NCBI GenBank assembly: GCA_034008185.1
Contig: CM067082.1
Span: 125,675,988-125,739,987, forward strand
Direction: 5' to 3'
Source of the DNA: Gorsachius magnificus
Taxonomy: Eukaryota > Chordata > Aves > Pelecaniformes > Ardeidae
DNA: 64,000 nt
Below the pieces are notes generated by a model. That model was not told the DNA's origin and did no database searches. It saw only the letters and a program-made list of their open reading frames with translations. A program made the position numbers and the translations under genes. Every line of letters starts with the position of its first letter. Within the stretch, counting starts at the first letter, position 1. Shown one piece after another: positions 1 through 64,000 of the stretch.

Positions 1-774
1 GTTGACACACCAGAAGGACGGGATGTCATCCAGAGAGACCTGGACAGGCTGGAGAGGTGGGCCTGTGTGAACCTCATGAGGTTCAACAAGGCCAAGTGCA
101 AGGTCATGCACCTGGGTCGGGGTAACCCCCAGTGTCAGTACAGGCTGGGGGAAGAAAGGATCGAGAGCAGTCCTGCCGAGAGGGACTTGGGCGTGCTGGT
201 GGATGAAAAGCTGGACATGAGCCGGCAATGTGCGCTGGCGGCCCAGAAGGCCAACCATATTTTGGGCTGCATCAGGAGAAGCGTGGCCAGCAGGTCAAGG
301 GAGGTGATTCTGCCCCTCTACTCTGCTCTGGTGAGACCTCACCTGGAGTATTGTGTCCAACTCTGGAGCCCTCAGCACAAGAAGGACATGGACCTGTTGG
401 AGCGGGTCCAGAGGAGGGCTACTAAAACGATCCGAGGGCTGGAGCACCTCTCCTATGAGGACAGGCTGAGGGAGTTGGGCTTGTTCAGCCTGGAGAAGAG
501 AAGGCTGCGGGGAGACCTGATTACGGCCTTTCAGTACCTAAAGGGGGCCTATAGGAAAGATGGGGAAAATCTTTTTAGTAGGGACAGCTGTGACAGGACA
601 AGGGGTAATGGTTTTAAACTAAAACAGGGTAGGTTTAGACTGGATATAAGGAGGAAATTCTTTACAACGAGGGTGGTGAAACACTGGAACGGGTTGCCCA
701 GAGAGGTAGTGGAGGCCCCATCCCTGGAAGCATTCAAGGCCAGGTTGGACGGGGCTCTGAGCAACCTGATCTAG
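1..774 (+). CDS. CR1 ORF2 C-terminal fragment (reverse transcriptase end)
   Basis: Open without a stop from base 1 to a TAG ending at 774, about 257 codons; the start lies outside the window. This is the segment after the catalytic palm of CR1 ORF2p, so the active-site aspartates are not visible. Family landmarks in order are a [14 protein letters not shown] block (about 58-87), [13 protein letters not shown] (about 244-282), [13 protein letters not shown] (about 334-372), [10 protein letters not shown] (about 397-426), RGDLI (about 508-522) and [10 protein letters not shown] (about 685-714). In a full element the protein nicks target DNA and reverse-transcribes its own RNA. This piece is probably not expressed usefully. 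An open frame of this length in a LINE relic points to low age. Confidence 0.93.
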
Positions 775-870
775 TTAGCGGTGTCCCTGCTCACTGCAGG
801 GGGGTTGGGCTAGATGACCTCTAGGCGTCCCTTCCAACCCAAAACATTCTATGATTCTATGATTTCATGA
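1..870 (+). mobile_element. CR1 LINE, 3' part, young copy
   Basis: This is the 3' end of a chicken-repeat-1 (CR1) non-LTR retrotransposon, cut by the window's left edge. It holds an uninterrupted reverse-transcriptase C-terminal frame to position 774, then a short 3' UTR with the CR1 hallmark GATGACCTCTAGGCGTCCC, then CCAACC and an octamer tail (ATTCTATG repeats) at about 846-870. CR1 has no poly(A) tail; the octamer repeat marks its 3' terminus. The intact frame and clean tail suggest a fairly recent insertion. The copy at 54237 is almost the same over its last 180 bases, so both belong to one subfamily. Confidence 0.96.
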
Positions 871-3800
871 TAAATGATTGTGCATTCACCTATTATTGTC
901 ACATTGGACTACAAGCACTTCTTCCTTCCTGTAATACAGTGGACTCCATGTTAAAGTAATTTCAAGATGATATATTGTACTTTCAAAAAAAAACACCAAA
1001 AAAAGGCAGAGTGAAGGGAATCCACTTCCCACAAACTCACTCTGTGCATAGTTATTACTCTTGTCTCATTATTTTTCTGCTCACCTATGTCCTATTTCAC
1101 ACTGCAATACTTCCAGCAAAAAAAAAGTTCAAATACATACAAACCTTCTGAAAGAATAGAGAGGACCACAGCACAGACAGGAAAAAAACCAAAGGAACTG
1201 TGGCAAAAAAGCCCGAACCCAAACACAACCATATTTAAGGAGATTATGTAGTGAGAATCAGATTTTTTTTGTGTGTTTTGAACAGATATTGTGTATTTTG
1301 CTTCCTTCACATGGTCTTTGCAATCTCTTCACCATCACCTCCAGGTACTACTCTTGAGCATGTAACCTTTGCTGGCACCTCCCACTGTGAATCTTTACTG
1401 GTAGGGTCATTGAACCTGTGGTATATGTTGGCATGGGCACGCAGAGCTGTTTTCATTCCTTCCCTGTGGTTTCCTTTTCCACAGTAGGCTACCCAATATT
1501 CCAAGGCACAGTCTGAACCAGTATAAACTTCCTGCTAAATGACTGTGGTTCCAGTCCCCAGCCCCACCTTGGGCACCAGGGACTGACCACAGTCTCTTGA
1601 GTACAGAAGTATCAACATGCTACTGCAGTTGCTGAGTAAAATGATTAATGCAGCGTAATACCTGTATTTGCTAGCACAGTATGTTCTTAACCATTTTCTT
1701 AGGCTTTTTGGAATCTGTAGCTAGCGCCGCCATAAACAAATAGAATAAAAGCACAAACCCAGGAAAGTTTCTTCTCAAAACACTTTTTTGGCCGTAACAT
1801 AAACTCTACCATATCGCCGTATGCCATTAAAACGAGTAATCTAGTTGAAAGTAATATAATTTGAAAAGTATCCTTAAAAGTGAAATTATTGAAATTTTGT
1901 TACATTTATATTTTATAAATATATGTGTAATTTTATATTCATGCTAATTTTAATACTTCTTATTTTATTTTACTATTAAAAAATGCCACAAACACACACA
2001 ATTCAGTCAAAAGCTGCAGAAGCATTGGGGTCTGCTATCATAAAACAATCAAGTTAAAAAGGAAGAGCAACTAAGGAAAAGGTAACATCAACTTTATTTG
2101 AAGCCTATATTTGAACTTTACATATATATATATGTGTATATATATATAAAGAGAGGTGGATTAAGAAACCGACACTGTAAGGCCATGCCAAGAGCTGCAA
2201 AACAAAGAACCATTTAATCATGCTAGAACAGCATATCTCATACATCGTTCCTGTTAATGGTTGGTATGGAAAGCTAAAGAAGAATGGCTCAAGTAGAATC
2301 ATTATTCCTAAATCTGAGAAGAGCTTAAAATTACACCTCGGGGAGCTAAGCTGCTTCACGCTGCGCCTAAGCTGCGCATCTCCTCTCCCAGCAGCTCTCG
2401 CCAGCCCTCCCAAGCAGGGTGCAGACCGTAACAGATCGGCTGTCACAGTCCTGTCCCCGGAGAAAAGGAAGAGCTCCCTGCTCCTGTTTTATGAAGGGAG
2501 GTGAGACATTGGCTGAAGTCACCCCGAGTACGTGTGGTGTGAGCCTTAATGACAGTCATATGAGATATGCCCAGCGATAGCCCCGGCTGCCTTCATAAAC
2601 CAGTAGGTATTATCAGAGCCCCTAAGAAGCAAGTGTGAGCGCCGTGTAACAAGCAGGAGCCGTGTAAGCAGTGAGCGCAAGGAATTATTTCTTCAGGGAT
2701 GAATATGAATCCTACATCCCACACTTGGCTAGTAAAACATAATCCTGTATTTAATACAATTAAGCCAATTAACACCATATGAACACTATTTTAAAACTTG
2801 TCGAGTTGGGTAGCCTCGTGCCTTGGGAACAGCCTTCATTCAGCAATGATAAAACCACTCTTACATTAGGCAGAACTCTTACAGCACAGGAGCACCACTT
2901 GAGATCAAAAAATAGCCCATGATAACTGATGTTGACAACTCCCAGTAGCAACCTTCCCAGCCATTTCAGTGACCACTCTTGCAGCCTGTGAAAGACAGAG
3001 CCACCAATATGAAGCTAATAGTCTTTAGCTAGCTTCAATCTAAGTAAAGAAAACCATCTGGCAAGAAATCTCAGTTGTTTAAACTGCCTTGCTGAGTCTG
3101 CACTACTGGAGAAACCTCTGCTCCCCCACTGACACACTGATTTCCCTGTTGTCCCCTCATTTCTGCCATTCCCTGCTGGATGAGTCGGCTCAGTACGGAG
3201 CAGGAACAGTCACGTAAGGACAGAGCAGTGGAAGTCATGCTCTTGGTCTTTCTAAGACTCTGGTTGGGGTCGTCTCCCAGTACTTTCTTGCTTACAGGCT
3301 GGCTTCATGTCACCAGCACACATGGTAAAACAGGGGAATAACTGAAATAATTTCTTCCTCTGTGATTTATACAGGGCACATGGTAGAAGCCCTTCCCATA
3401 AGTGAGCTGGAGAAGAAGGGACAGAGCACGAGAATTTCCCTGAATTTATTAAGACAGGGCAACGGAAAAGGACTACAAACTGCTAGCATAAGGCTGATGG
3501 TTCTAATGAACCACTGCACTATGGTAGACTTTGCAGTTTGGGTAAACTGGACTGAAATAAACTGTCTGCCAACTGTTTATCTATACTGATGTGATAGTTC
3601 AGCATCTTAAAAGAGCAATAAGTTTTAAGTCTTCAGCCTAAAGATGTAAATAAGGATTGCAAGTAAATACCTATTGCTTTCACTTGAAATTCCCACAGAT
3701 TTTGCTCACATCTTTTGGCCAACTTCAGCTGACTGTTAGCTGTTACCAGACTACTCACCGGTACAACTCTTCTCTGAGCCCAATTGCCATTTCACACTAT

Positions 3801-4296
3801 TTTGCTGATCTATGATTCTACTGTGAAAAGCTTATCTTCATAAAGCAGAAGATTTCTTTGGAGAGAAAAACTTAAATGGGTGAAGTCATTCGTTTAACCC
3901 CATCTCATGTAAAAATGAGGTGGGCCTTCAGTCAAACAGATGCACGAAGATCTGCAATTTTTTTATAGTATTTACAGAGATAAAAGGCATTTGAAAGAAA
4001 ATCCGTGCCTCTTAGGTTAGTTCTCAACCTTTCTCCTGCCCCCTTTGACCCATGATCTCAGCAGACAGTCCTGCTTAGAGTCAGTCTGCCCATGCTTTGA
4101 GGGTATGACCGTCCCCTGAAAGTAACTCAACCCTGCACGTTAAGAAAAGGAGGACTGGCGTACACCACATGGCCAAGCCTCTTTTCTGCTCTCCCTCTCT
4201 CTGCAGGGACAGAGCAGAGCAATGGCAGTGACAAATCTACTGGCAAATGCCGTATTTATACACACTGAGAGTTCAACCTCCCTCATATGGACATTT
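871..4296. other. Noncoding stretch, probable HDAC9 intron
   Basis: AT-rich sequence with no coding or RNA gene I can recognise. Frames longer than 60 codons (for example at 2105-2446 minus and 2220-2504 plus) have no domain or homology I recognise and overlap each other on opposite strands, as chance frames do. Positions 1800-1990 are very AT-rich. A short dinucleotide repeat is listed separately. If the HDAC9 reading at 38396 is right, this is deep intron. Confidence 0.6.
2121..2149. repeat. AT/GT microsatellite
   Basis: Alternating purine-pyrimidine run: (AT)n, a short GTGT interruption, then (AT)n again. Likely length-variable between individuals. Confidence 0.9.
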
Positions 4297-4488
4297 CATA
4301 GAATCATAGAATCCTAGGTTGGAAGGGACCTCAAGGATCATCTAGTCCAATTTTTCTAGGTAAGAGCACAGTCTAGACAGGATGGGCCAGCACCCTGTCC
4401 AGCTGAGTCTTAAAAGTGTCCAATGTGGCAGAGTCAACCACTTCCCTGGGGAGATTATTCCAATTTTGCAACCTCTGTCTTCTCTTGA
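4297..4488 (-). mobile_element. CR1 LINE 3' fragment
   Basis: Reverse complement of a CR1 3' end. The low-coordinate end has the tail complement (CATAGAATCATAGAATC), followed by GGTTGGAAGGGACCTCAAGG and ATCATCTAGTCCAA, which are the conserved CR1 3' UTR words. The next ~100 bases (GTCCAATGTGGCAGAGTC, CCACTTCCCTGGGGAG) are the end of ORF2, degraded. The internal sequence differs from the copies at 1, 6175 and 59261, so it is a different CR1 subfamily and 5'-truncated. Confidence 0.93.
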
Positions 4489-6174
4489 CGTATATATTTG
4501 TGCATATACAAACTAAAAACTGATTGAAAACACTGGAAATTTCCCTGCTACTACATCTTAATACTTGGATTGATAAGAATTCATGGTCTCTGGAAACAAT
4601 CTTACGAAATGTCTGTCTGGGTTTTAAACCGCACCTTTCAATTACCAGTTTAATCTACTGATGTGATACCTCAGCAGTTTTTGTGACTATTGCATAATTT
4701 GTTAGTCAGAAATGCCACAATGCAGTGTTATATATACACAAGTCTGCTCTAATGCCTGGTTCCCTTCTGAAAACCACCATATGATTTGCTTTTCAGATCG
4801 TATTAATTAATCCCTCATTGGATTAAACTGCTATGGTTTGTTATTTGTTATGCTGTTAGCAAACAGCTGGGTTTTACTAACTTCAGCGTAGTTTGTGTGC
4901 AACTTAATATCATCTCCATTACGAAACCCTTTTAAAGCTTAAAAACTGGTCTGTAATCTGAACGTCCTGTTGCATGGCATGTTTAATTTATAAGCACTTT
5001 CATCTGCAGACAGTATTTTCCCACCACATTTTTGTTTGCAGTACTGATGGCAAACTACAGATAACAGAGCAGGCAGCTCTACTGTGAGAGTAAAGATACA
5101 GAGCAGGTATCATTTGCTCAGACAGGTATGCAAAAGACCGTAGAAGCTATGTACAATTCAGTACAGAACAGCTCTTTGTGGGTAAATGATGAAAGATACG
5201 ATTTCTTCCAGTGAGGAGTAAGTATGCACAACAAATAGCTGTTTAATTTAAGAATATACCACAAAACTGGGAGAGTTATGTGGCTGTTCCCTGCACTTCT
5301 CTCACTGACCATTTCAGTGGTGTTTCTATAAATATTGCACATAAGCAGCTATAAAGACAAAGATTTAAAAATAGGTCATAGGCATTAGGAGCAGATAATA
5401 CTGTACAGGTGGGAAACAATGATTTCTGGCACAAGTACAGATTACGTCTATGTTCAACATGTGGGCAGTCTCCATCAGTACAAATCAGCTGCCATCGGTG
5501 CTGAATGAAGTCGTGTCACTGCGGAGCACACCATGAATTTTTGACACAGCTCTATTGCCTTCTGTAAGATATTTCTGTATCTCAAGGGAGTAAAAAGTCA
5601 GAAAAGGAAAACATTTTTAATGTGGGTTGTGTGAATAGTCCTGTCATGTGTGCCTATTATAAAATAAGATTGCATATTCCTGATCATTGCTGGTACTGGG
5701 TGAGACACTACAGAGAATTACACAGAAAACAGAGACTTGCCATTCCTAGAAAACACACTCACAGCTAGGACAATTGAGGTATAAAAATGCCTCTAAGGCT
5801 AATTTCCCCAAGGAAACCTTGTTTATCAATGGCAAAGAGCACAGCATGGTTGGTTGCCCTTGAGAACCCCAGCTGCACAGCTATTCCTCATCTGTCTGGA
5901 GCGGGATGGGCGCCAGGGACAGATTATGGCCACCTCACTATCCACCAAAGAATCCTAACAGCGTCCCTAAAACGCACAAAATAAGAACTATCCTGGCTGT
6001 CTGCCTCCCCCCGAGATGCACATTTTGGGCACATTGCTCTTCTGTGCTTGTCTTGCCAGTTCTCTTTAAAGGAAACATAAGAAAGGAGAGCAGGGCCCCA
6101 GATCAACACGAAGAAAGCACTCACATACTTGCCACCCTTCTTACAGGTGACACTTTCTGTAATACTTTAATAAA
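4489..6174. other. Noncoding stretch
   Basis: Nothing recognisable on either strand. Small unsupported frames occur (5118-5342 minus, 5787-5984 plus, 5906-6178 plus). None has a domain, and they overlap out of frame. Confidence 0.55.
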
Positions 6175-6537
6175 ATAGAATCATAGAATCACAGAATCGT
6201 TTAGGTTGGAAAAGACCTTTAAGACCATCAAGTCCAACCATTAACCTAATGCTACCATCCCACCACTAAACCATGTCCCTAAGCACCTCGTCTACCCGTC
6301 TTTTAAATACCTCCAGGGATGAGGACTCAACCACTTCCCTGGGCAGCCCATTCCAATGCTTGACAACCCTTTCGGTGAAAAAATTTTTCCTAATGTCCAA
6401 CCTAAACCTGCCCTGGTGCAACTTGAGGCCATTTCCCCTTGTCCTATCGCCTGTTACCTGGGAGAAGAGACCAACACCCACCTCACTACACTCTCTTTTC
6501 AGGTAGTTGTAGAGGGCAATAAGGTCTCCCCTTCATA
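6175..6537 (-). mobile_element. CR1 LINE 3' fragment
   Basis: Minus-strand CR1 3' end of about 360 bases. The tail complement (ATAGAATCATAGAATCACAG) is at 6175, then GGTTGGAAAAGACCTTTAAG and ATCAAGTCCAACC of the 3' UTR, then ORF2 C-terminal coding up to about 6537, where similarity to CR1 stops. It is the same subfamily as the copy at 59261; the two match closely from the tail into the WNGLPREV region. Confidence 0.95.
6266..6535 (-). pseudogene. CR1 ORF2 C-terminal remnant
   Basis: About 90 codons remain open on the minus strand. They read [12 protein letters not shown] near the high end, then [34 protein letters not shown] and [16 protein letters not shown] before the stop at 6266. This is the same part of the CR1 protein as residues about 165-235 of the copy at window start. 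It is 5'-truncated, so non-functional. Confidence 0.93.
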
Positions 6538-9500
6538 CTGTCTTATAAATAAATATATTTATTATCATGGAAATGATGACATATATGAAACCCTTGCTTC
6601 CCTCGGTCATATAGTTTCAAAATAGCAGCTTCTCCTTTGCAGCTAGCAACTTATTCCTCATTCCTTCTGCTTTTGCTTTCTGACCTGCCCACAAGGCAGA
6701 AAGAAAGGGAGAAGAGTAGAAAACCTGTACAAACAGCACTCACCACCACTATGATGTCCAGTGTGAGCATCCATAGATGGATTTACAGAGGAGAAACTGC
6801 AGCTCAGATTAGGACTTAAAGTATAACTTAATTCCCCTCTGGTTTTTGTCAGGAGGAAAATACAGAAAGAATATGCAGAACATCAGGAAATCAGTATTTT
6901 GTGGAAAACTAAATCTCACACAGACTTCTAATTTACAGCCCAAATTGTTAACGGACACTTGAAATCAGTTCAAGATTGATTTGTTATACCTAAAGATTCC
7001 TACGCATTCACAGAAAGGTCCGCGTTAGACACATCTCTCGAAGGAGTAGAAGGATGCCCCACACAGTTTTCAGCCACTGGCGAGGATGCCACAGTCACCT
7101 TCTTCAGCAGGAAACCATGCAAGGGAATGCAGAAACCATAAATATTACCAGAGATCAACTGCCCATTGAAAACTATTGCAGAGACAATCTATTCCTTCAG
7201 AAATGCTTGTTCATTCATACAGAATCCAAATGATGTGCCTTAAAAGTGTCTTCCTCAATAGAATTCTTAGACATCTGTAATAATTCCATTTAGTGCAATA
7301 TATTGGCTTTTTTAGCTATTGCTACTAAGTACTCAACTCTGCTAATCGTCTTAACGTTTTATTTTGTAATAAGTGAGCTGGTCTATAGATTTTAAGAGAA
7401 AACGTTAATCAACTGCATAGATGTATACTTAAATAGAATACGGTTATTAAATTAGATTTTAAATTGGCACTAACTTCAAGTAGACACTCAAGAATAGGAA
7501 AAAGTAGTTTTATGGTTGTTAGTCTACATCAAACATTGAATCACAAACTCTTGTTTTTTCCAAAGGGCTTTTTCCTCTCATCCGTTCTCCAGCGCCCCAC
7601 CACATTCCCTGCACTCAGCTTCTAATTCTTAGTTCCTAGCCGTCAACACAAGCTCAGCGTTCGAGTTTATCCTATCAGGTTTTTCTCTTTCCTACCCAGG
7701 GAAAGCAGGAAGAGTAACTGAGCACAGGAATGACAGATGTCCTCTCGGTTACTTGGATCCAGGTTCAGATTCAGCCTACAGCAGCCAAGAACTAAAACAG
7801 CTGAGCTCTGAAATGGAACACATTCACTGCAGATGAAATCTTCAGCTTATCTACACAGCTCTACAACTTTTATCACACAGAAACTGTGGTTTTACCAAAG
7901 GCTTTCTATTTTCCAGATGTTTACAAAAATAAGTAAATAAAATGCATTTTTCTAATATGACAGTACCTTTCCCCGCTGTGACAAATTCCAAAACTTTTCC
8001 TTCTGAATACATACACGCCACGTGCTCTTAAAAGATCAGCAGAAATTCTAATGTGAGCACTGTATACGAGCCACAGCAGCAAAGCAGGTAAGTGACAGGC
8101 ACAAGACTTGCTGGGCATGCCTTGTTGCAAGCTCAACCTGTAGTTGAGCAGCTGTAAAACAGTCATTCAGCCTCAGGAACCCAATGCCCATGACATGCAA
8201 AATGCCACTGACCCAGCAGGCCTGACAATAGACTTCGTGTGTTGCTTTTTTTTGGTTTTGTTACATAGATCTGAAATTTTTCAGAAACCCAAACAAAACT
8301 CATCATCTCTGAAAAGCTACTCACCCTCAAAAACTTCAGCTGGAAAGGTAAAATCTGGTAAGATCTACCACTACCAGTCTTGTCTACTATAGGCAAAGCA
8401 GCACAGGCCACACATCCATGAAAACTGAATTTAGAAATCGGGGAGGGGGGAGAATTCTGACCACACTGAAGTGAATATAAAATCTCACATGTACTTCAAC
8501 AAGGCTGAATGTTACACACGCTTTTAAGAACTCAGTGATTTTCCGGATTTATCTTGTTATCCATGGCCCCCACTTCTTTGGATTGAAGTCAAGTACAAAG
8601 TTTTCCTTAACTTCTACTTCAACAGTCAAATGGAGGAATCAATTCAAAATTCAGGATGGAAGGTGATTTGCTACTGAGACAGAGCTCCATGAGGTATGAG
8701 TAATTACTTCATACAATTACAAGTCTTAAAATTTCCAGTGCACTTGTATTGAAGTGGAATGCAAATAAGACCTTTTTTTTTTTCTCTTCTTTTTTAAATA
8801 AGACAGGAGACTTTCTAATTTTTTAATTTTTTTTAGTCTCCTGAATTAAAAGAAAAAGGTAAAATGTTAAAGCCCTGGAAAACCTTTATAGGTTTGTTTA
8901 TTCTTCTCCTGCCAATGTAATATCACCAGCCTCTAGTAGCTGCTTCTCATAATTTATTTAGCTCCATGCTCATCTTTGGTTTGTACTATTCCTGAATGGT
9001 GGGAGCGAGCTACTGTAAATGAGTCTTTCACTAAGCAGATGATCTGAATTCAAGAAATAGAGTACATGAACTTGGAAGGCTCAGAATAACTGAGCAGAGA
9101 ACATAATTCAGATGTCACAGAGATTTCAGTTTGGCATGGATGCAGTTTAAGAAACTCACACTTCATCGAATTCAGTGAAAACCCTCCACTGGGGGAAATG
9201 AACTGTGTAGTAGAGTGAGATGAGAACACCCAAGAAGTATATCTGAGGGTTTTTTTCAGAATTTGATAATTTTTTTATGGAGGTAGATGTGCTTAATCTA
9301 GATGAAAATCTGATTTGCATGATACCTGAAAGTCTCTTGAAATATACATTAATTTATTCCTTTGGGCAAATCTTTTACATTGGTTAAAAAAAAAAAAATC
9401 TTGTGCGATACGGAGAAATACAATCCAATATATTTAAACAGAGATCTAGTGAAAACCAGAATTTGGGAGCATTCCTTTACTCTTCAGTACAGTAAAATCT

Positions 9501-10251
9501 ACTGAAGATTACTGTTTTAGTTGAAATGAGTAAGCGTCTTCTATGGACAAAATTTATGGAGAGGAGTTTCCCCACCAAGGAGACACACAATATTAGTTTC
9601 CCTTTATGATACTATGCTTGGAATACACTACCAAAATTTGTCCTAAGCAAAACTATTTTAAATGTAGTCATATTAACCTGTTTTAATAGAAATTCTAAGT
9701 GTTTTACCTTTCCTTGATCTTGGCTTATTCTTCCCTGGAGTGAAACCTTACCTTATTCGGTTACTGAATACACAGAAAATTTACTGCATATTTATCATGT
9801 GTCTGAACTAATGACATCAGTGAATATCTAGTTGCCTAAAGCCAGATGACAGGGTAGCTCCGCTGACTGAAATGGAAACTTTGCCAATCTGTTCCACCTT
9901 TAACATTTTGCTAGATAAAGCAAAACAAACTGGAATACACAATCCCTTCACTTTCCAGCACTATTAAATGGATTGTGAAACCATTAGTGGTGGTTTCATT
10001 TGTATGAAACAAATTCAAAGCTTGAGTGCTACAGTCCTCTTTTTCACTTTGACTATATGCCAGCCATTCCTCTGCTTTCTGAATCAAGAGTTCTCCTTAT
10101 TCTTTGGACCTTCTGGGATATAGTGACCAAGGAAAGTAAACCTCTTTCCTTGTCTTCCATATCTACATTTACCACCAGCAAACGCCATTAAATCATAAGA
10201 AATTACTTCTGCCACGTTCTTAAGAAAGCTAGATGACAGTCCAACACCAAA

Positions 10252-10271
10252 ATACTTAGTACACTAAGTAT
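10252..10271. repeat. 20-bp near-perfect palindrome
   Basis: ATACTTAGT and its reverse complement ACTAAGTAT are separated by two bases (AC). No flanking target duplication or element is visible. Confidence 0.85.
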
Positions 10272-12242
10272 GAATGCCACTTGAAGCTAAAGGAGCTTGT
10301 TTAATCTCACTCTTGATATGAAAAGGGACAGAGTTCCCCAGAGTCTCAAACTTGGAGATGCTTTCAAGGGGATTTTGAAAAGCCACAAACCCAGCCACAG
10401 TGGGATAGATAGTTCCACTAGTTCTCTGCACATACTGTCTATGCTTTCTGAGCAGGATACTTCATTGTCTCCTCAAGTCTACTGCCTATGGGCAGTAAAT
10501 AACTGTGCATGTAGATGGGATAGGCAGACTGATTGCTAAAATGGGGATTGCATAAATAAAGTGGCTAGGATGAGGACTGCATCCTTTCAGTCTCATGGAG
10601 GCATATCCCAGCCATTTCATTCTTCAGGAATTTGGCCTTGTAAGAGCGCATCTCCTGAGATGATAAAATCCAGTGCATAGAGAAATGTAGTGAAGTTTCG
10701 CACTTCTTGATGATTCTAGATATTCTAGCAATGACAAAATATGCCAGCTACTCCTTTAATTCCTTTCCCTTTTCCTTTTATTGAGAGCTCAATAGTTACT
10801 TCACTCCACTGTCACATTACTGCTTGAAGACCTATGCTAGTTGAGAGGTGCAAGGAACATGCTATTCCCCGTGCTCTCTGCCAGCCTCCCTGTCAAGAAG
10901 TCCGGCTGAGCCAGTCTGCAGAAGGTAAATCACCACACTCATTCAATCCTTTTATGTCAATTATTTTTATGTCAAATTCTTTTAACTCAAATTTTTGGGT
11001 GGCAACTGCAGGTTCTGGATTTTCTTCCAAGGGCAAGAAAAGTAATTTCACAGAAATTATTAACAAGGACAATGTCTTTTGATTGGCATTGACAACCAGG
11101 TTAAATTCAAACTGGTGCTCTAGAGATGAAGATCTCAAGATGATTACCAATCCCCTGAGCTAACCATGCATTCCTCTAAAATGAACTTGCTAATTCTGCC
11201 TACAACTCATTTTCATTGCTCACTTCACTGTTTTCAGCAGAGTGTTTTAAGTTGTAAGCAACTTCTTCTACAGAAATTCTTCCTGGATGTCTTATTGACT
11301 AGACAGCTCACCTGTACAAATTCAATCCAAGTCTTTGCATTAGCTATGATCTTAAATTGCTGACTGGCAGAGATCCCATTGCTTTCCTTTGAGAGTGCCA
11401 TATGCAGGGTACCTCTTTAAGTTCTATTTAGCCTCCTTTCTTTTAAGCTATGTAGGCCATTCATATCCTTTATACTACAAATAGAACAGATACAGTTAAT
11501 TGAAGGCATCCCTGCTGCTGAATTTAGCCTGCCAGTCTGGTAGTCTGAAACTTCAGAGGAAGTTCCTATAACACAGAATGAAAGGCTACTTTAATTTCCT
11601 CTGACCCCGTTACAGACCAAAACTTTTTGATAGAAAGGATTTTTTTTGATACAATAGGAAGAAGTAGTTTTGTCCTTCCAGCAATATGCTTCTAGCGCTC
11701 ACGTCAAGCAGAAGCTGCATATGCTACCGGTATACAACCACCAGCATACAGGAATCCTGTCAGGATAGAAAAAACGTGTTAGGAAAAGTTTGATTCTCCA
11801 AAGTAAGATTTTTAACTCAGTCGCAGAAACACAGAGAAAATAAAGTAGAGTTTGGGGAAGGTTTTAAAAACATTTAGTCACTTAAGAAAGACCTTAGATG
11901 CGCAGTGTCTGGTGTCCACAGCTATTGGCCATCCAGGTGCTTTGGAGAATCCTAAGGCCCTTCTTGCACAAGTTCCTTCATGCCTAAACAATTTTGAAAT
12001 GTGGATCCTAAGTAATGGAGAAACTGCAGAATTTAAGTGCTATTTTACCTCGGTAAGCTCATCTCTCCACTTGCCTACACATCTACAGGAGGAATTCCTA
12101 CAGCCTTCCATTTCCATAGGGACTGTTAAAAGGTGGGATAGGTACAGTTCTTCTGTGGGTGCTCAGATTGCAGTGGAAACATGCAAGTGCAACCCTGGTT
12201 CTGAAAATGGAAAAATGTCAGCTCTTTCTTTGCTACCGCTTC

Positions 12243-12278
12243 ATTTATGCGTATAACATTATTTATGCATATAACATT
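12243..12278. repeat. 18-bp tandem duplication
   Basis: ATTTATGCGTATAACATT is followed directly by ATTTATGCATATAACATT, one mismatch in 18. It looks like a local slippage or duplication event. Confidence 0.9.
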
Positions 12279-13227
12279 ATTTACCAGATTAAACTATACT
12301 AGCATATACGATTTATTCTTTCTTGAGGGAACAGGAGTTACTGCTAGTGAACCTGCTAGCACACATAACTGATCAAATAACATAAAGTTGCAGAAGCAGA
12401 AGAAATGTACCTTATGAAGCTTGATACTAGTTCTCTTGCAAAGTGTACTTTAATACTACTTTTAAGTACTTCAATACGTCTTTAAGTAGGAGGGCATTGA
12501 GAAGCCTGTAATTTTGATAACACTGTTTCCATTTTAAACTCTACCCTATTTAGAATTTCCATTGCTGTAATGTTTTGCTCTTAAATAAGACTGAGTTTGG
12601 AGGTCTTGACCTCATTTTCTCAATTGCTTTTGCTAATTTAACAGAAAAGGTTTTGAGGTTGGGACTGGAAATACCTAGCTGTTTTATGATTCTGGATTAT
12701 TTTCTTTTGCTCCTACCATTTAATATGGTCGTGTTTCCAGGTCATTAAACTGTAAAGTGCAGCGGTGGCTTTCAGTAATTGGGGGATACTATGGGACAAA
12801 TTATAAATGACCAAGTTGTTTCATTTAGAAATACACTTTGTCTGAACGACCATTAATTACTTCCCACAGAAATTTCCTAAGAATTATATACATACAACAT
12901 CTGTATGGGGGAGTCTGAGCAAGGTTGATGCATTTGAGGTGATTTATTGAAGCAGACCTCAAAAAGGTTTTATGCTAAACACTGCGGGGTCTTTTCCAAT
13001 GCAAGCTTGCCTCTGCAGTGGCGAGTGGTGGAAATTTTTGAGGAGAGAAAGGAAAACCAACTACCTAAGGCCCATCACAAGCAAACAACAGCAGAGCAGT
13101 CCCTATACACTACGCTTTTTCCCTCTTGGTACCATACAAAGTTGGGTCCTGGTTCAAGGACTTAAGAAAAATAAAGTCTCTAGTCAGCTATCTCCCTCCA
13201 GCCACCAGTGTGCAGAGGAGGGGTTCT

Positions 13228-13258
13228 AATTAAGAGCTCTAAAACAGAGCTCTTAATT
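13228..13258. repeat. Perfect 13-bp inverted repeat, 5-base loop
   Basis: AATTAAGAGCTCT (13228-13240) pairs perfectly with AGAGCTCTTAATT (13246-13258) across the loop AAAAC. As RNA it would form a short stable hairpin. It is much shorter than a typical microRNA precursor, and no longer stem continues outside the arms. Confidence 0.92.
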
Positions 13259-15969
13259 TCAGAGGAAACACATATACATTGCAGTGAGTTGTTCTTTCTT
13301 TCTGGATAACCAGATACACACAGCTGCATGATGCCTTGAACTCAAGCTGGGGGGATTTGTTGTCTGTTGCCCTCCATCACCAGTGTCAGCCTTGGATGTG
13401 TCAGGCTGATGGATGCTGGCACCAGAAACCCACCAAAGCAAAGCCAACCAAGACACTCCAGAAAATTTCCAACTGTGCCATGACACCAGGGCGGGGTGGG
13501 GGTGGGTATGTTTTGTTTTAATGAGGGCTGAATATTAGTCACATCTTTGCATGTTGTTCAACACTGTGAATAATGTTGATAAAACAGGATGATTACTGCA
13601 CTAAAAGGACATTTACAGAAAAATTAGCACAGATGGGGCGAAATTATAAATATGTTGTCTGGACATCTGTGTCATTTATACAGAAAAACCTAAAATGAGT
13701 GATAATTATCCACATTTAGCGGAGCACATGAGGAAAGCTTATTCACTGTGTAAATAACACAGTATGCCTTTGGCCCCCCGCCAGCAAAACGATATAGGCA
13801 ACAAACCTTTAGGCTCACACTGGATACTCCCTGATTCTTATATAGGCACTGCCTTTCTCCTTGGTGAATCTATAAGAAGAATAGTATCAATTGACCAGTT
13901 CAGTGGTTTGCTTCTCCATATTAGACACACTCATCTATAAGCTCAGTATGCTAAACAACAAAACTTTTAAATATCACTAGTGATTCGTAAAGATTTACCA
14001 AAATTATAGTATGCAAAATGAAATCCCAGAGAAGAACTGAAGGACCTTTAATAACATTAGCTACCCTAAACTGTGTTAATTCCAAATTATACATTGCTTT
14101 TCAGTTCACTTGTGGTGCTCTTAAATCTGCATTTTTTTATGAGGATGGCTATGTTTTATTCCAGTGTTATTTACTTTCCTGAAGTGTTTTCTGCCGCTGT
14201 AAAGTTACATAATACTCAGAAGATGATAGAAAGACTTCCCTAGGACTTTTAAATTACTGTCTATCACAGACTGGTTTTGAATGTACTTTCAGTCACAAGC
14301 ATTTTATTTATCCTTTAGGGTGTTGTGTCCTTTGAGCACAATTGTTTATTTCAGAAATGGCAATAAGAAAAATGAGAGGTGGAGTCCATTTCAAACATAG
14401 CTCGCTCTCCCCCGAGACATCACTTTTCCTATGGATGCTGTGTGGCATCCATTATATTTAAAATGGCTTGTTCTCCTCTAATTGGATTCCAGATGATTAT
14501 TTTTGCCAAAAACAAAGGTCTTCTGTGTTCTTAAAATAATTAGGCCAGATTTCAAATCAAATTATCCAATTTCAAAGGCTTGTTTCCCTCTCTGAAATGC
14601 CCGTTACAGACAGACTACAGATGACTAAGCCTTGTGTCATCCCGTGCCTTTATTAGGAGAATGTTCTAAGTCCTTCACTTTCTCTGTAATCAGAACTATA
14701 ATTTCTTCAGGTTATTTTAAGACCACGCTACAGCTAAAGCAGGAAACTCGATTTTATTCTGAGCTCCAGACATGTCGACACAGCAAAGCAGGGCTCCAGT
14801 TTTATAGGCTATCTTCTTACATAAAGCCTAACACTGGTATTAAATTCAAGTTCTCTACGAGATGCACCATGCTGACTACTATCAGATAGCTCTCTTCGTG
14901 GAATGAAGAGTGGCACAAATGTTTGTTTTGATAATCTGTTTATAAGCTACCCTTGCAGAAACAATATAGGCTCCGTATGGCCACTTCCTTCCCTCTCTCA
15001 TTCATTTTTAAATGAATACAGAAAACAATCCTCAACCCCACTGCAAGAGAAGAGATAACGTAACAGTAGAGATATGCCCTCAAACTACCTAACAGCAAGC
15101 TCAGAGCATGTGTTTCCATTTAGCTCTTCAGCTTTGTTAGTGGCATTTGTTTCAGTAAAATTCCAGTAAGTTATGGAATTAATTCTACAGAGGCAGACTG
15201 TTTGCTCCTAATTCTGCTAAGACACTTAATCATGATGTAAGCTGTTATACCAACGGTATAAAGAAGATGCAAACATCCTTCACAGCTATCTACCTTCAAA
15301 ATGTAAAAAATGTCTAACAAAAGCTTTGAGAAGACATACAATGAACTTTAGAAAACTAACGTGTGATGAAATGTAAAAGCAAATTAGCAGCGACACTGCA
15401 GCCATGAGGTTTTCTTGAGGCTGTGGAAAAAATAGAACATGGTTAGTACTCCACTACTTTTCAACAGCCTAAAGTGGGCCTCACAGCTAAAATGTCATCT
15501 CACATTTGATTTTCTATTGCCAGGATGTAACTTAATTAACTCTTTTTTGCCAGTTTGCTGTTTGTAACTCAATAGAATATCATTCCTGTTTTTCTTTGAT
15601 GTCTTCTCATCCTCCTCAAAAAAGCTTGAGGTTGCTCACACTATTAACCAGTTGCCTCCACCACGTTTCTTTCTGCACTGTTCCTTTCTCTCCACTCCCC
15701 CTTTCTCATTTTCCCCTGCTAATGAAACCTATCTCTTAACTCTTGTTTTATCTTTTTTCTTTTAATGTCTTTCATGCAGCCTTTCTATTCTGCACTGTGT
15801 ACCAAGAAGGACACAAAAGGGCACTGATACTAACAGAAGAACTGCTTACTGCTCCAGGAATAAAATACTGCTCTTCATAGTGAGAATCCACCCGTGCTTT
15901 TCTCCTGCCTTTCTGTCTACCTTTCATACCTGTGGCTTATTACTGCTGGGAGAAGCAACATAGTCCAAA

Positions 15970-16037
15970 TTTATTATTACTTCCATTACTATTACTATTG
16001 CAGTTATTAATATTGTTATTATTACTATTAATAAATA
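15970..16037. repeat. Imperfect ATT-rich microsatellite
   Basis: Interrupted ATT/ACT/ATA trinucleotide-like units (TTATTATTACTTCC..., ATTGTTATTATTACTATT). This is low-complexity sequence. Confidence 0.8.
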
Positions 16038-17652
16038 GTTGCATATTCCTACAGCTTTATAAACTAATAACTGGATTATGTCCCTAGTGGGAGTTACCTG
16101 AACATAAAAGGGTAGCAGAGAACAAAATGGAGCTTCCTACTCTCCGTATCACTTGCCCTTCCTTTGCAGCTCAGAAGCTGTAGGTACCATAAGGAATCAT
16201 GACTGTAGTTCACTTCATGAATTTAAATTGGTACTGACATTTTAAATACTTCCTTTAAAATTACAAAAATCAGGGACTTAAAAAAACTGAAAAACATTAA
16301 ATCTAATGAGATGGGGTAGAAAGGTATGAATGTATTCCCCAAGTGATGACGTATTCCAACTCCAGCTTACAAAAAGGATCTATATCTGTATGGTAGCTTT
16401 TCTTTAAAAGAGTAACGTGCTCTATAAAAGAAGCTGACCTATGTAAGGCTACCAGATATCCTGCAAAAGACAGCCCAAGTGTCAGGAAGACACTTTAGTA
16501 TATGGACAGCAAAATTGCTTATTTGTGTGCTTAAGTTAGATGTAGACTTGCATATTATATTGATACTAGGCTTGTTATCTGGAATAGCCACTCTTATGTC
16601 ACTCCCATTACGGGAATCCCTGTGCCACTGCAAACGTTTTAAGGATGAGCAAGCACAAAGAGTGAGCCAAGGCTCTTTCACATATCAGCAAATTATATAC
16701 TTGGTTAATGAAAGGCCTACTGTTCACTACATTTGGTTAATGCTTTTAGTAGGTGAATGGAGAATTTACAGGGGTGAAATTAATCTGGTAACTTCACTGC
16801 ATGGATCATTTTAATTCAGAAAGCAAAGCAGTTCTGAACAGTGACCACAACAGAGAAACTGTGGCTATAAAGCAAATGGATTTGTCATCCCCAACCTGAG
16901 CATTACCAACAAGAAACACTTCACTGAGTTTCAACTCACTCAAGCCCATTCAAATGGTATTCCTGACTCTAGGTAAGCCCAAAAGCTTCCATGTTCTGCA
17001 CAAGAAGATAGTTGCTTAAAGCAATGAGAAATTGGTCAGTTCTGCTTCCTAGAGAGAAACTAAGGAGATAGAACAGAAGTATTTAAAAAGAAACAGCTAA
17101 GCAAAATCAGGATGCACCTCTCTCTATCCTTTCCCCTCCTTAACACATTAACAATTATACGTGCAAGACTAAATGTGCCCAGTGTTTTGGCTGCAAGAAA
17201 GCCTGATCTGGCCACAGCACTCAGGGAGAGATGAGCAGCAAGGTGTCAGCTCGGGGTGTTCAGGAGGAGCACTGAAGCACTCCAAGCTCCTCCTCTCCAC
17301 CTTACTGTAAAAGTGACAGCAGAGCATCAGAAGAAGATCTCAAGAGAGTCCAACTTCCATTAATTCGGGATTCTGAGATGTACAAACAGTATCCACATCT
17401 TCACAATGCAGACAACTGCCAATTAATTTACTAAAGAAGAAAAAAATTCTCCTACCTGTCTGAACTGAACATATAGCAAACCACTGTTTCTCAGTTTTCC
17501 TGACTATGATCAGCATGAACCACTTACAGTTATGAACACAACCAGGCTTACATTGAAAACCAAGCTGATTCATTGGAGAGAGGCTGACAGTAAATAATTT
17601 CCTCATGACTCTTTGGAAGTTTTCACCAAAGACTCCCAGGAGAAACATTACA

Positions 17653-17681
17653 TCTTCCTCCTCCTCCTCTTCTCCCTTCCT
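17653..17681. repeat. Short CCT/CTT trinucleotide run
   Basis: CTTCCTCCTCCTCCTCTTCT. On the minus strand it gives the glutamate run seen in the spurious frame 17340-17693. Confidence 0.85.
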
Positions 17682-19079
17682 CACCCATCTCACTTCAGCA
17701 TTACCCTGTTCATTACAGCTCTGTCCAGGTGGTTATTGGAGTCAGCTGCCAAGATATTATATTTAAGCTGCTGCTTTTCCTTCCTGTCCTAACTTAAGAA
17801 GCCACGAAGAAGTGCCACTGAGAGACTGGAATTCCATAATTACAGGATTCTTGTAGAAAACCTCAGAGATACAGGGGTCACCCCAAAAACACTGTAAAGG
17901 ACAGCTTTTGTTATCCTCAGGTAGCATGTTTGGAATAAGCCTGTGAACATTATGTACTCTGAAAATCACTGCAATCAGACTGCAAAGGGTTCCCCAAACT
18001 GCATCTCTAGGTGTTCCCTAGAGCAAGTGTATGATTTATAACCACCTGCACAAACCCTGAGTTCTCAATTTTGCAATCTTCATAAGCTTGGAGAACACCT
18101 TCTATGTGTTTTTATTGCTATTTCCAGCTAATTATGGATTCAAAGGTAAAATAGCCATAGAAACTTTGATAATATACCCCAAATTAATCTAAAACAATGG
18201 AAAACATGCTAATGAATGAAGAGGGATACTATTTTTCCCAGGACTTTTCTGAAAACATAACAGTGAGTCAGCAAAAGAACAGCTCACAGGTTGTAGACAA
18301 GCCACTGGAAACAAAGAAGAACCACTAAAGAGAGTTCACAAGAACTGACAGCATTTCTTAGAAATATTATTTTATGCACTTACTTTGTATCAGTTGCTCA
18401 CTCTCAGCAATTCTTACCTAAACAGGCTTTAGCAAAATCCAAATGGATTACATGTTGGAAGAAAATGTTATGACTCTGAGAAATCATATGCAACATTTTA
18501 ATGAAGCAGGGCAGAAGTCTCAGTTAATTATTCCTTGTCTGTAGTGAAGCATGCTTCACCCCCAATAAAGATAAATCATCTTTTGCCTCACCAAAATGTT
18601 TGGCTTTTTAAAGATGAGTAAGATGAATTAAACATTTTTTTTTACATTAACTATGTTAATAGAACTCTGTTCAGACTCCCAAACTCTGCCTTAAACAACA
18701 GTACTATATAAAGTAAGCAGGCTGAAACCTCAAGCCCTTATCTGTTTAATGAGGGCACCATGAATTCATGGATATTTGGTATGTTTGTATTTTAAATGCT
18801 TTGTGCTTTAGTTCCCATACATAAAACAGCAACAACAACCTCCCACATTTCACAAAAGGTGTTGTGTGTATATATTAATATTCAAGAAAGTTGCAAAAGG
18901 TAAGCTTATAAAGAAATTAAATTTTGCATACTGAGTAGAGTACCAACGAGGTGAAGTTAATAATGCCTGCAGCCAGGCATGGAAGAATTAAGTAGAAATA
19001 TTTTCATCTTTCATCCACTCTAGACATAGATAAGGCAGAAGTCCTATAGGAAGAAAATGCGATGTGATTATGCAGTTCC

Positions 19080-19345
19080 TATTCCTACTGGCTTCTTGCA
19101 CTTTTTTCCCTTCTCAGGTTCTCCATTTACTCTTTGTCATTTCCATCCTAGCTGCTCCTGGCTCCTATTATTCACCCAGTCCCATCCTTCCAACCATGCC
19201 TCAGCTTCTCAGTGGTCCTCAAACCAGACCCAGCCTCCTTGGCCAACCATCAGTACCCTCCCCATTCAGTTCTTTTTTCCCCTTCTCACCCTTATGCTTC
19301 CAGTTTCCAACTGGCCTTTCATCAAAGTCTACTCCCTACCACACT
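19080..19345. other. Pyrimidine-rich tract with overlapping open frames
   Basis: The plus strand is strongly pyrimidine-rich (many TTCC, CCTT, CTCC words). Such composition removes stop codons, so all three plus frames are partly open here (ends 19351, 19425 and 19460). No domain or codon pattern favours one frame. I regard the frames as compositional, not genes. The tract could be a decayed repeat that I do not recognise. Confidence 0.5.
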
Positions 19346-22300
19346 TGGTGATGGAGGTGGAGAGGTCTGCAAGACAGCTGAGGACACAACAGGCTCTTGC
19401 CTTCAATTCAGGCACCTGCAATTAGACCAGGGCTTCTGTCAGCTGCCCTGCTTTGAATAACAAAACTGCTAAAAAGACTGCAACATGCTAACTGAAGACA
19501 GAATACTTTGACATTTTATCAGCAGCACAATAGTAAAACTTGATCTGCAATTTAAATTCGGCCAACAAAAATAGGTTTGCGGAGAAAGTGAAAAGTCTCC
19601 TTTCAGCCACAAACATCACATGCCAAGGTCCTGATCTAAAGCACAGAAAGCACCAGAGTTTCGTGCTCTACAATAAGGCAGACTTTTCAAGGGCAGAATA
19701 GTTTATTTTTGTCTAACTCCTTTCTCAAAAATGGTTGAAATGTTTTGGCCAAAAATAACGGGGGAAAAAAAAATCAGCCACTTTCTAGCAGACAGCTGAA
19801 TGGCACCTTCACAAGCCTCACAAATATTTAGTGTCATTTCCTTCTAAACCATAAATGTTAGTAGCACATCACAGTAGTCTGAAAATCTCAAAGATAAACT
19901 TGTTTACGAGTAAGCCTCATCATTTTTGCCCACTGCTACAGTGAAGATTCTGTTCTCATCTGGTACAAAAATGTGGCTTTAACAGACAAGAAAAAACAAT
20001 AGACTGATAAGCTGAACAGTAAGAATGAAACAGTTATTGGCAATGAAAAAAAGCCTTACTAGTTCTTTCCTGTTAACAGGAGGTTTGTTTAAAAATAAAG
20101 GGTAACATATAACTTACAGGACTTGATAATCATTCCACCTTGCTATCCTAAAATGTATTTTCCCTTGCCTGTTGAAAAGCTCAGGTAATACAATTCCAGG
20201 TAATGGACAATTAGTCTATCCAGTGTAAAGCCTCATATAAACTTGTGAGTCCTGTTTTTTCCTAAACACTCAAATAATTTCACCAAGTTCTTTGTAAGCA
20301 TGAAACCAGAAATTAATTTCCCCTCCTACCAAAGGTACTTCCTCAAAAGGTTTGCCTCTGCTTTAAGGAACATAATTTTTAAAAAGCACTTTCAAAGGCT
20401 GCAGTCAAGTTTAAGACAACGATGAACATGCAAGCAAATTAGCGATGCCACTGGAAAAAGTCCGTATTAATTTGAAGTCTTGAATACTTATGACCACACA
20501 AAACTTTTCAGTCTGCTGAGCCAAAGCGCTGGTGACACTTATTGTGACAGCACAAAGTGTAGGACTTCATCATTTTACCGTAGCAATTGTAACCATTCTT
20601 AAAAAGTAATTACTAAAAAATTATTATATAGTCTTTTAATGCCACTTAACTCTTCAAACATAAGGAAATTTTTCTGGACCTGACATTCTCAGAATCAGTC
20701 AACAAAAGGTTTTCTGTGTAACAGATTTATGGAGTGAGGTGTAGGTATGGTGCCTACCATTTCAGATTGATGAAGAACTTATGGGTCTCCTAACAACAGA
20801 GCTTTAAACATAGGGTACTTCCCTTCTTGGATCAGAACCAGAATATCCAACAGTTTGCAGGAGAAAGTCCGGACAGTGCTAAATAGCCACAACACGTTAT
20901 TTTATTCATAACTTTATTTATTGATAATTTATTTCCAGACTTAGAAAACTGGATAAACTATGGCCCTTTTCCCACAACGACCTCTATACTTGTCCTGGGG
21001 CTCTTACCAATGGTGTGATCACAGTGCAGTAACAAAATAGGGACAGCAGCTTTCATATACTTCTCTGCTTACTTACAGCAAAGTAGCTTCAGCAGTAGGG
21101 AGCTCAGCATAGCCTAACCGCCTACGTAATTTTCTCACTTCTCAAGCAACAACAACGGCAGTGTAGGCACAGGTGCCAGAAAAAATGCATAGTTTTGCAG
21201 TGGCTTCAGGCTCAGCTGTGCATGGCAGCCCTGGGGCCTCCGTTCTAAAGATAAAATATTTCCTGAAAGACTGAAGCACATCAGCGCGTGATTTTGTTCT
21301 TTCTACAATAAGTAAGAATAATTCTTAATTTCATACTTTCCTTTTCAAGTTCATTAAAGTGTGTAAGCCTTCACACATGCACAACATTTGGTTTTGGCCT
21401 AAGAACAAGCAAATGAAATTTCAAATCAGAGGGTAACTCTTTCTGAGTATTTTTCCATATATAAAGATAGGCGATTGAAAGAAAAAGGCAAGTTAATCCT
21501 AGACTTCACCACCTGGCATCAGACATAATTTAAGATTATTAATTTTGGAAGAGCCATACCTTTTTAGATTTTGGACAAGTTGGAGATCTATTCATATCAC
21601 TGCGAGTAAATGATCAACATTTTGCATTCATCACAACATGAAGTGGACAGGAACTGGCACCCCTCTACCGGACAGTTTTTCTATACATTTTAACAAGTAA
21701 GCAAACGTGCCCTAAGGAACACTGCGAGGAAGTGACTGTTACCAGCGTAACAGAGAGCTGTTCCCATTTTGTGATAACAAATTATCCAAATAATTTGAAC
21801 AAATTCTAAGATCTGCATAGACAAAATGCAAATAACTTTTTTGTTTCAAATTACAAATTATTTTCTAAAGTCTTTGGATTTTCTTATTTAGTGATATTTC
21901 CCCTCACAAGGACAGGTTTCACCATACCAAGGTGTCCAAGCATTCCAAAGGTGTTATGATTAAATCCACAGCTTTGCATGAATTGAGAAAGAAAAAGGGG
22001 AAAATGCCAACAGAAATAAAGAAAATGCTCTTCTTTAACTTTGGGAAAGGTCGATATGAAACAAGGATACTGTCAGTCAAGAAGGTGAAAAAAATAAAGT
22101 GATAAAGACTTTCACAGTATAAGACAGATGCCTCTTGGCAGACACATATATTAAAATATTTATAGACAGATCATCCAAAATATAACAAACATTAAATACT
22201 GAAATGTGCCACTATGCATGCCAAATAACTAGACTTTTCATCTTAGTGCCATTTTCACTCACTGAAAATCTGATGGGCTGCAGATTGGGTTTTTATTCTT

Positions 22301-23965
22301 TGATCTAAAAAGTCACAGCAAACATGCAAGTGCCATTTTAATAATCTTGAGAAAATAACAGCTATTTTTTCTTAATTAAATTTATTCAATTTTAATTTTC
22401 AGCACGCCCCAAGGTTCTTTATTCTTTTAATGCATAGGGGCCTTATAACTAACATAAACAAATCTTACACACGTAGGACATCCTTTAGACCAAAGAATCC
22501 CAAGCCAGGCAGATTATAAACACTTTCACCTTATTTCCTCCTTGATGAGGGGAGTACGTTTGTGTGTACAAGGACCACTGTGTAGCTACTACGATGTTCC
22601 AACACCCCTGAGTTCTTCTGCCAGTGTAAAGCAGCGCAGTTCAGGGAAGTCCAAGAAGAGACACCAGCAAGCTCTGCTGTATACAGCATGGGGCATCCTG
22701 AAAAGGAACCCATGAGAAACACCTTCTACGGCACTAAGATACAACCTTCCCAGCGCAGAGGAAAACAGATGCACGTGTGACAGAGTAAAAGACCATGGTA
22801 AGCCCCATGAAAAAAAGAAAAAATAAGAAATACTACACTTTATCCAGGCTGCAAACATACAGTTCTATTCTAAAGTTTTCATAAATTAAAGCAGATCTCT
22901 CATTTCCTAGCAGTCTAGTCTCTTAAAGCCTGGAGCTTTCCCAAAGCGCTTTTGTTTCATGTGAGTGAAACTACCAGTACCCAGAAAATTGTCAGTATTT
23001 GGATACCAACATGTAACATCTGAAGACCGTGGAGTGAAATGAGGCAAATTACTCCAGGAGGTGGCCGGTGCCTGCTCCACAGAGAGAGAGGCCAGGCAGT
23101 TACCTCTGATTTTCAAGGCTATGACCAGCACTCTCCTAAAAACTTATCTCAAATCCAGGAGGACCAGAGGTATTGAGTCTATCCAACAGCACCATACCAC
23201 CAGAGCCACCTGGCACGTGGGGTCCTCCATATTTCAAAGGGTGGCTATTGAGTGAGAAGATACTCTTCCAGTGTTACCATCTGGCTGAGGAAACATGATT
23301 TTGAGTGCGGCCAAGAAGGGATGACAAAAAGAGGTGGCAAGTATAAAATCAAATTACTACCACTGCTGCTCTCCACCATACTGGACTTTCATTTTTTTTC
23401 TCTATTATACACATGAAGTAATATTATCAACTATCTTATTAGGACAGAGATTTTTGAAAGCTGAGAAAATTAACAGCTAAGAGGTGCAGAGGAAAGACAG
23501 GGAAGAGAGCTAAGTATTAACTAAATGGCTGAGAGATTAAAGGCCCATGTTCTGCGCTATTATACAGTGGATCCACTCCACTACTGGTTAAAAATCTCAG
23601 GTTCAGGTGTGCCCAAAAGCCTCTAATTCAAGAGCAGACCCTGCCTGATTTAGCAGCAGCGGAGATGTCTGATGGCACTAACAGCTCAAGCGTATAAGGC
23701 TACTGAGCATGAAATCTTGGGCAGAAATGAGCAAAAATTATATTCCTAATATTATATTGTACAAATACAGGTCCTTCTTGAAGCTACGCAAGCCACACAC
23801 TTCTACATGATTTGATCAATGTTACTCAAACAATATTTAAAATGGCTATTGCATGTAACAACTAAAGCCATAAATCCTTCAGAATTATTATTGCCTAACA
23901 GATTATGTTAGACAAACAAAGACAAAACCAATTGCCATATTAAATTCGTATCACATTTGCACTGT

Positions 23966-24030
23966 CATAGAATCATAGAATGTTTTGGGTTGGAAGGGAC
24001 CCCTAGACGTCACCTAGTCCAACCCCCATA
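23966..24030 (-). mobile_element. Very short CR1 3' end
   Basis: Only about 65 bases of a minus-strand CR1: the tail complement CATAGAATCATAGAATG, then GGGTTGGAAGGGACCCCTAG and CACCTAGTCCAACCCCC. It matches the 3' end of the copies at 1 and 54237 and stops abruptly, so it is an extreme 5' truncation. Confidence 0.9.
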
Positions 24031-25080
24031 TTGCAATACTTCGTTGTATTACTTTCATGACACATAAAAAGCCCATGAGTACTGGAAAAGTCCTACATTT
24101 GCTGAATGATCAAGTGGTGTGTCATTTGTAAAGGTCCATATAGATCTGTGCAGTTTTTCTCCTTTTCTCCCTCTCTCTCACACACACTCTTAAACATGTT
24201 TGACACCACTTTGAAAGAACTCTGTCTGGTTCTTTCAAACGTTCTCTGTTATTCTCGATGGCATGGTGTAGCATGACCTTTCTTAGCTGGGTTACAGTGA
24301 AAGCATCTTGTCTAAAAATTTTAAATTGGAAAATAAATTTTCCAGCGCTAGGAAGCCCCCCAGACACACTGAACTAAAGAAGGAATAAAGCAAAACACAT
24401 ACAAGCAATGATCTAGACTAGAACCATATTGGTTTGAGAGGTCTACAGCTGGGGGCAATGGGATGGTTACAATACACCAATTTGCTCTGGGGTTCATGCC
24501 CTTTCTCCCCCTCTTTCCTTCTGTCATGGCCATATCAGGGTTCATTCTGAAGCAGGCCAGCACCCAACCCACACAAGCTGTTTCATTCTAGTGAATTCAG
24601 CAGTACCCAGCAAACAGCCAGTGTTCGGACATCACCACGTATGATTCACACAAGCTATTGTACTTATCAGCAACCTAAGGTTACAGTGTTCAAAAGCCAC
24701 CACCTCATGTGGGGACTGATGAGAACAGAGGACTTCTTCCTTCTCATCAGAACAAATAATAGCAGGAGACTCCATCACTTTGATTAAAATAATACAACTT
24801 TATAATCCCACTGCTAAATGAGGTTATAATTGGCTAATAATGTTATTTTTTACCCTTAATCTGGTTAAAGCTGCATAATAATCTTGGAAGGAATGTTGTA
24901 TCTATGTAGTCTTCATGAGAAATTAATGCATGCCATGAAATGTGGGCATTATAAAATATAACAGGTAAGAAAATAAAAAACGTGTTTGCGTCACTAAGTC
25001 TAGCCCTGCGAATTTTGTAACACGACTCCATCTACAAGCAATTTTAATCTGTAGCCAAATAGCTGTAGTTGGTGTTTTAG
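24031..25080. other. Noncoding stretch
   Basis: No recognisable gene, RNA or repeat. A short CA/CTCT-rich patch lies near 24166-24190. The minus-strand frames at 24122-24367 and 24348-24572 have no domain. Confidence 0.5.
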
Positions 25081-25440
25081 GTACTGCTTCAGCCTCCTAC
25101 TCTAGTTATTTATGCCTCTGCTCTCCACAGCTCTTACTGCTAAAAAAAAGTTCTAACATCTAACCTAAACTTTTCTTTTCTGTGCTTCAGGCTATTATTC
25201 CATGCTTCACCATCTTTTGAGAACAAATAATTCCCTTCCTTCATTTATATTGTTACCTTGAAGTTATTTATAGCCTGTGCCTATGTCCCTCGAGCTCTTG
25301 CTGTTACAGACTATAAATAGCTCCCTTAATCCCTCTTCATATGTTTTATCCTCTAGTATTTATATCAGATTTGTAATCTTTGTATTTTCTTTTCATTTTA
25401 AACTCTTTGGACCACAACTACAGACAGTATTGCAAATGAG
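25081..25440 (-). mobile_element. Ancient CR1-like LINE fragment
   Basis: A degraded minus-strand CR1 fragment. Reading minus, about 25173-25142 gives KFRLDVRTFF, the counterpart of the [10 protein letters not shown] block in the young copy at window start. Upstream of it, near 25340, a CATATGAAGAGGGATTAAGG stretch corresponds to the YEDRLREL block. The frame is broken by several stops and indels. No 3' tail is evident, so the boundaries are approximate. Confidence 0.68.
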
Positions 25441-28400
25441 TGGTGAAGTGAAAATACTTTGTTCATTTTAAATATGATCTGCTTATACTGCTATAATTGT
25501 GAACATGCTAGTCAAGGTTGAAATGCATAAACTACTGTAATTGCTTTAATCTCCTGATATTTTTAAAACAAGTTGTTTTGAATTTAAAATTTCTAATGTT
25601 TTGTCTGAGCTTACAGATAAATCTTACAAAAGATTTAGCAAAAATTATTTTAGCCAAATGAGAGCCATGTATGTAATTTCAAAAGAAGAAAGAGATATTC
25701 TTTCCCCATATGTTCTCTTAGAAACTATATCCTCTGTTAACAACCACAACTGAGCCAATTTTTGTTTAAATTTGACTTGTTTTAATCTCACAGACATTTA
25801 AGGAACAAATCAATTTGATGTAAACTGACTTTGTAGGATGCAGTTATGAGCTTTGAATTATAACTGCATGCATATTTTGAGACACAAAAGCATAAAAAGT
25901 TCTTTCCAAGGGTTAAGAAAATGGTGACTGAAAAAGGGTCCTGATTTCAGTGGGGCTGTGACACTTGGTACTGGTTAAGGATCTGGTCCACAGACTTACC
26001 TGGACTTGCAAAATGTCCTTCACAAGGTGTTTCACGGGTGTTTGTGTCCTGATCTGGCCTTTACATGAAGTTACAAGAACTCTATTGCTGAACAGAAACA
26101 GTTTTAAAGATAAAAACCAGAAGGGAAACATTCTTTTTGAATTTAAGAAATGGTTGACAGTGCAGTGAGGCAACAGTAATTGCTATTTTAATAGAGGTCT
26201 GGAAAGAAGAATAATGGAAAAAAAGATTGATTGAGTTAAAACCGCAGATGAAACAAATCTCTTCAGGATATTTCATGGAAGGCTCTGAGGAATACCAGAG
26301 GTCCTCATAAAGCTTTGTGATTGGGAAACAAAATAGAAGAGTTCACTCATTTTTTGTATGTGCACGGTAATTTCTATTGGGAGCAATTTACTGGAATATA
26401 CCTTACTGTGCTTCATTAACCCTAATATAACCTTAAAACCAGATGATTGTCATTGCAAGACAGCTCAGTGACAACATGTGGTCAATGTAGAGCAAGATTC
26501 ACAAATGGAAGCAGGACGTTCAGAAAGCAGGATAAAAGTAAGTTTTCATATTCATCAACGAGGCTTTGTCATCAGGAATATTCCACTTCAGTTATCCTAT
26601 CTCAAAGGGAGCCATGTCAGAAACAGGAAAAGGCTAATTGGATTTAAGATGATTAAGACTTCCATAAGTAGGAAGAGTCTGATTTTCATTTGCACTACTA
26701 TGCTTTTTTGGCATGGAACATATACTATTTATACCCACCCAAGCATCCATCCATCTACATTGGAAAAGAAAAACCGTATTATAAACGAGAATTATTTGCA
26801 TAACTACGGGCCTTCTGGGGAGTGCAAGTAAGGGTTATATAACAACAAAGTAGATTTAGTGCAGAAATGTAAGATTAATCTATACAGCCTTCCTCTTTTG
26901 CAGAAAGCAACTGCTATCTTCCGGGTAGACTTTATAATTACATTCATAATCATGAAGTTCAAACATCTGAACACATTATCTAATGAGAAAGCTGGGTTTT
27001 CTTCCCTCTAATAAAGATCTGACAGTTAGTTAAATACCAAGTCCTGACAGCTGGACACAACACGGTATTACCTACATCAATGTTACTAACTAATGCTTCT
27101 GGTTTACCATTCTGTCCCACTGGGGGACAGTCTGTGGCTGTCCCCAGTTCAGACATACAGACTTTCACAGCAAAGGAACAGCAATGAAAACCTCTTTCCT
27201 TTCAGACCTTGCATCTTCTGCTTGAGGTGCTACTGTGGAGACCACGGTCATTTGGAAGGGTTCTGATCCAAAAAAACACCTGCACTTCGTGTCACCAGGC
27301 TCAGCACAGCCCAGTGCCAGCCATGACAGTCAAACCGTGCCCTTAACTTGAAACTGCACTCAGTAAGAAATGAAGCAACAACCACGGTGACTATATGGTC
27401 CTTTTGACCTGCATTTGCTAGCATGTCAGCATCAGTTAGAGTTATTTTATGGTTTTGGTTTACATAGGTACTACTATCAAATGCTTCCCTAAGTAGCAAG
27501 AAGGGAACAGCATCACACAAAGGAAATTTTTCCTCCCCTGACTTAAATTCTCTTTATTTCCAGGTTGTCTAGAAAGGATAAGGGCATACTGGAGCTTCTT
27601 AGGTTACAAAAATAAAGGAGGATAGGAGGGACTACAGTGGGAGAATGTCTGGCAATGTGTTTTCTCCACAAAGAGAGGATTAAAAAAGAATGAGGCAGAA
27701 ATTGCACACATAAGCCACGAAGGCTTTCCTGGAGCAGACTCTTCACATGGCCCCACACTGGAGCTGATATGGGCTGGGGGTGCAGATGGCTACTGCTCCC
27801 AGTATGTTCAGTTTTGGTGCAGGTTGCTGCAGCCAACACAGATACCATTTTCTACTTAATATGAAACCACGTACACTGGTAGGGTATTTTACTTTCGTAC
27901 TAACAGATGAAATGTGCCCTATGGATGCTGAAAGTAATTATTGACAGCTTCATAGGGACAGCGTTAGCATAAATTCTACTTAATGGTAAAGTGCTATGTA
28001 GTTAACTGGAGTTTAACAAGGTGCTAATTGGGTGTGAAATTTTAGGCTCTGTCCTTTAAATGTCGAGAGGAGCGAGGGGTGTATTCTCCAGACACGGCAG
28101 ATTTCCCAGGCAGCAGTCTGACGTGCATGTGGGGCCACTATATGCCATAGCTCAGTAGAGAGAAAATGCCGTGCCTCCCTTCCCTGCTTGTGACCCCTCC
28201 AACTCCGAGGATGACTCCCTCCTTCCCCACACTGCAGCACACACCCACAGCAGCACGGGGAGGAACACATTTTAACTAGGGGCAGTTGTTCACTCCATCA
28301 GTCCCAGTGGATGCATGAACACCTGTGTCGGTACAATGTGACTGTGCAGTGGAGGAAGGAGAGCCCAGGACCAGGGAGAGGATGGGACCACAGCTTTCCC

Positions 28401-28495
28401 TTCCCGGCAATGCCAGCTGCCATCTCTACAGCTGTGTACTGTGACCCTACATCTATGCAACCAAATACATAGTATTCACAGATAACAAAAAATTT

Positions 28496-28512
28496 AAAAA
28501 AAAAAAAAAAAG
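28496..28512. repeat. Poly(A) run of about 17
   Basis: Seventeen A residues followed by GAGAAAGAGAA. No retroposed gene or SINE body was recognised on its 5' side. Confidence 0.85.
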
Positions 28513-31500
28513 AGAAAGAGAATGAAGAAAGTAATAGTCCAGTTTTCTACACTCACTCCCTTCTTTCTGAATCTACAGGAGAACAATAAAGCCTATTTGG
28601 CTGCTAAATGTTTTAGAAACTGCCCTGCTCCTGGAGCTCCTGGTCACTACCAGAATAGACCTAGCAATAGTATTCCCTAGAAGGAATTACAAAACAGGTC
28701 CTTAAGAATGAGCTCCTGAGGTCTTCAGGAATAAACGTGTGCTGCTGCAGACCTCTGGATATCTGCAGATGAAGAATGGCAGACAGATGGGGAGGTTTAT
28801 GGGATCCACGTCCACCTTCTGTGGGCTGCTAAGCCTGCAGGAGGAGGAAAATCACTTTGCCTTAGGCACTCCTCCAAGCTCACCTGAAGTAACTGGTGAA
28901 ACCCAGCGTTCCTAAAATTTTTGTCAAATTTTAATACAGCCATACCAAAACGTCCCCAGTGAGGGAGGACAGAGTATATACACACACAGTATATACATCT
29001 TCTGTAATTGTATATGCATACCAGTGACAAGCACATATGCATGACCAGTGACCAAAAAGAGGCATTCACTCTTAGACAAGGTTTGAGAATTTTAGCCCAA
29101 GGGTAACTTTTTCTAAATATTCCCATTTCTAACCATTTATTTTCTGAACAAAATAGCTATGCCAGCATTAGTATCCTTAATCATCCATAGCATCACCATT
29201 ACTTAATTCAGCTGCATTAGCATTCCTTCTTATTCCTTTGCCTATAGCCCTTTGATGTTGTCATTTGTAATTTCCCTTCTTTCCCCATAAGTTCTCCAGC
29301 TGCCCCACTATCACCCTGTATGCACTGGCATGAGAGGAAAAAAAAACAACCAACCCAGAAAATAAGTACAGAGCTCAGAAAACTGCCTACTCGGCCAAGC
29401 AGAAAAGGCAAGACAGGGATGGTGCAGGTGGCACAGCGATGGGAATTTATTGCAAATCTCTGGTGAGATTGCTCTGCAGTTTCTCTAGGAAAGCTGAGCT
29501 ACATTTGGGAGGGGGGAGTTAGGGATGGTGAGATGCAGCAGAATTTGTAGCATGTCCATAAACAGACTCAGTGTCCTACACCTCTCCCTTTCCCAAACAA
29601 ATTACTCATTCTCAGACAAAAAAAAATAGAAAAATAGTCTGTACAATGGCAAGAGAAATCCCTGAATACTAGCTTACGGTGTGACGACACAAGTAACACA
29701 GTCATGAGTTGGTTTTTACAACTCTTGTTGATTCTATAATATTCCTACTTTCCCATTAATTCTTCATTATGGCTTTGGAGGTTTTTTGACAGAAACTTCC
29801 CTCATCTCAGTTGAAGTTGATTCTTTTCATAATTGTTTTCACTCATATTTTTCCTCTCTTCATGGACAGTTAGAAGTGTACTTCAAACTCTGCTGGTTTC
29901 CACCTCCCACTTAATTCTCTTGCATCTTCAGTGCCTTCCCTACCCTCCCTCACAACAGCATTTTAACATAGGAAGTGCTTGTATAGCATCTCTGCACTAC
30001 TATTCCATTTATAAAATTCTCGCATATATTCTTCAAACCTCTTTCCCTCCTTCCAGTCCTCACATTCCTTGAACAAACCTAGTTAAGACTTATTATTTCC
30101 TATGGAAAGTTCTCCAATGGTAACTATTGTCAATTCTTAAAAGAAACAATAGGGTAAAACTTTCTTCTTCTTCTGACACAGCTCCTGTAAGAAAAAAAGC
30201 GACAGCAAATAAAAGGATGCCAGCTTTCTGACGTGTGCGTGGGAATGAGTGGATCTGTCTTCGGAGCCTGTAACAGTCTTGAGCATATGCATGACACAGG
30301 CTGGTGAGCATCTACCGGACTCCGGAGGTAAAAAGCTCTCCTGAATTTCGGTCCCACTGGATTTCAGCAGCTGGTGTGCAAGGATTTTTATGACGAGCAT
30401 TTTGAGGCATCTAAGTAATTTCTATGTAGTCCTTTAACAATACGTACCTACATGTAAAAGCGGATACGTTAATATAAAGACTCAAACTGATGATTTTCCT
30501 TTTGCTATTTCTTACACCATTTTGTGCCTCATACTAATTCTGTCACTATTCACATCAGCATGAAATCTCAAAAATCTAGGTATTTAGTTTATGTTTCTTG
30601 GTGATATTGTAATATGTGTATTCCTTTATTTATTTTAAAACTTCAAGGTCAGATTCAAATTAGATTATCAAAAACTAGAACAGTCCAGGAGTTTTTCTTC
30701 TTTTGTATCCATAGGAAAAAGACTTCACAAGGCTTAGGAAAAGCAGGTTTTTCAACAGGGATGTTGACCTAGAGATCAAACAAGTAGATGGAGAGAACTA
30801 AGAACTTACTGTCTCTGCAAGAAAAGGAGTTGTGAACAGGTAAATAAAAGGCCCTCACTAACAGTTTACTAAAACAGGAGTAGCAAACACCAAAAAGAGT
30901 CTAACGGTCTGTTTTCCCTATTCCCTCTCATACTGTTACTGCACAACATCAGCAAGGTGGTGGCCTTGGGCACCAAGAAAGAAAAAGGAAACTTGGATTA
31001 AGAACAGAACAATTGGGGGAAATTATTAAATTAACATTAAGCTTCCTCATTATTCCATTCCAGACTTCACTGAAACTGAATAGCTGCGGTTCCTCCCTGT
31101 GGCATGCATACCTCCAAACCACAGGGATCATGAAAGAGAACAATAGTCTTTGATTGTAAAAACATGATTTATACATTTGGCATTTTCAAAGAATTCATTC
31201 CGTTCCTTCTCTTGTCTCCCTTTGATGATATTCACTGTCATTACTAGAAGGAACGTGTTATCATTAGAATAAAGCACCCTGCATTTCAAGCACATTCATC
31301 CAGAAAGGGCTTGAATTCTTGGAGCTCTCGCTGTGTTTGTATACTCCACTAGCCGGAAGGAGTTTACAACCAGGAGACACAAAACAAATAAAACAGATGT
31401 GTGAGCTATGCTCAGATTATACTAAATGCCAAAGTACCTTTACAGTCGTGCACAGAACTGCCAGCCTGACAAAAAGAAACAAGCTGCTTATTATATAACG

Positions 31501-34500
31501 GGAGAGTGAAACCGGCACCGTATCATTCAACCATGCAAAGGCTTCCACTGATTTTGCAAGCCTTTCTACATCAGTAACATTTTCAAGTAGAGCAAATCAG
31601 GTGCCCCCTGATTACACCCAGAATGTGAACAAAGATAAAACCACGCCGTTTATTTAGAGGGGAAAGGTAAGAAAGAAAAGACAGAGTTCATTAGATAATT
31701 ATAATCCATTAATATTTCACTATTTCATAAATTGCCAGCTTCCTGAGCAACAGCTACAGTCAGAGGCTGCACCCAGCTGCAGATCTGCTGCTTTACTAGT
31801 TTTCCTGCTCTTTACTAAACTGTCACTAAAAGCTTGCTCCTCGTTAAACACACGCAAGCACAAAGATCCCAGTGAGCTTCCACAGGAGAGAATGTGCCTC
31901 GCTGTGTTTCTGAATGACAACTCTGCTTTAGCATCCCAGTTTTTCCAGTGAGCAGAAACATTTGCAAAGCAGCCGTAAAGAATGGTTTGCTCGAAATGTG
32001 CCAAGTTGCTGAAGCTTCTTGTTACGCCTGTGAAAAGCACCTAGAAGGCTAATTGAACAGCAGACATCACTTTTACGTAACAAAACTAGAAGGGTCCATT
32101 TTGGAGGAGCTGCATGCATATGTGACATGTTCACACTGAACACGGAGCTTTGACAGTGCCAGCCCCTAAAAACAGCACCTGGATGTTCCTGTTCTCATCA
32201 GCAACCCCAACCCCATCTTCTCTGTTGTTCGGTGCATCCATCTGGCACTCCCCTCCCTCCTCCAGAAGAGACGGGAGCGGTGGTACCCTGAGGTACCTCG
32301 TTTTAGTAGAAGTGGGGGAGATAAAGAGGATGTTTGCATCTGCTGCAAGCACACATTCTAAACAATATCCCTGGCCCCTCAGCAGGCAGTTATCATGTTG
32401 TTTTGGCAGCAGGAAGGAATCTGTGGTTTTTCTTGAATGTTGTTCTTCTTTATTTAAACGACCAGAAATAAAGCAAAAATGACAGAATGCTCTGCCTATA
32501 AATAATCATTCCGGTGTACAGTTATATTAGGAGGTAACTCAGATGGCATGATAACGCCTAACAGGCTAATCTTAGACCTGTAATGCCATAAGATGAAAAT
32601 AACTAGGCTAAGAATAACTGACCCAGAGGAGTCAGCCTTTTAAAAGAGATCCACAGAACAGGGCATGTTAGATTTCCATGTGTTTAACAATAATATCTGC
32701 CCATTAGTTTCCCTCTACAATATTTTGGATTGTACCCACCATATAAAAAACCCACCCACAACAGTAGTTGGGAAAGGTTAAAATGCAATGACACCTGAAA
32801 CCTTCCATCATCATCTGTACTGACACCTGAAATGAATGTGTACATACACGAATGTCTGCAGGCTATCTATCCAGTCTGGTTTCTCACAGCTTTTGCTTTC
32901 TTGGCAAAGACCGTGCAGAAGAAAGGGGCCGGGCAGTCGGTACAGAAACAGAGATCTGATTAAAGCTCTGGTTGTAGGAAAAATTACAAGCATTCCCCAT
33001 ATCCAACATAAACCTTAATGAACTAAATGAAAATTTATACATAGTTTTACAGGAGGGAAAACTCTGGCTGAAACTGTGTGCGTTTAAGTGCAATGCAAAC
33101 CAATAGGTGTTATAAAGCTGAGCAGCTAAAATAATAAATGGCTGAAGTAAAAAGCTCTTTTCCAATAAAGCGATTTAGCTCAACACACCAAAGAGAGGGG
33201 AGCGAGCGTCCTAGTGCCAGTTCTAGCGAACCTCTGTATTAAATGCAGTGTTTAATAGTATCAGGAAAGATGCTCAAAGAGGTTTTGAAATTATGTTCTG
33301 CATTCTTTTTTACTTTCTGTCTTTTGTAGCTTGCTATTCTTGTCAATCTTGTGCTTTCAAATTCTTATTCCAGGCTTTTCCCACAACCTATCAATACATC
33401 TTCTAATACAAAGTAAGACTGACAGGTAATCACATGGCTCCAGAAGCTGGGACTTAAATAAAGAAAAAGGAAGAAAAAGTAGAGCTGCAAACAGTAGACA
33501 CATGAAGTTGGCAACATTGGTCTGTACTTAATGCCTTCTCAAGAATGTAAAACAGAAAAAGCAGCTTCATTCCATTTTACCGCATTTTTGTTCAACTGAA
33601 TTCGTAACCAGTGTCTTGTCCAGCACACATTACTGGGCAGAGCCTCTACTCAAAATCAGTGAGATTTTAGCTACGTAAGACCTACAGGTCTGTGTTGCTT
33701 GTCTCTTCTCCTTGTATTAATTGCTAAGGCTAAGGCCTTACTCTTCCATAACAATTAATTCAAATACTTCAGCTACTACTATGAAGCACTAGGTTTTTTT
33801 TTACCTAGCCTTTATGACAGGCATTGAAAAAGCCTCTCCAGCTGTTATCCAGAACTTCCCTGAACTGAATTTTCACACTCGATTTTTTTCATTACTCTGA
33901 AAAGAATCACAAAGCAAAAGCTCAGCATATCTATTCTCACTCTCTCTGAAGAGTTATTGCCTGAGATACCACATATGCGACATTTTGTATCTGTAAGAAG
34001 CTTACGTTACCTGATTCAGATATGCAAATATGTCAAGTTTTTCATGAATATCAGAGCAAACCTTTCAATGAATTTGCTTTCTGCAATCTCTTCACAGGAA
34101 CAGTTGAGCAGGAGAAAGTTTTGTTCGGCCAGAAAAAAGGGAGAGAGCAACTACCGAAGAATTTTCCCAGAAGGCAATACAAACGTCTGTGTACAAACAC
34201 GTATACGTGGCCATGAGATAGATACAACGGATGAGATAAATTTCGTACATCGGGGTTTACTGAGGGAAGATAGCTCATGAGGACCTGTCAACCCACGTAC
34301 AACACGATGCATGTAGCATTGATTCTGTCATTTATATTCAAGTGACACAGCTTGAATTTCCTGACTGGTGCAGAGAATAAAATACTGTGACTACATTCGC
34401 TTACTACATTTGTGAAATTGCAGGTGTTTTGCAAGCCTGTAGGTAGATGAAGTCAATCACATTAATCATTCTGAATCATTATGTTCCCTTTAGAATAGTT

Positions 34501-36188
34501 TTGCTCTCTAGATTCCTGAGCCTGACAGGTATCATTTTCCGTATTTCACAGAAGGGTTAGCTGACGTAAGCAGGATTGCATAACTTGCTCAGGTGACCTG
34601 TCAACTCAGTGACAAGCCAAGGCTTTAAGCTCAAGATCTCCTTGAACTCTTGATTTTTCAACACAACAGCTTTGGGCAGGAAGCAGAGGATGCCTTATCC
34701 AATAAAAGCCAGGGTGGAATTTAGGCAGGCCCGTGCAAGGCTGTACGTCAAAACATGGCCAGCGAAGTAAATGTAGCAACCTTTGGAAAAACAGCACAGT
34801 ATATTAAATAACCAGAAGTTAATGAACTCGGCATAACTTCTCAAAGTCCCACATCTACAGATACCACAGCTGGGTAGGTTCTTTCTTCTCCTTCACACAA
34901 CTGACATCTATTTGAGTAACACAGTCCTGCATTAGTTACTTATTGACTACATTTTAATGAGCGTTCTTGCCATGGACTGTGCTGCACCAAATACTTTTGT
35001 TATTACTTGCATTGCAGTAAGATGAGAAGCCATCCGAATGCTAGGGTCCCCTGTGGCATTGCACACACATGGAAGGTAAGACTTTTGGGGTAAAATAAAA
35101 GCAACAGCGCAGTTAAATAGTAATTACAGCTAAATAAGAGGCTTTAGACTCCAGATCTATTTTTTAAATTGTGAAACTAAAATAATTATGGTATCACATA
35201 AGAATACATCAGCATCATTTTCTTAAATAAAGATGCACAGCACTTACTGCTGCATTTTAGAGCAACAGTACCATATGGCAGAATCTAGTTCAGTCTTCTC
35301 AAGATAGCTGAAACTGCTCCCTGCAGTAAGGTGTAGGTGTCTGCAAATTACACAGCTTCTTGAGTCAGTGCCGATCTAGATTGCTCCATTCATAATTAGA
35401 CTTTTGATTGGTACCTATCCAGATCATCTCATTCATAGTATGATTTACAAGCAGGGATGGAGACAGACAGGCAAAGCAGTAATTGAGGGAATACCAGAAG
35501 AACTGCTTCACATGACAGAAGTATTTCCTGTGCCTGCTATTATCAGAAATTCCTTAGACAGTTTGCTTTGCAAATACGTACCATTGTCCATTGAATCTGT
35601 CCTCTCTGGAGACGGCTCCAGCCGAGTTTAAAATACATGCCTGTTGCATCTGAAAACTAGCAAACCTAAAAATCCATTGAGTGTGTAAGTTGTGCTTGCT
35701 TTGAAGACTTCAAGAATATCAAGGGTGCAGCGTGTAAATGTTCAGGGATCTGCTCTTTTCTTAAGTATGTGCAACTTTCTAACCTGAGCAAAAGTCACAT
35801 GCACGTAAGTGAAGATAACTTTAAAGTAAGGATGCTGTGATAAGCAAAATTCAAATGACCGATTCTAGCTACGCCAAACACTAGAGCATGTCATCGTACC
35901 CTGGTTATTTCTTTCTCCCCTATATGCAGCATAGAGGGAAACAATCCCTGAAAAGTTACCAGGCCTGATCCTGCAAGACCCTGCACTCAAGGGAACTGAA
36001 GGGAATCGACAGCAGCACCAGGCTTTGTGGTTTCATGTGACGTGAATTAAACTGCAGACTATGTACAATGTCAACTGCTTGCAGTCACGTTGTCTATTTT
36101 AAAGGCCAACAGAAACACTGAGGAATATTTTGTGTTCTACAGAATATACATTTAAACATCTTTTATCTGGATAATATTCTTGACTAAG

Positions 36189-36227
36189 TTTTTTGGGTTT
36201 TGTTTTGGTTTTTGGTTTTTTTTTTTT
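36189..36227. repeat. T/G-rich low-complexity tract
   Basis: Alternating runs of T with GGG or GG, ending in about 12 T residues. The same strand shows A-rich runs near 36513 and 37348. Confidence 0.8.
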
Positions 36228-37228
36228 AAAGTCTAAGCCCCCCCTCTATTCTACTTGGTACTACAGGGGAAATTGTAAATGTTACATGGGCCTAATGTAA
36301 TATCAGATAAAAATCAACTGTTACATCATATTCTTGTCTCCAGTGAAGAAAAGTAGAGCTATAAACTTACAGAAAATTACCTCCCTTTCTTGTGTTTCAA
36401 ATGAGAAAATTTCTATTACTCAAGCAACATTACTTGGCAGTTACAAAGTATCATAGAGAGCTAAAAACCAGATTTTTACTTGTGCACAGCTAACTTCAAC
36501 TTGACATAGTATTAAAAAAAAAAAAAACCAAAAAAAAACAACAGGAGGGAGGGGAAGCAGTCGGTCTTATCTCTTTGACCAATGCAAAAGCACTGGACAC
36601 CTGCTGAGCCGTTCAGGAAAACCAAAGAAAAGCAGTAATTCTTAAACAAGACGTCGACACTGCCGATGGCTTTGCAGAACTGTAATGCTTCCAGAGAAAC
36701 TTCTGCTTTTACCCACTGTCTTTGCATTGTTGTTCACATTTGTAAACAAGTCTTTCACCTGATTTCTGTCCTTGACAAAGGAACTGTAATTGGTGATCAA
36801 CATCTCTTCTCAGAAGTTTTGACAAATAGTAAATTCTCTGAGAGATCCAAAAAGAAACAAACCAACCCAGCAGCTTTATGAAGGAATAGAAAACTTGCAA
36901 ATCCTAAACATTACCAGTTGGAAGACTCCATTCCCCTTAAGCATTCTCATTATTTTAACCTGCTGATAAAAGCTCTCATTCCCTTGGACAGGCTCTAATC
37001 ATTATGAGGTAGCCTGGGCTTCCTATATTGAAAAACACTCATCATGAGGTTAAGACATACCTAAGTCATTTCTGACAGGAAAGATATTATCATTTGACAC
37101 AACCTCTCACAATTTATTTTCATATCTGAAACTAGAAGTCTGCTCTACAATTGTATGTAAGAAAGAAACACAAGTAAAACTTCAAGTTCTTTTTCTATAA
37201 AGCAGGGGAAGAAACAGGGTTTTCTTTT

Positions 37229-37246
37229 AAAAACAAACAAACAAAC
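37229..37246. repeat. (ACAA)n short tandem repeat
   Basis: Four consecutive AAAC/ACAA units at the end of an A-rich run. Confidence 0.8.
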
Positions 37247-38386
37247 ATGGGTTCAACAGGTGTACCAAACCGGCAATACATGAAGAGAGCTGTTGCCTAT
37301 ACACATAATTAATCTCAAAAACTGAGAAGCACTGCCAAGTTTTGTGAAAAAAAAAAAAGAAAAAAATAAGTAAAAGACGAGAAAACAAGAACAAGAAAAA
37401 GGGGGTAAACTCAGACTAAAGTACAAGTAAACAATTCAACCTGCATTCTACATATAGGTCCTCTATAAAGCCAACTTTATAAAAAATGAACTCAGAAACC
37501 TAGGATTAAAAAGATATAAAACAGATAACATTGTGCTTTGAAAGACTGAGGTTTTAGCTGAATAAAAACAGAACTGGAATTCATAGAGTTTAAGAGAGAA
37601 TGGGCAAGAGTAAACTGAAATTTTTAGGTTTTTAGCCTGTCTAAATTGACATTTTATCTGAATGGCAACAATTCATCCAACTTAATTCATCGTCAGTACA
37701 TCATTTGCAGGTCTCAAACACAGCTAGCAAAGAAACTAGAAAATACAAGGGTAGCCTCAAATACGTGAGGAAACACCCAGTGTTCTTTCACAGCAGCGTT
37801 GAAATACCATCATTAAAAAACACACTCAATTTACATCTCAGTGAGTCATTACATATGACCACCATTGCCTGGTTCACAAATAATTCTCAAGGAACAAAAT
37901 AAGCCACGCATATTAAAGACATTTGAAAGTAACAGTGTAACGAAAAGAGAAAGGGATTAGTATTAAACTCCCTTTGTATGCAAACTGGAGAAAAGGAAAC
38001 TCGGGGAAAGCCCAAATCCTGTTTACAACAGAGATATGACCAGAATTGCCTGTGAGGGGATCTAACTGCAGCCTCCTGACAAGGTCTGGCTGAGGAAGCC
38101 TTTCTCCATGAATAAGCCCGTACCACGAGCCCCATTTTGCAACCACGCAACAAAACAAACAAGGAATCCCGAACTAGATTTTGGCTGCGAGCATTTTGCT
38201 CTGGCTGGAGAGCAGCAGGCTGAAGGAGACAAACTCCCTGCAAAAAGCAGCAGCTGCTATCTAACAGACTATCGCAGAGATAATTATTTAACAACAACTC
38301 ACATAAAGCCCACAAAAATAAAAGTCACTTCTTTAAAGGAGGGGTGTATTTTCCTGGTCAGCCACTGAAGTCGGAGGCACGGAGCT

Positions 38387-38399
38387 GTCTCTTACCTGA
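38387..38399 (-). other. HDAC9: Splice donor of the HDAC9 exon
   Basis: On the minus strand the sequence is CTCAG|GTAAGAG, a near-consensus U2 donor (the plus strand shows CTCTTACCTGAG). The cut falls after the first base of a codon (phase 1), as needed for the SS(V) junction of HDAC9, where the next exon would supply the other two bases of a valine codon. Read-through into the intron meets an in-frame TGA after about a dozen codons. Confidence 0.9.
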
Positions 38400-38501
38400 G
38401 CTGATCATACTGTGCATTCTTTGCTGAGCCAAGAGCTGTTCACGTCCAGAAACCCCATCTGAGGAAAAACACGATTCACTCTCGTAAATTGTCTGCAGCA
38501 T
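38396..38501 (-). CDS. HDAC9: HDAC9 first coding exon (N terminus, 35 codons)
   Basis: This exon encodes the extreme N terminus of histone deacetylase 9, a class IIa deacetylase that binds MEF2 and represses its targets. Translation gives MLQTIYESES, then CFSSDGVSGR, then EQLLAQQRMH and SMISS, ending in codon phase 1 at a strong donor. The start MHSMISS is the N terminus of canonical HDAC9 as I know it; the longer start at 38501 matches a longer human isoform as I recall it. The DGVSGREQ block also aligns with PDGLSGRDQ near the HDAC4 N terminus, which supports real coding. Possible starts are 38501 (A at -3), 38417 (A at -3) and 38408. An in-frame TGA at 38540-38538 limits the frame upstream. 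The MEF2-binding, coiled-coil and deacetylase domains lie in later exons outside this window. The CpG island immediately upstream fits a first exon. Confidence 0.92.
38405..38458 (-). other. Out-of-frame ATG frame overlapping the HDAC9 starts
   Basis: Minus-strand ATGGGG at 38458 opens a 17-codon frame (MGFLDVNSSWLSKECTV) that ends in a TGA within the second internal HDAC9 methionine region. It is out of frame with HDAC9 and spans the MHSM start at 38417. The context is modest (G at +4, no purine at -3). Immediately upstream, TTTTTCCTCAG resembles a splice acceptor, see findings. Confidence 0.55.
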
Positions 38502-38520
38502 ATTCCAACCAGTCTGCACT

Positions 38521-38541
38521 TCAGCTACACGAGAGATTCAT
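38521..38541 (-). other. Short upstream ORF in HDAC9 5' leader
   Basis: Minus-strand ATG at 38541 followed by five codons and TGA (peptide MNLSCS), ending 19 bases before the long-form start at 38501. If the transcript begins in the CpG island, this frame is in the leader. Another minimal frame (MLKHC) lies at 38645-38628. Such frames can lower or redirect initiation; no effect is shown here. Confidence 0.6.
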
Positions 38542-39035
38542 CACTGCACTTGCACAGGGGCGTCGGGCACGACCCTCTGCGGTCCTACCTCCTCCAGCGA
38601 GGGTTGTAAGATAATACGCTTCGGCAATTAGCAATGTTTAAGCATTTGTACAAGTATCTATCGGGAGCGGGGGGAAACCCCCAAATCCACTCTCGGCAGC
38701 CCCTGGCTGCAGGAAGGGAGCCGTGAGCGCGTGGGGGGCTGTGCGCCGCAGAGTTTGAGCAGTTGCGTTCGGGCAGCCAACGGCAGGTGGAAGAAGAAAT
38801 GAAGAAATATCTCCGCGCTTCGGGCTTTCTGGCGGGGCGGGGGGGAACCACGGCCTCGTACAAACCATCAAACCGAATAAGCCACCTTTCCAGGGACCGG
38901 GAGGCCCCGGGGGTTTAGTCTGAATTACCCCAGCCCGGACCAGTGCTGCTGTCCCCGCGCCCCTCTCCTCTCCCTGCCCAGCTCTCCCCCGGCCGGGCGG
39001 CTGGGCGAAGTTGGCGGGAGCGGCTGCGATAACTC

Positions 39036-39091
39036 ATTTGCATTTGAATCGACACCCGCGTGGCCCAGCGGCGGCAGAAATAGAACAATGG
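39036..39091. promoter_or_regulatory. Octamer and SOX-like motifs in promoter core
   Basis: ATTTGCAT at 39036-39043 is an exact POU octamer. AACAATGG at 39084-39091 fits the SOX core. Both are in the AT-rich island core. Occupancy is inference only. Confidence 0.5.
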
Positions 39092-39101
39092 CCGGCCTGA
39101 G

Positions 39102-39111
39102 CCAAAAATAG
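39102..39111 (-). promoter_or_regulatory. MEF2-like site
   Basis: Minus strand CTATTTTTGG matches the MEF2 consensus YTAWWWWTAR at nine of ten positions; it also resembles a CArG box with one extra central base. HDAC9 protein represses MEF2, and MEF2 activation of the HDAC9 promoter has been reported in mammalian muscle, so a site here would fit a known feedback loop. The adjacent AGGTCA (39110-39115) is a nuclear-receptor half site. Confidence 0.55.
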
Positions 39112-39128
39112 GTCAAGCATGGCCGGGT

Positions 39129-39134
39129 GATTGG
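39129..39134 (-). promoter_or_regulatory. Inverted CCAAT box
   Basis: GATTGG on plus, CCAATC on minus, thus oriented toward the HDAC9 exon. NF-Y binds such boxes, usually 60-100 bases upstream of the start site. Confidence 0.5.
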
Positions 39135-39151
39135 AGCCTGCATTAATGCGT

Positions 39152-39178
39152 TTAAAAATACCACAGCAAACACAGCTG
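39152..39178. promoter_or_regulatory. Second MEF2-like site and E-box
   Basis: TTAAAAATAC (39152-39161) matches YTAWWWWTAR at nine of ten positions. ACCACAG (RUNX-like), GCAAACA (forkhead-like) and the E-box CAGCTG (39173-39178) follow within 20 bases. Clustered MEF2 and E-box motifs are typical of muscle regulatory DNA. Confidence 0.45.
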
Positions 39179-39269
39179 TCCAGTCTCTGTCTTTCAAACC
39201 GTCCGCCGCGCGGCCTCGAGCGTGATTAACCCCTTCCCCCTGCCCGGCCCGTTTCGGTGGGGAGAAGCC

Positions 39270-39292
39270 TGGGAGGGAGGGAGGGAGGGAGG
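39270..39292. repeat. (GGGA)n short tandem repeat
   Basis: Five to six GGGA/GGAG units within the CpG island. Runs of GGG at this spacing could form a G-quadruplex on the plus strand. Confidence 0.85.
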
Positions 39293-39660
39293 CAAGCAGG
39301 GAGTGGGACAGAAACGCTCCCCACCCGGGGCTCACGCCCCTCTCCCTCCTTGCCTTCCCCCGGAGAGTATTTTGTGAGAAGCGAGCAAAACACCACGGCT
39401 GCTGCATCGGCCCTAAAATAACGCCGGGAGGTTTTGCTGGCGATGTGGTTTCTGCCTCGCCCACGCGCAGCCATCCTGCTGTTCTATTTTTGCTGCCCGT
39501 TTCTCTGGCTACGCCGCAGTTGGCTTTGGCAGGGGAGCCGGGCTGCTGCCTGCTCCCTTGCTGGACCTGCAGCCGCCGTGGGAGAGGCGACTGCTGAAGC
39601 TACCAGGGCTGGGGGGGCGGGTGGGAGCAGAAGATGGGGGCAGACGTTAATGAGGGACTG

Positions 39661-42600
39661 GGTTCTGTGCGTGCAGTTATAAGCAGCCCTTCCATATTTA
39701 GCATCCTTGATAAAATTCTTACAGTAAGTCACCAGTTGTGGCACGGCACGTTAGGCACGGTTACCAACTATGCACTATTCGGTTGACTTGCTAAAATTTG
39801 GAGAGGGGCTGAGCATCTCGCACTTATTTTTAGAAGCATCAGGCAATTTGCACAGCGTCTTTCTCAGTGTTACAAGACGACGTGCTTTCAGAAGAGCAGC
39901 TTTTGACGGCGTATCAGATGACAGCATCCTGCTCCTCTGTGCCTTGGCAGGTTTCACGCATGCTATGTGAAGTTTATTTTTCATAACAATATTTCAAAAG
40001 TTGCATATCTTGTTTGCTGATTAATATATCTACACGGAGATAAGTTTCATTTCACTGTTGCAGATGGTACTGTACTTCCCTGGGTCCTGCTCTGCCTCAG
40101 AGCACTTGTTACACAGGTGACCAAAGCCCGTCACTACTTACACATATGGTACAGCAGCCTGACCACTCACCTACCGAAATTCTGAGTCCCCTTCCGTGTC
40201 CCTGCTCTAGGGGAGCAACAGCAGCCACAGGGACGTGATTCCTCACTGTAATCAAGAGGCCAATACAGAGGTCATCTCAGAGCTTTCCAGAAATCCACCA
40301 AATTCTCAACTATCTCTAGCACCATTTGCTAGTGAAGACTTCAAGAATCTACCCAGTACCTGAGGCTCGGTTCTGCCTTTTGGCAAAGGTCTGCTCTTCA
40401 ACTCACATGACAGATTGCAGCCAAGGGCAATTTTTTTTTTTTTTTTAAACTTCTCACAACTGTGTTAATGAAGAAAAGATTAACAATAACAAAGTACTGT
40501 GACATTCCCGTGATGTTTGGACACTCGATGGCACCTGGGAGGTCTGTGGCTCAATCTCCACCACCATCCAAACCCTTTGCTTCCTCCAGGTGCCAAATGA
40601 CTTGGGTCCTGTGGAGAGTTAGGATCTGTCCCCTGGACAGATGGAGAACACCGCAGCTGCCAATGGGGTTTTCCCTACAGGATCCTCAAGTTAGCACCTA
40701 TCACCGCTATACACCCCCTTCTCCTTGCCTTCTCTCTTCTGTACCCCCAAGTGGTGAAGCTCTGCAGACAGCATACGCCCAACTCTGCAAGGGGCAAGGC
40801 CATGGGTGGCGGCAGCCCAGCGAGGGGTAGGGTGTTACAGCGCAAGGCAGGGGAGGAACATCACACGTACCATCGTACTATTCACAGCCGACAACTCGGT
40901 ACTGCGAACATTTTTCTCTTGAAAGCAAAAATACCCAAATCTTTAGTGGGAAATATGTGTCACTTTGAGGGCGCAGGGCAGAAGACGTTTAACACGAGTG
41001 CAAGGGAGATCACCAGTAGAAATAGAAATCTTCTCTAATGCAGAAAAAGCTTTTTATAGACAGAAGTAAATAAAAAAGTTGAACTGCTTATGCCCTTGAG
41101 CCAACCAGAACATGACCCTGTTTAGCAATTCAGCGCCTCAAAATAATCAAGTACTCGTATTACAGGGGAACACTGGAGGAATAAGTTAAAAACAGGTCAG
41201 AACACGGAAAATGCTGGAGTGTGGGATCCTGGTATTAGGTATTCATACGTGTTTAAAACTTCTTCTATATGCAGCTGCATTTTTAAAGATAGCATTCACA
41301 GCTCTAACTGACTTCAAATACTTCAGTAACTATATAAAAGCAAACCGTTTTCAAGAGCAGAAAATGTACATTCAGATATTTAGCTGCGTTTTTAACTTTG
41401 GCGTACGTATTTTAAACTGACAGACATATGAACTATCCTATGTTAGCTAATTCACAGAGCATAATAACTACAGCATTGTGCTTTATATTTTAGATTATAT
41501 ATAAAAATTGTATCAAAATACTTTACTTATGAAGTCAGCCACCCCAAAGTTAGGGCTTTTACAACCAGAATTCTTCCGACTTGCTTCAATGTATTATGGG
41601 CCTACTTTGGTACATGCTTAGCTTTAAAACACGTGTGTAAATCCATCTCTTTTCAACATAATATTTAAGCACATGCTCAAATTCTATTGATCACAATAGA
41701 ATTTAAACATGTAGTTAAACATTTTGCTGAGTCAGCCCAGCCTTTAACTGCACAATCGCATGAGTTTAAATAGCTCCTTTAGAGTCCCACAGGGGAAGGA
41801 TAAAGGGTTCACGCCTGAAGAAAATCTGGTTTTTATTTTTAAAGCTATGGATGTTATGAGGTGACATTTTCATACAGGAACATGAGGTTTTTTGTTCTGT
41901 TTTTTTCAAATGCATTTCCTAAACTCTGAGAACTTTAATGACACTGGAGGTAAGAGTAAACTGTTGAAATGATTTAGCACTGCTGAGGTGACTCCAAATG
42001 CAATCAGCGACTTTATAGAAAATGTAAGGCACGTTAGTAGCACTAAGATCTCATTACTGGGGTTTCACAATGTGTTTCTCTTATTTGCCTTCTGAGTTGC
42101 TAAAAACAAATAAATGTAAGGAAATTAAATCTGGAAACCGCATTACTGCAACATTAAGGCTGAGAAATTAAGCACTCAAATTAGAAAGAGCGAAGTTTTC
42201 TACTGCATTATTAACTCTGCAACACTATAATTAAGTAGCACTTTTCTTACTTTCCTTGTTAAGTACAAACAGTGTATTACTGTTTGTTTTTAGCATATCC
42301 CATTTCTCACTCATGTTATTCTGGAGCATAGCCTTCATTAATATTAATAGCTTAGTTTCGACTTTTGCAGTTTTCTTACCAGTAAATGAATTCTTGCATA
42401 GATTATTCTGCCATATTTCTCAATTGCATCATATAAATATTACATACAAAATGAAATAAAGATATGTTCTCTAGCTTCTAGTCGTATGCTTAAATGAGGA
42501 TACATCAGTCTTACAAGTGTCCCACCCAACTTTCCTTCAGCCCCCTTATCATTTGGCAAGCATTCTGTGAAAAGCATCAAGGAGTAACACGCATCAATAT

Positions 42601-44354
42601 CCAACAATGCATAAACAGCTATGCTAAACTGAAGTTGCATGCGTAATCTTAAATCTGGCCTATTTCAGTACTCAAGTTTTGAGTTCTAATCTCTGCAGCC
42701 TAAAGAGCTCCTATTTTTTTAGTATCTAATCACCAGGATTAAAAGAAGAAAAAAATTAACTATTGTATAGAACAGATGTTTCTGTAGCCACAGTTCATTA
42801 GATACCATTAATACCATGTGAAAACCAAACATCCAGCATAAATTACTACTGCTTATGCTAGAGGATTAACTAGGTTAACAAACAGCAGAAGACTATTACC
42901 ACAGAGAAGCAGATGGTTTGGGAACAGAAAGAAATCAGGGGAGATGCTCAAGGGGTCTGGTTCTGCTCCCTCTTGGAACTAAGGGACTGTATTCCAAACC
43001 CCTGGGGGAGTAAAAATGAATCTCTTAATGCACGTGCTGTGCTTGGAAAGATGTATTGCAGGAATGGCTCTGATTAGTTTTCTGCGTAGCAAGCCCTTGG
43101 CGTTGCCTGTGCAGGAATACAAGTTGCTTTTTCTTTGCAGTGCCATGAACCCATGGGATAGGCATTTTTCAAGTGAGGAGAAAACTGCGATTCTATACAT
43201 GCTTAAGCTCAATTCAAGTTTCAAAGGAATTTTCTGGGACAAAGACAGACGTGTCTGTAGCTTTAGGGGATTTTGTGACAAACAATGGGAGAATAAAACT
43301 TTACAAAGTTTTGAGGATAAGGAGTGTTATGCTAGATAAATGTATGGGTCTCTACCTTCTCTCATATAACAATACAGAGAGCCTTGCATCTTTCTCATGC
43401 AAATTAGCTCAGGGTTTTTGGAACTAGCTGATGACTTATCACTTCTTTCTCCTCTTAAAATACGCCTTTCTGTTCACATAAATAAGTCTGCTAGAAATTA
43501 AGTCCTAGATTCAGGACAACACCTCAACAACACATACTTGATTATAAGCATGAGGCTTAAGTTAAGCATATGCTTAGGGGCTTCATAAATTCAAAGGTAT
43601 TTTCCTGAGTCACAAAGCTCAAATAATTTTAAAAACCACAGAGAGCTATCAAATAAATAAATAATATTTAGGTTAGGAAATATATACACAATTCAATTAT
43701 TCTGCTGACACAGTTATTTATCAGGTTGGAACTAAAATCTCCGTATTTTGCAGCAAGGCTGAGGTAAATTGCATACGAACAATATAAGCCATGTAGCCAA
43801 AAGCAACACCAGATATCGACAAATAAATGCCTCAGACCAGCAAAGCACTTTGCCCCTTTTATACCATTAATGAGGCAAGTAGAGATATGAGCAATACGAG
43901 ATGGTACCGAGTCTTCCATGGTTATGCCCAGCTTTCTTAGAGGGACATTGGTGCATACGTGCACTGTGTCGGCCTCATCTAGCTCCACCAGACACACCTG
44001 GAGGGACGCACATAAAGGAACCCTGGAGCACATAATCTATGATAGCTTGCAGTACATTACCTGTGACAGCTTGCAATACGTTCAGCATACTTCAGGCATT
44101 TCAAGCTTGTTGCACATCTACTGAGCAAATAATCTATACCTCCATACAGCGTTTCATGCAGGATTCCCTGATGCTGGGCATTGACCAACTGACCTGGACA
44201 CTGAAAGTTCCTGGACGACAGACTACTAAGTCCCTATGGCTGGAGAACCCCGAGGAATACCATCTCTAGCTTATAATATATGCCTGGGTTTAACTGCCTT
44301 ACTGGATTTAAGCCAAGAAATGTAGGCCGTGCTTGCTGTCTGGAGAAAACCAAT
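39661..44354. other. Noncoding stretch upstream of the HDAC9 promoter
   Basis: No gene recognised. CpG content falls off after about 39660, with scattered CpG to 39910. A run of 16 T is at 40431-40446. Plus frames of 122 (40462-40830) and 107 codons (43016-43339) have no domain I know. Around 44030-44080 a GATAGCTTGCAGTAC/GACAGCTTGCAATAC pair forms an imperfect short direct repeat. Confidence 0.55.
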
Positions 44355-44960
44355 GGCTATGCAAAGGATTTAGGATCACAGCAGAAGACAGCCAACTAAA
44401 TATGAACTCCTAGGATTACACTGGGACCAAAAAGGCTAATAAAATCCTTGGATATATAAACAAGGTTATATCGAGTAACAGTAGAGAGGTGATACGCATA
44501 TACCAACGAGAATATTCTTGAGATACTGTAACTTGTTCCAGTATAGATACCTGAAAAAGAATGCTGAAAAACTGAGGATGGATAGACATGCCACAAGCAT
44601 AAAATAGGTTTGGAAAACCATTGGAAATTGGAAACTCAAAGACCTGAGGTACTAAGTTTACTGAAGAAGTTCAGGGGTGGCTTGGCACTGTCTATATATA
44701 CACAGGGGCAAAGATGTCCAATGGTGTAGTAAAATGCTCTTTATTTTAAGAAACATGGCTTTAAGAAAAATCCATCGATTAGAAAAATTCAAGCCAGAAG
44801 TGGGCACACATTTTAAATATGTTTTAACCACTCCAGCAACTTACAAATGAGCTTTACAGCAATAGTGGCTGTGTCTCTAGAAAGCAAGCTCTAACACTTC
44901 TATAGGGCAAACTTAAGGCAGGTTTTATTGTAGGACTCCAAGTTAGACAGGTCTGGTGAT
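44355..44960 (+). mobile_element. Ancient CR1-like LINE fragment
   Basis: Old plus-strand CR1 ORF2 fragment. Positions 44429-44503 read KKANKILGYINK and VISSNSREVIRIY, directly comparable with [12 protein letters not shown] and [13 protein letters not shown] in the young copy at window start. Before it, GGATCACAGCAGAAGACAGC and downstream GTTCAGGGGTGGCTTGGCAC correspond to further CR1 blocks. The frame is lost through indels after about 44505. The 3' limit is approximate. Confidence 0.78.
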
Positions 44961-47900
44961 CATGTGGCTACCTCCAAAGCTACTAAGAATTACTGCTTAA
45001 CTGATAGGAATAATAAGAACTAAATAGAACAATTATTGCTACATCAGAAACAATCTCCTTCTTTTGAATGGCTCTCTCCTGAAAAGCAGAGGTGTGTTTT
45101 TGGGGTTGTTTTCCTTTTTAACCCAAAATATGTTTATTTTCCTACGAGATTTGATAATTTTTTACAAGAGTAACACAACAGAGTGCACTGTAAACATCTT
45201 GGGAAAAAAGTCTTTGTGAAAAAAAAAACAAACCAGACAAAAAACAAACCAAAGTGTTTGCTGTGTTTGCTATTCAAAGCTGCCCTTTTAAGTCAAATAA
45301 TTAAGATCCCAAAAGTAGGGTCTTTCTAAATACAGGCTTTGTATGCATGGAGGAATGAGGTGGCTTTACATTACATGCTTCAACCTCACTATAAAGCTAC
45401 AGTAGACTTATAGTAGATTTACAGTAGATAGATACTCATGTAGCTTGGGACAGCGATTGCTCTGTTAAATTACAAAGCAAGTAAGATGTTTTCTTAAATA
45501 TCAAACAATAGTTAAAGAACTGCCACTACAAGCCATTGGAATATTGGCCAAGAAAAAATATTTTACAGAAAGCACTAAAAATGGCCTTCTTTAATGTGTG
45601 GGCCAAGGAACAGACCTGGGATGCCAGGCTACGTGCTGGGCTGTGGGCACTCGCCTGTCCCCCCTGCTGCGCTGCCTGCTGGGCTCTCCTCCCTCTCCCA
45701 TCTTCTCCACCCCTCCTGGGGAGCATTCAAGCACATGGAGAAACAGCGTTACGTGCACAAACATGCCTCTGAGAGCAGTAACAAATTGACCGCTACTGTG
45801 CTATGAAAAGGTCACATCTCATGCCGGTCAATAATGTTGTTATGAAACCACACGAAACCCTCCTGGTGAGCTGGACCAGGATGGCAGTGAAGCTCAGTGC
45901 CGGTCCTCTGCTGTTTTTTTCAAAATGAACCAGTGAACCCAGTTCCTTTCTTCCTCATCTTGAACGTTGATAAGGAACAGATCTGCAAACCAAAATGTTA
46001 TCAATACACCAGCTTAGGAGCTGTTTTTACTCTGCTGGCAAATTTGGTACAATGCTAAAAGGATGAAACTGTGACTTCAGTGGGGCAACTAATTATTTTG
46101 CCTGACTTCGGTAGAACCAGGATTTCTCCCAGGGAGCAATATGATCTTAATTTTCCGTGTGGAAGCAACAAATTTATAGACTGTCAAAGAGGAAAAAAAA
46201 AAAAAAAATCAAAATACAATTGAAAGCAAGGTTTCATAATACTGAAAGGAAAAATATGACACGTTTCAACTACATATAACCTCTTTCTTTAGCTAAGTAA
46301 ACCACCTTGAAAATCTGAATGCAGCTACTTACTGTGACTGAAAATACCTTTACAAAATGTGTCACAAACTTGACTTTTGTAAATATAGGCTTCCAACTGC
46401 TATTCCTAAGGCCAGAATTGGCCCCAAGAAGGCTTTTATCCATACTTCAAGCTCATTTCACCAAACCGTGCAGCCTTCAGTTTGCTAGGCAGCCTGTCCC
46501 ATAGAAGGGATGAAACAAATGGAGAGGAAGGCTGCAGCATGTGCCAAGTCACACCTCCGCTGGCAGATGTGGGCAGCTGCAGCCGCTGCTTCCACGCATC
46601 CCTCATCCCTCCTCTGCCCCATCTCTGGCTCTTAGTAGCAAGAGGCAAGTTCTCAAGCTCCCTAGGACAAAGGGGAAAGGCTGGTCCCAAGCCCCCCAGT
46701 TTTCTGGAAGGATAACTGTTCACCAAAACCCTGCCAAATTCTTCTGAGCCTCAAACCACTATGCAACGGCTAAAAAAAAGCACAGGATGTAATTGATAAT
46801 TTGCATTGAAAGCATGGGGAACGAGGAAGAACATACATTGACGCCACGTTCAGACAACACTCCCATTCTAATCAGCTACATTAATATCTGCTAAGAGTCT
46901 GGGAGGGGAAAGCTCTTGTATTCACTTCAATCCAAAATGCTGCTAGGAAAGGGCAGTCCAAAAATGAATTAATAAATGAAAAGTAACTCACAAATGCTGG
47001 AATCCCAATGCCACAAGCAGAGATAGCAGACTATTTTAGATGAGCTTGAGCTTCTGAGCAGTCAAAATGTAGATTCAAACAGGCTCAGGGCCTGTTCTAT
47101 AAATAGCATGGCTCTATGGCAGTCATCTACGCACTTCATATTCTGTCGATAGGTAGTTGAGAGAAGGGGATGGCAGCATAGGCAATAACGGCAGGAAAAC
47201 AAAACCTTTCAGTCAACAAATCAGAGGTTCTACACCATCACAAGTCAGGCCTCACGTAAGTCATCAGGCATGGATGGACTGACCTGTGTATGTTATGATG
47301 GCATGTCATTTCCAGCCCCTTCTTCTGCTTGTTAAAGCAGCTGCCTATGAAATAAACTGCTAAGAACATTTCCCTGAGCTTTGGAATATATATATTTTCA
47401 TTTTAACTCTGAAATTAATTAACGTATTATCAATTAGTCTATGAAAAATTAAGTGCGTTTTCAGCAGCCTACAAAATAATGCTGTACACAGGCTAAGCAG
47501 CAGTTTTGGCTAAAAGTAACCAAGGACAAAAAGCTAGACTGTTCAAGATAGCAGGTATAACCCATGGACTGTGTCCACAGGAATGAATACATAAATCACA
47601 GCCTAGATTATCTTAAACCTTAATTGTATCTCCTCTCCTTACCTCTGCCAGAATTCCAGCGAAAAAGAAAAGGTAAAAAAGTGGAGACAGAAAACTTGGA
47701 CAACTAAAAAGTGCACATATGGTTTGCAAATGGTTTTTTGCCGCGACTAAGGAAGCTTTCTTTCAGAAGACAAAGGAAGATAACTGAAGCTATGAGTCTG
47801 GTTGTATGTTATCTGATAAAGGGGTGCAGCAACACTGGGCACCGCCTTAACTAAAAATAGTTGTACTGTAATAATAAGGCTGAAAAAAACCCACATAAGT

Positions 47901-49141
47901 AAATTACCAGTGTGATGAAACAGGCTTAAGTTTGGTCAAGCTTTATTTTTTTTTCTTTTTAATTGCCAGTAAGAACGCTTCTAAAAATAGCATCCTCGTG
48001 GTTTACAATATTAATTTGCTTACCATGCTAAACAAATGCTTGCATCCATTTTCGGACTACAAACAGACGTGACAACCTTACATTTAAGGAGTAATTTACC
48101 TGAAGTAACACAGCAGAGCTGGTTTTATTTAGAAAACTTCAAAGAAAATGCTACTGCAAGCTATCTAATTACAGCATTCTCTTTTGATCACTATGTACAG
48201 GCACACAAAGTGTATTTATCTCAGAGACCTTATACATTTAAGTCTCGTGTGTGTGTGTGTGTGTGTATAAAAATATAAACTGATAAACAACGTGCTTTCA
48301 GCTACTGGTGTCACACACCGCAGCTGCAATACTGAAGTGCAGATACATTGACGTAAACAAAAAAATACAGCTGAAAGGTACCTAAGCAAGTGTCCAGCTT
48401 AAAACATGTGATGCTCGAGTATTTTATTGACTTGAGGCCTAAATCATTACCTTCACTTCTGCTCATTTAGCGCCCTCTTGGATGCAGCAGAAAGCCTCCA
48501 GCAATTCAGAGAGGCAGTATGCTATTCTGGGACCCATCAGAAAATGAATGAGTCGAGAAGTTGAGCAACTAACTATATTTGCAAGGGGAAATCTCCAAGG
48601 CATACCTACCAAAAAGAATTTCAGGCTAGAAATACACTAGGATGGTTGCCAACAGAAATATTTCACCAATCAGTCTTTTACAGTACCGTGGCTCCCATCT
48701 CGTTTTTTTTTGCCAAGATATTTAGCACTGCAGACACCAGCAACCAACAAGTTTGGTAACTGCTTTCATTTCTGACACTCTTTTTCTGGCACTCAGCTGT
48801 TTTGTGATACTTCGTCTTCTGATCCAAAGACCACAAACTTGTCACAGGATGCTAGGGGGGGTTGTGTGTACTATTGCGGTGTGAGGAGAGAAAGAAGGTA
48901 CAGAGATGGTCAGTAGACCCTTAGTGGCTACATACCCCACACAGAGTGACCTGCAGCTGTGGAGGGCTGGACTGAATGATCATGGTAACTCCTTCAGCCA
49001 TTTCTTGTCAAGTGGCATTGGGAAATACTGGTTTTTTAGGCAGTGCATGAAACCGAGAACAGCTATTTCTCCAGCGCAAATGCTCTTATTTAGAACATGT
49101 CTCCTAAGTAAGACCGTGTCCTGAATAAGACCATGTGTACT
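44961..49141. other. Noncoding stretch
   Basis: No gene recognised. Two GC-richer patches, 45600-45760 and 46490-46720, contain overlapping short frames on both strands without domains. A run of 16 A is at 46193-46208. A (GT)10 repeat is listed separately. The sequence close to the LTR (48906-49124) shows a frame with no recognisable content. Confidence 0.55.
48247..48266. repeat. (GT)10 microsatellite
   Basis: Ten uninterrupted GT units. Confidence 0.95.
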
Positions 49142-50213
49142 TGTGGTGGGCTGACCCTGGCTGGATGCCAGATGCCCAACAAAGCCACTCTATCAGTCCC
49201 CCTCCTCAGCTGGACAGGGGAGAGAAAATATAACAAAAGGCTCATGGGTAGAGATAAGGACACGGAGAGATCGTTCACCAGTTACTGTCACAGGCAAACC
49301 AGACTCAACTTGGAGAAATTAGTTTAATTTATTACCAAAAAAGTCAGAGTAGGATAATGAGAAATAAAAATTGAACCTTAAAACACTTCCCCCCCACCCC
49401 TCCCTTCTTCCCAGGCTTAACTTTACTCCTGATTTTCTCTACCTCCTCCCCACCAGTGGCACAGGGGGATGGGGAATGGGAGTTGCAGTCAGTTCATCAA
49501 ACGCTGTCTCTGCCGCTCCTTACTCCTCAGGGGGAGGACTCCTCACACTCTGCCCCTGCTCCAGTGTGGGTCCTTCCCATGGGCCACAGCTCCTCATGAA
49601 CTTTCCCAGTGTGGGTCTCTTCCATGGGGTGCAGTCCCTCAGGAGCAGACTGCTCCAGCGTGGGTCCCCCGTGGGGTCACCAGCTCTGCCAGCAAACCTG
49701 TTCCAGTGTGGGCTCCTCTCTCCACAGGTCCGGCCGGCCAGCATGGGCTCCCCACAAGGGTCACAATCTCCTTTGGGCACCCACCCGCTCCAGCGTGGGG
49801 TCCTCCCGGGCTGCAGGTGGAGATCTGCTCCAGTGGACCTTCATAGGCTGCAGGGGGACAGCCTGCCTCTCTATGGGCTGCACCAGGGGCTGCAGGGGAA
49901 TCTCTGCTCTGGTGTCTGGAGCACCTCATCCACCTCCTTCTGCACTGACCTTGGTGTCTGCAGGGCTGTTTCACATATTCTCACTCCTCTCTCTGCTGCT
50001 ATTGTCTGGGGTTTTTTTCCCCCTTCTTAACTACATTATCCCAGAGGCCCTACCACCACCACTGACAGGCTTGGCCTTGGCCAGCAGCAGGTCTGCCTTG
50101 GAGCCGGCTGGCATGGGCTCTATCAGACACAGGGGAATCTTCTGGCAGCTTCTCACAGAAGCCACACCTGCAGCCCCCCCACTACCAAAACCTTGCCACG
50201 CAAATCCAATACA
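49142..50213 (-). mobile_element. Solo LTR of an avian endogenous retrovirus
   Basis: A 1072-base element with TG...CA ends on the minus strand (starts TGTATTGGAT at 50213, ends CCCACCACA at 49142). I recognise the family as a high-copy avian LTR but cannot name it with certainty. Flanks are GTACT (49137-49141) and GTACC (50214-50218), a 5-base target duplication with one mismatch; five bases would suit ERVL-type elements. On the minus strand an AATAAA polyadenylation signal lies at 49333-49328. No primer-binding site follows the 3' end and no polypurine tract precedes the 5' end, so the internal region is gone: a solo LTR from recombination. Frames of up to 219 codons on plus are GC-rich shadows, not genes. 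Confidence 0.88.
49561..49800. repeat. Tandem-like CCAGYGTGGG units inside the LTR
   Basis: The word CCAG(T/C)GTGGG or a one-base variant recurs at 49561, 49606, 49655, 49703, 49738 and 49790, spacing 35-52 bases, with diverged intervening sequence. This is an internal minisatellite of the LTR and is expected to vary in copy number between copies. Confidence 0.85.
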
Positions 50214-53200
50214 GTACCAAACAACGCATTTATGGAACATCTAAATCAAACCAGCTACTGCAGCAGTCTTGTCACCGCTGCACAGCTGATCAGTAGAATG
50301 ACATTTGCCTGGATGGGTTGCAGGGCAACACCACGTTAAGGAGTTCCTTATGTGCTCCAACTCCTCTCCTGTCCTTGTCCAGCATGGTAAGGTTTTATGT
50401 ATGTTCATTCATTCACTCTAAAGGAAATCAGATTACTTCTCCAATGCAGCTCAAAAAGCACAAGCAACAAAAGCAAGACTTCAAAAGCATAAGCAAGAAG
50501 TGCACAAACTTTTTATTGTCATGAGGTCCTCTGTCTCATCAAGCCACAAGCACAGTGACAGGAGTTCAAAGTACTCCTGACAGTGCTATACTACCCCAGA
50601 ACTCTCTTCAGCAGTGGCATGACAGGTATTCAAGAGGACTTGCATCTTGAAGAGACTGATAAATCACAGAAAACCTATATGGACAAGCCAGTATACATAA
50701 TCAACATAACTGACTGCCCAAACTAGCCAACATCATTTAAAGATACACCCAAAGTCAACAGCAGATGGGAAAGGGGAAACAAAGGGGTAAAAGTCTTAGA
50801 ACTCCATAAATGAAGGGGTTTTTAAAAAACTCAAGTTTCTAACACTTTGTAGTCATGATGGTATAGATCTAAACTGCTTTAGTTAAATAAACAATTAAGG
50901 TCTCCTTTGAAAAGGAGAGCAGTATTCTTCAATTAGTTCCTATACAGTACAAACTGCACTTCCTGATGATGCAGAAAATGGAATATTGGCTTAAGTAATT
51001 TCTACAAGACTTTGGCTGATGCCTTTACTTTTCATAAAATTTCAGACTAAATGTAGGCCACCTTAAGACTTAGACTAGCTAACAGACTCTGTTTCCTCCA
51101 CATCTTTCAATGCTCATGTGCAAAACTCCCCCACCAGCGTGTAATTTTCCTGTCCTAGAGGAGGCAGCAATCGGAGCGTGCCATTTGTGCAGTGACAGGG
51201 CAAAGGGACGTTCCTAACTCTGCTGGCGTCACAGCAGAGGCTGATAAACAATCCATATCATTTGGCCACCTCATTTGATAAGCTTTACATTTATTTTTAT
51301 CATCTGCACAAGAGAAAAATGATAGACAGTAAGGCTTGTTATATGTTATACTGCTCCACACGCAGACGTGAAGAGAACTAATTTTGCCCATCATTACAAT
51401 TAATAATACAGTTTTCAAATTTTCACTTCGGAGACAAGATATGATAATATCCTATCTGAGCTGAAAGAAGATTGAATCCTTTGTCCTCTTGAAAAGTACA
51501 GCATCATGACACAATTTCACATACAACAGGGCAAACCAGCCTGAGCACGTCTCGTGCCGTTCACTGTCATGCGGAGCCAATAATCTATTTCTGACTTGCA
51601 CGGATAGCCTGTTCCCATATTTGACAAGGTAACATTTGTCCCTCTACCTGAAGCAATGTAATTCTTCACTGGCAGAAAGTGAGACCTGCAGCAGTCTTAG
51701 TCTGGCAGTACCAAGAAGGAAATTTGCATTTCATTCACATACAGAAAGGAAATACCTGCTGATATATACAAAACCCTAGTGGTGTCTCCTTTTCCTATGG
51801 TTACACTGAAAAAGATCATGTGAAGTTTTTTACATCTATGTATTCATCATGTATTTCTTAAAAGTGCCCATGAGGGATGGTTAGTGAATGTTTAAAAAAA
51901 AAAAAAAATAATAAAAGAAGGTCTAATTGGTTGTTAGGGCACCCAGGATTTAGCCCTCTTGAGCTGAAGTCACCGATCACAGATTTCCAGTGATCAGAGA
52001 CCCAATAACACTCCGTGTTCCAGGTCCCAATCTGTCAAATGGGAATAAACAGCAGTATATTTCACATTGCTATCTAGAGGACAAGCGCTTTAAGGGTGCT
52101 CAAACATCGTGGAAGTGGAGAATGTACACTTTCTTTAGGCCAAAATATTTTTGCCAAACTACCTCTACAGTGCACGGTCAGTCTGGAACTGGTAAGCTGT
52201 GCCCTTCCACAGGGACTGGCAACACTCTGATTACTATCCATGACTGTCAATGCTTTTTAAAGCCCATATTTCAGATAGCTGATTATTACCAAAATAAAAT
52301 TGCATGTGATTTCCCCAGACCACAAGAGTAGCTGGTTTTTCCTCAAAAGTTAGAGACAAGCACAAAAAAGCCTATGCTTGCTTTCCTATTTCAAAAGCTT
52401 TTTGTTTTTACCTGTGTTCCCTTAACTTGTCCTTCTCTTCAGAACATTTTACGTGGTTCTGTAAAAAGAACATTGCCACTTGCAAAAAAACCCACGGCTA
52501 TAAAAAGTTTATGTCTCTCTCTAGGTTCCCAGGCTTATAACTTAGAGATATTTCCATTCAGAAGGAGAAACAAGACAGCTTAGCAACAGTTGTGGTAAGC
52601 AGTCAATCTCTCTCATGTAGACACTAATTGCTTGATATTAAAGAAAAAACTTGTCTACTTCAGTGCAAGATAATGCATTAAAAAAAACCCCTAAAACCCA
52701 AACACATGCCTTTGGGCAAACATTTCTGTTGTACATTGATGAATTAATGAGATCAACTGAAGGACTTTTTCCTCCATTCAGCTGAAGCTGTGGTCATACA
52801 CACCTGCTCCCTTTATTTCATCTCCAGCACAGACCTGGCATGGTCAGCCAGTTTTTGGTCTATTTTTGGCAGGAGGATATTTGAACAATGATTGACCACG
52901 ATAAACTGCCTCTGCTCCAGTCAACATTAAACTCGCCACTCTTCTTTATACCCTTCCCATGAGTCTGGCTCACTTGCAAATAGGGGTAAATTGCTTCTGT
53001 AGAATTTTCCTGTTTAAACTGACCAGAAGAGCAGTCTTTTTATTGTTGTGGGGCCTGTGTTTATAAATGTCACCCTTTCCTTCTTCACTTACTAGTCCCA
53101 CCAAAAAGGATGGTGTTTTTCAAATGAAAACTAGTAACTGATGACCATTTATTCTTCATGTTTCCTTTCTTGCTGTTAGTTTCGCTTCAGTTACTGAAGA

Positions 53201-53849
53201 CACATGACTGTCCATTCTGGTCTCCTCCTTTAACTCCATCTTTCAATCACTACTGAAATGTTGACTCCCTCTATGCTTTACTTACTAAAAATCTCAGACA
53301 AAACACAATTCTGGAGTTCCTCCCATGCTAGTCACCTATTTGTGAAGAAGTCTCCAAATACCTGGCTGTTCTTCCATCACCTGGTTTAAAACTCTCCTTC
53401 TTAGGTCAAGACAAGGAATTGAGCTCCTGTGCTCAAAGAACCACTGGCGCTATCAGGCAATATGGTTCTTTTCTTCCATATCTGAATAGGTATGGAGATT
53501 ATACATATAGCCAAGATATTTCCATCCAGGCTGAAAAAATTATTTGGAAGAGGCCTTGCTGTTGTGATGATGAACATAAAAGTGCTCCCCTCCATCAGGT
53601 AAAAGAAGAGGTTGTGGCTTTGTACTGTAATTGTACTACCATTGCCACTGCCACTTTCCTGTTCTTCCAGAGGCTTGGAGACCCTCCACAGACCCGTCGA
53701 AAGCCTGCTTCTGCAAGAAAAGCTCTTCCTCTGACCTGCTACCAAAGAAAACACCCCACAATCATTAGAACTCATATTTATTCCAAACCCATTAATTCAG
53801 ACTTCATTTCACAGGGTTTTAACTGCCATAATCTCTGCTGAACGTTAAA
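50214..53849. other. Noncoding stretch
   Basis: No gene or known repeat recognised. A run of about 15 A is at 51894-51908. The longest frame (140 codons, 53419-53841 plus) overlaps a 124-codon minus frame and has no identifiable domain; see rejected items. Confidence 0.5.
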
Positions 53850-54110
53850 CTCAAAAAGCAGGTGCAAAGCACTCCTCAAAGAACAGTTCATGTCAAACAT
53901 TTATCAGGTCTCCCCTTCTTTTCATGCATAAATAAATGTCTCTCTCTTTTACTGTTTTCTCTCTTGTATTTGCTTTCTATAGTTTCTACAAAGAGTGCTG
54001 CACAATCTCTCCTCCCAGAAGCTTCTGATCACCAATTCTCTGTTTTAATCTTCTTCTGTCTATATTTATCACTGTATTTCACAACTTAGTCTCTTACCCT
54101 TTGATCCTTT
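53850..54110 (-). mobile_element. Possible ancient CR1-like fragment
   Basis: Minus strand about 53945-53905 reads LFMHEKRRGDLINV, which resembles [14 protein letters not shown] of CR1 ORF2. Flanking sequence is too decayed to align by eye. Boundaries are guesses. Confidence 0.42.
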
Positions 54111-54236
54111 AATAGACATCGTCCCTTTACTTCTCAAATACAATTCCAAATGTGTTCTTTACCACTTGTTTTCTTATTGTACTTGCAAACTTTCATCTTT
54201 CCTCTGTCTATAAAGGTGCTGCAGAAATCGTTTTCG

Positions 54237-54426
54237 CACTGGAACGGGTTGCCCAGAGAGGTGGTGGAGGCCCCATCCCTGGGAACATTCAAGGCCAGGT
54301 TGGACGGGGCTCTGAGCAACCTGATCTAGTTAGCGGTGTCCCTGCTCACTGCAGGGGGGTTGGACTAGATGACCTCTAGGGGTCCCTTCCAACCCAAAAC
54401 ATTCCAACCCAAAACATATTCTATGA
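54237..54426 (+). mobile_element. Young CR1 LINE 3' end, 5'-truncated
   Basis: About 190 bases nearly identical to the last part of the copy at window start: [23 protein letters not shown] and stop, then GTTAGCGGTGTCCCTGCTCA and the 3' UTR. At the 3' end TTCCAACCCAAAACA appears twice in a row before the ATTCTATG tail, which is reduced to one unit. Confidence 0.94.
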
Positions 54427-57400
54427 ACTACTGAAATTCTTCCTTTGAGTCCTCAAATTCAAAGAAAACTTCAAACACAGCCAATTTTGTCACGTCTCAT
54501 TCTATTTTCTTTGGAGAGGACAATGGTGGTTATAGCATTCAGAATTCATCCCACATCATATTTTAAGTTTCATTGCTGCTAACATTGTGTCTCCTTCCTC
54601 CTGGAAATTTCTAGTTCTTTAAAAGCCAATGAAAGGGGAGAGACCTCTCCTGTTTTGCCACCTATTCAAATAACAGAGGCAACTCTTGACTTCAGCATTT
54701 TCGTATTATAAATCGATGCAATACCAATGCATAGGCAAGTGAAAGGGGAAGCATCCAAAAAGCATCACTTCCTTTTAATTAGCAAGGCTCATCACGTCAA
54801 AACTGATGTAAGGACACTGACAACATACTATGAGGTTTGCATACTTAATATTCAACATTTGTAATCATCTCTCCAGAGCCAGTTTTATCCTTTGTGATAT
54901 GGAAAACAGAGCGGTATAAAGCCCTATTTTTGGCCAGCATGAAACAAAGGTAGGCTTTATATTCCATGAGAGAAAACAGTGTTTTCCCACAGTGCACAGA
55001 ATGGGAGTTGCATCCTGAATAGAAAAGGAGGAGGAGTGGGGAGGTCGTTGCAGAAGAGGGATAGTTACTATGTGACTTGGAAGCCTGCTAGAAAAACAAA
55101 CACAGAAAAATGGCAGTTTGGGAAAAACCACACTGTTTTTCAGTCTGAGACTGACCAAGATACAATGACTTAAAGGCATATGTTCAACGTCACCAAACAG
55201 GATGAGCTTGCAAAACATACAGCAAAACTTTGTGAATATGTTTAGGATCTATTTAAAAAAAAAAAAAAAATTAGACGTCAAAATTTCTATTATTTCTTCA
55301 GCTCTCTATGGACATTTTCCTATGCCTGGCTTAAAACATGCCCAAGGCAAGCAAATAAACCTGGCATGTGATAATACCGTTCACTTTAGCCAGTTCAGCG
55401 TATCTTCCGACTATCATCAGGATAGTGTCTGCAAATTCACTACCACCCTTTCAGTATTCCTCTCTTTCCCCTCAGTCTGCATCATGCTATGCGGACCACA
55501 TACATTTCAGTCTTGTGCGTCCTGCCTTGACAGACTTACGTGCTAAATCTGACAAGGACCTACTAAATCCTTACATTTTCATTTCAGAAGTGTGTTCTCA
55601 TGGGGGGGTGTTTCATATTTTTTACATTAAGACCAATGTATATGGGTGGTGCTAGAGAAACAATAGCAGAGCTAATTTTGAAGCACCTTAGAGCCTTGTG
55701 CTTACACTCACAGGACTGAATGGAGCTCACAAAATTCATCACTTGCCTCCTTTATTAGTTGGATATTGATAAATATCGTCAAGCATTATGCCAAACAGTA
55801 GAAAGCTAAGCTACTAAAAAAGAAGATGTAACAGCAGCACACAAATTTTAAAAAAAGCTCATCTGAGTGACTCCGTCTGTTTTCATGATAAAACAAACTT
55901 TCTAGAAGCAACAATAACAAAAGGGAGTGCGGTCCATCATTCTACCAAGACATTCAACCCTGGTGTTTACAGGTGCTTTATACCAACTAAGCAAAAAATA
56001 GCAAAGAAATTACTAGGTTATATTAAAAGAAAAGCTTTAAATAACCACTGTGTGCTAATGTTAGAGGTATGCAATGAACTAGGTTAGGTCACACCTACCG
56101 CTTATTATTGACTTCAGCCCTGAGATCTCCATTATGAGCTCTACAAATACACTAGTAGAGCTGTTGAGAAGAGCATCATCAGTAAACCTTGCATCAAGCC
56201 AGCTGTTTCCTTGTTTTCCATATTTGATAATATTAATAAATATTATGTCAATTTTCCACTCCATCCTTATTTTAAGAAAATCCCAACAGTTTAGTTGCAG
56301 ATCACTTTATGTTTCCTTATTTATATGAGAGTAGGAAGACAGTAGTCCAGGAAAATCACCTCCCTGAGATTTCCTCATCTTTGTTGCTTTTATATTAAAT
56401 ACATGGCTAAACATATGACCGTTGCTGTCCTAACCCCTTCCTCACAAACACGGTCACATCATGTCACAAAAGATGGTGTCACATCTAATATTAGAAACAA
56501 ATCTCAACTCTGATGATTTTAACACTGAGCCTAACCTTGAGAAATGCCAAGTGCCTTCCAAGAGGTACAGGAAAAGAGATTTGAGGGTTCTCAGCAACAT
56601 ACAGATTTTGATTGCAGAATAGCAAATCAAAAGACAATAGTAAAATGAAAGACAAAACAAAAAAAAAACCAAGAAAAAAGAAATAGAGATAGATTTAGAA
56701 TAGGTACTGCAGGAAAACAGAGTAGAAAGTGGCAGTATTAGTGCTATCCATTTATATGTAATACTAAAGACTAACGTGCTCTTAATTTTTACAGTTCAAT
56801 TCAAAATCTAAGTCAGTGGCTGACAGGACTATACCTGCTTCAAAATATATTAAGCCCTGCAGGTTTGTGGGCCATTTGACCCACAGAAAAAATAACATTG
56901 CATATTAAAGATAAGCCTTAAATGACCTTATTTACTTCGGTATACCACCTGACAGCATCTATGAGATCACTACCTATTTCTAAATTACTCCAGAGCACAA
57001 AAGTGTGTGTGCGTGTAGACACTGGAATATGAAAAAAACAACAAAGTCAAAACTATGAAGCTAACAAGATACTTCCTAATTCCTGCTACTTTGCAATTTA
57101 TTGTTTTACACTTCACATTTTTTTTCTGTTGTCTTTCCACTCCGTGTGCAAACTTGCCACACAGCTCAGTAACTAACCCCATTTGTAAATTACTCAGTAT
57201 GGCCAATATAACAGATTAAAAATTATTATAATAATTTATAAAAATTATGTCACAAATCAAGGAAGACTAGTATGTCATTCTAAATTTAAATCATTAGCAG
57301 TATCCATTTTTATGCAAGTTATCTTGTCTACAGTTGTTTGGAACACAATTTGATTTATTTCCATTTAAGTTAAATGTGGCAAAGATATGTTGCATGAAGT

Positions 57401-59260
57401 ATGAAATTTCCTTTAAAAACATCTCATATTGATGAAGCAATTATAACAGACAACATTTCTACCATATAAGATATGCAACATGTGCTTTACCATCTCTCTT
57501 TTATAAAAGTTTGTTTTCTTCAGATTACACTGCGTCAAAACCTTTCAGATGCAATTATTATAGACTTTCTGACAAGATGCTGAAGATAAGCTGTCCAAAA
57601 GCTCAGAACTTCTGACTTTCAAGAGGGACTGTGAAAGCTGCAACTGTATATCGTACTTCCCGATAAAGTAAAATACAGGGGCTGAGTTGTTTTTCCTGGT
57701 GGAGCTGACGGGATTGTCTGCCACTGGCCCAAGCAGCTCTGGATTCCATCCCCGCACCCCATCCAAAACAGCATGTAGGAAATACAGGCAAGTGAAATAC
57801 ATATGTCTGTCTTGCAGCATAAGGTACAGTGAAAAGATCAGCAGACCTTTTCCTTATTTTATTTTACTTTAGTGAGCCATTTAGGATAACTGCAATCACA
57901 GTCAAGATGTGACACTGCCTAAAAGTTGGTGAAATGACCACACAAAGTATGGAAACTTGAAAAATCAACAAACTTACTTATCAAAATACGTATTTCATAT
58001 AGATATGTTATATGAAATACATTCTCCAAAGACTCTGGCTCCCAGCTATGGCAAGATCTGAGCTTTCATTCAAACGATTAAGCTTCTGATACTACAGCTG
58101 TGAAGCTCTCTGAACTCATGGTGTTCACTGCTATGGAAAAGGACCTGCAGGAGAGAAGCTTTGGAGGAGATGTTTCTGTTCCAGCTTAGAAGTGGCACAG
58201 ACAAGATCGAGTGAAGAATCAAACATCGAGTATAGGATCTTTCCCAAGGCGAAGGTGCAAATTCTTCAGAGTCCCCTCCCCTCACCTGCAATCTGACTTG
58301 AAGGATAAAGACTTTACTTTGCATTTGTCCAATCCATAGGAAATTGCCCGCTGTCACCTACAGCTGATAAGCTCCAAAAATACAGTAAAGTTGATCTCAA
58401 AGGGAAAAATGGATTGATTAAGGAGGGGGGAAAAATCATTAAACAGAAAGGGAAAAAGAGTTATTTACTTCCTTTGAAAGGTTACAAATTAAAATTCCCA
58501 TATCACTTAGCAATGAAATATGTGTTCAATACAAATGGTTTTTGTTTTCCCACCTGGAGAGAAGAGTTGACAGCACAATTGTTAGCAGAATTACTGCTTC
58601 AATAAAAATCTGCCATCATAAACAGTTCAGTTATAAATAAAAAAGGTGCATTGTCTATTACCGTTTCAAAAGCTTGTCAAAACCACTAAAAATCAATTTC
58701 ATCGTACTAAATTAAGTGTTGTGGCTTGGCAACTTATTATCACAACTAATTGGGAAGCATATATGAACCTGGTTTTACCATGCTATGACATGTCAAAATC
58801 CCACGAAGGACTCCATGGGGAAAGTATGCATCTGGGTACAAACAGCTGTTTGTGTCAGGTATAATCACCTTCTTACTATAAGAAAGTATAACACAAACAT
58901 GAGGCCCAATGCCCCGTTGATACGTGAAACAAATATATTCCCAAATATGTATCATTTTCTTAAAATGCTATTCATAATTTTCTGCAGTATTGCCTCAAGC
59001 CATAGAGAAACATCAACATCTACATCAGTGTCTTGGAAAATAGTTTTTATTATCTGGCAGAGAATTACTACTGAACTTACTATTTCAGTCTTTATATCCC
59101 AGCTATAATCAGTTACTTATGCAATCTAAAATTAACCTAATGAGTATATTCTAGTCTTCTGACCTAACAGATTTTTATTTCCTTTTCTACTTGGTATAAC
59201 ATGTCTTTACATTGTTTTTTTAATTGAAGCTATACTGCGCTACAAGCTTTAAGTTATTTC
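54427..59260. other. Noncoding stretch
   Basis: AT-rich with no gene recognised. A run of about 16 A is at 55255-55270, and AT-rich low-complexity sequence at about 57215-57250. A short inverted repeat at 57990 is listed separately. Frames up to 117 codons (54865-55218 minus, 55202-55546 plus) lack domains. Confidence 0.5.
57990..58020. repeat. 11-bp perfect inverted repeat, 9-base loop
   Basis: GTATTTCATAT (57990-58000) and ATATGAAATAC (58010-58020) flank AGATATGTT. AT-rich small palindrome. Confidence 0.88.
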
Positions 59261-59550
59261 ATACAATCATAGAATTGTTCAGGTTGGAAAAGACCTTTAA
59301 GATCATCAAGTCCAACCATTAACCTAACACTGCCATCCCACCACTAAACCGTGTCCCTAAGCACCCCATCAACCCATCTTTTAAATACCTCCAGGGATGG
59401 GGACTCCATCACTTCCCTGGGCAGCCCGTTCCAATGCTTGACAACCCTTTTGGTGAAGACATTTTTCCTGATGTCCAACCTAAACCTGCCCTGGCGCATC
59501 TTGAGGCCATTTCCTCTTGTCCTATTGCCCGTTACCTGGGAGGAGACTGA
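59261..59550 (-). mobile_element. CR1 LINE 3' fragment
   Basis: Minus-strand CR1 3' end, same subfamily as 6175-6537. It has the tail complement (ATACAATCATAGAATTG), then GGTTGGAAAAGACCTTTAAG, then ORF2 remnant encoding [34 protein letters not shown] and [16 protein letters not shown], stop at 59344. Similarity ends near GAGGAGACTGACA. The frame is open within the remnant. Confidence 0.94.
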
Positions 59551-61261
59551 CATTGTACTTTTTCTTAGCAGTAACAGCAATGCAGTAACAGTCTGATTTT
59601 GCTTTAATGGAGAAAACACATGAAGGTGTCACGTCCCTTGAGCACTTGTGGTCCATCTGTGTAACGGTGCTATCGAGCAGGAGTGCCAGGCTGGCCCTCA
59701 TAGGGAGTGCACAGAGCTCCGTCATCAAGTGGCCAAAGTGACTGCGCACCTAGTGTGACACTGCTGGGAGCAGTGATACCCACGCAGGTTAAAAGCCCTG
59801 CAGCGTTGAATTCAAGGCTGGCTACACAGTTGGATGGATAGATGTGTCAGTGCGATGTGTGGTGGAAGCCAAGGAAGTCACCTACAGCCAGCGACAAAAC
59901 CTCATTATCATGAGTTCAGTGCCAGGTCGATCCCTGAAGCTGGGAAAAGGAGCACCTGTCAAACTGCAGAACTAGATCTTACTCGTATTTTTACAATGCA
60001 GTCCCTAGTGTCACAAAAGGCTTTCAGTATTCCCCAACCATGTACAAGAGAAGGACCTCCAAAGCCAAGCAGTGGATGCTTACCATTTGACCCATCCATT
60101 TAGCTGTCTATGGCGTGTTTATTATTGACAGAGGCAATAAAGGTATTTTAGTCTATTGATCTGGTTATTTTCTGGTTTTATCTTTTCCAAGCAACTTTAA
60201 TGTTTACTGAATTAAAATAAATCAATGTTTTACTAGCTGCAATCTGTTGAATTCCATGCCTTCCCCTATCCCTAATGATAATACGAATCAAGTATTCTAT
60301 TTCTAGCATTTCTTGTAAGCATTGTTTGTTTTCTCAGCCCTGCATAACAAGCAGAGCAGCTACAAATGTCAGGTAGGAGCTGGCGCTGCACCATTTTAAC
60401 TGGTGTTACCAAAAAACCCCATCTTTCACCCAAGTTATCTAAAAGTTTACCTCTCATGAGAGCATCCCACTGAGGCTTACACATATGAACTGTTTCATTG
60501 CAGGGAAATGCCTTGCCGAACAACACCATGTAAGGATATTATGAACTCTTAAATATAAAAAAAGCTGTGGCTTTTGCAAACACAGAAGCATAAACTCCGA
60601 TACACCGTAACTTCACAGAAGTGGATGTAACCACAAACAGTAACTGTCTGACTTGAACAGCCAGGTCCTGGCTGGCCCTGATCCAGCGAGACTACTGCCA
60701 AAGGCAACAAGGTAGATTTCTTCTTCTCTTGCTCTTTCTTTGTTTACTTTCAAAGTTGTATGTAAGTTAAAGGATGAGAACAGCCGAAACAGAAACGGGA
60801 CACTAAAAAGTGCTAAATCCTCAGAGGCTGCAGTGAGATTACATGGAAAAGCACCCAACTATAAACCACAGTACTAATGAATCTCACCTAGTAAGGAGAG
60901 CTTGAGAACAAGAAGACGTCCTTCAAAAAGCTGAAGTTGTGCCCAGGTGAAAATCATAGAGAGGATTAAATTAAATACAGGAACACAATAACGCCCCCAA
61001 CTCACCCTAAAACATGTAAGGATCAGCTAGCAAAATGACGAATATTTCTGCCTTCAAACACATAAGGTGCAAAAGGACTGTCAGAGCAAGTCTGCAGGCC
61101 CAGTTCATGTTCAGGATGTGATAACGGCATCCAGAAAATACAAGGCCATTGCGGTGAGGCTTAAATGAATACTGTGCATGCACAGTGAACACTGGCTCAC
61201 TCAGAAGCAGGGGTAAGCGGTGAAATGGTAAATCTGCAATAGCAAAGACAAGAGCTAACCA
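59551..61261. other. Noncoding stretch
   Basis: No gene recognised. The 89-codon plus frame at 59834-60103 has no domain. GC content is slightly higher at 59640-60080. Confidence 0.5.
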
Positions 61262-62110
61262 TGCAGGACTGCAAAAGAGATTTCTGGAACTGAATGGGCA
61301 ATAAAATGGCAAATGAATTCAAGGAAGGTAAAGGGAAAGCGATGTGCATAAGTACAGCAAACCTAGCTTCACATGTAAAATGACATTTTACAACCACAAC
61401 CACTCAGGAGTGAAATCTTAGATTTGTAAATAGTTCCACACGAAAACATCTGCTGAGTTTGAAGTTTGAAGTCAGAAAAAGGACAATTGAAAATGGTATT
61501 AGGATAGCAACAGGGAACCAAATTGAAAGCATCATCACACCACTGAATAAAACCCCAGCTTAACTTGATACCTAGTACACTCTGGGTGCCCTCATTTCAG
61601 AAAGGATATAGTAGAATTGGGAAAGGTTCAGAGAAGGGCAGTGAGGATACAGAACGACTTCTGGATGGAGGAGCTACTAAGTAAGTTAGAACTCTTCAAT
61701 CTGGATAGGAAGGATATGATAAAGGTCTGCAAATTCACGAGCAGTATAGAGAGTGGCTAGGGACCAACTGCTCAGTGTCTTTAAGTACAAGAGCTAAATG
61801 CCATCACAAGAAACTCAAAGAAAGTCACTTGAAATGAAGCAAACCGCAGTTTTTCACACACTAGACAACAGACCTGTGGAACTCCCTGAAAAAGGATGTT
61901 ATGGATGCCAAATTAAGTCCCCTGAGGTGAAAACAGCTGGAGGCTGGGAGATTACTGAAGAGGAATATCATCCAAGTTCATCCCAGACATCTGTTTACAG
62001 CCAGTCCTGGAAACAGGGTACCTAGTTCTTCATGGTGGTGTACCACCATGGCATAGGAAGGAAGCTGCATGTGACACTGTAGCAGGACACTTTCCAACAT
62101 CATTCTGAAA
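61262..62110 (+). mobile_element. Ancient CR1-like LINE, about 850 bases
   Basis: A long but decayed plus-strand CR1 ORF2 segment. It shows WAIKWQM at 61295-61315 (the post-palm block), CCTCATTTCAGAAAGGATAT (the SPHLKKDI equivalent) before 61611, VELGKVQRRAVRIQ from 61611, KLELFNLDRKDMIKV near 61687-61731, and WNSLKKDVM near 61877. Stops and frameshifts lie between blocks. It resembles the older CR1 lineage shared with turtles and crocodilians more than the young bird copies. No 3' octamer tail is visible, so the end is approximate. Confidence 0.82.
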
Positions 62111-64000
62111 AGTACTGTCTTTTAGATGGGTGCCATCACTCAGGTAAGTGAATTAGGCATTTAAAGACCTTCAGACAAGGGCAGCTCACATCCGTTAACA
62201 GAATCTTGTTGAAACAAGAGGTGGAGTTTACTGGGTTTGTATTTAGCCCAAAATAAACAGAAATGTCATCTTCCTCACAAGTCTTATTTCTGGGTGTCTG
62301 CTTCAGTGCCTCAGAACAACCAAAGAAAGCAGAGACACAGACACAACACAGCCCAAGCCAGATGTGCTCAGCCTCTCTCCATCTCAGGGGCTCCTCTCAG
62401 TAGATAACTTATTCCATTAGAGACTGCCCACTCCCACCTGCCATATTTTCTTGTTCCCAGGTAGGCAAGTGGGCTCTGGACAGGTCTACACAAAGCAAAA
62501 TCTGGCAGAGCCAAGAAAACCAACCTACAGCATGAGTGTTATAGCTGAAATGCCCAATCACTGTGACAACCACTTCATGGAGGTGCCAGCCTAACGCACA
62601 GGAGAAGACTGCCCGGGCACTCTCACTCAGGCCACAGGGCCAGAAGGAAAAGAGTGCCGCTGCAAAAAAAAGGCATCTGGACTGATGACCTAATATTTAC
62701 AGTGTGATAAAAAAATGCAAACTCTTAATTATATTGTATGCCAAGAAAAAAAGAAAGGATTATGCATTTTATTTCTGAAATTCAACTATATTTGACATTG
62801 TTTGCTCAACCTAGTTGTAAATATTTGTAAATCTTCAAGCGATTCAAAACCTCATATATGTAATAAATCTAACATAACCTGAATGAAATGCCTACAAGCT
62901 ATGCCTTAAGACACAGTAAGCTAAGAGTTAACAACTTCTGCTAAGCAAGTCATCCCCATTCATTTAATAGTATCCCCAGCCAGCAAAAGGAAAAATATGT
63001 CCCCATAACATTATACTAATAATTAACTGTGATGCCATTAAAGGCCTGTGCTTAGGGCTCCACAGGGACAATGAATCATGTATTTACATTTTAGCCAGGA
63101 AAGTAGTTGCCTGGTAGCAAGGATGCTCACACTTGCTGCAAAATAGTTACAGGGAAAATATTAAAGACCAGAGAAAAAGAAAATAAAAAAACCCAAACCC
63201 TTTGTAATCCTTTAAATGTAATTTAGGAACTTGTTGGTTTTCTGCAGAGCAGTAGTAAAGAATTACCTTCTTACACTGCGTTTCTTTGTTGTAAAGTATT
63301 AGCATGCTTTCTAATATTCTGAGGTTAGATAAGGAGATACGAGTGCAAATTACGACAGATAAACCATTTCTTTTTATTCTGCTCACAGTTGTACTAGTGA
63401 GTTTGGGCAGATGAATTATGCCTCATATACACCTGTGTGTATATATATATAAATATAAAAACAAACAAATATAAGAACACAGAAATAAACAAAACTATTC
63501 TCAAAAACTGAAGTCCACAAAATTCTATTCAGTGCATTACTGAATCTACATTGCAGACAAAGATAATTTCCACAGAATGTCCCATCACAGAAAATTTCCA
63601 AGCAAATAATTACATCTGGCTATTGCCTTTTGGCTGATGGAATTGTACCCATCTTGCACTACTTAATATGTCATACAAGCTTATCACAGATTCCTTGTAC
63701 AGTACCTCTGTTTTTCTCTAAATATCTTCATTCAACAGTTAGAACTTAAGAATTTACCTTTTCATATGTGCATACATATGTGTATATAAATATATATAAA
63801 TAAAAATAAAAATGAAATGCATACAAAAATATATATATATATATATAAAAGTATTTTTATCCCACAAGGTTCAAATGAAAGCTTGAGAACGTGACATAAA
63901 TCTTCAGACTAAAAAAGAACCAAACAGAAGGCAAATATAGGACTCTCCTAAAGATACTTAAACAATATATAATTATTCAGTAAATAGCTTCTGAGCTTAC
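62111..64000. other. Noncoding stretch
   Basis: No gene recognised. AT-rich, with a simple-repeat cluster after 63430. Small minus frames (63147-63386, 63416-63601) are low-complexity. Confidence 0.5.
63768..63850. repeat. AT-rich microsatellite cluster
   Basis: (TATA)n, (TAAA)n and finally a nine-to-ten unit (AT)n at 63829-63847. A second TGTGTATATATATA run is at about 63435-63450. Confidence 0.9.

What the first reader, a model, noticed from the sequence alone, without database searches (positions are those of the whole stretch)
38396..38501. HDAC9 N-terminal exon anchors an otherwise anonymous window
Seen: a 35-codon minus-strand frame ending in phase 1 at CTCAG|GTAAGAG, next to a CpG island. 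Known: HDAC9 begins MHSMISS and HDAC4 has PDGLSGRDQ near its N terminus. The fit of both ends, the splice phase and the island together make chance very unlikely. It is too short for a standard ORF list, so it would be missed by length-based annotation.
Basis: partly seen in the sequence, partly recalled or inferred. Interest (0 to 1): 0.75.

Follow-up and report, generated by a model that had tools for sequence, protein, structure and literature searches.

The report
Bird HDAC9 alternative first exon
This is the start of the bird HDAC9 gene, an exon already annotated in many animals; less expected is that its first 14 amino acids overlap a splice site and recur almost unchanged in proteins of the sister gene HDAC5 in sharks, bony fishes and turtles.

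Summary
Window 38501..38396 (minus) encodes MLQTIYESESCFSSDGVSGREQLLAQQRMHSMISS and ends at a phase-1 donor (TCAG|GTAAGAG). All 35 residues are identical to annotated HDAC9 N-termini of many birds (26 of the 120 proteins listed). The rest of HDAC9 lies downstream on the same strand of the same contig: 21 co-linear places over about 225 kb. The exon joins exon 2 in frame (ISS|VDVKSE) across a 53.6-kb intron and overlaps a CpG island. It is annotated in birds, mammals, amphibians, coelacanth and sturgeon, so it is not a discovery.

In 48 of 120 listed models the same exon is joined from D15 to other N-termini, which implies the acceptor TGTTTTTCCTCAG inside the coding sequence. It is therefore probably a hybrid first/internal exon. 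Its 14-residue 5' extension recurs at 13-14 of 14 identity in 15 HDAC5-type proteins of sharks, a chimaera, bony fishes, turtles and a caecilian, so it probably predates the HDAC5/HDAC9 split. No RNA data could be examined. Low interest as an exon, moderate as an evolutionary puzzle.

The parts
38396..38501 (-). Coding part of HDAC9 alternative first exon (35 codons, MLQTIYESESCFSSDGVSGREQLLAQQRMHSMISS, plus 1 base)
   Evidence: 35/35 identical to bird HDAC9 isoforms; spliced in silico to exon 2 in frame
38396..38458 (-). Internal-exon form of the same exon (63 nt, phase 1 to 1, ATGGGG...CTCAG)
   Evidence: 48 of 120 listed proteins join other N-termini at D15; junction residue D 47, N 1; use in this bird inferred
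38459..38471 (-). 3' splice site TGTTTTTCCTCAG inside the coding sequence (codes C-F-S-S and first base of D)
   Evidence: sequence; by a crude home-made score 252 of 9166 AGs in the window, itself included, score as high or higher
38484..38488 (-). Branch-point-like TTTAC, its A (38485) 27 nt before the internal exon's first base
   Evidence: pattern yTnAy, only match in the 45 nt before the AG; function inferred
38394..38395 (-). 5' splice donor GT of a 53,615-nt intron
   Evidence: TCAG|GTAAGAG; exon 2 starts at G000 contig C2:125660767
38415..38417 (-). Internal ATG of MHSMISS, start codon of the form usually called canonical HDAC9 (recalled)
   Evidence: sequence; name from recall
38371..39770 (.). 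CpG island, probable promoter of this first exon (GC 0.588, CpG o/e 0.73)
   Evidence: by the strict criterion (38341-39890) the only island in the window plus 40 kb further upstream; promoter role inferred
38521..38541 (-). Short upstream ORF ATG-AAT-CTC-TCG-TGT-AGC-TGA, out of frame, if transcription starts above it
   Evidence: sequence; function inferred only

Best explanation
The stretch is the coding part of an alternative first exon of HDAC9 in a bird. Transcription most likely starts in the overlapping CpG island, runs on the minus strand through MLQTIYESESCFSS..., and the exon is spliced at TCAG|GTAAGAG over a 53.6-kb intron to the exon beginning VDVKSE (glutamine-rich, MEF2-binding region). 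This gives an HDAC9/MITR with a 28-residue extension before the MHSMISS start. In transcripts from promoters further upstream, the acceptor inside the exon (TGTTTTTCCTCAG|ATGGGG) is used instead, so only the last 63 nt are included behind a different N-terminus. The exon is thus a hybrid first/internal exon whose first 14 codons double as branch point, pyrimidine tract and AG of the upstream intron. Shown here: peptide identity, co-linear gene, matching phase, the acceptor sequence, other N-termini joined at D15 in other species' protein models. Inferred: start of transcription in the island, internal use in this bird, the branch point, and that the 14-residue cap does something in the protein.
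For: 35/35 identity to HDAC9 isoforms of many birds, 26 of 120 listed; E 7e-16 in the window. 21 co-linear HDAC9 places on the same strand of contig C2, including catalytic-domain exons. Exon 1 to exon 2 reads in frame, phase 1. CpG island overlaps the exon. 72 of 120 listed models start MLQ and 48 have another N-terminus joined at the same residue. Among 73 MLQ rows (72 listed proteins and the window itself) residues 12-14 vary little: F 70, L 2, V 1; S 71, P 1, F 1; S 73; the L, P and F changes can keep pyrimidines, which is inferred from the code, not seen in DNA. A catalogue of human exons used both as terminal and as internal exons exists (PMC10256964, passages seen).
Against: No RNA was available for this bird, so neither the transcription start nor either splice use is shown in this species. 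Many of the protein models are automatic predictions. None of the other first exons sought (MSSTTP, MSYxxETMYxLT and others) was found in the window or 40 kb further upstream, so internal use rests on other species. By a crude score the acceptor is good but not outstanding (97th percentile). Two AGs lie between the branch-point-like site and the acceptor. V12 (P0058) and C13 (P0126, a spadefoot toad) must lose a pyrimidine in the tract.
Confidence: 0.9

Rival explanations
1. It is only an internal 63-nt HDAC9 exon (38458..38396); the MLQ... start is the 3' end of an intron that gene predictors read through from unspliced or partly spliced RNA.
For: An acceptor and a branch-point-like site are there; 48 of 120 listed models use only the part from D15 on.
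Against: MLQTIYESESCFSS is 13-14 of 14 identical in human, coelacanth, lungfish and sturgeon HDAC9 and in 15 HDAC5-type proteins, not expected of an incidental read-through; a CpG island covers it.
Confidence: 0.08
2. The exon is as described, but its 14-codon extension is conserved because of DNA/RNA signals (splice site, promoter, translation control), and the extra peptide has no function of its own.
For: The extension overlaps a branch-point-like site, pyrimidine tract and AG, and its region lies in a CpG island.
Against: The ESES part between branch-point-like site and tract is conserved as amino acids between HDAC5-type proteins and HDAC9, with mostly S/T and E/D exchanges at residues 8-9. 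DNA of relatives could not be compared, so this is weak.
Confidence: 0.2
3. Retrocopy, pseudogene or chance resemblance.
For: The frame is short (35 codons).
Against: Intact donor, intact frame, 35/35 identity, co-linear HDAC9 exons on the same strand downstream.
Confidence: 0.005

Closest known systems
HDAC9 isoforms starting MLQTIYES(E/D)SCFSS (NCBI/UniProt records of birds, mammals, amphibians, coelacanth)
   Same: Same 35-residue first exon, same junction to VDVKSE; 35/35 in 26 of 120 listed, 33/35 in human P0043
   Different: Nothing of substance; this is one more species
HDAC5-type proteins containing MLQTIYE(S/T)ESCFSS (sharks, chimaera, bony fishes, turtles, caecilian; P0124, P0127-P0140)
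   Same: Extension 13-14 of 14 identical in 15 of 15, followed by the homologous D(G/A)(V/A)S exon
   Different: 13 of the 15 have 12 residues starting MLL before MLQ; one turtle row (P0139) starts at MLQ and the chimaera row (P0140) has another 12 residues. In the window two in-frame TGA codons lie 12 codons upstream. Later residues diverge
Hybrid first/internal exons (HIT exons, EMATS hybrid first exons)
   Same: One exon used as first exon in some transcripts and as internal exon in others; about 100,000 inter-tissue hybrid exons claimed in human (PMC10256964, passage seen)
   Different: Here the extra first-exon sequence is coding and recurs in a paralogue; whether that is unusual was not tested

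Membership tests
HDAC9 (class IIa histone deacetylase gene) | N-terminal exon encodes the HDAC9 MHSMISS block | tested here: met
   35/35 identity to annotated HDAC9
HDAC9 (class IIa histone deacetylase gene) | Followed in cis, same strand and phase, by the VDVKSE...MEF2-binding exon | tested here: met
   exon 2 at C2:125660767, in-frame joint ISS-VDVKSE
HDAC9 (class IIa histone deacetylase gene) | Deacetylase-domain exons downstream in order | tested here: met
   21 places in order, between query residues 1 and 963 of chicken P0122, all minus strand
HDAC9 (class IIa histone deacetylase gene) | Synteny with TWIST1 | not tested
   the search did not complete
HDAC9 (class IIa histone deacetylase gene) | Transcript containing this exon in this bird | not testable with these tools
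   no RNA data held
Hybrid first/internal exon | Acceptor inside the exon and models using only the part behind it | tested here: met
   TGTTTTTCCTCAG at 38471-38459; 48 of 120 listed models, from other species
Hybrid first/internal exon | Both uses seen in RNA of the same species | not testable with these tools
   no RNA data; the upstream first exons sought were not found within 40 kb beyond the window
Hybrid first/internal exon | Promoter at the 5' side of the exon | tested here: inconclusive
   CpG island present; no 5'-end data

The most novel reading that the evidence does not exclude
A 14-residue N-terminal cap (MLQTIYESESCFSS) arose before the vertebrate genome duplications and was kept almost unchanged in both HDAC5 and HDAC9 while overlapping the branch point and acceptor of an intron. 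Class IIa HDACs would then carry an undescribed, promoter-switched N-terminal motif that changes where or how the repressor acts or how long it lasts.
Probability: 0.4. Interest if true: 0.5.

Novelty: already known. Interest (0 to 1): 0.25.

Why it matters
It places the window at the 5' part of HDAC9 and shows that a 35-codon exon can be read correctly from raw sequence. Beyond that, a coding stretch that is also a splice acceptor and is shared by two genes that separated early in vertebrates is a testable case of dual constraint. If the cap has a function, class IIa HDAC activity would be partly set by promoter choice.

Tried and rejected
The PDB sequence search gave only one chance match (PRDM9, E = 3), and Pfam gave nothing for the 35 residues. 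Rfam at the gathering threshold gave no RNA family in the window. Pfam on 8 of the 47 ORFs of 100 aa or more in the window gave nothing. Comparing the exon with recalled HDAC4/5/9 N-termini gave only weak hits, settled. A hit of recalled HDAC5 at 39366-39205 (E 0.003, low-complexity filter off) contains a stop and was not hit by the six HDAC9 proteins; rejected as chance. Other first exons of HDAC9 were sought in the window and 40 kb beyond: none found; very short ones could be missed. MEF2-like sites near the exon were considered, but the exact consensus occurs 23 times in the window, so one at 39824 means little. Retrocopy rejected.

Literature: the listings showed no paper whose title or start of abstract deals with this exon (one search showed 20 of 62 papers, 12 of 15, 7 of 9); one search found 0 papers containing the peptide strings. 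Most listed papers were not opened. PMC9359700 (passages) names HDAC9 only for its lowered expression. Petrie 2003 (cited in PMC8516780) was not looked up; the HDAC9-MEF2 promoter paper (recalled DOI) is not held. (TWIST1 enhancers in the HDAC9 locus) was seen as a listing only and not used.

Not achieved: HDAC5, HDAC4 and HDAC7 of this bird could not be searched, nor TWIST1 synteny, because the genome search answered only once.

Full report
OBSERVATION. The minus strand of 38501..38396 reads ATG plus 34 codons, one further base, then GTAAGAG. The translation is MLQTIYESESCFSSDGVSGREQLLAQQRMHSMISS. Two in-frame TGA codons stand 12 codons upstream of the ATG. The exon overlaps the one CpG island of at least 400 bp in the window, 38371-39770, GC 0.588, CpG observed/expected 0.73 (shorter ones were not printed). 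By the strict criterion (38341-39890) it is the only island in the window and in 40 kb further upstream.

IDENTITY. A protein search whose query was the window exon joined to recalled human HDAC9 (residues 1-60 scored) returned 988 proteins at E <= 0.001 among 1,048 candidates, 120 of them listed. Nearly all listed names are histone deacetylase or histone deacetylase 9. Of these 120, 72 begin MLQ and 26 are identical to the window over all 35 residues; these include turkey, grouse, penguins, a parrot and songbirds. Human P0043 differs at 2 of 35 residues. The match is not circular: the first 35 residues of the query are the window's own.

GENE IN CIS. The window lies at G000:C2:125675988-125739987, in a 1.176-Gb assembly of 36 contigs. 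I fetched the 200 kb that follow in the gene's direction (1,608 N in the 264 kb with the window, none in the window) and compared chicken HDAC9 P0122 by tblastn. It gave 22 rows, two of which overlap at exon 2, hence 21 places. All are on the minus strand and in order between residues 1 and 963, over about 225 kb, into the deacetylase domain. Some rows run into intron at their ends. The exon ends in phase 1. Exon 2 starts TG GAT GTA at C2:125660767 after TTGTTTTCTTCCCACAG, and the joint reads ISS-VDVKSE in frame; the intron is 53,615 nt. That settles the identity.

A HYBRID EXON. 48 of the 120 listed models do not begin MLQ. They have other N-termini (MSSTTP, MSYTRETMYTLT, MMSSPVQS and others), all 48 joined at the residue that is D15 here: D in 47, N in 1. 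That is what a phase-1 junction before AT predicts. In the window the sequence before that point is TGTTTTTCCTCAG|ATGGGG, a good acceptor by eye; by a crude score 252 of 9,166 AGs in the window, itself included, do as well or better. A branch-point-like TTTAC has its A 27 nt before the exon (38485), with two AGs in between. The internal form is 63 nt, phase 1 to 1. So codons 1-14 of the first-exon form are also the 3' end of an intron. None of the other first exons sought was found in the window or 40 kb beyond it, so internal use in this bird is inferred. Exons used as first and as internal exons are a known class (passages of PMC10256964, and PMC10767810).

AGE OF THE EXTENSION. Searching with a paddlefish HDAC9-like protein (P0067) and then a shark protein (P0124) brought 15 proteins (P0124, P0127-P0140) carrying MLQTIYE(S/T)ESCFSS before D(G/A)(V/A)S. 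Eight of the 15 are named HDAC5 in the records (P0124, P0127, P0131-P0134, P0137, P0138); the other seven bear no paralogue name. By comparison with recalled HDAC4/5/9 N-termini, 12 of the 15 score best as HDAC5; the chimaera P0140 is a near tie (HDAC5 91.7, HDAC9 90.9 bits); and the two shark proteins P0124 and P0127 score higher against HDAC9 (115) than HDAC5 (100) despite their name. The sharks' assignment therefore rests on the record names and on features they share with the other HDAC5s but not HDAC9 in the alignment, such as the three extra residues after GREQ. Across 13 of these 15 (P0129 and P0135 not aligned), identity to chicken HDAC9 is 13-14 of 14 in the extension, 4-8 of 8 in residues 15-22, 2-8 of 13 in 23-35, 5-16 of 30 in 36-65, and 41-46 of 55 in 66-120. 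The set was collected by shared words with this very block, so its high identity is partly selection; its presence at the same junction in bony-fish, turtle and caecilian HDAC5 is not. 13 of the 15 have 12 residues starting MLL before MLQ. HDAC4, 5, 7 and 9 are described as products of 2R (PMC3238295, passages seen).

MECHANISM. Most likely (0.9 for the exon and its use, less for function): a CpG-island promoter gives HDAC9 with a 28-residue extension before MHSMISS; upstream promoters skip the first 14 codons by using the inner acceptor. A review says exon 1 of human HDAC9 is untranslated and coding runs from exon 2 (PMC8516780, passage seen); the MLQ form would be an isoform beside that one. 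The same review says MEF2 factors bind the proximal HDAC9 promoter; whether that is this promoter was not tested. Why the extension is kept (peptide, or DNA/RNA signals) is open. Most variants at residues 12-13 (L, P, F) could keep the pyrimidine tract, but V12 in P0058 and C13 in P0126 cannot fully.

VERDICT. The exon is already annotated in many vertebrates, so novelty is low. The overlap of a coding cap with a splice acceptor and its sharing with HDAC5 is the one point a specialist might not know; I found no paper on it in the searches listed under Tried and rejected, which do not prove absence.

Noticed in passing
P0124, P0127-P0138 (HDAC5-type proteins): A 12-residue stretch starting MLL precedes MLQTIYE in 13 of 15 such proteins; in the window's HDAC9 the matching position has 12 open codons after two TGA, with no evident similarity.
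   Followed up: partly
P0112, P0114 (hamster) and P0108 (stork): Alternative HDAC9 N-termini MSSPVQP|DGV and MSSTTP|DGV resemble the start of HDAC4, MSSQSHP|DGL (HDAC4 recalled), suggesting a second first exon older than the paralogues.
   Followed up: no
window 38521-38541 (-): Six-codon upstream ORF ending 19 bases before the MLQ start codon; possible translation control if transcripts start above it.
   Followed up: no
window 39036 and 39102: Octamer ATTTGCAT (39036, 9 copies in the window) and CCAAAAATAG (39102, 3 in the window), MEF2/SRF-like with a mismatch, inside the CpG island; counts, not significant alone.
   Followed up: partly
window 49368-50244 (+): Long open frames (220 and 214 aa) that resemble, from recall, the translated CR1-type repeats common in bird genomes; no Pfam match.
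   Followed up: partly
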